Origin: Mogibacterium sp.
Lineage (GTDB): Bacteria > Bacillota > Clostridia > Peptostreptococcales > Anaerovoracaceae
Direction of reading: 5' to 3'
DNA: 62,481 bases
NCBI GenBank assembly: GCA_017515425.1
Contig: JAFWFU010000025.1
Location: forward strand, 1 to 62,481
Below, piece after piece: positions 1-62,481 of this stretch (positions are counted from its first letter, which is position 1; every line of letters starts with the position of its first letter). A program made the translations under genes and the position numbers. The notes beneath the pieces are model-generated. The model did no database searches and was not told where the DNA came from. It saw nothing but the letters and a program-made list of their open reading frames with translations.

Positions 1-109
1 AACACATCAACATTTTCCTTGATTGCTGTGGAAAGAAGATGTTTCTCGTTTGTTCTGAGGGAAAGAATATCATTGATACAAGAATATTAGTGTCAAGCAT
101 AACTCGCAT
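1..109 (-). pseudogene. PIN-domain toxin, partial and probably frameshifted
   Basis: Reading leftwards from the ATG at 109-107 gives a start of the form MRVMLDTNILVS followed by IFFPS, the classic N-terminus of a PIN-domain ribonuclease toxin with its first catalytic Asp. After about 18 residues the resemblance stops. The +1-shifted frame then reads LLSTAIKENVDV, which resembles the C-terminal half of the same family, where it normally precedes TGDKDF. I infer that an internal deletion with frameshift removed most of the middle of the gene, although the window edge cuts it. It starts 2 nt after the stop of the antitoxin gene, a typical toxin-antitoxin operon arrangement. Confidence 0.6.
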
Positions 110-111
110 GA

Positions 112-372
112 TTAATACCCCCTGACTTCTTTGCGAACTTCTTTCTTCATATATTCTTGCAACTCATCCTCAGAGTTAAAGCCAGCTTTCTTGGCTTCTC
201 CATCAAAGGCTTCAGCAACTCGTGTAAACGCAACAAGAGCAGCGTTATCAAAGTAATATCTGCCATTCTCTTCCTGAATAACGACCTTGTCTCCGCCCTT
301 TAATTTCAAATTGCGTCTTACAGATATTGGAATTGTTATTTGACCTTTATCCGATACTGTTGCAATTTCCAT
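112..372 (-). CDS. AbrB/MazE-type antitoxin (SpoVT-AbrB domain)
   Basis: An 86-residue protein whose first ~45 residues (MEIATVSDKGQITIP, then a VRRNLKL and GDKVVI pattern) are a swapped-hairpin AbrB DNA-binding domain. The charged C-terminal tail would bind the toxin. The ATG at 372 is preferred over an upstream ATG at 393 because an AAAGGAG Shine-Dalgarno lies 7 nt before it. It would neutralise the PIN toxin encoded just downstream and autoregulate the operon. The toxin looks damaged, so the antitoxin may be an orphan. Confidence 0.85.
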   Translation of the reverse strand: MEIATVSDKGQITIPISVRRNLKLKGGDKVVIQEENGRYYFDNAALVAFTRVAEAFDGEAKKAGFNSEDELQEYMKKEVRKEVRGY

Positions 373-415
373 AAAGCATCTCCTTTCGTACATTCTTTAC
401 TTTCTTTACATCCTG

Positions 416-444
416 ATTATAAACTGAAATAGCCATATATACAA
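416..444 (-). promoter_or_regulatory. Promoter of the antitoxin operon
   Basis: On the minus strand TTGTAT (444-439) and a perfect TATAAT (421-416) are separated by 17 nt, about 44 nt upstream of the antitoxin ATG. Sigma-A type; the -35 matches consensus at 4 of 6 positions. Confidence 0.55.
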
Positions 445-462
445 TACTGAATTTGAGGACAT

Positions 463-498
463 AAAAAATGCAGAAAGAACAATAAGCTCATTCTGCAT
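463..498 (-). terminator. Rho-independent terminator after lysS
   Basis: ATGCAGAA and TTCTGCAT form an 8-bp stem around a 15-nt loop. On the minus strand it is followed by a run of six T. It lies ~105 nt past the lysS stop and would end the greA-lysS transcript before the antitoxin promoter. The stretch 540-570 also holds a tandem GGTCGTAAAT repeat of unknown meaning. Confidence 0.7.
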
Positions 499-601
499 CT
501 TCACTATCTCAATTAGTCAACAGGGTGCTCTCTTCACTTTTGGTCGTAAATCGGTCGTAAATAATGCCTGTTGCAGAAAAGGAATGTTGAAATTTCAGTA
601 A

Positions 602-2149
602 CTATTTCGCTTCCGGCTTCATTACAGGGAATAACTGCACATCTCGTATTGTTGCGCTGTCTGTCAGCAGCATTACGAGGCGGTCGACGCCGATGCCGAT
701 GCCGCCGGTCGGCGGCATACCGACTTCGAGAGCATTGACGAAGTCGGTATCCATTGGATGAGCTTCGTCATCAATGCCGGCATCGAGCTGTCGCTGCTGC
801 TCGGCAAATCTCTCGTATTGGTCTATCGGATCGTTCAGCTCGGAGAATGCGTTTGAAATCTCCCAGCCGTTTATATATGCCTCAAACCTTCTTGTGATAC
901 GCGGGTCCTTCGGGTCTTTCTTGGCAAGCGGCGATATTTCCAATGGGTGCCCGCAGACAAAGCAAGGCCCGTCAAGGAAGCCCGGAATATCCTCGCAGTA
1001 ATCCTCAAACATCTCGGCGATAATCTTGCCGCGGCTCCATTCGGATTCGTCCTCGAACTTCATGCCATAGTCCTTGGCGGCTTTAAGCGCCTCTTCATCA
1101 CTGTCAATCTTATCGAAAGGAATGCCCGTCGCCTTGATGACCGCCTCAGTCATATCAATCTTATTCCACGGCGGCGTTACGTCGAATTCCTTGTCTCCGT
1201 ATTTGATAATCGGACTGCCGTTCACAGCCATGGCGCATTTATAAGTCACCTGCTCCATGAGATCCATCATGGTCTCGAGGTTCACATAAGCCTTGTACGC
1301 CTCCATGGACGTGAACTCCGGGCTGTGGTTCTTATCCATGCCCTCGTTTCGGAAAACCTTGCCAATCTCATAGACACCGTCAAGCCCGCCGACGATGAGC
1401 CTCTTTAGGTGAAGCTCGAGGGAAATCCTGAGCGTCATATCTATGTCGAGGGTGTTGTGGTGAGTCCAGAACGGTCTTGCCGCCGCGCCGCCCGCGATAT
1501 TTCCGAGCACGGGAGTCTCAACTTCGATAAGGTCATAATCCTCTTCGAGAACCTTCCTCATAGTGCTGATAATCTTCGCCCTCTTGGTAAACGTATCTCG
1601 GACGTCCTCATTCATAATGAGATCGACATATCTCTGACGGTATCTGAGGTCCGTATCTTTCAGTCCATGCCATTTATTAGGCAGCACTTGAAGGGACTTG
1701 CAGAGCAGGCTTACCTGCGCCGCTCTTACGCTTATCTCCCCCGTCTTGGTCTTGAAGACCTCGCCGACCACGCCAATGATGTCGCCGACGTCGTAGGTCT
1801 TGAAAACATTGTATTCGTCAGCCGTGATATTATCCCTTGCCACGAAGATCTGAATTCGCCCCTGTTTGTCCTGCATATCCACGAAGGCGACCTTCCCCAT
1901 GCGGCGAAAAGCCATGATACGCCCCGCCACTCTGACCTCCTGATCCTCCATGGCGTCGAAATTGTCCTTAATATCTGCGGAATGCGCGGACACGTCAAAG
2001 GTCTCCACGAGGTATGGATCCCTTCCCATCTCGCGAAGCTCTTCCAATTTCTTTCTCTTTATCTGCCTCTGCTCGCCGATTTCCTTTTCGGTAAGCTCTC
2101 TCTCCTCAGCCTCGGGGGCTGCTGCTTTCTGCTCCTTAACGTCAGACAT
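602..2149 (-). CDS. lysS: Lysyl-tRNA synthetase, class II
   Basis: A 515-residue cytoplasmic enzyme that charges tRNA-Lys. An N-terminal OB-fold (about residues 65-180) precedes the class II core. Motif 2 is visible as VYEIGKVFRNEG and motif 3 as GIGIGVDRLVMLLT, together with the GGAAARPF segment typical of bacterial LysS. The first ~35 residues are a charged Ala/Glu extension. The start overlaps the greA stop as TAATG, so the two genes are probably translationally coupled. A GGAGG lies 10 nt before the ATG. Length is normal for the family (about 490-510). Confidence 0.96.
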   Translation of the reverse strand: MSDVKEQKAAAPEAEERELTEKEIGEQRQIKRKKLEELREMGRDPYLVETFDVSAHSADIKDNFDAMEDQEVRVAGRIMAFRRMGKVAFVDMQDKQGRIQIFVARDNITADEYNVFKTYDVGDIIGVVGEVFKTKTGEISVRAAQVSLLCKSLQVLPNKWHGLKDTDLRYRQRYVDLIMNEDVRDTFTKRAKIISTMRKVLEEDYDLIEVETPVLGNIAGGAAARPFWTHHNTLDIDMTLRISLELHLKRLIVGGLDGVYEIGKVFRNEGMDKNHSPEFTSMEAYKAYVNLETMMDLMEQVTYKCAMAVNGSPIIKYGDKEFDVTPPWNKIDMTEAVIKATGIPFDKIDSDEEALKAAKDYGMKFEDESEWSRGKIIAEMFEDYCEDIPGFLDGPCFVCGHPLEISPLAKKDPKDPRITRRFEAYINGWEISNAFSELNDPIDQYERFAEQQRQLDAGIDDEAHPMDTDFVNALEVGMPPTGGIGIGVDRLVMLLTDSATIRDVQLFPVMKPEAK

Positions 2150-2631
2150 TATCTCTGAACCTCCATAATCTTATATCTTGCGATTCCGTCCGGGATTGGA
2201 AACTCAACCACGTCCCCCGCCTTATGCCCCATGATATGCTCGCCTACGAGCGAGGCATTTGAAAGCTTTCCGTTCAGCGGATCCGCCTCGGTAGTTCCCA
2301 CGATTTTATAGGTGAATGTCTTTTTCAAGTCCATATCCCTCAGCTTGACCGTGCGACCCGTCTGAACCGTGTCGTCTCCGTCATCAGTCGTCTCGTCCAC
2401 TATCTTCGCCGTGCGGAGGATTTCCTCGATATTGCTGATTCTTTCCTCAGTCTCCGCCTGAGCGTCCTTCGCTGCGTCGTACTCGGCATTCTCGCTGATG
2501 TCTCCGAGAGAAATAGCCTCTTTGAGCCTCTCTGCGTTTTCCTTCCTCACCACCATTACAAGGTGGTCAAGCTCCGCATTCAGCTTCTCATAACCTTCTC
2601 TGGTCATTTCATGTGTTTTTCCGGCTGCCAT
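2149..2631 (-). CDS. greA: Transcription elongation factor GreA
   Basis: A 160-residue protein that rescues backtracked RNA polymerase by stimulating transcript cleavage. The N-terminal coiled coil carries the GreA signature GDISENAEYDAAK with the acidic tip residues. The C-terminal FKBP-like domain contains the LVGEHIMGHKAGD loop. AAAGGAAAGAAAT precedes the ATG. It is followed directly by lysS, with a 1-nt stop/start overlap, a pairing common in Clostridia. Confidence 0.96.
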   Translation of the reverse strand: MAAGKTHEMTREGYEKLNAELDHLVMVVRKENAERLKEAISLGDISENAEYDAAKDAQAETEERISNIEEILRTAKIVDETTDDGDDTVQTGRTVKLRDMDLKKTFTYKIVGTTEADPLNGKLSNASLVGEHIMGHKAGDVVEFPIPDGIARYKIMEVQR

Positions 2632-2683
2632 ATTTCTTTCCTTTCTCTATGCACCTGGACTTTATCTTCCTTTTATATATTGC

Positions 2684-3802
2684 CTATATATTGATCCCGT
2701 AAAGCCTGTCCGTTTCGTGAATCTTTACGTTTTCGCTTGATGTGAGCCTCAGAATGGCTGAGTATTTCAGTTTGAATTTCAGCACATCCCCTACCTTGAT
2801 GACTTCCTTGCAGTCCTCAATATCTACTATCGTATGGTCTCCAGAAGCGCCTATGACTTCCACGCCCTCAATCTGCGGGACTATATCCGTAATATCTCCG
2901 AAGTCGGCTCTCCCTATAGCGAGGAGAGCTCTCTGCCTCATGCCTCTATCCTTATATTTCGGTTTCTGCCCGAAGGCGTCCACGCCGAGCTTGCCAATAG
3001 GGTGTGAAGCCTTTTTCTTGACCTCTATCACCTCGGCTTGCAGCATGAATGCTTCGTCGCTCATTATGTCGACTTCCGCCCTGCCATAGCTCGTTCTGAG
3101 ATCTTCCTGCGGGCCGCAGAACGAAATCGCCCCTATTCTCAGCATATTTATGCGCTTCGGCATCTCCTTCTCGAAGAGCGGTATCAGGCTCGATGTAGCC
3201 CCGCCCGATATTATTTCGAGCTTACGCCCTATGGCGCTCTCCACAGCCTCGGCGTACCCTGCAAACTGCTCCATTTTTTCTTTTGTAGGCATTACCGAGC
3301 CGTAGCAACCAAGATTTGTACCTATGCCCGCGATTTTAACGAAGTCAAACTTAGTCTCAACATATTTCGCTACGTCCACGAGTTCCTCAAGTTCAAAGAA
3401 TCCCTCTCTTAAATCTCCGAGGTCTGCCATGAGAATAACCTTATGCTGTCTGTCCACCTTCACGGCTTCTTCCTCAAGCGCCCTCAAGGTGGCGAATTCG
3501 CTCTGCAAGCTATAGTCGCATATCTCTATCATTTCGGAGAGCTCGGACAGCATTGGAACTCTTATCATCATAAGCGGGAGCTTTACGCCCTCAGCTCTTG
3601 CTCTTTGGAGCTGTTCCAGCCTTGACGAGGCTATCCATTTGGCGCCGCAGTATTCATAATCAAGTGCCACGGACGCCATTCCCGTAGTAGCCTTAATAAC
3701 ACCGGCTACCTCTATTCCCGCGTCATTGCACCACGAAATCACCTGCTTCATATTGCCCCTGAGAGCCTCGTGGTCTACCCTAAGCAGAGGATATTTGCTC
3801 AT
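2684..3802 (-). CDS. Alanine/ornithine racemase family PLP enzyme (Orr-like)
   Basis: A 372-residue fold-type III PLP enzyme. The N-terminal TIM barrel has the expected PLP lysine in GVIKATTG (about residue 38) and a SGGATSS phosphate-binding motif near residue 205. The sequence belongs to the COG3457 group, which includes clostridial ornithine racemase, rather than to housekeeping Alr. Substrate (ornithine, alanine or another amino acid) cannot be told from sequence. It lies 26 nt after an acyl-CoA synthetase gene and 52 nt before greA, so it may be cotranscribed with both. An AAAGGG precedes the ATG. Confidence 0.8.
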   Translation of the reverse strand: MSKYPLLRVDHEALRGNMKQVISWCNDAGIEVAGVIKATTGMASVALDYEYCGAKWIASSRLEQLQRARAEGVKLPLMMIRVPMLSELSEMIEICDYSLQSEFATLRALEEEAVKVDRQHKVILMADLGDLREGFFELEELVDVAKYVETKFDFVKIAGIGTNLGCYGSVMPTKEKMEQFAGYAEAVESAIGRKLEIISGGATSSLIPLFEKEMPKRINMLRIGAISFCGPQEDLRTSYGRAEVDIMSDEAFMLQAEVIEVKKKASHPIGKLGVDAFGQKPKYKDRGMRQRALLAIGRADFGDITDIVPQIEGVEVIGASGDHTIVDIEDCKEVIKVGDVLKFKLKYSAILRLTSSENVKIHETDRLYGINI

Positions 3803-3828
3803 TTTATGCCCTTTCTGATTATTAGCCT

Positions 3829-5715
3829 TTACTCTGCGGTCTTATTCTCTTCCACAAATCGGCGAATCTTCATAGCGGTAGTTTTATTAAATTCGCCCTT
3901 CTTAATTATAATATGCTTTACGCGCTTCCAATCGGGAAGGCTCTGATTGACCTTGTCGATTTCGTTGTCGATAAGACTGTATACCGCGTCCTCGTCTGCC
4001 GCCTTCTCGCCGAGAGCCTCCGAGACATTCTCCCCGTCAATCCTGACCGTGGCATAAATGCCCCTCTTCATTCTGTCCTCGTTCTCCTCGTCAGCCCAGA
4101 CCATGCATTCCTCTATATACGGGCTTCTGCCTATCTTCTCTTCAATCTCCTCAGGAAAGACGTTCTTCCCGTTGGCTGCTATTATAACATTCTTCTTGCG
4201 TCCGGTAATATAGATGTAATTGTCGCTGTCGAGATAGCCGAGGTCGCCCGTGTGGAACCAGCCGTTCTCCATGCACGCCGCCGTCGCCTCGGGATTTTTA
4301 TAATAACCCAGCATAACCATAGGGCCTCGGAAACAAATCTCCCCGTTTCCGTCCTCGTCCTTATCCGCGATCTTGCACTCGGTAAATTGGAAGAGCTTGC
4401 CCGCGCTGTCGTTTCGCATAAAACGCCATTGATCGGGATTGAGCGCCACCATTGGAGAGGTCTCCGTAAGCCCATAGCCCTGCAAGCAGGGAATTCCCAT
4501 GCTGCGGAAGAACATCAGCACCTTGGGGTCGACCCTGGCACCGCCCGCAATGAACATATCAATTCGCCCGCCGAACTGCGCCATTATCTTCTTCGCAATC
4601 GGTTCGGCTATATTGAGTCCTATCTTGGACGTCAGATTGTTAATCGCAAAGAGCGCGTTGACGAGCCTGTCCCTCTTTTGTTTTTTCAGCGTCTTTTGTA
4701 TCGTATTGTAGAATTTCTCGTAAATCAGAGGCACCGCCAGGAGGAAGGTCGGTCTCACCATCTGCATATCCTTCGTAATGTATTTGAGCCCGCGGCAGAA
4801 CGCCATTGAGGCGCCCATGAACATCCCCTCCAGCATGGTGCATGTGCATTCGTATGTATGGTGAATCGGCAGTACGCTAAAGAATATGTCCTCGGGGCAA
4901 ACCTCGAGATAGGTCTGCGCGATAAGAATATCCGTGCAGAGGTTTCTATGTGAGAGCACGACCCCCTTGGAAACGCCCGTCGTGCCTGACGTGAAGAGGA
5001 TAGCCGCCATATCCGAGGCTCTCACTCTGGCGTCGAGATATGCTCTGTCTCCGCCAGCGACCTTCTGAATTCCGTCCTTCCTTATTATATCCCACGAAAA
5101 CAGCCCCTTTTTCGCATTCTCGTGAGCCTCCTGTCCAACCCCGATAACAGCCTCAAGACCTGTTTTCTTATTCGTCTTTATCTCTTTAAAAATATCGTAA
5201 TACTTTTCCTGACAGCAGATGACCGCCTTTATATCCCCCATTTTTACGAGATTTTCGAGCTCCTCAGGGGGAAGCTCCTTGTCGAGCGGAACGACGACAC
5301 CGACGCCGCCCGTTACAGCGAAGTATGACTCCGCCCATTCGTAGCAGTTTGCGCCAATGATTCCGATATGAGCGTCCTTGAGCCCCATGCTGATGAGCTC
5401 CGTTCCGATACCCCTTACATCTCGGAGAACCTCAGAATAAGTAAACTCGGTATATTCGGTCGCCCCCGGCATAATCTGATGATATAGCACCTTGCTGCCC
5501 CATATGGCGGCGGAGGACTCTATCAGATGTTTTAAATCCGTAACAGCCCTGCCCTTTTTATACATAACGGCGGGCTCTTTGCTTTCGTTTATGGCAGTAA
5601 CATAGCTCTGCATATCAGCCATCTCTGCTTTTTTAAGCTCCGCATATTCTGCGTCGCTCATCTTATATAAATCTGTGTCCCTATATCCCTCTATTACTTT
5701 TCTGTAATCACTCAT
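3829..5715 (-). CDS. Long-chain acyl-CoA synthetase (AMP-forming)
   Basis: A 628-residue member of the ANL superfamily that activates fatty acids by adenylation and CoA transfer. The P-loop motif ILFTSGTTGVSKGV lies near residue 245, GYGLTETSPMVALNP follows, and the GWFHTGDLGYLD motif and the hinge ITGRKKNVI are present. The catalytic lysine region near the C-terminus reads FNKTTAMKIRR. The ATG at 5715 is chosen over 5781 because AAGAGGTG lies 8 nt before it and the extra residues do not match the family. An inverted repeat 46 nt upstream may be an operator. Confidence 0.9.
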   Translation of the reverse strand: MSDYRKVIEGYRDTDLYKMSDAEYAELKKAEMADMQSYVTAINESKEPAVMYKKGRAVTDLKHLIESSAAIWGSKVLYHQIMPGATEYTEFTYSEVLRDVRGIGTELISMGLKDAHIGIIGANCYEWAESYFAVTGGVGVVVPLDKELPPEELENLVKMGDIKAVICCQEKYYDIFKEIKTNKKTGLEAVIGVGQEAHENAKKGLFSWDIIRKDGIQKVAGGDRAYLDARVRASDMAAILFTSGTTGVSKGVVLSHRNLCTDILIAQTYLEVCPEDIFFSVLPIHHTYECTCTMLEGMFMGASMAFCRGLKYITKDMQMVRPTFLLAVPLIYEKFYNTIQKTLKKQKRDRLVNALFAINNLTSKIGLNIAEPIAKKIMAQFGGRIDMFIAGGARVDPKVLMFFRSMGIPCLQGYGLTETSPMVALNPDQWRFMRNDSAGKLFQFTECKIADKDEDGNGEICFRGPMVMLGYYKNPEATAACMENGWFHTGDLGYLDSDNYIYITGRKKNVIIAANGKNVFPEEIEEKIGRSPYIEECMVWADEENEDRMKRGIYATVRIDGENVSEALGEKAADEDAVYSLIDNEIDKVNQSLPDWKRVKHIIIKKGEFNKTTAMKIRRFVEENKTAE

Positions 5716-5760
5716 TAAAAAAACACCTCTTAACCGTGCCTTCTCGCTATATATAAACGC

Positions 5761-5791
5761 ATGAGCCACACATATTATCATGGTGGCTCAT
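5761..5791. promoter_or_regulatory. Perfect dyad upstream of the acyl-CoA synthetase gene
   Basis: ATGAGCCAC (5761-5769) and GTGGCTCAT (5783-5791) are perfect 9-bp inverted arms with a 13-nt centre, ~46 nt upstream of the acyl-CoA synthetase start. It could be a repressor operator (for example for a lipid-responsive regulator) or an RNA hairpin. No T-run follows on the minus strand. Confidence 0.4.
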
Positions 5792-5845
5792 GTTGAGTAT
5801 TTTACCACTGTTTATCCTTGTTTTCAAGGATTGCTTAGGGTCATT

Positions 5846-5995
5846 CTATTTCACTTTTACTGTAATCTTCACGGTCTTGGTTCCCGCTTCGTACAAGTCG
5901 CTGCCTGCCGCGTTCACGGTGATTATCAGCACATAGCTGCCCTTCTTCGTACCCTTCTTGACCGTAATCTTGCCGTTCTTCTTCGCAACTGCAAA
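5846..5995 (-). pseudogene. C-terminal remnant of a surface protein
   Basis: The minus strand from about 5995 to the TAG at 5846-5848 reads as ~49 codons ending in KKGSYVLIITVNAAG then TKTVKITVKVK. This is the tail of a bacterial Ig-like or BspA-type surface protein. No start codon or upstream domains exist in this frame; the frame runs directly into the hairpin at 5991-6023. I infer a leftover C-terminal fragment or donor cassette next to the intact surface-protein gene at 6203-9274. Confidence 0.6.
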
Positions 5996-6023
5996 AGGAG
6001 AGACTTGTCGCCTCTCCTTTTGC
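5991..6023. terminator. 12-bp hairpin, part of a repeated terminator-like module
   Basis: GCAAAAGGAGAG and CTCTCCTTTTGC are perfect inverted arms around a 9-nt loop. A similar hairpin with similar flanking bases occurs at 22805-22847, also downstream of a large surface-protein gene. There is no T-run on the minus strand here, so termination is uncertain. Between here and 6202 there is also a CGGAGG/CCTCCG hairpin (6134-6152) and a TGACA/TGTCA dyad, but no gene. Confidence 0.5.
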
Positions 6024-6202
6024 GTGTTCAGTTACAGAACGGTTATAACTCGGATTCTTCTCAGAATCCTGCGCTAACATTTTTGTTTTCTGTCAGAATG
6101 ACAGAAATTTCATTTTGTCATTCTTATATCTATCGGAGGAGCTTTGCCTCCGTAGATCAATGCTTTCTTCCTTGCGGCAACGCCGTAATTTTTATGAAAG
6201 CA

Positions 6203-9200
6203 TTATTTCACTGTTACCTTCTTGCCTGCATTCGCAGTCGTGAAGATCTTCTTATACTTCTTGACGTACTTCTTGTTGACCTTCTTCGAGCCGACCTTCA
6301 CCTGTACGGTCTTGAGCTTCGAGCCCTTGAAGCTGCCCTTTACGCGCTTCTTCGTCAGATATTTGGTCTTGACTACGACTGTGGTCGCCTTGCTCTTCTT
6401 GAAGGCATTCTTGTTCAGCTTCTCGATATTAGCACCGAGGGTAACCTTCCTAATCTTCTTAGCCCTGAATGCCTTAGCCTCTACGCGGGTTACCTCATAA
6501 GTCTTACCTTCGTATTTAACTTCCTTAGGTATATTAACCTTCTTAGCATTCTTAGCCAGAACGAGAGTCGCCTCGCCGTCCCATGTTTCGCCAGGCATTT
6601 TGATAATTCTATATCTGTTCTTAGCGTATTCGAATTCTTTTCCGAACTCATTTACTTTCTTGAGGAGCTCATTCGCCGCGTCAAGCATCTTCTTAGCCTC
6701 TACAGCCTGGGCTGAATTCGCACCGTATTTAGCCGATACAAATGAGTAATAATCCTGAGTTGCTTTTACCGCTTCCTGAGCCGCCTTTAGAGCTTCCGGA
6801 GTGCTCGGATCAGCATTCACCAGCTTTTCAGCCTTTTTCAGCTTCTGGTCAGCCGCAAGCTTATATGCCGCCTCGAGTGCAGTGTCTGACTTAGGCTTAA
6901 TATCATTCGTCAGTGTTGACATGAGGCTGTCAGCTTGTGCAGTAAGCCCCGAATCTCCCGTGGCGTCTGCAATAGCCTTGAGCTCTTCAATCGCCTTCTT
7001 CGCAGCCTCTACCTTAGCCGCCGCAGCCTCAGCCGCCTTCTTAGCAGCGTCTACTGCCGTATCTGACGCAGCCGAGCTCGGATCCTTCGCAACTTCCGCC
7101 TCAGCCGCCTTGATTGCAGCCTCCGCGTCGGTTATGGCTTTCTTCGCGTCATCAGCCGCAGTTGCAGCCTCGGAGCCCTTCTTATTCTTTTCTCTGCTAT
7201 ATGCTTCCTCGGCAGCTACCTTCGTGTCGAAAGCAGTATCATAATTATCTGCTGCCTCGGCAGTCGCAGCCGCCGTTCTCTGAGCCGCAGGCTCCATATC
7301 CGCAAGTGAATTTGCAGCATTCTTCAAATCTGCGTCGCCATTTTCCTCAGCCGCATATTTGGCGTCCTCTGCCTTGACCTTCGCATAGTTTGCCGCGCTT
7401 GCTGCCAGGTTAGCAGCATTCTTCGCTTCCGCCGCCGCTGTTCTAGCCTCTACGGCATCGTCCAATGCCTTCTTGGCAGCCAATACAGCCTCTGCGGAGC
7501 CCGGATTCTTCTTCGAAACTTCCTCAGCCGCCTTCATGGACGCGTCAGCTATCTGCTGAGCCTTCGCTGCGAGGTTCTTCGCCGTAAGCGCCTCTCCCTC
7601 GAGTCTGTTCGCCTCGGTTGCCGCATTGCGAGCGTCCTCGATAAGCCCTTCTACAGTATCCTTATAGCTATCCTGTTTGTAGAGAAGCGGATAGACTGCT
7701 TTGAGATCCTCAAAGGCTGCAAGTCTGTCAGCAGTCTTTGTCTCATGCCCTGCCATAATATTTATCGCATCTATTGCAGCCTGAGCCGCAGCCTTGTCCT
7801 CGTCAGAGGCGGTTGAACTTCCCAAAATCGCTTGGAAAGGTCTCATCAGCGCGTGGCTGCTGTGGAATACTTCATCAATATTTTCTATGTCGCTGAGATC
7901 GAGCTTCTCTAGACCGTTTATCAGTTCAATGCTTCTAAGTCTGCTGAGGAACGCCAGCCCTTCCTCTACATTGCTCAGGTCGAGATTGCCTATGCCGTCT
8001 ATCCTCTTGAGTCCGTCTGTCGAACGAATCATATGCTTTATATTATTCACATTGCTCGTATCGAAATTCGAGAGGTCAAGATACTCGAGGGCATTATTCC
8101 CTGAGAACATTCCTTCCAAAGTAGTTGCACTGCTGGTATCGAAGCGTGACACATCCAGCACCTTGACGGACTGTGCGCCGCCAAACATGCCACCGAAGTT
8201 TTTCACATTGCCGGTACTCCATCCCGATACATCTATCGGATCCAATTTTACGCAACCATTGAACAAATTCGCCATATTCTGCACATTAACCGTATTGAAG
8301 CCCGACACGTCCGCTGTCTCAAGGGAAACGCAGCCCCAGAACATGCGGTCTATAGTCTTAGCATTGCTAGTGTCGAAATTCGAAACATCTACGGACTTGA
8401 GAGCTTGGCAGTTTTGGAACATTCTTTGCATGCTGATTGCATTTCCTGTATTGAGGTTTTGCAGCCCATCTATCTTCTCAAGGCTGGTGCAATAAATAAA
8501 CAGGTTGTCGAAACTTTTAACTCCGCCCGTATTAAATCCCGTGCCGAATTTTACGCTCTTTAGAGCCGGACAGCCACCGAACATTGTTGAGATTGTATAA
8601 AGCTCGTCGCAGGTGTTCCATTTGCTCAAATCAGCCTTCTTTATCGCGGTGCCGGCAAACATTTCCTGCATATTTCTAACCTTGCTCACATTCCATGAGA
8701 ATATTCCATCCATTGATGTAACCTTGGGGCTATGAACATTATTCCAAGATTCGCTTGAGCTATCCCATATTCTGTATGAGAAAAGCCCGAGCATATCCGT
8801 TACTTCCGCGGTGTTTATCTTTTCCAGACCTTTGAGAGCAGTCAGGTTCGGCATACCGGAAAAGATAAAGCGGAGACTTCCTCTTGCAATTATATCTCCC
8901 TCAACTTCGACAGTATTTATTCTAATGTCTCTACCGTTTGCAAGCCAAGGCCATTCAGCTCTTCTCGCCGCCGTGGCTTCGCTTTCCGCTCTCGGGTCTC
9001 TTGAAGGGTCAAGAGGTCCTAATTCAAGATATGTGTCCTCAACGAACCCTGTTTCCGCACCCTCATGGTTGGTGAGAACCTGAGTCTCCTTGACTTTTCC
9101 CAGCTTGAGAACTCCGCCATCAGTTATTTCCCAATCAAGCCCATTATAGGTGCCGCTTAGCGGCTCCGCATGTGCCTTGAGCGACGTCAGCATGGCGAAA

Positions 9201-9274
9201 GCCGCCAGCATAATAAACAGCGTCACTATGAGCGCTATTATGCCGCTTCCCTTAATGAAAGTTCTTTCTCTCAT
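6203..9274 (-). CDS. BspA-like surface protein with DUF285 repeats and Ala-rich helix
   Basis: A 1023-residue secreted protein. A signal peptide (residues 1-36, ending AHA) is followed by a leader region. Residues ~150-450 are ~25-residue repeats of the type FDTSNAKTIDRMFWGC (DUF285, BspA-like). Residues ~490-870 are a long Ala/Lys/Glu-rich segment predicted to be coiled coil. Residues ~880-1023 are a Lys-rich LRR_5-like domain ending in GKKVTVK. No LPXTG motif or C-terminal membrane anchor is visible, so attachment may be by charge to wall polymers. The likely role is adhesion or stalk formation (inference from family). An 8-C run lies ~245 nt upstream of the start. Confidence 0.85.
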   Translation of the reverse strand: MRERTFIKGSGIIALIVTLFIMLAAFAMLTSLKAHAEPLSGTYNGLDWEITDGGVLKLGKVKETQVLTNHEGAETGFVEDTYLELGPLDPSRDPRAESEATAARRAEWPWLANGRDIRINTVEVEGDIIARGSLRFIFSGMPNLTALKGLEKINTAEVTDMLGLFSYRIWDSSSESWNNVHSPKVTSMDGIFSWNVSKVRNMQEMFAGTAIKKADLSKWNTCDELYTISTMFGGCPALKSVKFGTGFNTGGVKSFDNLFIYCTSLEKIDGLQNLNTGNAISMQRMFQNCQALKSVDVSNFDTSNAKTIDRMFWGCVSLETADVSGFNTVNVQNMANLFNGCVKLDPIDVSGWSTGNVKNFGGMFGGAQSVKVLDVSRFDTSSATTLEGMFSGNNALEYLDLSNFDTSNVNNIKHMIRSTDGLKRIDGIGNLDLSNVEEGLAFLSRLRSIELINGLEKLDLSDIENIDEVFHSSHALMRPFQAILGSSTASDEDKAAAQAAIDAINIMAGHETKTADRLAAFEDLKAVYPLLYKQDSYKDTVEGLIEDARNAATEANRLEGEALTAKNLAAKAQQIADASMKAAEEVSKKNPGSAEAVLAAKKALDDAVEARTAAAEAKNAANLAASAANYAKVKAEDAKYAAEENGDADLKNAANSLADMEPAAQRTAAATAEAADNYDTAFDTKVAAEEAYSREKNKKGSEAATAADDAKKAITDAEAAIKAAEAEVAKDPSSAASDTAVDAAKKAAEAAAAKVEAAKKAIEELKAIADATGDSGLTAQADSLMSTLTNDIKPKSDTALEAAYKLAADQKLKKAEKLVNADPSTPEALKAAQEAVKATQDYYSFVSAKYGANSAQAVEAKKMLDAANELLKKVNEFGKEFEYAKNRYRIIKMPGETWDGEATLVLAKNAKKVNIPKEVKYEGKTYEVTRVEAKAFRAKKIRKVTLGANIEKLNKNAFKKSKATTVVVKTKYLTKKRVKGSFKGSKLKTVQVKVGSKKVNKKYVKKYKKIFTTANAGKKVTVK

Positions 9275-9388
9275 AACTTTCTTCTCCTTTCACATCAACC
9301 TTCTGTAACTACTGATAGTCCGCACTTGCATACTGCGATTTTTCAAATAAGATTCTTCATCTGTCATCTTGAGCAAAGCGCACTTCTT

Positions 9389-9435
9389 GTCATCCTGAGC
9401 GGAGCGTCCGCAGGAACGCAGAGTCGAAGGATCTT
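9389..9435 (+). repeat. Interspersed REP-like repeat, copy 1
   Basis: Begins TGTCATCCTGAGCGGAGCG and ends GAGTCGAAGGATCTT. Same family as the copies at 9620, 10247, 21285, 21364, 31254 and 35896. Arms of the element are partly self-complementary around the GCG/CGC core. Confidence 0.8.
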
Positions 9436-9444
9436 TTCCCAATA

Positions 9445-9503
9445 AAAAACACAGCCGCATATGCTATCTCTGAGTCTAGCAATCTGCGCTGTGTTTATTT
9501 TTG
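9445..9503. terminator. Hairpin with T-tract between ybaK-type gene and surface protein
   Basis: AAAACACAGC and GCTGTGTTT pair across ~32 nt, with A-rich sequence on the left and T-rich sequence on the right, so it could terminate in both directions. On the minus strand it would end the BrnQ/YbaK transcript before the surface-protein gene. Confidence 0.55.
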
Positions 9504-9619
9504 ATTTTTACGGTAGTACCCCCCCCATTTTGATTTTGCCGGAAACCTAGTCAACGCCTTGCAATTACTGCGTTTCAGCATGCATGATTATTGTTAAAAA
9601 AATGTCGACTTGCTTTTAA

Positions 9620-9669
9620 TAAGATTCTCCGACTCCGCATGCTTACGCACGCTCCGCTCAGAATGACAA
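9620..9669 (-). repeat. Interspersed REP-like repeat, copy 2 (inverted)
   Basis: Reads AAGATTCTCCGACTCCGCA to GCTCAGAATGACA on the plus strand, so it is inverted relative to copy 1. The two copies could form a long stem in RNA. Confidence 0.7.
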
Positions 9670-9755
9670 GCTGTGCTATCGGGGTGGTAATAATTGTTAT
9701 TTTGAAGAGCGATATTCTGTCATTCTGAGGAGCGGTTTAATTCGTCCTTATTTTT

Positions 9756-10226
9756 TTAGTAATTTGCAACGTCTATCCACTCTATCGCGCCGGAAACCTC
9801 GAAAAGTTCATCAGGCGTAAACCCCGCGGCGGAGTTCGACGAACCGCAGGCGGGATATACCATATCAAAGCGCTGCATGGAGCTGTCGCAGTAAATGCGG
9901 ACATCTTCCCTTGTAACTCCGAAGGCGCAGACTCCGCCTATCTCATGGTTGGTGTATTCAGAAACTTCTTCGGGCGACAGCATTCTCGCCTTTTCCCCGA
10001 AGAAGTCCTTGTATTTCTTATTATCAATCTTGGCGTCGCCTGCCACCTGAATCAAAACGCCTGAGCCGTCTTTGAGTTTAAAGCTCAGCGTCTTGCATAT
10101 TTTGGCAGGCTCGGTTCCGACCGCCTTGGCTGCGAGTTCGACTGTCGCGCTGGAGACGTCGAATTCCATTATGCGGTCTGCCATGCCTTTTTCTTCAAGA
10201 TACTTTCTTGCGATTTCTAGTGACAT
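9756..10226 (-). CDS. YbaK/EbsC-type aminoacyl-tRNA deacylase
   Basis: A 156-residue trans-editing domain protein that hydrolyses mischarged aminoacyl-tRNA. The family Lys is in KICKTLSFK, and the conserved EIGGVCAFGV and DMVYPACGSSNSAAGF segments are present. It resembles the ProX-deacylase branch more than EbsC; the exact tRNA substrate is inferred only. AAAGGAAATAT precedes the ATG. It lies ~100 nt downstream of brnQ, with a REP-like repeat in the gap. Confidence 0.88.
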   Translation of the reverse strand: MSLEIARKYLEEKGMADRIMEFDVSSATVELAAKAVGTEPAKICKTLSFKLKDGSGVLIQVAGDAKIDNKKYKDFFGEKARMLSPEEVSEYTNHEIGGVCAFGVTREDVRIYCDSSMQRFDMVYPACGSSNSAAGFTPDELFEVSGAIEWIDVANY

Positions 10227-10246
10227 ATATTTCCTTTCATATTATG

Positions 10247-10282
10247 ATCCTTCGACTGCGCTTCGCTTCGCTCAGGATGACA
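10247..10282 (-). repeat. Interspersed REP-like repeat, copy 3
   Basis: Inverted copy (GATCCTTCGACTGCG to GCTCAGGATGACA on the plus strand) in the gap between brnQ and the YbaK-type gene. Confidence 0.8.
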
Positions 10283-10330
10283 TAATGCTGCGTCTCAAAG
10301 TGACAAAACCACGCTCAAGACGCCTTATTG

Positions 10331-11683
10331 TTATGCCTTCTTCCCTTTTGTTATTGTCAGCACGATTCCTACCGCCAAGCCGATTAGCGCAGGCACCACC
10401 CAACCGAGTCCGAGGTCGAAGAATGGGAATACCTCCTGCCCTATCATAGTCATGCTCGGAATTCCGAGAATCTTCTGCATTCCCTCGGGCAGTGTCTTAC
10501 AGAAATCAAATACCGCAGGAACAAATGCACCCAAAGTCACGCAGGCATATACATATCTGCTTTTTCCAAAGAGCTTCTCGCAAAGAGCCAATACTACGAG
10601 AGTTATCCCGAGAGGATAGAGGAGCATTAGCACCGGCACGGCGTAGTTGATGATAGCCGTCAGTCCGACATTGGAAACAATAAATGAAAACAGCGTGAAC
10701 ACCATTGCCCAGCCTCTGTAGTTGAGCTTGCCCGGAATGAGCTTGACAAACATCTCTCCGCAGCTCGTAACGAGTCCAATAGCAGTCTTGAGGCAGGCAA
10801 GCGTAATCGTTATCGCGAGAACGAAGCTGCCGAGCCCTCCGAGATAATGGCTCGAAATCTGCGTAAGGGCAATTCCGCCGTTGTCGCTGAGTTCAAAGAG
10901 CCCCCTTGACTGAGCTCCCATGATAATCGTCAGTATATATATGACCGCCATCAGAATTCCGGTAAAGATACCCGCCTTCACGGTCTCCCTGGCGACATCT
11001 CCGTCCTTTTCCACGCCGAGGTCTCTTACCACATTTATGATTACAATTCCGAAGGCGAGTCCGGCTATGGCGTCCATAGTTCCATATCCCTCAATAAATC
11101 CGTTGAAGAGCGCGCCGCTCTGATAGGACTCAATCGGCGCAACCTCAGACATTGCCGCTCCCGGATTGATTAGAGCGATTACTACCAGCACGCCGAGGAA
11201 AATCAAGAACGCCGGATTTATCACTCTTCCTATCCATGTGGTAATCCCGCTCGGTCTGAGAGAGAAATACATGACGAAGGCGAAGAAAACGAAGGTAAAT
11301 AAGAGCTGCCATATCCAATAGCCCTTTTCCCCGACCAAAGGCGCCACTCCCGTCGTGAACGAAACCGAAGCACATCTCGGAATAGCGAAGAAAGGCCCGA
11401 TAGTCAGATACAGCGCCGCCGTGAAAAGTTTGCCATATCTGCTGCCGACCTTGCTCGAAAGCTGGAGAAGGTTGTCGCTATGCGTATTCCCTATGGCGGC
11501 AACCGCAAGTATCGGTATGGTGACCGCCGTGATACAAAAACCTATAATAGCCGGTACCGAATTGCTTCCCGCCATCTGTCCGAGGTGAACCGGAAAGATG
11601 AGGTTGCCCGCGCCGAAAAACATTCCGAACAGGGTGCTGGCAACTACTATAGTTTCCTTCATTGTGAGTTTGCTTTTCTTCAT
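10331..11683 (-). CDS. brnQ: Branched-chain amino acid transporter, BrnQ/LIVCS family
   Basis: A 450-residue membrane protein with about 12 hydrophobic segments that imports Leu, Ile and Val with a cation. The N-terminal signature FGMFFGAGNLIFPVHLG is diagnostic. AAGGAGGAATCTATCAG precedes the ATG. Its start lies 26 nt after the recR stop, so it may be the last part of the ybaB-recR transcript. Length matches the family. Confidence 0.93.
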   Translation of the reverse strand: MKKSKLTMKETIVVASTLFGMFFGAGNLIFPVHLGQMAGSNSVPAIIGFCITAVTIPILAVAAIGNTHSDNLLQLSSKVGSRYGKLFTAALYLTIGPFFAIPRCASVSFTTGVAPLVGEKGYWIWQLLFTFVFFAFVMYFSLRPSGITTWIGRVINPAFLIFLGVLVVIALINPGAAMSEVAPIESYQSGALFNGFIEGYGTMDAIAGLAFGIVIINVVRDLGVEKDGDVARETVKAGIFTGILMAVIYILTIIMGAQSRGLFELSDNGGIALTQISSHYLGGLGSFVLAITITLACLKTAIGLVTSCGEMFVKLIPGKLNYRGWAMVFTLFSFIVSNVGLTAIINYAVPVLMLLYPLGITLVVLALCEKLFGKSRYVYACVTLGAFVPAVFDFCKTLPEGMQKILGIPSMTMIGQEVFPFFDLGLGWVVPALIGLAVGIVLTITKGKKA

Positions 11684-11709
11684 CTGATAGATTCCTCCTT
11701 GAAATTTTC

Positions 11710-12312
11710 CTAAAGCTCACGCCTTCCTTCGATTGCCTTGAGCAGAGTCTCCTCGTCCGCATATTCGAGGTCACCCCCGATAGGCAGTCCGTGCGCGAGC
11801 CTCGTTATCCTAATTCCCGTGTCCTTCAAAAGCCTCGCTATATACATAGCCGTTGCCTCGCCCTCTATATTGGGGTTCGTGGCTAGGATAAGCTCCTTGA
11901 CGTCAGGCTCCGCCTGCAATCTAATGACTAATGACGCGAGGTTCAAATCATTCGGGCCCACGCCGTCCATAGGCGATATAGTCCCATGCAGGACGTGATA
12001 CCTTCCTCTGAACTCCCTGACGCGCTCCATCGCCATTACATCTTGCGGGGATTCGACCACGCATATAACGTTGGTCTCCCTGCTTTCGTCCTCGCAAATC
12101 CTGCATTTTTCTCTGTCCGTAAGATTTCCGCAGACCTCGCAGTAGCGCAGGGATTTCTTTGCATTGGAAATCGCCCCAGATAGATTTTCCGCCTCTCTGT
12201 CCGTAATGCTCAGAATGTGGAAGGCAAGGCGCTGCGCCATTTTCTCACCTATGCCGGGGAGCTTGCCGAGCTCGTTTATAAGTATATTCAGCGTCCGCGG
12301 GTACTGTCTCAT
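11710..12312 (-). CDS. recR: Recombination mediator RecR
   Basis: A 200-residue DNA-binding protein of the RecFOR pathway that loads RecA at gaps. It has the helix-hairpin-helix [15 protein letters not shown], the four-Cys zinc finger CEVC to CRIC, and a Toprim domain with CVVESPQDV and [14 protein letters not shown]. The start overlaps the ybaB stop by 1 nt (TAATG). The dnaX-ybaB-recR order is the conserved Firmicutes arrangement. Confidence 0.97.
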
Positions 12313-12734
12313 TATAGCCCCGGAATTCCAAATCCGCCGCCAAGCCCGCCGAAGCCGTCACCAAATCCACCGAGTCCGCCGGTCACCTTGCTCATCTCCG
12401 CCTCGCTGAGCTCTTCCATTTGTCTCATAGCCTCATTGACGGCTGCGATTACGAGGTCTTGGAGCATTTCAACATCATCGGGATCCACTACGTCTTTGTC
12501 TATGGTGAGTTTCGTGATTTCCTTGTTGCCGTTCACCACTACTTCCACAGCGCCGCCGCCCGCAGTCGCGGTGATTTCCTTCTCAGCGAGCTCAGCCTGC
12601 ACCTGCTCCATTTCAGCCTGCATTGCCTGTAGCTGCCTGAGCTGCTTTTGCATATCTGCCTGACCGCCTCTGCCGCCGCCCATGCCCGGCTGTCTGTTCT
12701 TAGGTTTCTTTCCGGGTCTCATGCCTCTACCCAT
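12312..12734 (-). CDS. YbaB/EbfC nucleoid-associated protein
   Basis: A 140-residue protein of the YbaB family that binds DNA as a dimer. The core helix ([16 protein letters not shown]) and the segment [13 protein letters not shown] are standard. Unusual are a basic Gly-rich N-terminal extension (about 26 residues) and a Gly/Phe-rich C-terminal tail ([15 protein letters not shown]). ACAGGAGGAAACAAA precedes the ATG. It sits between dnaX (175 nt upstream) and recR. Confidence 0.93.
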
Positions 12735-12909
12735 TTTGTTTCCTCCTGTAAATCAGCTCTATAGTCTTCCGTTTAAAACTTTTCCTTATATAGTGTCCTT
12801 GTAGAGTACTTACTATATTAAATCCGTGCTATGTTAAATCCGTTTTCGCTTTTAGCTCTTTATCATTATTCAGATCGGTTTTGCTGTCGGCTCTTTTGTT
12901 TTGTTTAAA

Positions 12910-14562
12910 TTAGCCTTCTATTATAGGTTTTATTCCGAATAAATCCTCTATATCCTGTGCGGCTTCCTTCATAGCCTTGTCGCTCTGCAATATCTGAGCG
13001 GTCTCAATCTCCGTCATCTCGCGGGTCTTACGCACCTCGTCTCCCGGGTCGGCGGTTTTAAGCGAGACTATTATGCTCTGTCCGTAGAGCCTTCTTGCCG
13101 CCTCGATAATATCTCTAATCTTTTCCTCGGCAAATCTTATCTTTCCCGGCCTCACGGAAATCTTGAGCTCTCCCGAATCGAAGTCCAATGCCTCGGAGCT
13201 GTTTCCGACAAGGCTTATAAAGCTCCTGTCGTCCGCCGCCACCTCTTGAACAATGGCGTCCCACATCTCTTCGGGGCTTAAATCGGTCGCGATTATCTCA
13301 GGATAGACTGCGGGCTCGGGATTTAAAACTGTTTCAGCGCGAGGCTCGTCCTCTTTATTTAGTTCTGTTTCTCTTCTCGCCTCGCCTTCGATTTTAAAAC
13401 TAGTTCCCGCGGCTTCCGCAGCCATGGCTTTTGCGGCGACGGCGGTTGTCGCCTCTCCTGCGAGAATTCTCCCCGCTCCGTTTTCGCTCGCCAGCTTAAC
13501 GGCGGCTGTCTCAAGCAATATGCGCGGTCTCTCGGAATGCCTCGCCATATTGATATATTCGGAGACGAGCTTTATCGCGGATTCTATAAATCTCGTGCTC
13601 GCCTTCTCCGCCTGTGAGGAAATCCTCTGCACATTCTCCTCAGACATTCCGACTATATTCTCGGGATTTTTTACATATTTGGCTACCATTAAATCCCTGA
13701 GATGTTTCAGCCAATCCTTTAATATCTGTCTCGGGTCTTTGCCGCGTTTTAGTATTTCATCTATATATACGAGAACCTTGCCCGCATCGCCTGCAAGCAC
13801 CGCCGCGGTCAGGGCGAGGAAGAAATCCTCGCCGGCGGCGCCCGTGTATTCGAGCACCGCTGCGCGGTCAAGCACGGGCTCGCCCGCCGCGATGCACTGT
13901 TCGAGAATCGACAGTGCATCCCTGACCGACCCGTCCGCCCTCGCCGCTATAGTCGCAAGCGCGTCCTCCCTGGTCTCCAAGCCGCGACGAGCACAAATCC
14001 TTCGCATACCCGTTATCAGCTCCTCCTCCGTCACCCGCCTGAAATTCAGCTCCATGCAGCGGGATCTTATCGTCGCTCTCACCTTCTGCGGGTCGGTCGT
14101 CGCGAGTATAAAAACCGCGTGCTCGGGCGGTTCCTCCAGCGTCTTGAGAAAAGCATTCTCCGCCGCTGGAGACAGCATATGCACCTCGTCAATTATATAC
14201 ACCTTATAGCGCCCTGTTGACGGTGGGTATTTTACCATATCCACTATGGCGCGCAAATCATCTACGCCATTATTCGACGCCGCGTCAAGCTCTATGCAGT
14301 CTACGAACCTGCCTTCCCTTATCTCCTCGCAGTTCTCGCAATGTCCGCAGGGCAGCTTCTCATCTTCACCTATGCAGTTGAGCGCCTTCGCCAATATCCT
14401 TGCCGTGCTGGTCTTTCCCGTGCCATGAGTTCCCGCAAACAAATAAGCCTGGCTCACCGTATCCGTCCGAAGCTGATTCTGCAATATCCTTACGATATGT
14501 TTCTGACCTATTATTTCATCAAATGTTTCGGGCCTCTCGGCTCTGTATAATGCAAGCTGCAT
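12910..14562 (-). CDS. dnaX: DNA polymerase III subunit gamma/tau
   Basis: A 550-residue clamp-loader ATPase. Walker A is GTHGTGKTS (about residue 45), the zinc module has CGHCENCEE, Walker B is VYIIDEVHML and the sensor/arginine finger region reads IRSRCMELNF. Domain III is followed by a ~180-residue variable C-terminus. AGAGGAAGATAT precedes the ATG. The SRP RNA gene lies directly upstream, as in Bacillus subtilis. Confidence 0.95.
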   Translation of the reverse strand: MQLALYRAERPETFDEIIGQKHIVRILQNQLRTDTVSQAYLFAGTHGTGKTSTARILAKALNCIGEDEKLPCGHCENCEEIREGRFVDCIELDAASNNGVDDLRAIVDMVKYPPSTGRYKVYIIDEVHMLSPAAENAFLKTLEEPPEHAVFILATTDPQKVRATIRSRCMELNFRRVTEEELITGMRRICARRGLETREDALATIAARADGSVRDALSILEQCIAAGEPVLDRAAVLEYTGAAGEDFFLALTAAVLAGDAGKVLVYIDEILKRGKDPRQILKDWLKHLRDLMVAKYVKNPENIVGMSEENVQRISSQAEKASTRFIESAIKLVSEYINMARHSERPRILLETAAVKLASENGAGRILAGEATTAVAAKAMAAEAAGTSFKIEGEARRETELNKEDEPRAETVLNPEPAVYPEIIATDLSPEEMWDAIVQEVAADDRSFISLVGNSSEALDFDSGELKISVRPGKIRFAEEKIRDIIEAARRLYGQSIIVSLKTADPGDEVRKTREMTEIETAQILQSDKAMKEAAQDIEDLFGIKPIIEG

Positions 14563-14582
14563 ATATCTTCCTCTCTAAAAAA

Positions 14583-14725
14583 ATAAGGCGGGCGATTTGC
14601 AGTACGCAGAGGCTGGTCTGCGGCACACAAGACAAATCGCTTAATGCTGCTACTTCTCAGTCCTGACATGGTTCACGGAGCCCCGTTGCGCAGGGCCCCT
14701 GCGCACTGCAAATCGCCCACCGTTT
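14583..14725 (-). ncRNA. ffs: Signal recognition particle RNA, small bacterial type
   Basis: Read on the minus strand the segment contains the SRP domain IV signature: GTGAACCATGTCAGG, then an asymmetric loop and AGTAGCAGCATTAAG. The two ends pair (GGGCGATTTGCAGT with ACTGCAAATCGCCC) to give the long hairpin of 4.5S/small scRNA. A run of seven T, interrupted by an A-T step, follows the closing stem and should terminate transcription. Ends are approximate. Function: binds Ffh and targets nascent membrane proteins. Confidence 0.93.
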
Positions 14726-14736
14726 AACGCCTATAC

Positions 14737-14765
14737 ATTTTAGCACAAAGACGCTGTTGTAACAA
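14737..14765 (-). promoter_or_regulatory. Promoter of the SRP RNA gene
   Basis: TTGTTA (14765-14760) and TAAAAT (14742-14737) spaced by 17 nt, placing the transcript start near 14730. Confidence 0.6.
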
Positions 14766-14767
14766 TC

Positions 14768-16156
14768 TTAATTCATTCCCAGAATATCCCTTGCCACAAA
14801 GACTCCGCTGGCGGACGCGTGAGAGAGCGAATGCGTCACGCCGCTGCCGTCACCTATCATATAAAGCCCTTTGTGTCTAGTTTCAAGTCTCTCGTTTAAC
14901 TTGACGTCAAGATTGTAGAATTTGACCTCGACCCCGTAAAGGAGAGTATCGTCGTTCGCCGTTCCCGGCGCAATCTTATCGAGGGCATATATCATCTCAA
15001 TAATTCCATCGAGAATTCTCTTTGGCAGCACCAAGCTGAGATCCCCGGGCTCCGCCTTCAAGGTCGGTCTGGCAAAACTGCTGGCAAGCCTCTTATGGTT
15101 CGTCCTGCGCCCTCTGATGAGATCCCCAAACCTCTGCACTATGACGCCGCCGCCCAGCATATTGGAAAGCCTCGCTATGCTCTCTCCATAGCCGTTGCTG
15201 TCCTTGAAAGGCTCCGAGAAATGCTTGGAAACAAGGAGCGCAAAATTCGTCATATCGGTCTGCTTCTCAGGATCCTCATAGCTATGCCCGTTTACGGTAA
15301 CAATGCCGTTGGTATTCTCCGTTACGACGCTGCCCTTGGGGTTCATGCAGAAAGTCCTGACCTTATCCTCGAATTTCTCGGTCTTATATACTATCTTGCT
15401 CTCGTAAAGCTCGTCCGTCAGATGTGAGAAAAGCACCGCCGGAAGCTCCACTCTGACCCCTATGTCCACGCGGTTGGACTCAGTCTCGATACCTAGCGCC
15501 TCGCAAATCCCCTCTATCCATTTGCTTCCGCTTCTTCCCACGGAAACTATGCACTTCTCGCATTCGAGCGCACCTGTGGCGGTTATAATCTTATAGCCGC
15601 TGTCCTTAGCTTCTATCATGGTGACCGGCGTTTGAAATTTGAATTCCACCTTCTCTTTGAGCTCGTTGTAGAGGTTCTCGAGAACGACGAAATTTATATC
15701 CGTGCCGAGGTGCCTGACCGAAGCGTCCAAAAGCTTGAGCTTATTCTGCATACAGACCTTCTTCAAGGTCGTATTCGCCGTAGAGTAAAGCTTCGTCCCC
15801 TCTCCGCCATGCTCCATATTGATTCCGTCCACATACTGCATGAGCTCTATCGCCTTTTCCTTGCCGATATATTCGTAGAGAGTGCCGCCGAAATCGTTGG
15901 TAATATTGTATTTGCCGTCGGAAAACGCGCCCGCACCGCCGAAACCGCTCATTATGGAGCAGCTCTTACAGTGAATGCAGGTCTTTATCTTGTCTCCGTC
16001 GATAGGGCATTTTCTATTGTGAAGCTCGTTGCCCGCGTCCAAGACGACGACCTTGAGATTTTTGTTCTCTTTTGTCAGCTCATAGGCAGCATATATGCCT
16101 CCCGGCCCCGCGCCTATTATTGCAATGTCATATTTCTTAATGCTTCCCATACGCAC
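14768..16156 (-). CDS. FAD-dependent oxidoreductase (COG2509 type)
   Basis: A 462-residue flavoprotein of unknown physiological substrate. The N-terminal dinucleotide-binding motif IIGAGPGGIYAAYEL and the C-terminal GLYMIGDGSG motif bind FAD. A Cys cluster CPIDGDKIKTCIHCKSC lies at residues 50-70 and could bind an iron-sulfur cluster or zinc. The frame begins with GTG at 16156; an in-frame ATG at 16150 (MGSIKKYD) is an equally good start. It is followed by the SRP RNA promoter. Confidence 0.82.
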   Translation of the reverse strand: MRMGSIKKYDIAIIGAGPGGIYAAYELTKENKNLKVVVLDAGNELHNRKCPIDGDKIKTCIHCKSCSIMSGFGGAGAFSDGKYNITNDFGGTLYEYIGKEKAIELMQYVDGINMEHGGEGTKLYSTANTTLKKVCMQNKLKLLDASVRHLGTDINFVVLENLYNELKEKVEFKFQTPVTMIEAKDSGYKIITATGALECEKCIVSVGRSGSKWIEGICEALGIETESNRVDIGVRVELPAVLFSHLTDELYESKIVYKTEKFEDKVRTFCMNPKGSVVTENTNGIVTVNGHSYEDPEKQTDMTNFALLVSKHFSEPFKDSNGYGESIARLSNMLGGGVIVQRFGDLIRGRRTNHKRLASSFARPTLKAEPGDLSLVLPKRILDGIIEMIYALDKIAPGTANDDTLLYGVEVKFYNLDVKLNERLETRHKGLYMIGDGSGVTHSLSHASASGVFVARDILGMN

Positions 16157-16273
16157 TTCTCACATTCCTTCTTAAATTATATGGTATCTTTTTCCAAATC
16201 TTTTCTGCGCCTTGCGGCACTTCCACTTTTCAGTTTTGTTTTGCTTCGCCAGGCAATTCGCACATACCGATTG

Positions 16274-16702
16274 TCAGAGTTTATGCTTTGCCTTGAATGC
16301 CTTGAGCCTGCTCATAGCCCTTGACAGCTCCGCGCTCGCAAGCGCAATATCTCTGTTGGAATTCGCCCTCCTCAGGGCTTCCCTGGCTTCTTCCTCGACT
16401 CTTAGAGCCCTCTCCTCGTCGATTTCCTCCGGTCTTTCGGCGGTGTCGACGAGTATCATGGTCTCCCCGTTCTCGACTTTCAAAAGCCCGTCCGAGACTA
16501 TCACCACTTCCTTTTTGCCTGCCGAGCCTTTCTCGTCCGCAGGCTCATAGGTAAGTTCCCCCGGCACTATCGCCATAATCAGATTGGAGTGGTGAGCAAG
16601 TATGCCGATACTGCCTTCCGTCGTCATCATGGACACCGAAAGAGCGTCCCCGTCATATACCGTATGATTGCTCGCCATTATCTGCAATTTAAAACTTTCC
16701 AT
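16274..16702 (-). CDS. atpC: ATP synthase subunit epsilon
   Basis: A 142-residue F1 central-stalk subunit. The N-terminal beta-sandwich includes TTEGSIGILAHHSNLIMAI. The C-terminal helical hairpin (RALRVEEEAREALRRA) can inhibit rotation. Last gene of the atp operon, 9 nt after atpD. The ribosome-binding site is weak. Confidence 0.95.
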   Translation of the reverse strand: MESFKLQIMASNHTVYDGDALSVSMMTTEGSIGILAHHSNLIMAIVPGELTYEPADEKGSAGKKEVVIVSDGLLKVENGETMILVDTAERPEEIDEERALRVEEEAREALRRANSNRDIALASAELSRAMSRLKAFKAKHKL

Positions 16703-16711
16703 AATAATATT

Positions 16712-18997
<2,286 letters not shown>

Positions 18998-19026
<29 letters not shown>

Positions 19027-20755
19027 GGTTTTTATAAGCCTTGGAAATTCTAATTATCTCTTCTCTCAGAGCGTCGTCCATTACGCCTTCCCTGTCTATC
19101 CGCTCGCAAATGTCGGAATTCTCGGTCTCAAACATGGAAATGAGCCCCTCTATAAACTCCGTCACCTCGTCCGCGGATATGCCCTGCATGGTATGCGAAA
19201 GCGCCATGACGAGCGTGATGACCTGTTCGTGCTGGCTCTTAGGTCTGTACTGCGCCTGCCTCAGCATACGCATAAGCCCCTGACCGTATTCGAGCTGCCT
19301 GCGGGTCTGGTCGTCGAGGTCGGAAGCAAACTGCGTGAATACTTCCATTTCTCTATACTGCGCCAGGTCAATTCTGAGCGTTCCCGCAGCCTTCTTCATA
19401 GCCTTTGTCTGCGCGTCTCCGCCTACACGGGATACGGAAAGCCCGACATTTACGGCGGGTCTCTGCCCCGCGAAGAAGAGGTCGGATTCCAGGAATATCT
19501 GCCCGTCCGTTATGGAGATTATATTGGTCGGTATATATGCGGAAACGTCGCCCGCCTGAGTCTCCACTATGGGAAGTGCCGTTATCGAACCGCCGCCGAT
19601 TTCGTCCGAAAGCCTCGCGGCTCTTTCAAGGAGCCGCGAATGCAGATAGAATACATCTCCCGGATAAGCCTCGCGCCCCGGCGCTCTCTCAAGCAGGAGC
19701 GACAACGCCCTATACGCAACGGCGTGTTTGGAGAGGTCGTCATAGATAATCAGGACGTCCTTCCCCTTGTTCATAAAGTATTCAGCCATGGCACAGCCCG
19801 CATAAGGCGCTATATATTGAAGCGGCGCAGGCTCGCTGGCGGAAGCCGATAGGATTATCGAATAGTCCATGGCTCCGTGCTTTTTCAAAGTCTGCTGTAT
19901 ATGCACGACTGACGAATTCTTCTGACCTATGGCGACATATATGCATATGCAGTCCTTGCCCTTTTGGTTGATAATGGCGTCGACTGCTATCGCCGTCTTG
20001 CCCGTCTGCCTGTCCCCGATTATAAGTTCTCTCTGGCCTCTGCCTATGGGGAACATCGAGTCTATTGAGAAAATCCCCGTCTCAAGCGGCGTGTCTACAG
20101 GCTGTCTGTCGACAATCGGGGGAGCCTGAGCCTCTATCGGCATATATCCCGCTGCGGAAATCTCCCCGAGTCCGTCTATAGGCGTGCCGAGCGCGTCCAC
20201 CGCGCGTCCGAGGAAGTCCTCTCCGACAGGCGTTCCCGCAGTCTTGCCCGTCCTCTTTACATGTGAACCCTGGACAACTCCCTCATCATCATTGAAGAGC
20301 ACACAGCCAATCTCGTCCCTGCGTATATCCTGCACCATGCCCCTGACACCGCCTGCGAATATCAAAATCTCTCCGAAGGTCGCGTGATTCAGTCCTGCAA
20401 CGGTTGCAATTCCGTCCCCGACGGTCTTGACCGTTCCGACCTGCTCCGCCATAGCCTCCGGCGTCCATTCCTTGATGGTCTCCTTGATGAGCGGAATAAT
20501 GCTGCCCTTATCTGTCGGAATCTCTATCAAGGTATCTCTGAGCATTCGAAGCCTGCCCCTGAGCGACCAATCATATACATCAGAGCCGACCTCTAGTCTG
20601 AATCCGCCCTCATAGTCCTCGCTCTTAATCCATTCGAGTGGAATTTCGCTTCCGTATTTATTTTTAAGGAAATCTCCGAATCTTTTCTGCTGCTCCCCGC
20701 TGGGCTCTGTCGCCGAATAAAGGAGAGCTTTCAGAATATTAGCTTCTTTGTTCAT
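18998..20755 (-). CDS. atpA: ATP synthase delta(C-terminal)-alpha fusion subunit
   Basis: A 585-residue protein; normal alpha is ~500. Residues ~86-585 are a regular alpha subunit: [13 protein letters not shown]-loop [10 protein letters not shown], and the [14 protein letters not shown] signature. Residues 1-~78 match instead the C-terminal domain of the delta subunit (AtpH/OSCP): [12 protein letters not shown], then [12 protein letters not shown] and [11 protein letters not shown]. No separate atpH exists: the gene starts 4 nt inside the end of atpF. The delta N-terminal six-helix domain, which normally grips the alpha N-termini, is therefore missing and replaced by covalent linkage. If every alpha carries it, each F1 would have three delta C-terminal domains. 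AAGGAAAGAATAA precedes the ATG. Confidence 0.93.
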
Positions 20756-21243
20756 TTATTCTTTCCTTCTGCGGCGTCGAGGAATTTGTCGAATACCTCG
20801 GATTCCGTCTGACCTTCGGACAGCTTGTCCATAGCGTCCGTAATCATCTCTCTTATCTCTTTCTGTGCTGCGGAAACAATATCGCCCTTCTTTTTCTCCG
20901 CGATTTCGTTTGCGTCCTTGATTATCTTATCCGCCTCGCTCTTGGCGTCCGAGAGCCTTCTTCCTCTCTCCGCCTCTATATCCGCTCTCATCTTTGCTTT
21001 TTCTTCCCTAGCCTCTTCATCAAAAGCCCTCACCTTGGCGGCATAAGTCTCCTTGTCGCTCTCGGCGTCTGCCAAAGCCTGCTTTGCTCGGCTGTCGATT
21101 TCCGCATAATGCGCTTCCCTGCCCGCCATAAAATCCTTCACGGGTTTATACAGCAATATGTATAAAGCTCCGAAAAGTATTGTGAAGTTAAACAGATGAA
21201 GCAGTATTTGCTGCCAATCTATATTCAATGGTACTCCGGTCAT
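20752..21243 (-). CDS. atpF: ATP synthase subunit b
   Basis: A 163-residue peripheral-stalk subunit. One membrane segment ([19 protein letters not shown]) is followed by a long charged coiled coil. The C-terminus contains no delta-like domain, so this is not a b-delta fusion. Its stop overlaps the atpA start. CAGGAGAAAGA precedes the ATG. Confidence 0.95.
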
Positions 21244-21284
21244 TCTTTCTCCTGTTTTTACTACACTTTGTCTATGTCCTACTA

Positions 21285-21319
21285 AAGATTCTTCGTCGTT
21301 TCACTTCCCAGAATGACAG
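21285..21319 (-). repeat. Interspersed REP-like repeat, copy 4 (diverged)
   Basis: AAAGATTCTTCG to CCAGAATGACA on the plus strand, within the atpE-atpF gap. Confidence 0.5.
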
Positions 21320-21363
21320 AACCGTCGTCATAAGTGTAACATTGACATCCTCAATGCCCCTTT

Positions 21364-21400
21364 TGTCATCCTGAGCGAGCGAAGCGAGTCGAAGGATCTT
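21364..21400 (+). repeat. Interspersed REP-like repeat, copy 5
   Basis: TGTCATCCTGAGCGAGCG to GTCGAAGGATCTT, immediately past the atpE stop. With copy 4 it makes an inverted pair inside the atp operon. Confidence 0.8.
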
Positions 21401-21411
21401 TGCAATTTATA

Positions 21412-21777
21412 TTACAATACGAAGATTATTAAGATTACTACCAGCAGGGCGTATATTATCGCGGTCTCGATAAATACAAGCCCGAGCATGAAACTCGTCC
21501 TAATCTTGCCGTCCGCCTCGGGCTGTCTGGCAATTCCCTCCGTGGCTTTGCCGCCGATAATTCCCATTCCTATGCTTCCGCCGAGAGCGGCAAGCCCTAT
21601 GGCAATTCCGGAAGCTATCGCCTTGAAGCTCGTCACAAAGCCCGTATCATAGGCTGCGGCGACAGTCTCTGCGCCCTCTCCCGCGGCGAATACACCGGTG
21701 GTCGCAATCGCCCCGAGGAAGAGTATTACCCCGCCCATAACGAATGCAAGTCTTGTGAGTGTTTTTTGGTTAATCAT
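21412..21777 (-). CDS. atpE: ATP synthase subunit c
   Basis: A 121-residue proteolipid; usual c subunits are ~75-85. The hairpin is intact: GIAIGLAALGGSIGMG, the polar loop ARQPEADGKIR, and outer helix with the ion-binding Glu in FIETAIIYAL. Residues ~10-32 form an additional hydrophobic signal-peptide-like segment ending GVFAAGEG. The Na+ ligand Gln of the inner helix is absent (Met instead), suggesting H+ coupling (inference). Start at 21777 is supported by AAGGAG 7 nt upstream; the ORF could begin at 21843 but lacks such a site there. Confidence 0.93.
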   Translation of the reverse strand: MINQKTLTRLAFVMGGVILFLGAIATTGVFAAGEGAETVAAAYDTGFVTSFKAIASGIAIGLAALGGSIGMGIIGGKATEGIARQPEADGKIRTSFMLGLVFIETAIIYALLVVILIIFVL

Positions 21778-21839
21778 TTCGTTTCTCCTTATGGATAAAT
21801 TTACTTTAATACAGCAATCTTTGAGTTTTTCCGTCTTTA

Positions 21840-22751
21840 TCAAGCCGCAGCGCTTTGATCCGACTCCTCGGCATTCATAGTGTCCGAGGCTCCAGCAGTT
21901 CCACTATTATTACCCTTCTTTTCTTTGCTCTTCTCTTCAATCTTCTCGGAGACTTCACCGTAGAAGAGAGATGTCAGCATTGTAAGCACATATGCCTGAA
22001 TGAGTGCATGAAGCAGGGTAAAGAGCACTCCAACCAAAACGGGAACTCCATAGCTCAGCGCCGAATAGTAATATACGAGCTCCGTCACCAGCGCGCCGGA
22101 CAGCAGAGCTCCGAAAAGCCTGAAACTGAGCGATATGGGAAGCGAAAACTCCTTCAATGTCTTTCCTATTCCCTTTACGCCGTTTCCCGCAATTCCGCCG
22201 GACATTATCACGAAGTACGAAAGACAGCCCATCATAATCGCCCCGTTTATATCCGAAAAAGGCGCGGGAAGCGAAATCGTATGCCCCGCCGTCGTAACAG
22301 CCTGAACACCCAGCAGTTCAAAGAGAGTCCCTGTGAAGATGAAAGTCCCCGCCGCAAAGATATATGCTCCGAGAAATCTGTTGATCTCCGAGCTTCCCTT
22401 CGCCATATTGTCGAAGAGGCTGACTGCGGTCTCAAGGATAATCTGAAACCTTCCCGGCACGAGCTTGAACTTCGGTATGATGAAAATTCTGCAAATAAGA
22501 GCGAATACTATCAGAATGCCCGAGACCGTGAACGCCGCGACAAGTCCGGGATTGACATCTTTAATCCCAAACAGGGTAATCTTGTTGAGGTCGTGCATTA
22601 CGCTGTCCCTCATCATTTCCTGTATGGTCTCTTCTTTTTTTCCCTCTCCGCCGGTCAGCATAGCCCCGACCATAAATACCAAGGAGAGAATGAGGAAGAA
22701 TGAAATCGCTCTGTTTCTCTTCGCTTTTTCCACTAGCTGTCCCCCTTCCAT
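21840..22751 (-). CDS. atpB: ATP synthase subunit a
   Basis: A 303-residue membrane subunit forming the ion half-channels. The essential Arg is in SLSFRLFGALLSG and the last helix pair contains LLHALIQAYVLTML. Unusual are a hydrophobic N-terminal extension (FFLILSLVFMVGAML) and a hydrophilic Lys/Glu/Ser-rich C-terminal tail of ~35 residues. First gene of the operon; no atpI or atpZ precedes it. Confidence 0.94.
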   Translation of the reverse strand: MEGGQLVEKAKRNRAISFFLILSLVFMVGAMLTGGEGKKEETIQEMMRDSVMHDLNKITLFGIKDVNPGLVAAFTVSGILIVFALICRIFIIPKFKLVPGRFQIILETAVSLFDNMAKGSSEINRFLGAYIFAAGTFIFTGTLFELLGVQAVTTAGHTISLPAPFSDINGAIMMGCLSYFVIMSGGIAGNGVKGIGKTLKEFSLPISLSFRLFGALLSGALVTELVYYYSALSYGVPVLVGVLFTLLHALIQAYVLTMLTSLFYGEVSEKIEEKSKEKKGNNSGTAGASDTMNAEESDQSAAA

Positions 22752-22804
22752 AATTTCCGTGTAATTTTACCATTTTAAAGGGCTCTTTCATAGGGCAGAA
22801 TGAT

Positions 22805-22847
22805 AAAAAGCAAAAGGAGAGGTTCGTCGCCTCTCCCCTCGCTTTTT
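22805..22847. terminator. Terminator between surface protein and atp operon
   Basis: AAAAAGC and GCTTTTT enclose GGAGAGG and CCTCTCC around loop TTCGTCG. It works on both strands in principle. It ends the transcript of the surface-protein gene ending at 23027 and lies ~55 nt before atpB. It is related in sequence to the hairpin at 5991-6023, including downstream AGAACGGTT. The stretch 22848-23026 has no gene. Confidence 0.75.
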
Positions 22848-23026
22848 AGTTATAGAACGGTTTTAGTCAGGCTCTTTCCGATTTACGCTTCGGAGCCTGC
22901 CAACTTTGTTTGCAGCAGTTACTCATTATAGCTGCTTTGGTGGTTGCTATTAGTAGTTGTATGTTTCAGCTACTTTATAGCTGCTGCTATCAGCGCTTAG
23001 TTATAGATGTCACTTTCTAGCGCTTA

Positions 23027-26000
23027 CTATTTAACTGTAATCTTTATCTTCTGGAACTGCCCTGCCTGCTCATATACATAGATTACAGCCTTGCCTTTGC
23101 CCTTGGCTTTAATCTTTCCCGAGGACGCTCCAACCGTTGCAACATCAGGATTTGACGATTCATATTTCAGCTTTCTATGCGTCGTCACCTTCTTCGCACC
23201 CTTTACAGCCTTCGCCTTGACCTTCAAAGCCTTACCAACGGAGAGCACAGCCTTCTTCGTTATCGGCTTCGACACATTTACGGATTTGAAGTTTCCATAT
23301 TTGCCGCCGTCCGTTCTGATATGCAGAGTCTTGGAAACCGCTATGGATTTGCCGTCCTTGTCGAAGGCTACGAGCAGATATTTATAGCTCTTTCCCTTTT
23401 TCAGCTTCTCGGTCTTTATCTTTGTGAAAGCATAGCTCTTTTTCGAAGCCTTGAAGGTTTTCATCTTCTTGAGCCTGATTCCCGAACCGCATTTAGACCC
23501 GTAAAGCACATATTTAACCGCGCCCTTAGGCTTAGCCCAATTTAGCTTTATCTTGGTATTGCCCTTGGAGACTCCTCTGAATTGCAGCAGTCCGAAGGTC
23601 GAGCCCGCAACGTCGTTGTCGTTCATAAGCTGCTCTATCTTCTGGTCTATCTGCTGTTCCGTATTGCCGATAAACGGCTGGTTCGGATCCGTATCTACAT
23701 CTATATTCGCCTTCTTGAAGCTCGTCGTGAACTTAACTTCCTTCTCAGTTCCGCTGATTATATAAGCCGCAAGTTCTTCCGTCTTGATCTCTTTTCCGTC
23801 AACGGTTTTCCATATATTGGTCGCCTCATAGCCCTCGTCGGCTGTCAGCTTAGGAGTTATTCCTATGGCGGCGCCTGCCGCGACCGCAACCTCTGCCGGC
23901 TCTACCTTGCCGCCCTCGCCTTCAACCGCGAAGATGACCTTGATAATCTCAGCCTTCTTAACGAATGTCGTGGTGAATATGACTTCCTTTTCCTCGCCGC
24001 TGACCACATATGCTGCAATATCCTCTGTGGTGAGTTCGCTGCCGTCGCTGCATTTCCAAATATTGCTATGCTCATAGCCCTCTTCGGCTGTGACTGTCGG
24101 CACTATTCCTACGGCAGATCCCGTCTCGACCACAATCTCCGCCGGCTCGACTGTTCCGCCTTCGCCTTCTACCTCGAAGCCTACCTTTATCGGTTCAGGC
24201 GTCCACAGGGCGTCTATTTTCAGCACTTCCCCTGCTGCCGGGTATTCGCTCGGCTTGTCCTCGCTCCATGTATATATGAAGCCTTTCCTTTTCGGCTCTG
24301 GGAGAATCTCGTCAAATGCCGTTCCCGCAGGCTTGCTGTAGACTTTAAGGCTCTCGCCTAGCTCCGTCACGCCGCCTTGGAAATCATATATGATAGTGCT
24401 GTGCCCGTTTAGCGTGAACTGCGCCGTGAATGTCACGCTGCTGTTCTTGCCGCTTATAACATAGTTCTTGACCTCAGCCGAGGTGAAGATTCCGCCTTCG
24501 CTGCATTCCCATGTATCGGTGAAGGTATAGCCGCCGTCAGCGGTTGCCGTAGGCTCTACGCCGACCGCGTTTCCGCTCATGACTGTTGTTTGAGCCGTCG
24601 TCGTCTTGCCGCCTGCCCCTGCCTCGAATTTAACCTCATTGCTCTTTGCGGCCCAGCGTGCAAAATATGTCGTGGAGGCTGTCGGGAATGTCGTGTCTGT
24701 TACCTTTTTACCGCCTGTTCTTGCATCATACCAAGCACTGAATATGTATCCGTCTCTTGACATTGCCGCTGCCGCAGGAAGTGTCATTGCAGTTCCCGTA
24801 CTTCCTGTAAGAACCCTTGTGGGCACACCGTTTATGGTTCCGCCATTACCGTCAAGTGTTACAGCTACGTTTCCAGGCGCCCATACCGCATAGTATGTGG
24901 TGTTTTCTGCTGGCATGGTCGTCACATTAGCCGCCGTTGCCGTTTTTGTCGCAGCCCAGCCGAGAAATGTAAATCCCGGTCTGGTAGGCACTGCATATCC
25001 GCTTGCAGCTGTAATGGCTGTTCCGTAATTGCCCGTTACGGTCTTTGTCGCCGCAGTTCCGAACTTCCCTTCGTTCCCGTCAAGTGTTACTGTTGCTTTA
25101 TTTATTTCCCATTTAGCATACAGTGTGATATTTGCTGTGCCCATGGTAAGCTGCACACCCGGCTGATATGTTGTGCCCGTGCCGTCCGCCTTGGTGTTCC
25201 AGCCTTTGAACGTATAGCCCGTAATGGCAAGCGTGTTTTTATCCTTAATGGGAGCCTTGGCACCTTGAACATATGAGTCGCCCTGAGCCGGCGCCGCGCC
25301 GCTTACCGCCTTGCCGCCGCCATTTGCGTTATATGTAATGGTGTGGAATACGTCTATCTTTAGCGTATCGGGATAATTCTTCCTCTCCGTCGCCTGGTTC
25401 TGATTGCCATAGGTATATATAATCTCGTAATCTCCGTTGCCGCCCTTTATATTGCTCGCGGTCTTGCTCGCGATAACGAGCTCAGCCGTCGCAGGATTTG
25501 CCACGCCGTTCTGAGTCGGATATGCTCCGATATTCGTGAGTGCAGGCTGTCCGCTTGCCGACGCCAGCGCCTTTACGATATGGAATTGGTTATTCGTATA
25601 TCCTTCTATCTTAACCTTTATATTGTTGGCTGTCGTATTTCGCGTAATTGTGTACTTAGGCACGGGACGCGGGTCGTCCATAAATAAAACTGTCGCTCCG
25701 CTCACTCCGAATGGAATATTTCCCTGTACCGAAGCCGGTGATTTCAGATACTTTCCGTTCGCGTCATCATATACGCCGTCGGAATCCTGGAGTCTATACT
25801 GTTTGACCAGGAACGATCCAATCCCCAGCGCCTTTGAAAATGCTGACGTCGGTATGGAATCTACCTTGCCTGGCAATATTACGCGAGTGTTCATGGTGCA
25901 GCCGTCAAATACCTGCGTTCCCATAGTTGTAAGCTTCTCTGGCAGGTTTTTCCCTCTGAAATCCGCTCCGGTGTTCTGAAATGCTGCTGTTCCCAAGGTT

Positions 26001-27658
26001 ATGATTGAATCCGGTAAATTTATTTCCGGACATTTAATCGTATTTAGTGAATACGCAGCCAAGGTTGTGATTCCGCCGGAGATCGTCAGGCTTTTGAACT
26101 TCGTACCATCTTCAAACAGCTTGTATCCTACCGTTGTAATCTGCGTCTTTACGCCGCCATTCTTGGGTGTGAGCTCATAGGGAATGGTTTCGTCCACATT
26201 CTCCCCGCCTGTGCCTAGATATGCGGTGATGGTCTTTGTCGCCGGCGAATATATCCATTTGCCTGTGGAATCCTCGACTTCGTTCGGTTCCGTAATTCCG
26301 TTTTTCCAATTTATCTGCGCCCTTGTAGCTCCCCATGGAGCGCCAGCAACGGAATCCTTGTTCATCTGAGGAAGGTTTACCTCGGTCATACTCGCGGCAG
26401 CGTTGCTAAAGGCTTTATTGTTAATGCTGCTCACGCTGCTCGAGCCAAAGGTCACCTTCTTCAGCCTTCTGCACCCGCCAAACGCACTCTCCTCGATAGT
26501 TCTTACTCCCGGCATCGTCAGGTTCGCAATTCGCGAATTGGTAAATGCGTAGGATTCCACGGTCTCTATAGAGTCCGGAAGTGTTACATTCAGCTCTGTA
26601 ACTGCTATATGTGTGAAAAAAGTCCATCTTGGCAGTTTTTTCATGGTATGACCGTTGCCGAACCGTACTGTTTTTATGCCCTCTGTCGCCGGATAGGTAG
26701 CAAGAGCTCCCTCGCAAAATCCCAGCACATCAACTCCGCCAATCTTTGACGGTATTGTCAACAAGCCCGTCTCATGGTTCCAATCGGCATAGCTCTTTGT
26801 TTTCATATCCGCCTTCATGCCGTAGATAAGACCTTTTGTCTTGTCAAAAAGGAGCACCGTATTCGAGGTTTTGTCCTGATTCTTATCCGACCATTTTACC
26901 TTCGCTCTGGCGGCGAACCACGGCTGTCCCTCTACGCTGCCCGGCTCATGTTCGTGTAAGTCTAGCGTAAGCGAGACGGCATAGTCATTCGCGAAAGCAT
27001 AGTCTCCTATCTTTTCTACTTTTTTAGGAATCTCTATTGTTCCCTTTAATTTGTTGTAGTAAAAAGCTCCCTCACCTATTTCCACGAGCGATGCCGGGAA
27101 TTTAACCATTTCCATATTCGTGCATCTTGCAAATGCATAATAGGGGATTTCATCAAGTGCCGTCAGATTCGACAAATCCAAATTCGGAAAAGGGGTATTC
27201 CCCTGAAAACATTGCTTTTCAAGAATGGCTACCGTAGTCGGCAGATTATAGGTCGTGCCCTCTACATTAAGCTCACTTATGGCATTGCCTCGAAAAGCCG
27301 ATTCGCCTATCTTGTAGAGCTTGCTGCCGCTCGCAAAGGTGACCTTGGTAATCTCGCTGGAAAGAAATGCTTCCTTCCCGATTTCTCTTACCGTAAGCCC
27401 TTTTATCTCCTTAGGTATGATAATCTCTTTTGGTGATACTCCCGTCTGGTGATTGAATTTATCAATCCTGCAGGTGCCATCACCATTGTTGGTGTAGTTC
27501 ACCCAATTCTCGTCGACCACCGTGCTCGCCGCATACGCCTTGCTGCCTGCCGCGCTCATCATAAAAAATGCGAACATGATAAGCATTACCCCAATAGCAG
27601 TCAGCAGAATGCGTCTGCCACGCAGAGCCGCAGTCCCGCTGCCTTTAATACATGTCAT
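23027..27658 (-). CDS. Large BspA-like/InlB-repeat surface protein
   Basis: A 1543-residue exported protein. Signal peptide: residues 1-43, ending AYA. Residues ~60-640: LRR_5 repeats of the BspA type (IGEGAFYYNKL, IGDYAFAND and similar). Residues ~750-1000: three Listeria-Bacteroides (InlB B-like, Flg_new) repeats (YTFKGWNTKADGTGT, FTFLGWAATKT). Residues ~1005-1290: three ~85-residue repeats each with WECSEGG/WKCSDGS/WKTVDGK and YVISG. A Fn3-like segment follows, then a Big_2 domain ending KIKITVK. No LPXTG. Likely an adhesin. GAAAGGAAGG precedes the ATG. Its upstream region is the candidate invertible segment. Confidence 0.88.
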   Translation of the reverse strand: MTCIKGSGTAALRGRRILLTAIGVMLIMFAFFMMSAAGSKAYAASTVVDENWVNYTNNGDGTCRIDKFNHQTGVSPKEIIIPKEIKGLTVREIGKEAFLSSEITKVTFASGSKLYKIGESAFRGNAISELNVEGTTYNLPTTVAILEKQCFQGNTPFPNLDLSNLTALDEIPYYAFARCTNMEMVKFPASLVEIGEGAFYYNKLKGTIEIPKKVEKIGDYAFANDYAVSLTLDLHEHEPGSVEGQPWFAARAKVKWSDKNQDKTSNTVLLFDKTKGLIYGMKADMKTKSYADWNHETGLLTIPSKIGGVDVLGFCEGALATYPATEGIKTVRFGNGHTMKKLPRWTFFTHIAVTELNVTLPDSIETVESYAFTNSRIANLTMPGVRTIEESAFGGCRRLKKVTFGSSSVSSINNKAFSNAAASMTEVNLPQMNKDSVAGAPWGATRAQINWKNGITEPNEVEDSTGKWIYSPATKTITAYLGTGGENVDETIPYELTPKNGGVKTQITTVGYKLFEDGTKFKSLTISGGITTLAAYSLNTIKCPEINLPDSIITLGTAAFQNTGADFRGKNLPEKLTTMGTQVFDGCTMNTRVILPGKVDSIPTSAFSKALGIGSFLVKQYRLQDSDGVYDDANGKYLKSPASVQGNIPFGVSGATVLFMDDPRPVPKYTITRNTTANNIKVKIEGYTNNQFHIVKALASASGQPALTNIGAYPTQNGVANPATAELVIASKTASNIKGGNGDYEIIYTYGNQNQATERKNYPDTLKIDVFHTITYNANGGGKAVSGAAPAQGDSYVQGAKAPIKDKNTLAITGYTFKGWNTKADGTGTTYQPGVQLTMGTANITLYAKWEINKATVTLDGNEGKFGTAATKTVTGNYGTAITAASGYAVPTRPGFTFLGWAATKTATAANVTTMPAENTTYYAVWAPGNVAVTLDGNGGTINGVPTRVLTGSTGTAMTLPAAAAMSRDGYIFSAWYDARTGGKKVTDTTFPTASTTYFARWAAKSNEVKFEAGAGGKTTTAQTTVMSGNAVGVEPTATADGGYTFTDTWECSEGGIFTSAEVKNYVISGKNSSVTFTAQFTLNGHSTIIYDFQGGVTELGESLKVYSKPAGTAFDEILPEPKRKGFIYTWSEDKPSEYPAAGEVLKIDALWTPEPIKVGFEVEGEGGTVEPAEIVVETGSAVGIVPTVTAEEGYEHSNIWKCSDGSELTTEDIAAYVVSGEEKEVIFTTTFVKKAEIIKVIFAVEGEGGKVEPAEVAVAAGAAIGITPKLTADEGYEATNIWKTVDGKEIKTEELAAYIISGTEKEVKFTTSFKKANIDVDTDPNQPFIGNTEQQIDQKIEQLMNDNDVAGSTFGLLQFRGVSKGNTKIKLNWAKPKGAVKYVLYGSKCGSGIRLKKMKTFKASKKSYAFTKIKTEKLKKGKSYKYLLVAFDKDGKSIAVSKTLHIRTDGGKYGNFKSVNVSKPITKKAVLSVGKALKVKAKAVKGAKKVTTHRKLKYESSNPDVATVGASSGKIKAKGKGKAVIYVYEQAGQFQKIKITVK

Positions 27659-27728
27659 TCCATCAACCTTCCTTTCTTTAACCTTTAACCCTTTCTGTAA
27701 CTTCCAACGCCATGCCTATGCCTGCGGC

Positions 27729-27750
27729 TCACAGAATATAGATTCCGTGA
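27729..27750. repeat. 22-bp palindromic core, copy 1 (candidate recombination site)
   Basis: Arms TCACAGAAT and ATTCCGTGA around centre ATAG, preceded by CTGCGGC. It lies 71 nt upstream of the surface-protein ATG. Compared with copy 2 at 28072-28093 it matches 21 of 22 bases in inverted orientation but 19 of 22 in direct orientation. Confidence 0.8.
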
Positions 27751-27769
27751 TAATCAAGACTTTCTATTA

Positions 27770-27790
27770 TAAAAAAAAGACCTTGCGGTC
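27770..27790 (-). terminator. Short terminator facing the surface-protein gene
   Basis: On the minus strand GACC, GCAA tetraloop, GGTC, then a run of eight or nine T. It sits just inside the candidate invertible segment, so transcripts from the recombinase gene would stop before the surface-protein gene. Confidence 0.6.
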
Positions 27791-27928
27791 AGGGATTTGG
27801 GCAACTTCCAGCATTCAATATTTCCCCCGAAACTCAGATATAACCGATATAGCCGGGCTCCGAATATTTTTTTCAACAATAAAACGCAACACATCGCCTG
27901 TTTGGATTTTCCTTCCATTCAGCCATGG

Positions 27929-27959
27929 TTGACATACCGTTTTTACTATTCAATATATG
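27929..27959 (+). promoter_or_regulatory. Promoter-like pair inside the candidate invertible segment
   Basis: Perfect TTGACA at 27929-27934 with TATATG at 27954-27959 (19-nt spacing) or overlapping hexamers at 17-18 nt. Points towards the recombinase 3' end in this orientation. Confidence 0.4.
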
Positions 27960-28018
27960 GTCCATCCCTTTTCTTCTCATCTATGTCCTCAGAAATAAGC
28001 TGAGCCGGCATATTTCGG

Positions 28019-28047
28019 TTGACTTTTCCTCTAAAATTTGGTCTAAT
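28019..28047 (+). promoter_or_regulatory. Strong promoter-like pair inside the candidate invertible segment
   Basis: TTGACT (28019-28024), 17-nt spacer, TCTAAT (28042-28047). Each hexamer differs from consensus at one position. As oriented it would drive antisense RNA into the recombinase gene. Confidence 0.6.
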
Positions 28048-28071
28048 CTAGGGGCATGTTTAATCTGCGGC

Positions 28072-28093
28072 TCACGGAATCTATATTCCGTGA
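28072..28093. repeat. 22-bp palindromic core, copy 2 (candidate recombination site)
   Basis: Perfect arms TCACGGAAT and ATTCCGTGA around centre CTAT, preceded by CTGCGGC as in copy 1. It ends 4 nt from the recombinase stop codon. Confidence 0.8.
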
Positions 28094-28097
28094 TTTT

Positions 28098-28979
28098 TTA
28101 TGTCACAAGCGCAAGTTCTTCCATTATTCTCTCGTGCTCCTTGTATGTCTCCGCTATATATATCCTCGTCGTATCTATGCTCGAATGCCCGAGCACGTCC
28201 GCAAGCTTCGCTATATCATGCCTCGCCCTATAGAAACATCTGGCAAAAAGCCTTCGGAGGTTATGCGGAAACACCTTGCAGGCGTCCACACCCGCCTTGA
28301 CCGCCAGCTTCTTCATCAGCGCCCAGATATAGCTCCTGTGAAGCGGACTTCCCCTGCGGTTTATGAATATCGCGCCCTCTTCAATCCCTCGCTTTTTCGC
28401 AAATCTATGCAGCTTGTTTCGCAGCTTGCCGGGTATGAGGATTGTCCGCGTCTTGCCCTTTAAGCTTATTCGCGCCTCTCTCATGCTTACCGCTTCCTTT
28501 GTCAGATATTTCAGCTCCGACACCCTCATTCCCGTTGCACAGAGGCTCTCAAGTATGAGCTCCAGCTCTTCCTCGCCTATCTCCACCGCCTTTTTCAGCA
28601 GCTTCTCATAGTCGCTTCTCTCGAGCATTCTCCTCTCGCTTATATAGCTTCGTCTCTGCTGACGCATATTGTGAATGCGGATTTCCTCTCTGCCTATATA
28701 TTTCAGATATGCTCTTATTGCTGAAAGCTCTCCGTTTACAGTTGATGGACTGAATCCTTTGTCAATGAGATGATTTTTGTAGGCGACAATGCTCTTCGCC
28801 GTGATGACTCTGTTTTCGGAGTCGCCGCCGTCGTCGCTTTCTCCTCCTCCTCCCTCGGCTCTGATATAATCAAAAAGCCCCCTTACTTCATGGAGATACT
28901 TCTCGCATGTCGCAGGGGCTTTTTCCTCTGTTATCAGATATTTCTCAAAGCCTTTTAGTTGTACTTCGTCATTATTCAT
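28098..28979 (-). CDS. Tyrosine recombinase (XerC/D-like, candidate invertase)
   Basis: A 293-residue integrase with an N-terminal SAM-like core-binding domain (residues ~8-100, with an acidic Gly-rich insertion at 41-56) and a catalytic domain. All catalytic residues are seen: R152 (CATGMRVSEL), K176 (KGKTRTILIP), H239 and R242 (FPHNLRR), H265 (LGHSS), Y274 (TTRIYI). It is not the housekeeping XerC/D by context. No phage or transposon genes surround it. Its stop is 4 nt from a 22-bp palindrome, pointing to local site-specific inversion. GGGAGGTGAATCAGT precedes the ATG. Confidence 0.9.
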   Translation of the reverse strand: MNNDEVQLKGFEKYLITEEKAPATCEKYLHEVRGLFDYIRAEGGGGESDDGGDSENRVITAKSIVAYKNHLIDKGFSPSTVNGELSAIRAYLKYIGREEIRIHNMRQQRRSYISERRMLERSDYEKLLKKAVEIGEEELELILESLCATGMRVSELKYLTKEAVSMREARISLKGKTRTILIPGKLRNKLHRFAKKRGIEEGAIFINRRGSPLHRSYIWALMKKLAVKAGVDACKVFPHNLRRLFARCFYRARHDIAKLADVLGHSSIDTTRIYIAETYKEHERIMEELALVT

Positions 28980-29091
28980 ACTGATTCACCTCCCATTCTC
29001 TGTGCTATTATTAGGATAGCACCCCGCCCGTCCTTTTGGGTGTCGAGAGTGTGAAAAATTTATCAGCCGACGCGGAGAGGTGGTAGTTGTG

Positions 29092-31230
29092 TTAAACGCG
29101 CTCCGCCACCACGACGCGGTCGTGTCCGGCTAAGTCCTTGGAAACTTCAATGCTTCTATAAGCGCCGGCGTTTTCCAAGAGCGCCTTTACCGCTTCCGCC
29201 TGGTCGTGTCCAATTTCGAGGGCGAGAATTCCGCCGCTCTTTATATGCGCTCCCGCCTCGTCCGCCAATATCCTATAATAATCGAGTCCGTCCGCTCCGC
29301 CGTCCAAGGCTTTTAGCGGCTCATGCATTCTGACCTCTACAGCGAGCTTGTCGATTTCCGCCGTCGGGATATATGGGGGATTGCAGACTATGACATCATA
29401 GGCTGAATTCTCCGAGACCGCATTAAACATATCTCCCACGAGGAACATACAGCGCCGATTGACCCTGTTCAGCCCGGCATTTCCCATTGCCGTATGCAGC
29501 ACCTCGTCTGACACATCAGTCATTGTAACCTTCGCGTCCTCTATCCTATTTGCTATGGAGACTCCAATGGCGCCGCTGCCCGTGCACAAATCCAACACCT
29601 CGGGCTCTTTATAGCCCCTCTTCTTAATCTCAGCGAGCACCTTCTCCACCAAGATTTCCGTGTCGAGGCGCGGAATGAGGACATTCTTGTTGACTCTGAT
29701 TGGCAGCCCCATGAATTCCTGCAGCCCGACTATGTATTGGAGCGGCATTCCTTCCACCCTGGCGGAAATGCGCTTCTCATACTCGTGGAAATCGTCCTCT
29801 CGCATGAGCTCCTTCGCGCGGGTTATCATCTCAGAGTCCGAAAGCCCCGTCGCGTATGACATGATAATCTTGGCTTCGTTTCTGCCGTTTTCTATCATGC
29901 CGAGCACAGCCTGCCCCCATTTCAGGGCATTCTCAAAGGTCTTAATATCCGCGGTATATCTCCTCGCGAGGGTTCTCCGCTTGGCGTCGTTCGCTTCCTT
30001 TTCGGTTATAATGTCGACTATCCTTTTGCCGCCCCCGTCATCTGCGGAGACAAGGGTATAACCGTCGGAGTCAATATTGTCCAGGAACTTAATCGCCTCG
30101 TTTATCTCCTCTTCGCCTGCGGGTGAGATTGACTCCCCGTCCTTGGCGCTTATTTCAGTATTGTATTGGGTGTTCGCTTTTACATGCTTTTCCCATTCGC
30201 CGGCTTCCTCCTGAGCCTTCTTCTCTTCCTCAATGCTTCTGACGATATTCCCGTCCTTATCCACAAAGCCTTCTATCTCTATGGTCTCAGGGTCAACCAG
30301 CACAGCCTTTAGCGCGAGAAGAGCGACCTCGAGCTGCTCGTCCCTAGGCTCTGCCGTCGTGAGTTTTTGAAGCATTAGCCCCGGAAAACTCAGCGCTCTC
30401 ACAAGGCTTCCGTCCGAGCGACCCGCCCATTTCAATAACTCATAACTAAGGGAGGCTATGACGGGCAAAAGCAGCAGTCTTGAGGTTATTCTCCAGAGGA
30501 GATTGGGCCAGCCGAGGAAACTGAATAAAAGTATGCTTATGATGAGCACGAACATCATAAAGCTCGTACCGCAGCGCGGGTGCAGAGTGTAGTATTTCGC
30601 TGCGTTTTCGACCGTCAGATCCTCATTGTTTTCAAAGCAGTGTATGGATTTATGCTCTGCGCCGTGATATCTGTAAAGCGTTCTAATATCCTTTATTCCG
30701 CGAATCGCCGACACATAGGCTATGAACAGCAACATTCTCAGGACTCCTTCGATTAGATTGAGCGCTATGGCGTTCTCCGTCCATTTTCTCAGGAAGTTTA
30801 CAGCCCATGTCGGAAGTATCACGAAGAATAATACCGATATTACCAATGCCAGCATGAGAGTTATCGTCATCAGTATATTCCAGGCTGCCTTGTCTCCGAA
30901 CTTCTTATTTATCCACTCCTCAAATTTGCCCTCTTCGTATTCATCGGGGGCGTATTTCTCGAGTATTTTCGCGGCTTCCATAATAGAGCCCATTCCTTCG
31001 ACAAGGGCGTTTGCGAAGGTGACAACTCCTCTTATTAGGGGGAGCTGCGAGGCTTTCGACTCCTCTTTTCTCATCTTGGTCTTGAGGTAGAGCTCTCCAC
31101 TCGGCAGACGCATGGCGATAGCCCTTCTGTCCTCGCCGCGCATCATAACGCCTTCCATGATTGCCTGTCCGCCTATCTTGGTGGGGCAGGCTTCCTTTAT
31201 GAATATTTTGCTGTAATCAATCTTTGCCAT
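29092..31230 (-). CDS. prmC: DUF1385 membrane protein fused to release-factor methyltransferase PrmC
   Basis: A 712-residue fusion. The N-terminal ~310 residues are a DUF1385/YqhQ membrane protein (KIGGQAIMEGVMMRG, then HPRCGTSFMMFV, several membrane segments). After a ~110-residue acidic linker, residues ~430-712 are PrmC/HemK, which methylates the GGQ glutamine of release factors. PrmC motifs are LQEFMGLPIRV, DLCTGSGAIGVSIA and the catalytic NPPY. Separate yqhQ and prmC genes are usually neighbours near rho and prfA. The ATG at 31230 is preferred; the longer frame from 31278 starts inside a REP-like repeat. Neither rpmE nor prfA is next to it. Confidence 0.88.
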   Translation of the reverse strand: MAKIDYSKIFIKEACPTKIGGQAIMEGVMMRGEDRRAIAMRLPSGELYLKTKMRKEESKASQLPLIRGVVTFANALVEGMGSIMEAAKILEKYAPDEYEEGKFEEWINKKFGDKAAWNILMTITLMLALVISVLFFVILPTWAVNFLRKWTENAIALNLIEGVLRMLLFIAYVSAIRGIKDIRTLYRYHGAEHKSIHCFENNEDLTVENAAKYYTLHPRCGTSFMMFVLIISILLFSFLGWPNLLWRITSRLLLLPVIASLSYELLKWAGRSDGSLVRALSFPGLMLQKLTTAEPRDEQLEVALLALKAVLVDPETIEIEGFVDKDGNIVRSIEEEKKAQEEAGEWEKHVKANTQYNTEISAKDGESISPAGEEEINEAIKFLDNIDSDGYTLVSADDGGGKRIVDIITEKEANDAKRRTLARRYTADIKTFENALKWGQAVLGMIENGRNEAKIIMSYATGLSDSEMITRAKELMREDDFHEYEKRISARVEGMPLQYIVGLQEFMGLPIRVNKNVLIPRLDTEILVEKVLAEIKKRGYKEPEVLDLCTGSGAIGVSIANRIEDAKVTMTDVSDEVLHTAMGNAGLNRVNRRCMFLVGDMFNAVSENSAYDVIVCNPPYIPTAEIDKLAVEVRMHEPLKALDGGADGLDYYRILADEAGAHIKSGGILALEIGHDQAEAVKALLENAGAYRSIEVSKDLAGHDRVVVAERV

Positions 31231-31253
31231 AACACCGATATTATATTCCTTTT

Positions 31254-31301
31254 TGTCATTCTGAGCGTAGCGCGTCATAGGCGCGCAGAGTCGAAGAATC
31301 T
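31254..31301 (+). repeat. Interspersed REP-like repeat, copy 6
   Basis: TGTCATTCTGAGCGTAGCG to GAGTCGAAGAATCTT, between rho and the DUF1385-PrmC gene. It has the longer central form seen in copy 1. Confidence 0.8.
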
Positions 31302-31310
31302 TAACTCATA

Positions 31311-32684
31311 TTACCGCATTTTCTTTAGCATAAAGTCTATGAAATCCTTATTCGACTTAGTGCTGGAGAGGTTCTCGATAATCTCCTCAGTTACGTCCAT
31401 TACATTCCCCGAGCTCATAGCGCGGCGCAGCATATACATAACCTGATACTCTTCCTGCGTAAGCAATAAGTCCTCGCGGCGCGTGCCGGATTTGTATAGG
31501 TCTATCGCCGGGAAAATCCGGCGCTCCGAGAGCTGCCTGTCAAGGTGGAGCTCCATATTGCCCGTGCCCTTGAATTCCTCATAAATAACGTCGTCCATGC
31601 GCGAACCGGTCTCGACCAGCGCGGTAGCGAGTATGGTTACGCTTCCGCCTTCTTCGAGCTTCCGCGCCGTGCCGAAGAATTTCTTCGGCGGGTGCAGCGC
31701 ACCCGGGTCGAGACCGCCCGAAAGCGTCCTTCCCGACGCCGGCACTTCCATATTATAGGCACGCGCCAGCCTCGTAATCGAGTCAAGGAGTATCATTACA
31801 TCTTTTCCCGTCTCAGCCAACCTCTTGGCGCGCTCGAGCACCATCTGTGCCACCTTAACATGGTGTTTTGTCTCCTCATCAAAAGTGGAATAGATGACCT
31901 CGGAGCGCCTCAAACTCCTCTTCATATCCGTAACCTCTTCCGGTCTCTCGTCCACCAAAAGGACTATAAGCTCTATCTCAGGATATTTCTCTTCCACGGA
32001 AGCCGCTATCTTTTTCAGCAGCACAGTTTTACCCGCCTTGGGCTGAGCCACTATAAGTCCCCTCTGCCCGCAGCCTATAGGTGCCACCAAGTCCATCACC
32101 CTCGTCGACAGATCAATGCTGGAATTCTCCAGCACGATCTTTTCATCTGGGAAAACCGGCGTGAGATTGTCAAAATGCGGACGCCTCTTGGACTCCATCG
32201 GATCCATGCCGTTTACAGCCTTCACATAGAGCAGGGCGCCGAACTTCTCCGTGCCGTTCGGCTTTCTTGATATTCCGAGTATCTTGTCTCCTGTCCTCAG
32301 CCCGAACCTTCTGATTTGGCTGTGAGAAACATAGACGTCCTTGCCGGAAGTCAGGAAATTGTCGAAACGCAAAAATCCGAAGCCGTCATCTGCGATTTCC
32401 AAAATCCCTTCCACCTCAGGTCGTTCCTCTTCCGGCGGCTGCGGTTGGGTTTGCGACTCTTCCTTATCCTCTTCCGGTGACTGCGTATGCGACTCTTCCT
32501 TATCCTCTTCTGGCGGCTGTGCCTGCGCCACTTCTGACTCTTCTGCCGCCTCTGCTGACTCTGCCACCTCCGGCGCTTCTGTCACCACAGCCTCTGTCTC
32601 CGCAGTTTCCTCGGCTTCTTTGACTTCCCGAACGCCCTTCACCTCTTCGATTTTCCCAATTTCTTCTTTCTTTTTTCTTGGCAT
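31311..32684 (-). CDS. rho: Transcription termination factor Rho
   Basis: A 457-residue hexameric RNA helicase. Cold-shock-like RNA-binding domain: [15 protein letters not shown] with [14 protein letters not shown]. ATPase: [28 protein letters not shown], and the Q/R-loop [19 protein letters not shown]. The first ~95 residues are an acidic insertion with an imperfect tandem repeat ([12 protein letters not shown] / [12 protein letters not shown]). Start at 32684 is supported by TAGGAG 7 nt upstream; upstream codons to 32735 are unlikely. Confidence 0.96.
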
Positions 32685-32738
32685 TTCTACTCTCCTAGAC
32701 ATATAAAACCAAAATTGCACCTTCAAAGTAAACACTGA

Positions 32739-34793
32739 TTATAGCTCTTCGTTCGCACCGACGGTCGTCAGTATCTCGTCCTCTGATTTGTCCACCTGGC
32801 TGACTTTCAGCTTCCCCACGTCCTCGGGCTTCACTTCCTCGCTCAGAGCGAGCAGCGTGGGCGACAGATAGACCGTCGACAGCTTCTTCCCGTCCAAACT
32901 GATAACAGACCTCTCGGTAAAATTCTTTCCTCTTATATAATAGCGGTCGCCTATCTTGACTATATCCTTTATGGAAATAGTCTTATGCCCCATGCGCATG
33001 TCGCTCGGTTCATAAGGATTTTTCCCGCCGTAAACATGCTTCCTTCCGTAGAGCATATCGTATGCAAGGGCTTCCATATCGTCCAAATAGTCTGTCTTAT
33101 CAGGCGAATTCGTCTGTTGATAGTCAAAGATAATTCCCTCGTGCGCGAGCCCCGCCGCGTTCAGCAAGATTGCCCCGCTCTGATAGGAATGTATATCGCG
33201 ATTTTTCTTGGGAAGCCCTATATTATCCCATATCACATATCGCGTGGTATATAAATCCTTCTGCTTGTAGTTTTCTTCCTTTATATCAAGCGCCGGGATA
33301 TGGTCTCCGTAAATTATCATCACGGTCGGCTCCCCCGATTCCTCAATCCTCTCTATGAGGTCGCCAATGAATGTATCCATTTCATGGCATTCGTTGAGGT
33401 AATATTCGTATTTCCACTTCGTCTCCTCGTCGTCCGCAGTCACCTCAGTATAAGGATTCTTGAAAACCTGCGAAGTCGGATAGGCTCCATGCCCCTCGAC
33501 GGAGATGACATGCAGGAAGTCGCGCTCCTCGCTCTCTTCCATGATTTCCATAATCTCGCCGGCGAGCACCTTGTCCTTGCACCAATTCGTAGGCGTGAAT
33601 GAGACATTGTTCATATATTCAACAGACGTGAATGTGTCGAAGCCGAGATTTTTATAAACTTCATTTCTATTGTAGAAGAGCGCCCTGTGATTGTGAAGCG
33701 CGCTGGTTCTATAGCCGTGCCGCTTGGTGATATATGCCAAGTTCTCCAAGGTATCTTCTCTGAGTTTTCCCTTGTAGGGATATTCTCCCGGTCCGAAGAA
33801 CTTCGCACTTATGCCCGTAAGTACCTCGAATTCCGTATTTGCCGTACCCGCGCCGCAAGCCGGAACCTCGAAAGCCCCTGACGAATATTCCTTATAGAGC
33901 CTGTTGAATACGGGCGTCGGGTCTTTCGAGACCTCGATATTCGCATAGTCCTCCGCGACGGTAAACGACTCCATTTGAAGAATGATTATATTCGGGTGCT
34001 CCGCGCTGTCGGCTTTCGTCTCCAAAATGGTGTCCCTGCCACGCTTCGTCTTGCTCTCGAGAATTTCCCCGATTTCATCTTCGGAATATCCCATTGGCAT
34101 GGTAATCCCGCTGTTTACGGAAGTCGTAATAAAGCAGTAGGCAAGCCCGTAATCCCTGTATGCGTAGTTCAGATTTCCAAAGAAGATACTTATCAGTCCC
34201 GAATTTATACAGCCCCATGTAGCTCCTATGGTGAGCGCCACGCTCAGGACAATGACGCCAAGGCTCCTCTTGTAGCTGATATTCTTCCATTTCTCACTTC
34301 TTATGAAGATGATAAATATTGCTCCAATCAGCAGAAGCGCCGCCGCCCCTATGAGGGCGAGCTCTGCCGGCGAATAATATGTAGTCGCTATCGTAAGCCC
34401 GTCCGCGAAATTCTGCATATCGTAGAGCGTAAAGGGCGTCATTCGCGACATGAGTATCAATCCGTTCACGCTGCCGAGCGCTATCCAAAGGAGCGACATC
34501 ATAAACCAGACAAATCTGCGCCGCTTAAACAGCAGGGCGGCTGTCATTGATGTAAATACGATCAGCGTATTAAACAGAAATACAAGAGGGTTTCTGATCG
34601 CCCAGCCGAAGCCCTCGAGAGGGCTCGTGGTAAATCTGGCAAACCACTCCATATAAAGATTGATAAGCAGTGCGGAGAATGCCATAAGCAGTATGTATTT
34701 TGCCTCGTGGCGCTCTGCGTCAAAATATTTAGCTGCTTTTCTTGTGAATATTTTTCGAAAGATGTTTCCTTTTACGAAGCCTCGCAAGCTCAT
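32739..34793 (-). CDS. LTA synthase-family sulfatase-fold protein
   Basis: A 684-residue membrane enzyme with about five N-terminal membrane helices (residues 30-230) and an extracellular sulfatase-fold domain that transfers glycerolphosphate. Metal/catalytic segments: NIIILQMESF, the presumed nucleophile Thr in ACGAGTANTEFEVLTG, and YGDHIPAL. The C-terminal ~90 residues form an added beta-rich domain. Could make lipoteichoic acid or a related polymer; the exact substrate is not shown. The ATG overlaps the rsmA stop (ATGA). Confidence 0.87.
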   Translation of the reverse strand: MSLRGFVKGNIFRKIFTRKAAKYFDAERHEAKYILLMAFSALLINLYMEWFARFTTSPLEGFGWAIRNPLVFLFNTLIVFTSMTAALLFKRRRFVWFMMSLLWIALGSVNGLILMSRMTPFTLYDMQNFADGLTIATTYYSPAELALIGAAALLLIGAIFIIFIRSEKWKNISYKRSLGVIVLSVALTIGATWGCINSGLISIFFGNLNYAYRDYGLAYCFITTSVNSGITMPMGYSEDEIGEILESKTKRGRDTILETKADSAEHPNIIILQMESFTVAEDYANIEVSKDPTPVFNRLYKEYSSGAFEVPACGAGTANTEFEVLTGISAKFFGPGEYPYKGKLREDTLENLAYITKRHGYRTSALHNHRALFYNRNEVYKNLGFDTFTSVEYMNNVSFTPTNWCKDKVLAGEIMEIMEESEERDFLHVISVEGHGAYPTSQVFKNPYTEVTADDEETKWKYEYYLNECHEMDTFIGDLIERIEESGEPTVMIIYGDHIPALDIKEENYKQKDLYTTRYVIWDNIGLPKKNRDIHSYQSGAILLNAAGLAHEGIIFDYQQTNSPDKTDYLDDMEALAYDMLYGRKHVYGGKNPYEPSDMRMGHKTISIKDIVKIGDRYYIRGKNFTERSVISLDGKKLSTVYLSPTLLALSEEVKPEDVGKLKVSQVDKSEDEILTTVGANEEL

Positions 34794-35725
34794 TCCTCCC
34801 GTAAAATATCTGCGAGTTTAGCGAATTCCGCCAAAGACAAGGTCTCGGCTCTGCGGTTTTCTTCGATACCCGAAGCGAAGAGCGCCTTGGCGACCTTTTC
34901 CTTGTTCGTGCCTTCCATGGCAGATAGAGAATTGAGCAGGGTTTTTCTTCTCTGCGAAAAACCCGTCTTTATACATTTGAACATAAAGTCCGCGTCCTCT
35001 GTCCTGACAGCGGGCTCTTTTCGAATATCCAGCCTCAAAACCTCCGAGTCCACATTCGGAACGGGATAGAAGCATTCGCGAGGCACATCTACCACCTTGC
35101 TGACCTCCGCATAATAGTGAACGGAATAGGTGATTGCCCCCGCAAGCCTTTCCCCGGGCTCGGCTGATATTCTGTCCGCAACTTCCTTTTGCATCATCAC
35201 CGTAATGCTGTCTATGCCCTCAGCCTCTTCGAGCAGCTTCATAATAATGGGGGTGGTGATGTAATAAGGAAGGTTTCCGACGACCCTGACGCTCTCAAGT
35301 TTATATTCGTCTTTGAGTTCGGATATTAAACTGTCTATATCCAGCTTTAAAATATCCTCATGTATGATTTTAACATTGCCTGCGCCGAAAGTCTTTACTC
35401 TGAGCGGCTCTATCAGACTGTCGTCTAGTTCCACAGCGGCGAGAAATCCCGCGCGCTCAGTCAGAGGCAGGGTGAGAGCCCCCGTTCCCGGCCCTATCTC
35501 GATAACGAGCGCGCCCGCGTCTGCTCCGCAGCCGCCGGCTATGGCGTCGATCACCCCCTCATCAATAAGGAAGTTCTGCCCCAGACCCTTCTTCGGTCTG
35601 ACGCCGCCATAGCCGCTGGGCGCCTTCCGGCGCCCGGCGCGCCCCACCTTTTTCCTATCGCGCCCAATATTACCTGCGGCGCTCTTTTTATTCTCCAATT
35701 TCCTTGACTGCTTCCCTGAGCTCAT
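34790..35725 (-). CDS. rsmA: 16S rRNA dimethyladenosine transferase RsmA/KsgA
   Basis: A 311-residue methyltransferase that dimethylates two adjacent adenosines near the 3' end of 16S rRNA. Motifs: KKGLGQNFLID, VIEIGPGTGALT, VVGNLPYYITTPI. The first ~45 residues are a basic Lys/Arg/Gly extension overlapping the end of rnmV by 38 nt; a shorter start at a downstream GTG near residue 27 is possible. The rnmV-rsmA order is conserved in Firmicutes. Confidence 0.95.
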   Translation of the reverse strand: MSSGKQSRKLENKKSAAGNIGRDRKKVGRAGRRKAPSGYGGVRPKKGLGQNFLIDEGVIDAIAGGCGADAGALVIEIGPGTGALTLPLTERAGFLAAVELDDSLIEPLRVKTFGAGNVKIIHEDILKLDIDSLISELKDEYKLESVRVVGNLPYYITTPIIMKLLEEAEGIDSITVMMQKEVADRISAEPGERLAGAITYSVHYYAEVSKVVDVPRECFYPVPNVDSEVLRLDIRKEPAVRTEDADFMFKCIKTGFSQRRKTLLNSLSAMEGTNKEKVAKALFASGIEENRRAETLSLAEFAKLADILREE

Positions 35726-36380
35726 TCCTATCTATTCCAAATCCTCTGAGTTTCTTTATCATGGCAGCGGCATTCCCATATCCAATGCCGAGAGCCTTGC
35801 AAACCTTGGCTCTTCTCTCGGAAGAACCCTCTCTTCCTACCAATCCAAGCTCCGTCAAATCCCCCATATCCGCAAATGCCTTCTCTCCCTTTTTTTCATC
35901 CTGAACGAGCGAAGCGAGTCGAAGGATCTTATCCGCTCGCATTATCGCCTTCTCCAGCGCCTCTGCAATTACCTCCGGCGCGGCATTCTCCACACCTATA
36001 TCCGCGCCCGACCTGGCGTCTCCTCTATCCAAATACGCCTGCACCGCATTAGGGAATTTCTCGCTGAGCTTTCTCCTTATTCTTTCACCCGCATGGTCGG
36101 GATCCAGCAGAAGAATGAGCCCCTTTTCCTCATAAGCCTTTTCCATAATCCGCCAGGTCTCCGCGCTGATTCCAAATCCATGCGTCGGAATTATCAGCGC
36201 GTCGCAGGCTTCGCCGACAGCCCTGACATCATCTCTCCCTTCCACCACTATCGCATAGTCAATTTTTATTTTTTCTTTCTCTTTTTCCCGTGTCTTTTTC
36301 GTTTTCGTTTTTTCTTTCGCTTCTTTATTATTTTCTCTATTTATATTTCTATCTCTATCTCTATCTCTTATTTTACCCAT
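35688..36380 (-). CDS. rnmV: Ribonuclease M5
   Basis: A 230-residue Toprim nuclease that matures 5S rRNA. Toprim motifs: AIVVEGRDDVRAV and LILLLDPDHAGERIR. A ~38-residue Arg/Asp/Lys-rich N-terminus is encoded by a hexamer-like AGATAG repeat. Between the Toprim and C-terminal domains the stretch KILRLASLVQDEKKG is the in-frame translation of a REP-like repeat (35896-35930). TAGGAGTAAGAG precedes the ATG. Overlaps rsmA downstream. Confidence 0.92.
   Translation of the reverse strand: MGKIRDRDRDRNINRENNKEAKEKTKTKKTREKEKEKIKIDYAIVVEGRDDVRAVGEACDALIIPTHGFGISAETWRIMEKAYEEKGLILLLDPDHAGERIRRKLSEKFPNAVQAYLDRGDARSGADIGVENAAPEVIAEALEKAIMRADKILRLASLVQDEKKGEKAFADMGDLTELGLVGREGSSERRAKVCKALGIGYGNAAAMIKKLRGFGIDRNELREAVKEIGE
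35896..35930 (+). repeat. REP-like repeat, copy 7, inside the rnmV coding region
   Basis: TTCATCCTGAACGAGCGAAG to GTCGAAGGATCTT, matching intergenic copy 5 with about two differences. It preserves the rnmV reading frame. Confidence 0.85.
36343..36370. repeat. Hexanucleotide tandem repeat at the start of rnmV
   Basis: Four to five TATCTC-type units on the plus strand encode the alternating Arg-Asp residues after the start of RNase M5. Unit changes would not shift the frame. Confidence 0.7.
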
Positions 36381-36389
36381 CTCTTACTC

Positions 36390-36938
36390 CTACTCTCCCT
36401 CGTCGTCCTCGAAGGTAAAGAGGAGCTCTCCCGGATTCAGCAGTCTGAGCTGTCTCCTCGCCTGGTCCTGCACATACTCCCTCTGTCCTGACTTCTCGAC
36501 CTCTCGTTTTAATATATCTCTTTCCTCTTCCAATTCCTGTTGTCTCTTTTTAAGCTCCCTGTTTTCCCTTTTCAGTCTTATAATATCCCTTCCGCACATT
36601 GTCGCAAGCCCGGCAAAGAGCGAAATGATAATGATAACAAGTAAAATCTTTCTTCGGATTTTCCTTCGGGCTATCTTCGCCTTGCGGCGCTTTACCCTTC
36701 GTTCAAAATCCTCTTCGCTTTCAAGGACATCATTAGAAGCTTCTTCCCTGACAAAATAATCCCCAAGGGCTTCCTCATTCTCAAAGCCCTCTGCTCCGTA
36801 GTCATCACTTCCGAGCCCAACGCCACTTGAATCCGAGCCCTCGAAATCCTCTTCGCCATAATCATTCCCAGGCTCTTCCTCGGGCTCTCCCATTCCCTCA
36901 TATTTATCTGTATATATTTCTCTATTGTCTTTTTCCAT
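36390..36938 (-). CDS. FtsB/DivIC-like septum formation protein
   Basis: A 182-residue bitopic protein. Residues ~1-85 are acidic and cytoplasmic. A basic patch (RRVKRRKAKIARRKIRRK) precedes one membrane helix (LLVIIIISLFAGL). The outer coiled coil (LKRENRELKKRQQELEEE) and C-terminal YVQDQARRQLRLLNPGE are typical of DivIC/FtsB. The acidic N-terminus is longer than usual. The ATG at 36938 is chosen although its ribosome-binding site is weak. It is 9 nt before rnmV. Confidence 0.85.
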   Translation of the reverse strand: MEKDNREIYTDKYEGMGEPEEEPGNDYGEEDFEGSDSSGVGLGSDDYGAEGFENEEALGDYFVREEASNDVLESEEDFERRVKRRKAKIARRKIRRKILLVIIIISLFAGLATMCGRDIIRLKRENRELKKRQQELEEERDILKREVEKSGQREYVQDQARRQLRLLNPGELLFTFEDDEGE

Positions 36939-36989
36939 TTTCTGCCGCAGCAAAACTCAGTCTGTCACTCTCTTCCTTTTATAATCCGA

Positions 36990-38525
36990 TTATAATCCAA
37001 GCTTAGGCGCAGGGTTGATTGCCGAGCCATTCGATATTATCTCAAAATGGAGATGCGGACCCGTACTGTTACCCGTGCTTCCCACAAAAGCGATATTCTG
37101 TCCCTGATATACCTTGTCACCGGCGCTCACTATGAGCCTACTGCAATGCGCATACCTCGTAATATATCCGTTTTCGTGGTCAATATCTACGCAGTTTCCG
37201 TACCCGCCGTTATAGCCCGCTCTTATTACGGTTCCGCCGTCGCTGGCATAAATCGGAGTTCCTGTCGGGCCTGCCAAATCAAGACCCGTATGCATTCTGC
37301 CCCACCTCGGTCCAAACGGAGAAGTAATCGTATACCTCTGGACAGGCATTGCAAACACACCCGTCGCAGCCGTTTTCGGTCTCTCCGCCGTTCCGACGAG
37401 GATAATCTTATCCTGGACTTTTCTGATAGTCTCAATCTTGTCGGTCTTTCTGTCGACGACCTCGCCGCTCTCCTTGGTAATCGTTCCCTCGAATACCTGA
37501 ATGCCGTCAACGCCCTCCTGTTCTATGAAGGTATCGCCCTTATAGTATTCGTCTGACTCCCTCTTCACCGTCTTATATTCCACGATTTCCTTCATGCGCC
37601 CGGTCTCCACCATAGTAACGCTCAAAGGCTCTACGGTCTTATGTATGCAGACCTTATCGCCCTGCTCGGGCTCGGTCGCTATATCTGAATTTGACTCGTC
37701 ATAAATATTCTCCGCGGCAACGGAAAAATCCTGCATGAGCGTCTCAATGCTCTCGCCCTCTTCCACGATATGGTAAATCTCCATATTGCCGCCTTTTATC
37801 ATCTGTCTGCGCGCGGACGCATTGTCCTGCACGCTGATGAGAAGGACGTTAAGCGGCTTAATATCCAAGGCGTTTGCGAATTCGGAAGAAACCAGCGTCA
37901 TTCCCGTATCAGGTCTGCTCATCTCCGCCTGAGTTTCCAGCAGAAGCTTTTCGGCGTCATCACTGTCCTTTACGACCGCGACGAGCTCCTCTCCGTCATA
38001 AACCCCGAAAGCCTCTGTCTCTATATCCGTCATATAAACGAGCTTGTTCACGGCGGCGTCAGAATTATCAATGCTCTTCCCGCGGGAATCTACGGTGTCA
38101 AAGGTTATATTCCGATTTGCCACGAATTCCACATCAAGCGAACTCCCGCTGTTTTCCGAAAGCTTCTGTCCGGCGATCTCGAGCACTTCCGTAACCTCTT
38201 CCTGTTCCCTCACATACCCGAGGACCTTCCCGTTGTATGCGTATTCATATACCGTGAAGCGGTTGAAGAGCACCAGCATTCCCGAGGCTGTTATAGTGAT
38301 TGACAGAAGCACCATTCCAATGACTCTGCGCGTATGCTTGTATGCGGCAGATATTTTGTAGAGCTCCACGATAAAGCCCCTGCCCATATTGATGATGATT
38401 TCGTCCGCACCGCTCTGAATGCGGTCTGCAAAATCAACAATGCGCGACAGAAATCTGACACCTCTGTCCCTCCTTGCATAAGGCTTTCTTTTTATCCTTC
38501 TAAGCTTGCGCCTTTTAATCTTCAA
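36990..38525 (-). CDS. Membrane-anchored M23 peptidase with LysM and G5 domains
   Basis: A 511-residue cell-wall hydrolase. One membrane helix near residue 70 (VIGMVLLSITITASGML). A LysM-like segment (IYHIVEEGESIETLMQDF), a G5 domain (~residues 310-385) and a C-terminal LytM/M23 domain follow. Zinc ligands are visible in RMHTGLDLAG and HLHFE. It probably trims peptidoglycan crosslinks in growth or division. The start overlaps the DnaD-like gene by 4 nt. Confidence 0.92.
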   Translation of the reverse strand: MKIKRRKLRRIKRKPYARRDRGVRFLSRIVDFADRIQSGADEIIINMGRGFIVELYKISAAYKHTRRVIGMVLLSITITASGMLVLFNRFTVYEYAYNGKVLGYVREQEEVTEVLEIAGQKLSENSGSSLDVEFVANRNITFDTVDSRGKSIDNSDAAVNKLVYMTDIETEAFGVYDGEELVAVVKDSDDAEKLLLETQAEMSRPDTGMTLVSSEFANALDIKPLNVLLISVQDNASARRQMIKGGNMEIYHIVEEGESIETLMQDFSVAAENIYDESNSDIATEPEQGDKVCIHKTVEPLSVTMVETGRMKEIVEYKTVKRESDEYYKGDTFIEQEGVDGIQVFEGTITKESGEVVDRKTDKIETIRKVQDKIILVGTAERPKTAATGVFAMPVQRYTITSPFGPRWGRMHTGLDLAGPTGTPIYASDGGTVIRAGYNGGYGNCVDIDHENGYITRYAHCSRLIVSAGDKVYQGQNIAFVGSTGNSTGPHLHFEIISNGSAINPAPKLGL

Positions 38526-39994
38526 TCTGAATTCTTCTCCCTATACCAGATATATGCTTCGTCGGCTCTGGCTCTGCAACATGTGCAAACCCGCCCCTCG
38601 TCGGTATATCCCGTGTCGCGGCATATATCACATCTGTATTTTCTATCGAGGAAATCGGCTGGATAGCCCTCGTCCTCAAGTATGGTTTTCTTTCTCTCTT
38701 CGAGCCTCTTCTTCTCGTTTCTGAGCTCTTCTCTGGACTTTCTCCCGCTGCCCCCCGGCATTATGCTCGCAATGGCGGCGTTCAGTTCTTTTTCTCTGTC
38801 CAAAACTTCCTTCATGCCCGGGAGACTCTCCACCGCCTCTCTTATTCTTTTCTTATGGGCGGACTCGTCCTCTTCCCTTATATGGTCGTAATAGTCTCGG
38901 AGCACCTTTCGGCTCACCTTCGCGCCGCTGTTCTCCGCATTGCCCGAAGCGCCTTTAGCTGAGCCTGTCTCTGCGCCTCTCGAAAAAGGAACCTTGACGC
39001 CGCCCCTCTCCAGCATTTTATTTTCGAGGATTTTATTTACATATCTCAGGTTCGGCTCCCTTATTCCGGCAGACGCCCTGCACGCGGCCAAGATCTCATC
39101 GAGCTTAAATCCCATTTCGTCAAACCACGGATCCATAATTGCCCTGTCCCCCGGATTGCTCAGGCGGTTAAACCCGAGCGTCTTGAAAACTTCCCTATAA
39201 GCATTGTTTCTTGCGCTTCGCTCAGCCAAAAGATTCTTTACGGCTGAAATATCCTCGCAGCCTTCTTCCTTCCAGCGGAGAGCCACTTGGAAAACATAGT
39301 CCACATCATATCTGTCAAGCTTCAAATCCGCACAATAGTCTATGGCGTAGAACAGGACTTCCGCCTTTATGCCATAAACCTTTAAGGCGTCCTCTATCTT
39401 GCCGGTCTCGCGCCTCGACACCGTCCTTCCCACCACTTCCTGATACCTGGCGAAAAGCTGCTGTAGCTGCCTGTCTATAAGCCTCGCATCAAGCCCTGAG
39501 TCCGCCGACGCGCCCGTGCCTGTCGCATTTCCTGCGCCTTCCATATTTTCCGCGCCGTCCGTGCTGTCAAAATCGTAGAATGTGTCCACTTCCTCGTCAT
39601 CAAAGTTTTCATTCCCGCTTGTATCGGGTTCACTCTCAGCCTTCGCCGCCTCTGCCGTCTCTGCCACGGGATAAGGCGCGCTCTTCCCGTAAAAGCTCTC
39701 CAGCATTCTGCTAAACTCGATTGTCAAGCCGTCCGAACTCTTTCTGATGAGTCCTTGAGCCGCCCAATATTCCCAAGCTTCCTCGACCTCGGTCTCGGTC
39801 AGTCCGAGAATCATTGCTAACTTCCGATTGTCCGTCTCCTCTTCGTACTGCGCACAAAAGAGAGCATAAAGATAGACTTTAACATAGTCTCCAGGTGCTC
39901 CCGGGAGATATTCGTTGATGAAGAGGTTCTCCACCCTCGTCATATATAAAAGCGTATCTCTTCGCTCTGCAATTTTCAGCTTGATCTTGGACAT
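38522..39994 (-). CDS. DnaD-domain protein fused to a helicase-loader (DnaI/DnaC) N-terminal domain
   Basis: A 490-residue replication protein. Residues ~15-95: DnaD winged helix. Residues ~165-320: two tandem DnaD/DnaB_2 domains (ARYQEVVGRTVSRRE, YREVFKTLGFN). Residues ~360-490 match the N-terminal region of DnaI/DnaC-type loaders: helical segment, GYPADFLDRKYRCDICRDTGY, then CTCC (zinc ligands). In relatives this domain heads an AAA+ ATPase gene next to dnaD; here no ATPase domain follows and the next gene is a peptidase. The retained part is the helicase-binding portion. Lies 29 nt after dnaB. Confidence 0.82.
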   Translation of the reverse strand: MSKIKLKIAERRDTLLYMTRVENLFINEYLPGAPGDYVKVYLYALFCAQYEEETDNRKLAMILGLTETEVEEAWEYWAAQGLIRKSSDGLTIEFSRMLESFYGKSAPYPVAETAEAAKAESEPDTSGNENFDDEEVDTFYDFDSTDGAENMEGAGNATGTGASADSGLDARLIDRQLQQLFARYQEVVGRTVSRRETGKIEDALKVYGIKAEVLFYAIDYCADLKLDRYDVDYVFQVALRWKEEGCEDISAVKNLLAERSARNNAYREVFKTLGFNRLSNPGDRAIMDPWFDEMGFKLDEILAACRASAGIREPNLRYVNKILENKMLERGGVKVPFSRGAETGSAKGASGNAENSGAKVSRKVLRDYYDHIREEDESAHKKRIREAVESLPGMKEVLDREKELNAAIASIMPGGSGRKSREELRNEKKRLEERKKTILEDEGYPADFLDRKYRCDICRDTGYTDEGRVCTCCRARADEAYIWYREKNSD

Positions 39995-40023
39995 TATTAT
40001 CTGTCTTTTTCCTTAAACGAACC

Positions 40024-41394
40024 TTATTCTCTAGCCATATTGCCGAATTTTACATATCGCGGAATCCACGTCAGATTGGCAATCCCGACAGGACCGTTTC
40101 TGTGCTTGGCTATATTGACCGCACATGTAAGCGCAGCATTCTCGCTGACCTCTGCCCTGTCCTCATCATTGTTGTAGTAATCATCTCTCTTGAGGAATAT
40201 GACCACGTCAGCGTCCTGCTCAATAGCCCCCGAATCCCTGAGGTCGGAAAGCTTCGGCATATGGTCTCCGCCCCTTTGCTCGGGACCTCTGGAAAGCTGC
40301 GAAAGCAGAATGACTGCACAGTCGAGTTCCTTCGCCATAATCTTGATAGACCTCGTAATGGCTGCAATTTCCTTCTCCCTCTGCTCTATTCTATAGCCGC
40401 CCATGCTCATAAGCTGCAAATAGTCTATGACCACGAGGTCAATGCTGCCCTTTTCCTGTTTGAACCTGCGACATTTATTCTTCATTTCTATAGGGGTTAT
40501 CACAGAGCTCTCGTCTATCACCATAGATGTTCCGTGGAGCTCTTCCTGAGCCATGCTCAGCGCTTCCCATTCCTCATTGCTGACCTCGGCTTTTCGGATA
40601 TTTTCTAGCGGCACGCTCGCCTTCATGGAGAGCAGTCTCTGCCCGAGCTGAGTATTAGCCATCTCCAAGCTGAACACCATGACGTTATACCCGTTTGACG
40701 CGGCGTTCTCCGCCACATTAAGAGCCCAAGCCGTCTTTCCCACGCCCGGTCTTGCCGCCAAAATGATGAGGTCCGTTCTCTGAAATCCGCCGAGAATTTT
40801 ATCCACGTCGCGGAACCCCGTCTCGATTCCCTTAATGGCTCCACCCTGTTTTTCCAGCTCCCTCAGATTGCTCAGGTTTTCATGGAGAACATCGCCCACC
40901 GCCACATACTGACTTCTCTGCGCTTTGTTCGCAATATTCAGTATGCGCTGCTCCGCATTGTCAAGAATATCCTCTGGCGGAAGCTCTCCCGAATAGGCGG
41001 CGTCCCTTATGGACTCCGCCTCGTTTATGAGCTGGCGCATTTTGGATTTGTCGTCGACAGTCTCCGCATAATATTTGGCATTAGAAACGACGATTGCCTC
41101 GTCCATCAGTTTGCTCAGATATGTAATGCCTCCGGTCATCTCCGCAATCTTTTTCTGCTTGAGAGCGGAATAGACAGTCGTGATGTCCACGCCCACGCCC
41201 TTCTGATCCATCTCCAGCATGGTTCTGTATATCTCCTGATGTTCCTTCAAATAGAAGTCGTCAGGTTTCAGTATTCCCGTAACGTCCGCTCTGGCGTCGG
41301 GGCTTTTCAGCATAGCGCCCAACACCGCCTTTTCCGCCTCAATATCCGTCGGCGACACAAGCACATTCTCTTTTCTCTCTTCGTCCATTGCCAT
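40024..41394 (-). CDS. dnaB: Replicative DNA helicase
   Basis: A 456-residue hexameric helicase. N-terminal domain: PTDIEAEKAVLGAML. RecA-like domain: Walker A ARPGVGKTA, Walker B DLVVIDYLQLM, SQLSRGPEQR and the arginine finger near KHRNGPVG. Start ATG at 41394 or two codons later; GAAGAG precedes. The upstream leader is a long purine tract on the coding strand. Confidence 0.97.
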   Translation of the reverse strand: MAMDEERKENVLVSPTDIEAEKAVLGAMLKSPDARADVTGILKPDDFYLKEHQEIYRTMLEMDQKGVGVDITTVYSALKQKKIAEMTGGITYLSKLMDEAIVVSNAKYYAETVDDKSKMRQLINEAESIRDAAYSGELPPEDILDNAEQRILNIANKAQRSQYVAVGDVLHENLSNLRELEKQGGAIKGIETGFRDVDKILGGFQRTDLIILAARPGVGKTAWALNVAENAASNGYNVMVFSLEMANTQLGQRLLSMKASVPLENIRKAEVSNEEWEALSMAQEELHGTSMVIDESSVITPIEMKNKCRRFKQEKGSIDLVVIDYLQLMSMGGYRIEQREKEIAAITRSIKIMAKELDCAVILLSQLSRGPEQRGGDHMPKLSDLRDSGAIEQDADVVIFLKRDDYYNNDEDRAEVSENAALTCAVNIAKHRNGPVGIANLTWIPRYVKFGNMARE

Positions 41395-41399
41395 CTCTT

Positions 41400-41530
41400 C
41401 TTTTTCTCTTGTCTCTTGTTCTCTTTTCTTCTTTTCTTCTTTTTTCTCTTGTCTCTTGTTTTCTTTTCTCTTTTTTTCTTTTGCTCTTGCTTTCTCTTCT
41501 GTTCTCTTCCTATCTTGTTCTTTTTGATTT
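41400..41530. repeat. Polypyrimidine (coding-strand polypurine) tract before dnaB
   Basis: About 130 nt almost wholly C/T on the plus strand with an imperfect direct repeat of CTCTTGTCTCTTGTT separated by ~48 nt. In the dnaB mRNA this is an A/G-only leader. No gene. Confidence 0.7.
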
Positions 41531-41602
41531 CAATACATACTATCGCTCGTTAAATTTTTAACGACGCCCCGGTTCTCAAAACCCTCTTTGCTCGCTAATT
41601 CT

Positions 41603-42058
41603 TTAATCTTCTTTTCCGTCCTCAATTCTTACTTCCATTTTTGCGCTCACGTCCTGGAAAATCTTTATCTCCACTTCGCTCACGCCCATTTCCTTGATAG
41701 GTTTCTCAAGGACTATCTTTCTGCGGTCAATCTCCTCTCCGATTTGCTCCTTAATCGCCTCGGCAATATCCATTGACGTTATCGAACCAAAAAGCCTTCC
41801 GCCTTCTCCCGCCTTGGTCTTTATCACAACCGGCGCGCCTGAGAGCTTCTTGGCAAATTCCTCTGCGGCTGCCTTGTCCTGCGCGAACCTCTCCTTCATC
41901 TTAGCGGCAGCCTTTTCCATGGCTCTTTTGTTCCCCTCGGTCGCCTCCACGGCTTCACCTCGCGGGATAAGCCTGTTTCTCGCAAACCCGTCGCTTACCT
42001 TTACGATTTCTCCTGCTTTTCCCGTGCCTTTTACGTCCTTTTTCAGTATAACTTCCAT
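41603..42058 (-). CDS. rplI: Ribosomal protein L9
   Basis: A 151-residue 50S protein. The N-terminal domain MEVILKKDVKGTGKAGEIV and GFARNRLIPRG is canonical, followed by the long helix and C-terminal domain. AGAGGAGACGGAT precedes the ATG at 42058; the longer frame to 42088 is not supported. gdpP lies 79 nt upstream, the usual gdpP-rplI-dnaB order. Confidence 0.97.
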   Translation of the reverse strand: MEVILKKDVKGTGKAGEIVKVSDGFARNRLIPRGEAVEATEGNKRAMEKAAAKMKERFAQDKAAAEEFAKKLSGAPVVIKTKAGEGGRLFGSITSMDIAEAIKEQIGEEIDRRKIVLEKPIKEMGVSEVEIKIFQDVSAKMEVRIEDGKED

Positions 42059-42137
42059 ATCCGTCTCCTCTAATAATATCTCCAGCATCTATCGACTGTC
42101 TTTTATCTGTCTTTTGCCTGCATTTTATCTGCCTTTT

Positions 42138-43937
42138 CTAATACAGCGTATCCCTTCTGTTAATTACGTCAATCTTGCTTTCATCCTCGAACTCGTCGTC
42201 CTTCTCCTGAATTTCCTTTATCAGTCTGCGAAGCTCCGCCGACACTTCGTCCAAAGGCTTGTCAGGCTGCGCTGCGGCTGATGTGAAATGACCTCCACCG
42301 CCCATTTTTTCCATGAGGCTCTGCACATTTATATCACCAATGGATCTCGCACATACGATAGTCTTTCCCTTGTCGGTGAGCCCGAGGACGAAGGACGCCT
42401 GCACATCTTTAATCATCAGAAGCTCGTCCGCAATCTGCGCATTTATAATCTGAGAATTCTCGCCGCCGACATTGTTTATAGCGAAGGCTATGCCCTGCTC
42501 GGTAATCTCCGCATTGCCTATGGCTCTCGCCTTTATCATTATATCTTCTCCCTTCATCTGGAAGAATCTCTTAACCTCAGTGGTATCCGCGCCCGCTCGT
42601 TTAAGCCATGACGCCGCCTCGAAAGTCCTGACTCCCGTCCTTCCTGAAAAATTGTTGGAGTCCACCATTATGCCTGCCAGCATTGCCTCGGCTTCGAATT
42701 TGTTTATGAAGCGCTTCTGCGCGATATGCTGCATAAGCTCCGCCATAAGCTCGCTCGCGGAAGATGCGTATGACTCGATATATGCCACCGCCGCATTGTG
42801 ATAGGAGTCCTCAGTCATTCTATGGTGATCTATGATAATTCTGTTCCTGCAAGCTTCGACCAGTTCCTCGCTTTCCACAAGCTGCGGTCTATTCGTGTCC
42901 ACAATGATGAGGAGCGTTTTGCGAGTTACCATTTTGAGTGCCTTTTCAGGCTTTATGATTTCATAGTCGCCCGTGCTTTCCGCCTGTTCATATATGGTGT
43001 CGAGAGCTTCATGCCGCTTGTCGAGCACTATATATGTTTCTTTTTCGAGGAATTTGCAAATGCTGTATGCTCCTATGGCAGAGCCGAAGGCGTCTAGGTC
43101 GGGGAATTTATGACCCATAATCAGCACCTTGTCGGCGTCCTTTATGAGCGCTCTCATTGCATGGGCGATTACTCTTGATTTCCCGCGGTTTCCCTTCTCG
43201 ACCGTCTGCATGGTTCCGCCGTAATAATGCGTTCCTTCGTCGGTCTTGACGACAGCCTGGTCGCCACCGCGCCCAAGCGCGAGTTCAAGTGCCGACTCCG
43301 CAAGGTCGGACGACTCCCTCAGATTTGCCGCCGATATTCCTATCCCCATGCTTATGGACGCAGGGAAGTCTATCTGCCCTTCGATAGACCTGACATCATC
43401 AAGGACGCTGAAATTATCCTCAATCATCTCGTCGAGCCTTCCCCTGCTCGTATACATGACATAGCTGTCCTCGCCCGTGCTCACTACAGGCGATTCGAAT
43501 CTGTCCGCCCATTTGTGCAGCATACTGTCAACCTGAGCAGGTACAGTCCTCTTCGAGTCCTCGCTTGTACTCGCCATAAATTCATCATAGTTATCAATAT
43601 TTATGAAAGCGATTACGGCTCTGTCGGACTCCATTTTAGTCATATAGCTGTAGCGCGCCGTCGCCTCGTCGAAGAAAACGACTATATCCTCGTCCTCTTT
43701 CGGATTTTCATTGGTCTTGAGCCTGAACACCCTGTCATTTTTCTCAATCACGCGCTCGTTTTTGTTGACATCCAAAAGCTCCGCTCTTTTCACTCCCGTA
43801 AGCGTAAAGAATTTGGAGCCGCTGATGTCCTCATAGACAAATACGTTTTTGATCAGCGCATTAGCGGCTGTAACATATCCGTTCGTGTCCACGATACACG
43901 CAGCCATAGGGATTTGATTTATATAGTTTGTTTCCAT
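42138..43937 (-). CDS. gdpP: GdpP-like cyclic-di-AMP phosphodiesterase without membrane helices
   Basis: A 599-residue protein: PAS domain (residues ~8-90), degenerate GGDEF (~100-240), then DHH/DHHA1. DHH metal motifs: IMGHKFPDLDAFGSA, LIIVDTNRPQLV, IIIDHHRM and GGGGHFTSAA. Typical GdpP has two N-terminal membrane helices; here the PAS begins right after the start. ATG at 43937 has AAAGGTG 5 nt upstream; even the longer frame to 43970 adds no hydrophobic segment. It presumably lowers c-di-AMP. Confidence 0.9.
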   Translation of the reverse strand: METNYINQIPMAACIVDTNGYVTAANALIKNVFVYEDISGSKFFTLTGVKRAELLDVNKNERVIEKNDRVFRLKTNENPKEDEDIVVFFDEATARYSYMTKMESDRAVIAFINIDNYDEFMASTSEDSKRTVPAQVDSMLHKWADRFESPVVSTGEDSYVMYTSRGRLDEMIEDNFSVLDDVRSIEGQIDFPASISMGIGISAANLRESSDLAESALELALGRGGDQAVVKTDEGTHYYGGTMQTVEKGNRGKSRVIAHAMRALIKDADKVLIMGHKFPDLDAFGSAIGAYSICKFLEKETYIVLDKRHEALDTIYEQAESTGDYEIIKPEKALKMVTRKTLLIIVDTNRPQLVESEELVEACRNRIIIDHHRMTEDSYHNAAVAYIESYASSASELMAELMQHIAQKRFINKFEAEAMLAGIMVDSNNFSGRTGVRTFEAASWLKRAGADTTEVKRFFQMKGEDIMIKARAIGNAEITEQGIAFAINNVGGENSQIINAQIADELLMIKDVQASFVLGLTDKGKTIVCARSIGDINVQSLMEKMGGGGHFTSAAAQPDKPLDEVSAELRRLIKEIQEKDDEFEDESKIDVINRRDTLY

Positions 43938-44315
43938 GCTTACACCTTTTCTCTCGCTTCGGCTTTTCACATACTCGCTATTGCTCTCTCGGCGATTCTC
44001 AATCTCCTAGTCCTTTAATAATACTTTATTGCAATTTCGCTTTATCTCGCTATCATTTCATCAGTTTAGCACGACTTCACTGTTTTGCATTTTCTTCTAT
44101 ATACTCTCACACTCATTCATTCCCCTAGGTTATCCGTCTAAAAAATTTTTTATAACACTATTCTGTGATTTTACTTTAACTCGCTATTACATCATCGCTT
44201 TAGTGCGGCTTAATTTTCCCTTCTTATTTTATTCGCACGCTTTCTCATTCTAAATTTTTCTTCTTCTCCACTTTCACGCGTTCGCGCGCACTTCTCACTC
44301 CGCTTTATTCGCCAC
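43938..44315. other. 378-nt intergenic region, pyrimidine-rich, no gene
   Basis: Between parB and gdpP. It holds two diverged copies of a ~45-nt segment (TTTATCTCGCTAT near 44041 and TTTAACTCGCTAT near 44173, each followed by CATC and TTTAG). No ORF or convincing terminator seen. Confidence 0.5.
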
Positions 44316-45545
44316 CTATTCAGCGACATTCCTGAGCAAATCTATTATGCGATTGAGCTCCTCAAGGCTATAATATTCTAACTCTATCCTTCCTTTGTTT
44401 TCATCACCCTTTATGCTAACCTTTGTCCCAATCAGAGTCTTGAGCTCCGATTCAACTGCCTTTATCTCCTCCGGAACTCGGCTTCCCGTCTCTTCATCTG
44501 CCTTCCGTCTGCGCTTTCTCTCCGGTTTCAGTTCATCCTTTATCTTCTCGGCGAGCCTCTCCGTCGCCCTCACGGATAGGTCATTTCGGATTATCTTCTC
44601 CGCCACCTCTCTCTGCTTTTGCTTGTCCGAAATATTGATAATCGTCCTTCCGTGCGCCGCGGACATTTTCCCGCTTGACACATATTCCTGTATTTCCGCG
44701 GGCAGTTTCAGAAGCCTTATGCTGTTTGTAATATATGTTCTGCTTCTGCCGAGCGAGACCGAGACCTGCTCCTGTGTGAAGCCGTATTTCTCAGTCATGG
44801 ACTTGAGCCCCTTCGCTTCCTCAATGGGGTTTAGATCCTCTCTCTGCATATTCTCGATTATGGCGACTATCGCATTTTGCCTGTCGTCGAAATTCCTGAT
44901 GATACATGGCACGCGGGAAAGATTTGCCAGCCTCGACGCTCTCCAGCGCCTTTCTCCGGCAACCAGCTCATAACCGTTTGTGCTCTCCCTTATGATGAGC
45001 GGCTGTATGACCCCGTTCGCCGTTATGGAAGCGGCGAGTTCCTGTAGCTTGGCTTCGTCGAAATGCATACGGGGCTGCGCGGAATTCGGCTTTATGTCGT
45101 TGATGTCTACATAGATAACCCTGTCGGAATCTTCATCACTCGCAGCTCCCGCGGCTGATTCCTTAGCCTTCGCGCCGCCGGCTTTCCTTCCTACGCCCGA
45201 CCTGTCATTTGTCCTGTCTCCAGCCTTACCTGCGGTTTTGCCATTAGCGCCACCAACCGCCTCGGCATTAGCTCCGCTATCAGCCTCGGCGTCAATCATA
45301 CCTTCTGTCTTTCCCTTTGCTTTTGAGTCGCTCTTGTCGTTAGCGCTTCTGCTCGACTTGGCACGATAAGAAATCTTTTCTACCGTCGCCTTTGCCGCCA
45401 TCGCAGCCTTCGCAGACATATCCGCAGCGCTGTCCTCGCCTGCGTCCTCGGCGTCAGCATTAACCGCTTCACTCATTTCTAATATTGGCGCAACATCGGC
45501 AAACAGCGCGTCGAGCCCTCTTCCCAATCCGGCTTTCCTTGCCAT
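44316..45545 (-). CDS. parB: Chromosome partition protein ParB
   Basis: A 409-residue CTPase clamp that loads at parS. N-terminal ParA-activating peptide: MARKAGLGRGLDALF. The CTP-binding core has QPRMHFDE, IQPLIIR and GERRWRAS; the helix-turn-helix lies near FTQEQVSVSLGRSRTYI; a C-terminal dimer domain follows. An insertion of ~115 low-complexity residues (Ala/Lys/Ser/Gly) separates the N-terminal peptide from the core; most ParB proteins have ~15-25 there. Only 2 nt separate it from parA. Confidence 0.96.
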   Translation of the reverse strand: MARKAGLGRGLDALFADVAPILEMSEAVNADAEDAGEDSAADMSAKAAMAAKATVEKISYRAKSSRSANDKSDSKAKGKTEGMIDAEADSGANAEAVGGANGKTAGKAGDRTNDRSGVGRKAGGAKAKESAAGAASDEDSDRVIYVDINDIKPNSAQPRMHFDEAKLQELAASITANGVIQPLIIRESTNGYELVAGERRWRASRLANLSRVPCIIRNFDDRQNAIVAIIENMQREDLNPIEEAKGLKSMTEKYGFTQEQVSVSLGRSRTYITNSIRLLKLPAEIQEYVSSGKMSAAHGRTIINISDKQKQREVAEKIIRNDLSVRATERLAEKIKDELKPERKRRRKADEETGSRVPEEIKAVESELKTLIGTKVSIKGDENKGRIELEYYSLEELNRIIDLLRNVAE

Positions 45546-45547
45546 AT

Positions 45548-46336
45548 CTATCCCTCTTTCTTTTTGTTAGCCTTTTCCCTTGCAAGGAATTCTTTGGTGA
45601 ACGCCTGATAAGCTTTGGCTCCCGGCGCAGACGAATCGTATTTTATGATAGGAACTCCGAAGCTAGGTGCTTCTGCGAGCGTTACATTTCTCGGAATAAT
45701 TGTCTCGTAAAGGACAGCGCCGAAGAAGCTTCTGACGTCCTCAACGACAGCCTGTGAAAGATTTGTGCGCCCGTCGAACATGCTGAGAATAACCCCCTCT
45801 ATATACAGTTTGGGGTTCATTCTGCTCTTTACCATTTCTATAGTGCTGATGAGCTGGCTCACTCCTTCCAATGCGTAGAACTCGCACTGAACGGGGATAA
45901 GTACACTGTCCACAGCCGTCAGAGAATTTATAGTCAGTATGCCAAGCGAAGGCGGGCAGTCGACCAGAATATAGTCATAGTCCTTTCTCACCGCGTCGAT
46001 TACCCTCTTGAGTCTGCCTTCCCTGCCTTCAAGCTGTGCGAGCTCCACTTCCGCGCCTGCCAAATCCGCGCTGGCTGGAATGATATACAGGTTCTCCGTA
46101 TTCGTAGGCAATATTGCCTCTGCGATTTCAAAGTCGGTGTCTATCAGGGCGTCATAAAGCGTGGTTTGAAGGGTTCTCTTTCTGATACCTATTCCGCTGG
46201 TGGTATTTCCCTGCGGGTCTATGTCTACCATGAGAACCTTCTTCCCTTTGCTGGCGAGCCCTGCCGCCAAATTGATATTAGTTGTGGTCTTTCCCACACC
46301 GCCCTTCTGGTTGAAAATAGCAATAGCCTTGCCCAT
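45548..46336 (-). CDS. parA: Chromosome partition ATPase ParA/Soj
   Basis: A 262-residue deviant Walker ATPase: FNQKGGVGKTTTNINLA, VDIDPQGN, and DYILVDCPPSLG. It moves or regulates origin regions together with ParB and may act on DnaA. AGAGGTAATAACAT precedes the ATG. Transcribed with parB. Confidence 0.97.
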   Translation of the reverse strand: MGKAIAIFNQKGGVGKTTTNINLAAGLASKGKKVLMVDIDPQGNTTSGIGIRKRTLQTTLYDALIDTDFEIAEAILPTNTENLYIIPASADLAGAEVELAQLEGREGRLKRVIDAVRKDYDYILVDCPPSLGILTINSLTAVDSVLIPVQCEFYALEGVSQLISTIEMVKSRMNPKLYIEGVILSMFDGRTNLSQAVVEDVRSFFGAVLYETIIPRNVTLAEAPSFGVPIIKYDSSAPGAKAYQAFTKEFLAREKANKKKEG

Positions 46337-46859
46337 ATGTTATTACCTCTTAGTTTTCTGTGCTTTTATTGTGATTTGCGGTGAATATCTTGTTATGTGT
46401 TGCTATGTTTTTTTTTGTGTTTCGCGCGTTGTTATATGCTGTTGAAATGTATTGTTGAGCTATGTTGCTGTTTGTTGTGGTTTGTTGTGACTTGTCGTGT
46501 GACGATGTTTTGCTGCGAATTCCTGTTGTTTGTTTTGTAGTTTGTTGCATTTTGCTGGAGCTTATCGTTTGCTTCTTTTATGGTCTATTGTACTTTGTTG
46601 CAGTATGCCGTGTTTTGTTAATGGGTTGTTTTCGTTTGTTGTTTATGGTTTGCTGCGGGTTGTCATTAGTTCTTGTCTTTGCTGCGTCCCTTTTCGGGCA
46701 TACTGCCCGATTAAACATATTCCTGTATTTTACACTAAGGCTGTGTAGTTTTCTACCTTATAATGTGCTGATTTTGTGTAGTTTAGATGATTTCGCTGAA
46801 CTAAATATAGAACAGGGGATAACTTGTGCCAGAAGCCCCACATAACCACTACATCTTGT
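46337..46859. other. Gene-free, strongly strand-skewed leader between rsmG and parA
   Basis: The plus strand from ~46370 to 46690 is almost only G and T, with frequent TTTGTTG motifs; the corresponding minus-strand RNA (the parA leader) is CAA-rich and should be unstructured. A 66-codon Gln/Thr/Asn-rich frame (46350-46550 minus) is a consequence of this composition. No terminator or RNA gene was recognised. Confidence 0.55.
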
Positions 46860-46875
46860 TGTTTCACGTGAAACA
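46860..46875. promoter_or_regulatory. parS site 1
   Basis: TGTTTCACGTGAAACA, the perfect 16-bp parS palindrome bound by ParB, 524 nt upstream of parA. Confidence 0.97.
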
Positions 46876-46910
46876 TTTTGATCCCTGTTTTTATAGTGCT
46901 GATTAGACAA

Positions 46911-46926
46911 TGTTTCACGTGAAACT
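46911..46926. promoter_or_regulatory. parS site 2
   Basis: TGTTTCACGTGAAACT, 15 of 16 matches. It overlaps the first two bases (plus-strand view) of the rsmG stop codon; centre-to-centre distance to site 1 is 51 bp. Confidence 0.95.
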
Positions 46927-47581
46927 ATTTCTTAATTATCAAAAGAACATGTCCGTTGATTTCAGAGAAGTTCGTATTGGCGGGCACGACGCGATCGAAG
47001 CGAGCCTTTGCTTTTTGAATGACAGGAATCGCACCCTCCAGCTCGACAGCATAATTATCTCCTTTATAGGAGAGGAAAGCTCCGCCCTTCCGCACGAATG
47101 GCAGACACCAGCCCGAAAGCTTCTCGAGGTCGGCGACTGCTCTAGAAACGCATAAATCAAATGCCCCTTCATATTCCTGTCTGCCGACTTCCTCAGCTCT
47201 GGCGTGTACCGTCTTTATATTTTCAATGCCGAGCTCCTCTGCCAACCCGTCTATCACCCTTAGTTTTTTCAGAGTTGAATCAAGGAGCGTGAAAGATTTG
47301 GAAGGACAGGCGATAGCGAGCAAAGCTCCCGGAAAGCCCGCGCCCGTTCCCACATCAACAATACTCTCTGCTTCCCAAAACTCAGGAAGTTCGAGAACAC
47401 TCAGAGAGTCTGCAAGATGTTTTATAATCGCCTCATCTCTATCCCTTACGGCTGTGAGATTTATATGCTCGTTTATCTCCAAAACTCTATCAACATATGC
47501 CAAGAGCTTCTCCGCAGTTTCTGCTCCGTGGCTCTGTCTGAGAAAATCTATATATTTTTCAACCTCTATTTTTTCGCTCAT
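46925..47581 (-). CDS. rsmG: 16S rRNA (guanine-N7) methyltransferase RsmG
   Basis: A 218-residue enzyme methylating G527 of 16S rRNA. SAM motif: IVDVGTGAGFPGALLAI; VSRAVADLEKLSGWCLP is conserved. The start overlaps the mnmG stop by 4 nt. parS site 2 begins in its stop codon. Confidence 0.96.
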   Translation of the reverse strand: MSEKIEVEKYIDFLRQSHGAETAEKLLAYVDRVLEINEHINLTAVRDRDEAIIKHLADSLSVLELPEFWEAESIVDVGTGAGFPGALLAIACPSKSFTLLDSTLKKLRVIDGLAEELGIENIKTVHARAEEVGRQEYEGAFDLCVSRAVADLEKLSGWCLPFVRKGGAFLSYKGDNYAVELEGAIPVIQKAKARFDRVVPANTNFSEINGHVLLIIKK

Positions 47582-49518
47582 ATGTTCTTTTCTCTGCTCA
47601 TCTTCTCAAGATATATCAGAAGCACATTGACATCAGCGGGAGACACTCCCGAAATTCGGCTGGCTTGTCCCACCGTCTCCGGCTTTATCTCCGAAAGCTT
47701 CTGCCTGGCTTCAAGCCTCAGTCCCCCTATGGAATTATAGTCTAAATTATCACTGAGCCTCTTGCTCTCAAGGCTTTGCAGCTTTTCCACTTCATTTATC
47801 TGCTTTCTGATATATCCGTCATATTTCAGTATGACTTCGACCTCGGTCTTTTCATTTCTACCGAGCGAAGGCCTTGTCTCGTCGTCTATCTCCGCAATAT
47901 CTTCATAGCTTGTCATGGGTCGTCTCAGGATTTCCGCAAAACTTTGGTTCGGCGTCTCATCAGCGTTCGCCTCTCCGTGACGATTTAAGAAGGCTCTGAA
48001 ATCAGAAATATCCGTCTTCTTTTCCCTAAGCCTCGCAACCTCTTCGTCCACCCTTTTCTTCTTGAGCCTATACCTGTTATACCTCTCATCAGTGACGAGC
48101 CCGTATTCTCTTCCTATCTCGGTCAGCCTTCTGTCGGCATTGTCCTGCCTGAGCAGAAGTCTGTATTCCGCCCTTGAGGTCATTATCCTATAAGGCTCGT
48201 TTGTCCCCTTGGTTACAAGATCATCTATGAGGACTCCGATATAGGCTTGATCCCGCCTCAGCACGAGGGGTGCTTTTCCCCTTAACTTGGCTGCAGCATT
48301 TATGCCGGCTATGAGACCCTGCGCAGCAGCTTCCTCATAGCCTGAGCTTCCGTTAAACTGCCCGGCGCAGAAGAGGTTCTCCATGAGCTTGCTCTCAAGG
48401 CTCGGTTTGAGAGACAGCGGGTCTATACAGTCATACTCAATAGCATATGCAGGTATTACAATTTCGGCATTCTCAAGCCCGGGGATAGTGGAATAAAAAG
48501 CCTTCTGAACATCTACCGGCAGGCTGGAGCTCATTCCCTGTATATACATCAAATCCGTATCCGTCCCTTCCGGCTCAACGAATAGCTGATGTCTCTTTCT
48601 GTCTCTAAATCTGGAGACCTTATCCTCAATGGAAGGACAGTATCTCGGCCCCACACCGACGATATTCCCTGAATACATTGCGGACTTTTCCAAATTATCC
48701 ATGATAATCTGATGTGTTCTCTCGTTGGTGTATGAGAGCCAGCACGAGATCTGCTCTATATCATAGTCCTTATCCTCATTCAAAAAACTGAACGGAACTA
48801 TATTCTCATCTCCGCATTGCTCCTTCATCTCATCATAATTCAGGCTCTCGCGTCTCATTCGCGCGGGCGTTCCCGTCTTAAATCTTCTGATAGGAAAGCC
48901 TCTCTTCGCGAGGTTTTTGCCGAATTCTTTAGCCGGACTCATTCCCGCCGGTCCTGATTCCCTAACATCGTCTCCTATAAAAATCTTGCCTGAAAGAAAT
49001 GTACCCGTGCATACTATCACAGCTTTTGCAGTAATTTCCCCTCTCTCTCTGGCAATTACGCCCCCCGCGGAGCCGCCACTCTCTGCAATCAAGTCGATAA
49101 CTTCATCTTCGATAAGTGTCAGGTTTTCGGTGCTTTCAAGGGTTTTAAGCATTTCAAAATGATAGCGGTGCTTATCCGCCTGCGCCCTTAGCGAGTGAAC
49201 GGCAGGACCCTTCGAAGTGTTTAACATCTTGGACTGAATAAAGGTCTTGTCAATATTTACGCCCATTTCACCGCCGAGCGCGTCAACCTCCCGGACTAGG
49301 TGCCCTTTTCCCGTTCCTCCAATCGAAGGATTGCAAGGCATCATGGCAACAGACTCCATATCCATACAAAGAACAGCTGTTCGCATTTCAAGTCTCGCCG
49401 CAGCAAGCCCCGCCTCACAGCCTGCGTGACCAGCACCAATTACCACTATATCAAATTCCGCATTTCTATCATTCTTCATTTTCTTCATATTATTAAACCG
49501 TGGAGTATTTTCATTCAC
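47578..49518 (-). CDS. mnmG: tRNA uridine carboxymethylaminomethyl enzyme MnmG
   Basis: A 646-residue FAD protein that with MnmE modifies U34 of certain tRNAs. FAD motif: VVIGAGHAGCEAGLAAAR. Also GPRYCPSIEDKV and the C-terminal helical domain. The frame begins with GTG at 49518; ATG codons at 49488 and 49479 are possible starts, and none has a clear ribosome-binding site. mnmE ends 28 nt upstream. Confidence 0.96.
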   Translation of the reverse strand: MNENTPRFNNMKKMKNDRNAEFDIVVIGAGHAGCEAGLAAARLEMRTAVLCMDMESVAMMPCNPSIGGTGKGHLVREVDALGGEMGVNIDKTFIQSKMLNTSKGPAVHSLRAQADKHRYHFEMLKTLESTENLTLIEDEVIDLIAESGGSAGGVIARERGEITAKAVIVCTGTFLSGKIFIGDDVRESGPAGMSPAKEFGKNLAKRGFPIRRFKTGTPARMRRESLNYDEMKEQCGDENIVPFSFLNEDKDYDIEQISCWLSYTNERTHQIIMDNLEKSAMYSGNIVGVGPRYCPSIEDKVSRFRDRKRHQLFVEPEGTDTDLMYIQGMSSSLPVDVQKAFYSTIPGLENAEIVIPAYAIEYDCIDPLSLKPSLESKLMENLFCAGQFNGSSGYEEAAAQGLIAGINAAAKLRGKAPLVLRRDQAYIGVLIDDLVTKGTNEPYRIMTSRAEYRLLLRQDNADRRLTEIGREYGLVTDERYNRYRLKKKRVDEEVARLREKKTDISDFRAFLNRHGEANADETPNQSFAEILRRPMTSYEDIAEIDDETRPSLGRNEKTEVEVILKYDGYIRKQINEVEKLQSLESKRLSDNLDYNSIGGLRLEARQKLSEIKPETVGQASRISGVSPADVNVLLIYLEKMSREKNI

Positions 49519-49546
49519 AGCGAGACGCCAAGAGGCTGCGGAGCGA

Positions 49547-50959
49547 TTATTTACCGAGGCAGAATTTGCTGAATACAGTATTCAGCACCTCGTCTCCGAC
49601 GTCCTCTCCGATTATCTTGCCAAGAGAATCATATGCGTAATGCGCCGAAAGCTCCGCCACTTCCATAGGCTCTCCGCTTTGCAGCATACCTATGGCTTCG
49701 TCCAAATTCATCTCAGCGTTTTTAAGCATTTGAATATGCCTTTCGTTTGTAACTATATTCGTCTCCTGCGGGTTGATTTTTCCGAGCTCAAATATCTCTC
49801 CGATTTCCTCCGACACTCGGCGAGACGCGTTCTGCGCCCCTTTTCCTATAAGCGAAGTCCTTATAATCCTCACGCCCGGGAGCTTCTCCCTGACGGCTTC
49901 CTCGCTTATGGAATGCCCGAGGTCTTCTTTGTTTATTACCACGAGTATATTATTCGAATTCATATGCTCTATATATCCGAGCACTGAGCTGTCCTCTTCG
50001 TCTAGTTCTCGGCTGCCGTCCAATACGAGGATTACCATATCCGCGGCGGCGATTGCTCTTGTTGTGCGCTCAACGCCAATCTTCTCCACCTTATCTCCGG
50101 TCTCTCTTATCCCTGCAGTGTCGACGAGAACGATTGGAACGCCGCCAAGAGAGGCGCTCTCTTCAACGGTGTCGCGCGTCGTGCCCGGCACATCTGTAAC
50201 TATGACTCTTCCTTCACCGAGAATAGCATTCATAAGAGAGCTTTTCCCGGCATTCGGCTTGCCCGCGATTACCACCCTTACGCCCTCTCTGGCTATCCTT
50301 CCTATGGCGGCGGTGTCAAGAAGTTCCTCAACGTCCGAGAGAACCCATCTGAGTTTGCCGACAAGCTCGCTTCCCTCGCCGCTTCCGTCCAGCTCATAGT
50401 CCTCGTCAGGATAGTCGATATCGACTGCCATCTCCGCGAGAATATCCAAAAGGCTCTCCCTAATCTCCCTAACGGATTCGCTGAGTCGTCCTTCGTGCTG
50501 AGCCTCTGCAATCCCAAGGGATAGATCGCTCTTAGCCTTTATGATGTCTATTACCGCCTCCGCCTGAGACAAGTCCATCTTGCCGTTCAGGAAGGCAAGC
50601 TTTGTGAATTCTCCGGGCTCTGCCATGCGAATTCCCGCGATTTTGCTATCTAAAACCGCCCCGAGTATGCTCTTGAGCGAGACATTGCTGCCATGCGCCT
50701 GTATCTCAAGCATATCCTCTCCCGTATAGGACGCTGGGGCTTGCATATAAATGAAGAGGCATTTGTCTATGACCTCGGGCGCTGAGTCTTCGCTGCCCGA
50801 TACTGCGTCTCCGAGATAGGCATGTCTCGGCTCTATATCCGTGGGACATTTTTTCATCACGCGTCGCATGATGTCCATGCTCCCCGGACCGCTGACTCTT
50901 ACTATTCCTATTCCGCCCTCTCCCGGCGCCGTTGAAATCGCTGCTATTGTATCTGCCAC
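49547..50959 (-). CDS. mnmE: tRNA modification GTPase MnmE
   Basis: A 470-residue GTPase partner of MnmG. The N-terminal folate-binding domain (TIAAISTAPGEGGIGIVRVSG) is followed by an inserted G domain: GKPNAGKSSL, DVPGTTRDT, DTAG, NKED. The C-terminal CLGK supplies the conserved Cys. GTG start at 50959 with AAGGAG 6 nt upstream. Upstream neighbours usually found in Firmicutes (jag, yidC, rnpA, rpmH) are absent. Confidence 0.97.
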   Translation of the reverse strand: MADTIAAISTAPGEGGIGIVRVSGPGSMDIMRRVMKKCPTDIEPRHAYLGDAVSGSEDSAPEVIDKCLFIYMQAPASYTGEDMLEIQAHGSNVSLKSILGAVLDSKIAGIRMAEPGEFTKLAFLNGKMDLSQAEAVIDIIKAKSDLSLGIAEAQHEGRLSESVREIRESLLDILAEMAVDIDYPDEDYELDGSGEGSELVGKLRWVLSDVEELLDTAAIGRIAREGVRVVIAGKPNAGKSSLMNAILGEGRVIVTDVPGTTRDTVEESASLGGVPIVLVDTAGIRETGDKVEKIGVERTTRAIAAADMVILVLDGSRELDEEDSSVLGYIEHMNSNNILVVINKEDLGHSISEEAVREKLPGVRIIRTSLIGKGAQNASRRVSEEIGEIFELGKINPQETNIVTNERHIQMLKNAEMNLDEAIGMLQSGEPMEVAELSAHYAYDSLGKIIGEDVGDEVLNTVFSKFCLGK

Positions 50960-51169
50960 GCTAATCTCCTTTATATTATTGCGAAAAACTGTTTCGAAAA
51001 ATTCTAAGTTTTCTAAGTTGGTGTTCTATTTTTGCTTCCGCTTTCTCTTTCAATTTTACTATTGTATCACAGAGGTTATGAAAAGAGTAAAGCAACCGGC
51101 TTCTTTTCATTTTAGATTTCCTAAAACTTCGCATAGTTTTGTATTTTTCCGCTTTCTGCCAACTGAAAC

Positions 51170-51200
51170 TTTACACTAAGCACCCTTTTAGTTATATAAT
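51170..51200 (+). promoter_or_regulatory. Promoter of the deoC operon
   Basis: TTTACA (51170-51175), 19-nt spacer, perfect TATAAT (51195-51200). It is followed by AGTCTCA, the same 13-nt string (TATAATAGTCTCA) found at the tdk promoter. The rest of 50960-51170 has no gene. Confidence 0.6.
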
Positions 51201-51202
51201 AG

Positions 51203-51236
51203 TCTCATAAATTTTTGGCGGCATTGCCGCAGTGAG
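51203..51236. promoter_or_regulatory. Operator-like dyad 1 in the deoC leader
   Basis: CTCA and TGAG flank GCGGCA/TGCCGC. Lies at about the transcription start. Paralogue of dyad 2, 42 bp downstream. Confidence 0.5.
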
Positions 51237-51244
51237 GAAAAAAG

Positions 51245-51277
51245 TCTCATAAGTTACCGGCAATATTGCCGCAATGA
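51245..51277. promoter_or_regulatory. Operator-like dyad 2 in the deoC leader
   Basis: CTCAT and ATGAG flank the perfect palindrome CGGCAATATTGCCG. Suggests binding of a dimeric repressor responsive to nucleosides or deoxyribose phosphate (inference), or tandem RNA hairpins. Confidence 0.55.
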
Positions 51278-51303
51278 GAAGAAAGAGGAAAAGGGAGAGA
51301 AAT

Positions 51304-51975
51304 ATGGATGTAAAGAAAATACTCAGCTATGTAGATCATACCCTGCTGGCGCCGACTGCCACATGGGATGAAATCAAAGCCGTAATCGACGACGGTATAA
51401 AGTATGAAACTGCTACGGTTTGTATTCCGCCGTCCTATGTCGCACAGGCTAAGGACTATGCAGGCTCCAAGGTTCGCATATGCGCGGTAATCGGTTTCCC
51501 GCATGGATATAACACCACGGCGGTCAAGGCTTTTGAAACGAGCGACGCATTAGACAACGGCGCGGACGAGATTGATATGGTTATAAATCTCGGTTGGGTC
51601 AAGGATAAGAAATGGGACGCCCTCGAAAACGAAATCCGCACTCTTAAAGAAATCTGCGGCGACAATATCCTGAAAGTTATCATCGAGACAAGTATGCTGA
51701 CCGAAGAAGAAAAGAGGAAAATGTGTCAAATCGTAACTCATGCAGGAGCAGACTTCATCAAGACTTCAACCGGCTTCGGTGGCGGCGGCGCGACTTTCGA
51801 AGATGTGGAGCTCATGGTTAAAAACGTCGGAGCGCATGTTTGGGTCAAGGCTTCCGGTGGTATCTCAGGACTTGAGGACGCGGAGAAATATGTGGAAATC
51901 GGAGCTAGGAGACTTGGAACCAGCCGTATCGTAAAGGCTGTGAAGGGTCTTGAATCGGAAGAAGGCCGCTATTAG
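51304..51975 (+). CDS. deoC: Deoxyribose-phosphate aldolase
   Basis: A 223-residue class I aldolase that splits 2-deoxyribose-5-phosphate into glyceraldehyde-3-phosphate and acetaldehyde. The Schiff-base Lys is in DFIKTSTGFG, with a second active-site Lys in VWVKASGGI. Start at 51304 (MDVKKILSYVDHTLL) has AAGGGAG upstream; the frame opens 30 nt earlier. First gene of the deoC-udp-deoB group. Confidence 0.96.
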   Translation: MDVKKILSYVDHTLLAPTATWDEIKAVIDDGIKYETATVCIPPSYVAQAKDYAGSKVRICAVIGFPHGYNTTAVKAFETSDALDNGADEIDMVINLGWVKDKKWDALENEIRTLKEICGDNILKVIIETSMLTEEEKRKMCQIVTHAGADFIKTSTGFGGGGATFEDVELMVKNVGAHVWVKASGGISGLEDAEKYVEIGARRLGTSRIVKAVKGLESEEGRY

Positions 51976-52144
51976 ACCCGAATAACGGCTTTTGTATCTT
52001 AATGCCTTCCAGGCGAGCGAAGCTCTGGGGCTGAACGGGAGCAGCGAGCAAAACTCAGTTCGACTCCGTGGCTGAAAATAAACATATAAATGCAACCAAG
52101 CTCGACGCTTAGGCTAATGTGAACAGAAAGATAAGAGGTTTATT

Positions 52145-52927
52145 ATGGTAGATTATACAGAAGGCGCCGGACATCAGTATCATGTAGGATTAAAGCCGGG
52201 GGACGTAGGCGAATACGTCATTCTTCCCGGAGACCCTCATAGGGTCGCGAAGATCGCAGCTTATTTTGAAAATGCCGAGAAGGTAGCGGACAGCCGCGAA
52301 TATGTTACATACACAGGCTATCTCGGCGGTGTAAAGGTGAGCTGCACGTCGACAGGAATCGGCGGACCCTCCGCTTCAATCGCTCTCGAGGAAGTCGCAA
52401 ACGTAGGCGGCAAGACCTTTATCAGAGTCGGCACATGCGGCGGCATGGACATAGATGTTAAAGGCGGAGATATAGTAATCGCAACGGGTGCGGTCAGAAT
52501 GGACGGCACTTCCAAGGAGTATGCACCTATCGAATATCCAGCCGTGTCGGATATAGGTGTTACATCTGCGCTAATGCGTGCTGCTAAAAGATTGGACGCT
52601 CCCTACCACACGGGCGTAGTTCAATGTAAGGACGCCTTCTACGGACAGCATATGCCCGAGGCGCTCCCTAACAGCAATGAACTGATGAACAAATGGGACG
52701 CTTGGCTTCGCATGGGCTGCAAGGCTTCTGAAATGGAATCGGCAACGCTGTTTATCGTCGGCGCGTATAGGAAAGTTAAGGTCGGCTCGGTATTCCTGAC
52801 TGTCGCAAATCAGGAGAGAGAAAAAATGGGGCTTCCAAATCCGCAAGAGCACGACACGGATTTGGCTATTCGCGTCGCGGTCGAGGCGATTCGCCTGCTT
52901 ATTTCAGAAGATAGAGAAAATAAATAG
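52145..52927 (+). CDS. udp: Uridine phosphorylase
   Basis: A 260-residue nucleoside phosphorylase (PNP/UDP family I). Motifs: [13 protein letters not shown] (phosphate binding), [26 protein letters not shown], and [10 protein letters not shown]. Produces uracil and (deoxy)ribose-1-phosphate. The 170-nt gap after deoC has no gene. AGAGG precedes the ATG. Confidence 0.95.
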
Positions 52928-52957
52928 GGAATTTCATAAGAAATAGGGAGTTTTACT

Positions 52958-54127
52958 ATGAGTAAAAGAGTATTTTGGATTGTACTAGACAGCGTGGGTC
53001 TCGGGGGTGCGCCGGATGCGGCGGACTTCGGGGATGCCGGAGCCGATACGCTCGGGAGCTGTTATAAGAGCGGGGGAATGAATGTGCCCAATATGGAGAG
53101 CCTCGGGCTTGCCAATATCGAAGGCACTTCATTCCGCGCACCCAAGGAAAATATAGTCGGCTGTTACTGCCGTATACGCGAAAAATCCATGGGCAAGGAT
53201 ACGACGGTAGGGCATTGGGAAATGGCTGGTATGGTATCTCCTCGCCCTCTTCCCACATATCCTAACGGCTTCCCAAAAGATGTGCTAGATAAATTGGAAG
53301 CTGCTTTTGGGCGCAAGATAATCTGTAATTTGCCCTATTCGGGGACAGAGGTTATCAAAGACTATGGAAATGAGCATGTCGAAACAGGCGCTCTTATAGT
53401 CTATACGAGTGCCGACTCCGTACTTCAAATAGCGGCTCACGAGGATGTCGTTCCTATCGAGCAGCTTTATGAATATTGCAGGCAGGCACGCGATATAATG
53501 CAGGGTGAACATGGAGTTGGTCGTATTATCGCCCGTCCGTTTGAAGGAGAATGGCCATATCAGAGGACTGTCAGGAGACATGACTTCAGCCTTAAGCCAC
53601 CTCGCGAAACAGTTTTGGACGCGCTTAAAAAGGAGGGTTTCGTAAATATAGGAGTCGGCAAGATATACGATATATTTGCGGGTAAGAGCGTTATGGTTAG
53701 CTATCCGAATAAAGGAAATCACGCTAATATGGAACGCGTATTAGATGTAGCGGATTCTGACTTCGAAGGTCTCTGCTATGTGAACCTCGTAGATACCGAT
53801 ATGATTTATGGTCACAGACGTGATGTCCCTGCATACACCAAGGCTCTCTGCGACGTTGATGTTCAAATCGGTCAGCTTATGGAAAAGCTTAGAGATGATG
53901 ATATTTTAATCGTTACTGCGGATCACGGCTGCGACCCTGGATATACGGGCACCGACCATACAAGAGAGGATATTCCCTGCCTAGTCTACGGACCAAGGCT
54001 GAAAAAGGGCGTAGATCTCGGATGCCTAGACTGCTTCGCCGACATGGGCGCTACGATCGCCGACTATTTTGGTATCAGCTATCGCGGCGACGGAAATTCA
54101 TTCCTTGATGCAATCACAACATCTTAA
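52958..54127 (+). CDS. deoB: Phosphopentomutase
   Basis: A 389-residue alkaline-phosphatase-superfamily metalloenzyme converting (deoxy)ribose-1-phosphate into the 5-phosphate. Motifs: WIVLDSVGLGGAPDA, GKDTTVGHWEMAG (catalytic Thr) and TADHGCDPGYTGTDHTRE. 30 nt after udp. Supplies the substrate of DeoC. Confidence 0.97.
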   Translation: MSKRVFWIVLDSVGLGGAPDAADFGDAGADTLGSCYKSGGMNVPNMESLGLANIEGTSFRAPKENIVGCYCRIREKSMGKDTTVGHWEMAGMVSPRPLPTYPNGFPKDVLDKLEAAFGRKIICNLPYSGTEVIKDYGNEHVETGALIVYTSADSVLQIAAHEDVVPIEQLYEYCRQARDIMQGEHGVGRIIARPFEGEWPYQRTVRRHDFSLKPPRETVLDALKKEGFVNIGVGKIYDIFAGKSVMVSYPNKGNHANMERVLDVADSDFEGLCYVNLVDTDMIYGHRRDVPAYTKALCDVDVQIGQLMEKLRDDDILIVTADHGCDPGYTGTDHTREDIPCLVYGPRLKKGVDLGCLDCFADMGATIADYFGISYRGDGNSFLDAITTS

Positions 54128-54257
54128 TGAGAAAAACAACTCTTCATCACTTGGTTATTATTAATAATAGCTAAACTACATATTAGGTGCTGCTGTAGAA
54201 GGTGGACGGTTATCCCTCTATTAGAGGGTCATGCCCTCGGAAAGGAGGGTGATGCTT

Positions 54258-54338
54258 ATGAGCGTATTTGAAGCTTTGTATCTATGTATGACCTTTGGGT
54301 TATTTATAGTAGCAATTCTGACTTACGTAAAAAAGTAG
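54258..54338 (+). CDS. Holin-like type I toxin (26 residues)
   Basis: A small hydrophobic peptide starting MSVFEALYL, with one membrane segment (FGLFIVAILTYV) and a Lys-Lys end. It matches the putative holin-like toxin type (Hol_Tox) of Firmicutes. AAAGGAGGGTGATGCTT is a very strong ribosome-binding site. The stop codon lies inside the stem of a terminator. An antisense RNA appears to be encoded opposite its 3' end. Confidence 0.8.
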   Translation: MSVFEALYLCMTFGLFIVAILTYVKK

Positions 54339-54369
54339 CCGTTCTAGGTCCAGTTGAACGGCTACTTTT
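54331..54369. terminator. Bidirectional terminator of toxin mRNA and antisense RNA
   Basis: AAAAGTAGCCGTTC and GAACGGCTACTTTT are perfect 14-bp arms around an 11-nt loop. The minus strand has T6 and the plus strand T4 after the stem. Confidence 0.9.
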
Positions 54370-54416
54370 GTAGTTATACACTTGGGCTAACCGTCTAACG
54401 GCAGCACCTTTTGTGC
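54331..54416 (-). ncRNA. Candidate antisense RNA antitoxin
   Basis: Predicted ~85-nt transcript from a minus-strand promoter (TTGACA at 54448-54443, TATAAA at 54427-54422, 15-nt spacing) ending at the shared terminator. It is complementary to the last codons, stop and 3' hairpin of the toxin mRNA. Its 5' part (AGGTGCTGCCGTT, ACGGTTA) resembles the toxin leader at 54186-54213, forming an inverted repeat around the locus. Confidence 0.6.
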
Positions 54417-54421
54417 CCAAA

Positions 54422-54448
54422 TTTATATCATCAACTTCCTACTGTCAA
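54422..54448 (-). promoter_or_regulatory. Promoter of the candidate antisense RNA
   Basis: Perfect TTGACA and TATAAA with a short 15-nt spacer, starting directly after the stop of the permease gene at 54449. Confidence 0.5.
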
Positions 54449-55390
54449 CTATCTCATACCCTTATCATACGGTATTCCCTCTGCCTTAGGTGCTCTGGAG
54501 TTCTTAGATGTGAATGCAAGAACTATCAGCGAGATGATATAAGGCAGCATATTATATACCGTACTCGGCATATGAAGAGCTGCTAAGAATCCGATACCCG
54601 TATATACATTGGACAGCGCACGGAACATTCCGAAGAGCAGCGCAGCGAGAGCGATTTTAGTCGGTCTCCACTGACCGAAAATCATAACCGCAAGTGCGAG
54701 GAAGCCGAAGCCCGCAACGCCCATCTCGAATTTCCACTCAGATACGCCGGCTGTGATATATACAATGCCTCCGAGTCCGCCGAGGAATCCTGAAATCAGA
54801 ACTCCCGCCCATCTCATGGCATATACGTTGATACCTACGGAGTCCGCAGCCTGTGGGTTCTCACCGCAAGCCTGGAGCCTGAGCCCGAACTTCGTCTTAT
54901 AAAGAATGAAGTACGAGAGCACCAGCAGCACTACAGCCATCAGCATGAACCAATTGAATTCGAACTTTCCTACATATTTCAGAAATGCCTTTTTCTCATG
55001 TATGTACTGAATTGAAGACGATACGTTGTCCGGATTCAGTGAAGTGTTCATGGCTCTTACAAATACAGTCGCCACCGCAGTAGCCAAGAGGTTCATGGCT
55101 GTACCGATAAGTGTCTGATCCGCCTTGAAGTTGATTGAAGCTACAGCGAGCAGGCAAGAATAGATGACTCCGACTAAAATCGCGGCAAATGTAGTGGCAA
55201 GCACGATTACTACTCCAGAAGCCTCCGCCGGCAGCAGGAACATTGTAACCGCACCGCCCAAAGCTCCCATTACCATTATTCCATCAAGACCGAGGTTGAT
55301 AACTCCGGAGTGCTCTGAGAAACATCCGCCCAACGCCACCAAGCAGAGTACTGAGGCGAATATAATTGTGTATTGTACTAATAGTAACAT
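54449..55390 (-). CDS. Nucleoside ABC transporter permease (NupQ/YufQ type)
   Basis: A 313-residue membrane protein of the BPD_transp_2 family with about 8-9 hydrophobic segments (LGGCFSEHSGVINLGLDGIMVMGALGG near the N-terminus is characteristic; longer than quoted here it continues hydrophobic). Forms a heterodimeric channel with the product of the preceding gene. Its start overlaps the upstream gene stop. Confidence 0.9.
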   Translation of the reverse strand: MLLLVQYTIIFASVLCLVALGGCFSEHSGVINLGLDGIMVMGALGGAVTMFLLPAEASGVVIVLATTFAAILVGVIYSCLLAVASINFKADQTLIGTAMNLLATAVATVFVRAMNTSLNPDNVSSSIQYIHEKKAFLKYVGKFEFNWFMLMAVVLLVLSYFILYKTKFGLRLQACGENPQAADSVGINVYAMRWAGVLISGFLGGLGGIVYITAGVSEWKFEMGVAGFGFLALAVMIFGQWRPTKIALAALLFGMFRALSNVYTGIGFLAALHMPSTVYNMLPYIISLIVLAFTSKNSRAPKAEGIPYDKGMR

Positions 55391-56556
55391 TACTTATCAC
55401 CTCCTTCCGCAGCTTTAGCAGGTTCGGGATCTTTCGCCTTTGCCTTCTCTCTCTTTGCAGACCTGTCAATCCAATTATTAAGCGCAAATTTGAAGAAGAG
55501 TACAAATCCGCAGAGATAAATGATAATCGACGATATTAAATCTGAAATCTGCGAAGGATATATCGACTTGTTAATAAGCGCTCCACCGTCTGTGATAGAT
55601 TGAATGAAGAATGAAGCGAATATCGTTCCTATCGGATGAAGTCCGCCGAGGAAGGTCGCGGCAATGCCGTTAAAGCCCATTCCCGGAACGGACGTCTGTG
55701 TCGTCGACCATTCCTGATAACCTGTCAGGAAGAGGAATGCGGCACCAATACCTGCCAGAGCTCCACCGATTGCAAGCGTTACGATGATATTCTGCTTTTC
55801 CTTCATGCCTGAATACATTGCTGCTTCTTTATTATATCCCGTAGCCTTTAGCTCATACCCGAACTTAGTCTTGGATAGGATTACCCAAATAAGCACGGCG
55901 AAGAGAACTGCCAAAGGAATCGCCAATGTTACTGTCTTATTATTTGAGAACAGTTCATTCAGACCTGCTGTTGGAATAAGCCCGTCAGCATTAGCAGATG
56001 AAAGCTTCAAAGTATACGGGCTTGCAGGGTCTTTGACTTCCTTCTTCGACAACATCATATTGGTAAGATAGAGCATTATCCAATTCAACATAATGCCCGA
56101 AATAACCTCGTTTACATTTCTGTAAGCCTTGAGTGCACCCGAGATAGCTCCGACAACAGCACCTGCGAGCGCTGCGATCAGAAGGCATACATACCATGGC
56201 ATATTCCATGCAAGTGCCGCATAAAGTCCGAAGCAGGCTCCTGCCTCATACTGACCGGCAGCACCGATATTGAACAGCCCTACCTTATAGCAGAAGCATA
56301 TTGACAGGGCGCACATCAGAAGAGGCGCTGTCTTGGCAAGTGTATTGCCGAGTGCCTTCATCTGTGCCGCGCTGCTCGATCTTGACAGGAAGTTGAGAAG
56401 GATAGTCTTAATAGCTTCTCCCGCTCCTGCCGGATTGATGATGAGCAGAACTATATATCCGATAAAGAGTCCAAAAACGATACAAACAAGGGATGTCAGT
56501 ATGGCTTGGAAGGACGGATTTTTCAAAATGTTTTTCTTTTCTACTCTTTCGTTCAT
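55390..56556 (-). CDS. Nucleoside ABC transporter permease (NupP/YufP type)
   Basis: A 388-residue permease, longer than its partner because of an N-terminal hydrophilic segment and a charged C-terminal tail (AKREKAKAKDPEPAKAAEG). Conserved GLFNIGAAGQYEAGA and EVISGIMLNWIMLY segments mark the family. Overlaps the ATPase gene by 4 nt. Confidence 0.9.
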   Translation of the reverse strand: MNERVEKKNILKNPSFQAILTSLVCIVFGLFIGYIVLLIINPAGAGEAIKTILLNFLSRSSSAAQMKALGNTLAKTAPLLMCALSICFCYKVGLFNIGAAGQYEAGACFGLYAALAWNMPWYVCLLIAALAGAVVGAISGALKAYRNVNEVISGIMLNWIMLYLTNMMLSKKEVKDPASPYTLKLSSANADGLIPTAGLNELFSNNKTVTLAIPLAVLFAVLIWVILSKTKFGYELKATGYNKEAAMYSGMKEKQNIIVTLAIGGALAGIGAAFLFLTGYQEWSTTQTSVPGMGFNGIAATFLGGLHPIGTIFASFFIQSITDGGALINKSIYPSQISDLISSIIIYLCGFVLFFKFALNNWIDRSAKREKAKAKDPEPAKAAEGGDK

Positions 56557-58160
56557 TTTGCTTCCTCCTTCCCCTCTCTTGTATTATCGACAACTTCCGA
56601 TTCTTCAATCTCGCTTGTATTGGCATCAACCGAGAGATTTCTCTTGGCTCCCGCCATATAGAGACCGAGTTCTTCCACTGTGGTCTTTTTCGGATCGAGC
56701 TCTCCGACGAGCTCGCCTTCGTACATTACGAGAATTCTGTCAGGTACGTTCATAACCTCTTCGAGTTCGAGAGATACGAGCAGAACCGCTCTTCCATTGT
56801 CTCTCTCCTCTATCAAATGTCTGTGAACGCCTTCGATAGCTCCGACGTCGAGACCTCTTGTCGGCTGTACGGCTATCAGGAGCTTATGCTCTCTGTCAAC
56901 CTCTCTGGCAATGATTGCCTTCTGCTGATTACCGCCCGACATGGAGCGTGCAATCGTGATAGGACCCTGTCCCGATCTTACGTCATGCTCAGCCTCAAGC
57001 CTCTCTGAATACCCGCGAATATCTTTCTTCTTGAGGAAACCGCTCTTCGCGGTAAACTCGGGCTCGAAATATCTCTGAAGCACCATATTGTACTCGAGAG
57101 GATAGTCGAGAACGAGTCCGTGTTTATGCCTGTCCTCCGGAATATGCGACATTCCGTGAGTGGATCTATGTCTGATAGAAGCCTTTGTAATATCCTCTCC
57201 GCAGAGAATAATCTTTCCTTCCACCAGCGGCTCGAATCCGGCAAGTCCGTAGACCATTTCAGTCTGACCGTTGCCGTCAATACCCGCTATACATACGATT
57301 TCACCTTCGCGAACCTCGAAGCTGACATTCTTAACAGCATTGTTTGAATGCAGCTTGGAAGCGACGGTCATATTCTCCACTTTCAGAATGGTATCTCCCG
57401 GCTTTGAAGGCTCTTTCTCGACTACCATCTGTACGTCACGCCCTACCATCATGCGGCTGAGCTCTTCCTTAGTGGTATTCTTTACTTCAACCGTACCGAT
57501 ATATTTACCGCGACGCAGTACAGAGACTCTGTCGGCAACCTCCATGATCTCATTCAGCTTATGCGAAATGAAGAGAATGGATTTACCCTCTGCCGCGAGA
57601 TTTTTCATGATGACCATAAGCTCATCAATCTCCTGCGGTGTGAGTACGGCTGTCGGCTCGTCAAAAATAAGGATTTCATTATCCCTATAAAGCATTTTCA
57701 AAATCTCGGTTCTCTGCTGCATACCGACCGTGATGTCCTCGATCTTGGCATCAGGGTCTACCTGCAAACCGTACTTTTCTGACAATGCCATTACCTTGGC
57801 TCTTGCCTCATCCATTTGGAGAACTCCTCCGGATGTGGTCTCAACGCCCAGAATGATAATCTCAAGTACGGTGAAACATTGAACGAGCTTAAAGTGCTGA
57901 TGAACCATTCCGATGCCGAGGTCATTGGCATCGTTCGGATTGTTTATACTGACCTCTTTACCGTCCTTCTTAATCACGCCTTCTTCGGCTTGATACAGCC
58001 CAAAGAGAACGGACATAAGGGTGGACTTTCCGGCACCATTTTCACCAAGCAAGGCGTGAATCTCACTTTTCCTTAACTGCAAGGTGATATTATCATTCGC
58101 AATGATGCCGGGGAATCGCTTGGTAATATTTACCATTTCTATGGCATATTCTTGGCCCAT
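56553..58160 (-). CDS. Nucleoside ABC transporter ATPase, two ABC domains (NupO/YufO type)
   Basis: A 535-residue duplicated ATPase. First domain: GENGAGKST, VGMQQRTEILKML, IFDEPTAVLTP. Second domain: CIAGIDGNGQTE and MSGGNQQKAIIAREV with Walker B LLIAVQPTRGLDVG. The second P-loop lacks the usual Lys (GIDGNGQTE), as is common in this family, so it may not hydrolyse ATP normally. Confidence 0.93.
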   Translation of the reverse strand: MGQEYAIEMVNITKRFPGIIANDNITLQLRKSEIHALLGENGAGKSTLMSVLFGLYQAEEGVIKKDGKEVSINNPNDANDLGIGMVHQHFKLVQCFTVLEIIILGVETTSGGVLQMDEARAKVMALSEKYGLQVDPDAKIEDITVGMQQRTEILKMLYRDNEILIFDEPTAVLTPQEIDELMVIMKNLAAEGKSILFISHKLNEIMEVADRVSVLRRGKYIGTVEVKNTTKEELSRMMVGRDVQMVVEKEPSKPGDTILKVENMTVASKLHSNNAVKNVSFEVREGEIVCIAGIDGNGQTEMVYGLAGFEPLVEGKIILCGEDITKASIRHRSTHGMSHIPEDRHKHGLVLDYPLEYNMVLQRYFEPEFTAKSGFLKKKDIRGYSERLEAEHDVRSGQGPITIARSMSGGNQQKAIIAREVDREHKLLIAVQPTRGLDVGAIEGVHRHLIEERDNGRAVLLVSLELEEVMNVPDRILVMYEGELVGELDPKKTTVEELGLYMAGAKRNLSVDANTSEIEESEVVDNTREGKEEAK

Positions 58161-58198
58161 AATTTCAATTCCTCCGTCTCATATAACAACTAAGAAAT

Positions 58199-58224
58199 AA
58201 AGCGGCCCCCGCAGAGACCGCTTT
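58199..58224 (-). terminator. Hairpin between the binding-protein gene and the ATPase gene
   Basis: AAAGCGG and CCGCTTT form a 7-bp stem, followed by ATTTCTT on the minus strand. Probably a leaky terminator giving more binding protein than membrane components. Confidence 0.55.
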
Positions 58225-58242
58225 AGATTACAACCTAAGTGC

Positions 58243-59388
58243 TTAGCCCTTGATTGCTCCCTGATCGTCAACGCTTACAACCTTAACCGCAGGAATGCTC
58301 TCTGTTTCATCCGAAACAGCTCTTGTTCCGTCGAAGAGCTCTTTTACAAGAGTATTGTAGTCGCCCTGCTGGAAGCCGTCAGCCCACTGTGTGGAATCTG
58401 GCAGCTGAACATAGTTGTCAGCAGGAGTCTCGGAAACGAGTCCAAGGCTCTCAATCTTGCCCTTGTATGTATCCCACTCGCCGTTCTGGATTGCGCCGAG
58501 GAGTGTCTTAACTGTAGGAGCAAGACCCTTCATAGCAGAAGTAACTGTCATCTCAGGATAATCCTTGTCGATTGTCGGTGCCTGATCTACGTCAACTCCG
58601 ATAACCTTTCCGCCTGTCTTAGCAGCAGCCTCGCAAGCAGATGTGTAGATACCACCGCCGCAAGCGAATACGCACTCTGTACCTGCGCCATACCATGTGT
58701 CCATAGCAGCTGTGATGTCAGCATCACCGAAGAACTGTCCGCCGTAAACGTATTTAATCTCTACGTCGCTTTTTCCGAGCTCTTCAGCAGCAGCGTCAGC
58801 ACCCTGAACAAATCCATGTCCGTATCTCTGTACCGCAGGTACAGCCATTCCGCCGAGGAATCCGAGCTTGGTGTATCCGAGCTTAACAGCAGCATATCCT
58901 GCCATATAGCCAGCCAGCTCTTCCTTATAAACGGCACTGTATACGTTGTCCTGATTAAATTCTCTCTCTCCGTATGCAGTAAGGTCTCCCTCACTTACGT
59001 CGAGCGCTACGAACTTAACATCCTCATACATAGGAGCTACCTCGTAGATAGCATTGGCAAACGCATACCCAGGCATTACGATTACATTATAACCTTCCTC
59101 GATAGCCTCTTCGATTGAAGAAATACGGTCAGCGTCCGAGTCGGAAGCAGGCTTCTTGTATGTGAACTCAACTCCGTTGCCTTCACAGTACTCTTTGCAT
59201 GCTTCGTAAGTTGTCTGGTTGAAAGACTGGTCTGTGATGTCACCATAGTCCGTTACCATTGCAACTTTCATTGCTGCGGCTTCGTCGCCGTCCTCAACGA
59301 CGGGCTCATCACCATCATTTCCGCCCCCGCATGCTGCAAGTACAAATACCATCATAGCTGCGAGGGTCAACATAAGAAATTTTTTCAT
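58243..59388 (-). CDS. BMP-family nucleoside-binding lipoprotein (NupN/BmpA type)
   Basis: A 381-residue extracellular substrate-binding lipoprotein. Lipobox LAAC at residues 17-20 after a Lys-initiated signal peptide, then an acidic linker. Family motifs: DYGDITDQSFNQTTYE, VIVMPGYAFANAI, and FACGGGIYTSACEAA. First gene of the importer operon. AGAGGAGGAACAAG precedes the ATG and a TATAAT lies ~75 nt upstream. Confidence 0.93.
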   Translation of the reverse strand: MKKFLMLTLAAMMVFVLAACGGGNDGDEPVVEDGDEAAAMKVAMVTDYGDITDQSFNQTTYEACKEYCEGNGVEFTYKKPASDSDADRISSIEEAIEEGYNVIVMPGYAFANAIYEVAPMYEDVKFVALDVSEGDLTAYGEREFNQDNVYSAVYKEELAGYMAGYAAVKLGYTKLGFLGGMAVPAVQRYGHGFVQGADAAAEELGKSDVEIKYVYGGQFFGDADITAAMDTWYGAGTECVFACGGGIYTSACEAAAKTGGKVIGVDVDQAPTIDKDYPEMTVTSAMKGLAPTVKTLLGAIQNGEWDTYKGKIESLGLVSETPADNYVQLPDSTQWADGFQQGDYNTLVKELFDGTRAVSDETESIPAVKVVSVDDQGAIKG

Positions 59389-59521
59389 CTTGTTCCTCCT
59401 CTGAAAATTTCTAAACTGAAGTTGTTTGGAATTTTGAATTAAATTCCTGCTGATACATTATACTACGATATTCAAAAAAAAAGAAGAAAAATGCTATATT
59501 TTCCAACTATTTCTCAGCAAT

Positions 59522-59549
59522 TTGTCTTTTTCCCCAGCTTTTGTATAAT
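59522..59549 (+). promoter_or_regulatory. Promoter of tdk
   Basis: Extended -10 TGTATAAT (TATAAT at 59544-59549) with TTGTCT at 59522-59527, 16-nt spacing. The string TATAATAGTCTCA is shared with the deoC promoter. Confidence 0.55.
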
Positions 59550-59586
59550 AGTCTCAAATCTTAATACAGAATGTCAGGGGAAAATT

Positions 59587-60165
59587 ATGGCTAAACTTTA
59601 TTTTAAATACGGTGCTATGGGCTCCTCAAAATCCGCTCAGGCACTCATTACAAAATTCAATTACGAGGAAAAGGGAATGACCGTCTGGCTGATAAAGCCG
59701 GGCACGGACACGCGCGACGGCGCCGACATAATAAAGAGCAGAATCGGACTGAGGCAGAGGGCAGATATTATTCATCCTGATGAGGATATTATTGAAGCCT
59801 ATCATACTGCCGGAAACTATGATGTCATCATAGCGGACGAGGCGCAGTTCCTCTCTCCTACGCAGATAGAGCAGCTTCGCACTCTCGTGGACGAGGAGAA
59901 TTTACCCGTGCTCTGCTTCGGGCTTCGCACGGATTTCAGAACTCATTTTTTCCCGGGGGCAAAGCGTCTAATGGAGCTCGCCGACTCGATTACTGAAATC
60001 AAAACAATCTGTGAATGCGGTCGCAAAGCTACCGTGAATGCGAGATTTGATGACAGCGGAAAGATAATAACCGAGGGAGATCAGGTCGTTTTAGGCGGCA
60101 ACGACCGCTATACCGCAATGTGCCACAAATGCTGGGTGGATAGTATAAAGGAGCAAGAAGGATAA
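59587..60165 (+). CDS. tdk: Thymidine kinase, type II
   Basis: A 192-residue kinase. P-loop in KYGAMGSSKSAQAL (variant of the usual GPMFSGKT), Walker B VIIADEAQFL, FGLRTDFR lid, and zinc ligands CECG and CHKC. Start at 59587 has CAGGGGA upstream; the frame opens at 59491 without support. Salvages thymidine delivered by the neighbouring importer. Confidence 0.93.
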   Translation: MAKLYFKYGAMGSSKSAQALITKFNYEEKGMTVWLIKPGTDTRDGADIIKSRIGLRQRADIIHPDEDIIEAYHTAGNYDVIIADEAQFLSPTQIEQLRTLVDEENLPVLCFGLRTDFRTHFFPGAKRLMELADSITEIKTICECGRKATVNARFDDSGKIITEGDQVVLGGNDRYTAMCHKCWVDSIKEQEG

Positions 60166-60171
60166 TTATAT

Positions 60172-61131
60172 ATGAATACTGATAATAATAATTATATAAC
60201 GGTAATAGGCGCGGCAAATATAGACATCGGTGGAACTCCGACGAAGCCACTCATTCCCGCTGACTCAAATCCCGGTAAAATTTCCATAAATTATGGAGGG
60301 GTCGCCAGAAATATTGCTCATAACCTCTGCCTTCTCGGACTACCTGTAAAATTTATCACCGCCATAGGAAGTGATGTCCTGGGTGAAGATATGCTAAGGC
60401 ATTGCGAGAGCATAGGAATGGATATATCATCCGTGCTTCATATTCCGAACGAAACTTCATCAATGTATCTCTATATCAATAATGACAACGGAGATATGGA
60501 TCTCGCCATAGACCATATGACTATTTGCAGCAGGATAACTCCCGATTATCTAGAGTCGTTATCCGGCATAATAAACGGCGCCACAGCCGTAGTGACTGAC
60601 GCAAATATTTCAAGCGAAGCCTTTGTAGCACTCAAGGAAATCAGCAGAGTTCCCGTTTATGCAGACCCCGTTTCGACGGCTTTGGCTGAGAGGATAAAAC
60701 CCTTTTTAGACGGGATTGATACCATAAAACCGAACAGATTGGAAGCCGAATATCTCACAGGTATGACAATTCAGACGGAAGCCGACTACAGAGCCGCCGC
60801 AAATGCCATCTTGGATATGGGCGTAAGGCGAGTGTTTATGTCCATGGGCTCCGAAGGTATGATAGCCGCCGATAAAAATAATATGTATATAGTCGGTGAA
60901 TATCCGGCGGAAGTGGTGTGTACCACGGGCGCGGGAGACTCGGCTACTGCCGCAATAGTCTGGGCGTCGACGGTAATAGCAGATAATGGGTCGCTCGTTA
61001 CCGCAGCAAAGGCGGCAAATGTGGTGGCAGCCATGACGGTATCGGTGCAAGACACAAATAATCCAAATCTCTCACATCAGACAGCCTTTGATAAAATCAT
61101 TAAATCAAATATGTCAGTCAGAGAGATATAA
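60172..61131 (+). CDS. psuK: PfkB-family kinase, probable pseudouridine kinase
   Basis: A 319-residue ribokinase-fold enzyme. NYGGVARNIAHNLCLLG is the sugar/nucleoside-binding motif and CTTGAGDSATAAIVW the catalytic GAGD motif. Pseudouridine specificity is inferred from the adjacent psuG. Only 6 nt after tdk, with AAGGA before the ATG. Confidence 0.88.
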   Translation: MNTDNNNYITVIGAANIDIGGTPTKPLIPADSNPGKISINYGGVARNIAHNLCLLGLPVKFITAIGSDVLGEDMLRHCESIGMDISSVLHIPNETSSMYLYINNDNGDMDLAIDHMTICSRITPDYLESLSGIINGATAVVTDANISSEAFVALKEISRVPVYADPVSTALAERIKPFLDGIDTIKPNRLEAEYLTGMTIQTEADYRAAANAILDMGVRRVFMSMGSEGMIAADKNNMYIVGEYPAEVVCTTGAGDSATAAIVWASTVIADNGSLVTAAKAANVVAAMTVSVQDTNNPNLSHQTAFDKIIKSNMSVREI

Positions 61132-61256
61132 AAGCAGTAGAAATATTATTTATAAATCTTGATAAATCTTGGATTTTATCTGAATTTTAGGAAGTTTTGT
61201 AAATATTTAAAGCAATCAGATAGCCAAAAAAAATTTAAAGATAGGAGACTAAAGAA

Positions 61257-62171
61257 TTGAATAATTATCTTGATGTAAAAAAAGAAGTAGCAGAAGCTAT
61301 AGCAAATGGCAAGCCTGTAGTGGCTTTAGAGTCAACAATCATTTCTCACGGAATGCCCTATCCTCAGAATGTCGAAACCGCCCTTAAAGTGGAGCAGGTC
61401 GTAAAGGAAAACGGAGCTATTCCCGCGACTATAGCTATAATAGGCGGCAGGCTGAAAGCTGGGCTTGATGAAAATGAGATAGAATATTTCGGAAAAAAGG
61501 GCTTGGAAATAGCAAAGGCATCTCGAAGAGACCTCGCTTCTATCTGCGCTAGAAAAAATGACGGAGCCTGCACGGTAACAACCACCATGATGATTGCACA
61601 TATGGCAGGCATTAAGATTTTCGCAACCGGCGGAATAGGCGGAGTTCATCGCGGAGCAGAAACCACTATGGATATAAGTGCGGATTTAGAGGAGCTCGGA
61701 AATACGCCTGTAATGGTAGTCTGCGCCGGTTGTAAATCAATCCTTGATATAGGACTTACTCTTGAATATCTCGAGACTCATGGAGTGCCTGTTATCGGAA
61801 TGGGAACTGAGGACTTCCCCGCTTTCTATACTTCAAAGAGCGGATATAAAGTCGACTACAAAGTAGAAAATCCGGCGGAGCTGGCAAACATCTACAAGAC
61901 CTCGAGAGACCTCGGACTTAAAGGGGGAATTCTCGTAGGAAATCCGATACCGGAAGAATATTCAATGAATCCGAATGTGATAAATCCAGCAATAGATAAG
62001 GCTATCGCTGAATGTAATGAGCTAGGAATTAAAGGAAAAGAAACGACGCCTTTCCTGCTCGCAAAGGTTAAAGAGCTTACAGGCGGAGACAGCCTTGACT
62101 CAAATATTCAGCTCGTATTTAACAATGCAAAAATCGCAGCCCAGACCGCTGTAGAGCTGTCAAAGCTTTAA
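61257..62171 (+). CDS. psuG: Pseudouridine-5'-phosphate glycosidase
   Basis: A 304-residue lyase that splits pseudouridine phosphate into uracil and ribose-5-phosphate. Motifs: VALESTIISHGMPYPQNVE, KASRRDLA (active-site Lys region), TVTTTMMIAHMAGI and FATGGIGGVHRGAE. It starts with TTG at 61257, preceded by AGGAG at 9 nt spacing; no ATG is suitably placed. 125 nt after psuK. Confidence 0.95.
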   Translation: MNNYLDVKKEVAEAIANGKPVVALESTIISHGMPYPQNVETALKVEQVVKENGAIPATIAIIGGRLKAGLDENEIEYFGKKGLEIAKASRRDLASICARKNDGACTVTTTMMIAHMAGIKIFATGGIGGVHRGAETTMDISADLEELGNTPVMVVCAGCKSILDIGLTLEYLETHGVPVIGMGTEDFPAFYTSKSGYKVDYKVENPAELANIYKTSRDLGLKGGILVGNPIPEEYSMNPNVINPAIDKAIAECNELGIKGKETTPFLLAKVKELTGGDSLDSNIQLVFNNAKIAAQTAVELSKL

Positions 62172-62208
62172 TAATGGTGGTTATAATTAGATAAATAATA
62201 AAGAAAAG

Positions 62209-62236
62209 ATTTAATCAAAAACCCGATTAAATTTTT
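62209..62236. terminator. Terminator after psuG
   Basis: ATTTAATC and GATTAAAT form an 8-bp stem, followed by TTTTT on the plus strand and by CTTTTC on the minus strand. Weak stem, AT-rich. The rest of 62237-62376 holds no gene. Confidence 0.5.
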
Positions 62237-62376
62237 AAAGATTATAAAAAAATATAAAAATTTAAACGATATAAAAAATAGAGTGTAAGCTGAGAATTAC
62301 TCTGAAACATTGGCTTTCAAAGCGAGCACTACTATTTTTTTTATGATATTAGATATTCTGTATTTTATTTTTTTCT

Positions 62377-62481
62377 TTAATTCATTCTGATTGGCAGTAT
62401 CAGATAATTGTATTTATCTCCCTTAAGCGGACTTATAATGCAAGGGCTAACGCTGTCTTTGAAATTTATCAATATCTCTTC
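62377..62481 (-). CDS. dnaN: DNA polymerase III sliding clamp, C-terminal 34 residues (partial)
   Basis: The minus-strand frame entering from the right edge ends at TAA 62379-62377. It reads ILINFKDSVSPCIISPLKGD and then YNYLILPIRMN, the typical end of bacterial DnaN beta clamp (P-x-I-x-P then YLILPVR). The rest of the gene lies beyond the window. dnaA and oriC are therefore expected nearby to the right. Confidence 0.85.
   Translation of the reverse strand, partial: EEILINFKDSVSPCIISPLKGDKYNYLILPIRMN

Follow-up and report, generated by a model that had tools for sequence, protein, structure and literature searches.

A predicted promoter-inversion switch with an adjacent tyrosine recombinase beside a surface protein gene of Mogibacterium sp.

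In the fim switch of Escherichia coli the promoter is located in an invertible stretch of roughly 300 bp and the recombinase genes are nearby. A 2025 survey of the gut community hCom2 paired inverton group 139 with invertase group 35. In the part of that survey drawn on here, group 139 consists of short inverted-repeat segments near a tyrosine-type recombinase, 32/33 of them from the class Clostridia; the coordinates of two named examples give inner lengths of about 205 and 227 bp, and reads from Clostridium sp. D5 and Intestinimonas butyriciproducens are reported to show changes of orientation (PMC11892184). For cwpV of Clostridioides difficile, the portion of the report used here describes a pair of imperfect 21-bp inverted repeats with 195 bp between them, which precede the gene of a cell-wall protein; the segment is flipped by a site-specific recombinase and a hairpin/terminator element is present there (PMC2784873).

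The DNA analyzed here is a contig from Mogibacterium sp. (JAFWFU010000025.1), and the whole stretch of 62,481 nucleotides is referred to as the window. The features of interest are the following.

23027..27658, - strand: gene for a BspA-type leucine-rich-repeat protein of 1543 aa, the putative target (LRR_5, Flg_new and Big_2; hydrophobic, signal-like N-terminus)
27729..27750, no strand: putative target-gene-side recombination site TCACAGAATATAGATTCCGTGA with 8-bp arms and the 6-bp centre TATAGA; placement and form as in homologous loci
27751..28071, no strand: candidate invertible segment of 321 bp, bounded by the two sites; related loci hold their segments in opposite orientation
27771..27790, - strand: weak terminator-like hairpin GACCGCAAGGTC followed by T8, 4-bp stem and GCAA loop, facing the surface gene
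27980-27952, - strand: promoter-like ATGAGA-17-TATATT from the strict scan (9/12 match, 9.5 bits), in the segment and already facing the surface gene
28019..28047, + strand: promoter-like TTGACT-17-TCTAAT with TGn before the -10, from the weight matrix, pointing away from the surface gene
28072..28093, no strand: putative recombinase-side recombination site TCACGGAATCTATATTCCGTGA with the centre TCTATA, 4 bp beyond the recombinase stop codon
28072..28099, + strand: site hairpin followed by TTTTTT, terminator-like (9-bp stem, 4-nt loop; terminator scan and folding)
28098..28979, - strand: tyrosine recombinase of 293 aa, likely invertase for both sites (Phage_integrase; catalytic residues)

The window very probably contains a site-specific inversion switch, in which the adjacent recombinase would flip a promoter segment for the surface protein. 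The recombinase is predicted to bind both palindromic sites; strand exchange across the matching 6-bp centres would flip the 321-bp segment, and an outward-facing promoter near one site would ride on it. In the present orientation this promoter would point to the recombinase end and leave the surface gene OFF; the hairpin of the site there, with its T-run, may terminate a short transcript and so keep antisense transcription out of the recombinase gene. After flipping, the promoter would point toward the surface protein gene with a leader of ~110 nt (ON). We infer the activity of this copy, the action of its recombinase on these sites and a working promoter from the sequence; homologous loci speak for the inversion reading, and an inversion was seen between the orthologous loci of two relatives (L148 and L154). 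The homologous loci thereby also support the core claim of an earlier note on this DNA, namely that a surface protein has an invertible promoter switched by a recombinase.

The cores at 27729-27750 and 28072-28093 are 21/22 (95%) complementary as inverted repeats and each of them is palindromic; the coordinates and the match reported in the earlier note were reproduced. A scan of the assembly (1.73 Mb, 90% complete) for the core pattern with ≤3 mismatches found it in these two places only, and a control pattern gave 0. The segment occurs once in the assembly, and a MITE-like mobile repeat was therefore rejected as an explanation. The centres TATAGA and TCTATA are mutual reverse complements, which implies that the crossover would be an inverted one. 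The recombinase contains the Pfam domain Phage_integrase (E 4.4e-25) in an open reading frame. The catalytic set of tyrosine recombinases is R-K-H-R-H-Y, and all of these residues were found (R152, K174/K176, H239, R242, H265 and Y274), in agreement with the previous description of the enzyme as catalytically complete; it is the likely invertase of both sites. The neighbouring protein, with its repeat domains and signal-like N-terminus, is a predicted secreted repeat protein. The hairpin with TTTTTT on the + strand was absent from the earlier list of features; a T-run on the corresponding side of the recombinase-side site occurs in 17/37 loci.

TTGACT-17-TCTAAT is the best promoter in the segment by weight matrix (12.3 bits), modestly above chance in that ~2/60 shuffles score equally well, and its distance from the site matches the family pattern. 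The strict promoter scan misses it owing to the C at the second position of its -10. That scan gave four promoter-like matches against 1.7 in shuffles, all on the - strand; ATGAGA-17-TATATT had been omitted from the earlier note. By simple arithmetic, a flip of the segment would bring the -10 of TTGACT-17-TCTAAT to the - strand near 27780-27775 and leave ~110 nt between it and the ATG downstream, which is the distance given before. Only this one of the two promoters proposed earlier was retained; a TTGACA is present at 27929, but it was rejected as a promoter because it has no convincing -10. With the best promoter pointing away from the surface gene, the orientation in the window is probably OFF for this gene, as already suggested and as homologous loci support. 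The terminator said to face the surface gene is present in sequence at 27771-27790 but is not strong: its 4-bp stem gives -5.8 kcal/mol with z -1.27, under the minimum of the terminator scan.

A homolog of the recombinase at E≤1e-25 was found in only 3/47 genomes of the genus, its own included. One of the two other homologs (G013, 41%) has no site pair beside the recombinase, and the locus of the second (G069) is cut by the contig end; with only these two available from the genus search, the locus in the window had no ortholog in flipped orientation. The rho-prmC stretch fetched in three sister species contains neither the recombinase nor the surface gene. It could be argued that the family inverts and the copy in the window no longer flips, i.e. 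that the switch is locked or decaying. The absence of the recombinase from most genus relatives would fit this explanation, as would the one arm mismatch in the target-side site and the modest strength of the promoter. A locked switch is nevertheless improbable, since the recombinase frame is open with all catalytic residues present, and the sites keep 21/22 identity with a perfect centre match where drift would be expected without exchange.

The comparison that supports an inversion switch included 56 recombinase loci, the window among them, which were examined for a site pair. Such a pair occurs just 3' of the recombinase stop codon in 33/56 loci; the contig ends within 600 bp in 13 of the 23 loci without a pair, and 10/56 loci with enough sequence had no pair by the cut-off used. 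Paired sites are present in 4/6 plasmid or phage records. An exact scan for the core in the genome contig collection matched 8 contigs, and two of these have a site pair with a homologous recombinase next to it (L068, 45% over 246 aa; L072, 54% over the available 112 aa); a third core-bearing contig (L070) has a 28% homolog near the core. A single-protein search of the genome and viral contig collections confirmed no relative. The search with alignment A1 gave 44 loci in viral contigs, of which 17 were examined and 9 entered the promoter test. Two sites were found in 8/17 of these, all 8 with 6/6 centres, two of the 8 being identical contigs.

In an arms-only test the sites were picked by their arms, with the six central bases left out of the choice. 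Two sites were found in 34/54 loci, and the centres were 6/6 identical in inverted orientation in 29/34; a cross-locus comparison of centres gave 2/1122 matches. Because each site is a palindrome, the sites in the window match as direct repeats as well, with an alignment of 30 nt at 90% that includes CTGCGGC on the same side of each. This would suit an action in direct orientation, in which the segment is excised or deleted, or is the remains of an integration. Such an action is very unlikely: the centres are reverse-complementary, a 6/6 match in direct orientation occurs in 0/34 loci, and the orthologous loci L148 and L154 differ by inversion.

L148 and L154 are distant relatives from other species than that of the window. 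Their flanks align on the plus strand and their segments on the minus strand (E 9e-24); segment identity is 70% flipped and 59% unflipped, while shuffles have a mean of 58% and a maximum of 65%. This comparison took in L148, L149, L151 and L154, of which L149 does not differ from L148 in either sequence or orientation. The search for a relative with an inverted segment, which the earlier note had proposed as a check, was thus successful, but in distant relatives only and with an intact recombinase seen only in L148; the contig of L154 begins within the recombinase gene. Blast among the 33 paired-site segments gave no full-length flipped pair, only short minus-strand matches, the longest of 61 nt (L101/L109). 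L139, L140 and L141 were also set side by side for flips; L140 and L141 stop at the stop codon.

By the sequence model, the best promoter faces outward at 15-70 nt from the faced site in 33/46 loci, compared with 12.2 expected. Where the promoter direction is clear, 11 loci point toward the target and 17 away, as the window does. Contigs end within 600 bp of the recombinase on its 3' (switch) side in 15/52 cases and on its 5' side in 3/52, with 2.4 expected per side; inversion would account for contigs tending to end at the switch. The explanation that the repeats are mere transcription terminators or RNA hairpins without a role in recombination can appeal to the right core, which folds as a 9-bp hairpin and together with TTTTTT scores as a terminator, but it is hardly credible with just two copies in the assembly, no T-run at the target-side site and sites that are paired with matched centres across loci.

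Where the carrier of a homologous switch is named, it belongs to the Clostridia, and 9/19 of the target proteins scanned have S-layer, cell-wall-binding, adhesin-like or capsule-chain domains. A further reading, which we offer tentatively, is that the loci share the arms recognized by their recombinases while each has a private six-base centre, so that switches in the same genome would flip independently of one another; at certain loci the promoter, once flipped, would drive a catalytically dead recombinase paralog, possibly a site-binding brake or regulator. All 16 arm positions are common to 7/20 within-genome locus pairs; the same centre occurs in 0/20, although few identical centres are expected by chance too. 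Dead paralogs occur at 3 loci. Several switches could coexist in one genome under this reading because each locus keeps its own centre, identical in its two sites. The order of elements provides a searchable rule: a recombinase gene, then, usually within tens of bases, a palindromic site, next a segment with a promoter, and then the partner site, which is inverted and has an identical six-base centre. This rule makes it possible to recognize such switches, and often their ON/OFF state, in the assemblies of relatives that are uncultured.

A related recombinase (30% identity) is PsrA (H8), annotated as a tyrosine-type DNA invertase on a Streptococcus dysgalactiae plasmid; the annotation places a restriction specificity subunit gene next to it, and the locus has no site pair of the window type by the cut-off used. 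Our literature search found no paper on an invertible promoter in Lachnospiraceae and none on an inactive recombinase paralog. The window resembles fim in having the promoter within the invertible segment and the recombinase close by. However, fim has two recombinases, FimB and FimE, and shorter repeats, whereas in the family of the window each segment has a single recombinase and the palindromic sites are 22 bp long.

The likeness to RecV-controlled switches drawn in the earlier note holds for the inverted repeats upstream of a cell-wall or surface protein gene, for a site-specific recombinase as flipping enzyme (predicted in the window) and for a hairpin/terminator element, and fails in two other respects. 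According to the part of the cwpV report used here, the inverted region does not include the cwpV promoter and recV is not a neighbouring gene, whereas the supported promoter of the window is inside the segment and the recombinase is adjacent (PMC2784873). For this reason the name promoter-inversion switch, with the invertase next to it, suits the window better than CwpV-like terminator switch. It has in common with groups 139 and 35 that the segment is short and intergenic and that a tyrosine recombinase is close to it, and by description, rather than by inverted-repeat motif, its family is probably inverton group 139/invertase group 35. The description of group 139, in the part of the survey drawn on here, contains no palindromic sites, matched six-base centres, promoter-distance rule or dead-recombinase targets (PMC11892184). 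This kind of switch is probably already known in Clostridia (PMC11892184), and the window adds a new example of it.

The two cores of the candidate switch lie where the earlier note, which proposed a recombinase-flipped promoter for the surface protein, had placed them (27729-27750 on the target side and 28072-28093 on the recombinase side); they are complementary at 21 of 22 positions and spaced by 321 nt. The core pattern, with up to 3 mismatches allowed, occurs at 0 further places in the assembly (1,725,877 bases, 53 contigs, 90% complete). Because each core is a palindrome, the two can also be aligned directly (30 nt at 90%). Their centres, TATAGA and TCTATA, are reverse complements and, judged from the sequence, it is the centre that decides their orientation. 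The heptamer CTGCGGC stands on the same side of both sites (27722-27728 and 28065-28071), so that a 36-bp near-palindrome would lie beside the surface gene in the flipped state only.

The catalytic residues are present in the adjoining tyrosine recombinase (28098-28979, minus strand); its best NCBIfam matches are Xer-type models, every one under its curated cut-off. The target gene (23027-27658, minus strand) encodes a BspA-like repeat protein whose N-terminus looks like a signal sequence. The locus is bordered by atpB at one end; at the other comes a DUF1385-PrmC fusion, then rho. The sole Rfam match at the gathering threshold in the window is:

14603-14702, minus strand, bacterial small SRP RNA

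Recombinase homologs were found in 36 of 393 genomes sampled from the order (E<=1e-30), in 37 of 349 genomes of the family (E<=1e-50) and in only 3 of 47 genus genomes (E<=1e-25), the own genome being counted each time. An exact scan of genome_contigs, a contig database, placed the window core on 8 contigs. At two of these loci (L068 and L072) a homologous recombinase adjoins the site pair, and L070 has a 28% homolog near the core; in the other five no recombinase homolog was found within the stretch covered. L068 equals L125 at 100% across the 960 bases compared and was entered once in the counts. Homologous switches also occur in plasmid records labelled Pusillibacter faecalis, Subdoligranulum variabile (two) and Monoglobus pectinilyticus, the named carriers, which makes it probable that the host of the window belongs to the Clostridia. 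One genome, G297, holds 5 paralogous switches (L104, L110, L124, L125 and L126) whose arms are identical or nearly so and whose centres differ; related secreted-protein targets were seen in 4 of the 5, L110 being truncated by a contig end.

Next we analyzed the site pairs across the family. From 59 loci, 1 duplicate and 2 without a stop codon were removed. An inverted pair lies beside the recombinase in 33 of the 56 examined, the window among them; two of these pairs (L107 and L121) are weak or atypical. Relative to the recombinase stop, the first site begins between -7 and +60 in all paired loci but L090, where it begins at +383. Thirteen of the 23 unpaired loci hit a contig end within 600 bp; the 10 with sufficient sequence include 4 homologs at 30-32%, as well as L084 and L098, narrowly under the cut-off. 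Since this survey had used the centres in choosing sites, sites were also chosen from the arms only, in 54 loci. Two sites were obtained in 34 loci, and their six-base centres match 6/6 when inverted in 29 and directly in 0; sites paired across different loci, as a control, match in 2 of 1122 cases. The exceptions are L104 (5/6), L103, L105 and L116 (weak second sites) and L133 (a tie including a matching site). On viral contigs the same rule gave two sites in 8 of 17 loci, with 6/6 centres in all 8 (L148 and L149 are identical). The site grammar is NNACnnAA-N6-TTnnGTNN. On a metagenome contig (L145), an extra site with an identical centre sits immediately inward of the first one, less than 70 nt past the recombinase stop, which suggests a duplicated site.

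Two IMG/VR contigs with related loci, L148 and L154, match on the plus strand in both flanks, at 77.5% across 80 nt in one and at 79% across 580 nt in the other, where the match starts about 90 nt beyond the far site. Between the two sites the match runs on the minus strand (70.5% across 241 nt, E 9e-24): the segment is inverted between these relatives. Segment identity is 70% flipped versus 59% unflipped (shuffled mean 58%, maximum 65%). The L154 contig begins within the recombinase gene (residues 143-292 matched). The L122 segment has the same orientation as that of L154 (70%, shuffle maximum 67%); against L148 it gave a minus-strand BLAST match (E 6e-7), with a global flipped identity of 66% that merely equals the shuffle maximum. 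L148 and L149 share one orientation, and L151 is ambiguous. No flip was found in the similar-segment pairs L111/L112, L096/L109, L103/L145 or among the G297 paralogs, all of which run the same way.

Assembly breaks were counted around 52 recombinase copies (57 homolog places, less the window's own and four others of 31-33% identity). The switch side has a contig end within 600 bp in 15 of them and the opposite side in 3, with 2.4 expected per side, an asymmetry not obviously expected from repeated recombinase genes alone.

Promoters were scored on both strands of 46 loci (L149 omitted) with a single weight matrix and 60 plain shuffles per locus; the matrix frequencies are approximate values for sigma-A promoters. 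The top promoter lies 15-70 nt from the site that it faces in 33 loci versus 12.2 in shuffles, and outscores 95% of shuffles in 20 versus 2.3 expected. With a margin above 2 bits, it points towards the target in 11 loci and towards the recombinase in 17; in the remaining 18 its direction is undecided or its distance outside the range. With promoters facing either way, both states appear to be present in assemblies across the family, which is what a switch predicts. The window promoter (TTGACT-17-TCTAAT, 28019-28047, plus strand) belongs to the recombinase-facing group (margin 2.8 bits). This agrees with the OFF state suggested earlier, but a weaker match within the segment (27980-27952, 9/12 positions) faces the surface gene and counts against a simple OFF reading.

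A rightward transcript from the window promoter would run into the right site, folded as a 9-bp hairpin, and then into TTTTTT. The hairpin forms in folding, with a z of only -1.41 for the whole stretch. Among 37 loci, a T-run (at least 5 T in 8) stands on this side of this site in 17, compared with 7, 4 and 5 for the remaining three sides. In the flipped state, the CTGCGGC flanks would extend the site hairpin in the leader to 17 bp (-45.4 kcal/mol, z -6.4; none of 200 shuffles reaches that stability). No T-run would follow this predicted hairpin, and a stabilising role for it is only a guess. The terminator said to point towards the surface gene, with its 4-bp stem, is weak in folding.

A domain scan of 19 of the 36 target frames identified 9 surface-type targets (SLH 4, CWB2 1, Cna_B/SpaA 2, Flg_new alone 1, Wzz 1), 1 PIG-L protein, 1 Crp-like regulator and 3 catalytically dead recombinase paralogs; no domain match was found in 5 of the frames scanned. 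The paralogs lack His and Arg in the second motif, His in the third, and the Tyr; they are possibly regulators of inversion:

L083, 9253-10143, plus strand, dead recombinase paralog behind the invertible segment, catalytic residues missing
L088, 1033-1971, minus strand, dead recombinase paralog behind the invertible segment, catalytic residues missing
L093, 6934-7761, minus strand, dead recombinase paralog behind the invertible segment, catalytic residues missing

The six-base matching rule, the promoter-distance rule and the dead-paralog target were not found in the portions of the open-access literature searched, and may have been described elsewhere. Inversion signatures had already been found in Clostridia, mostly near signalling and chemotaxis genes, according to PMC5903667. 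PMC11892184 associates inverton group 139 (32/33 from Clostridia) with a group of tyrosine recombinases; it also describes orientation changes in reads. On that description, group 139 is probably the same family as the window switch, which would thus belong to an already known kind.
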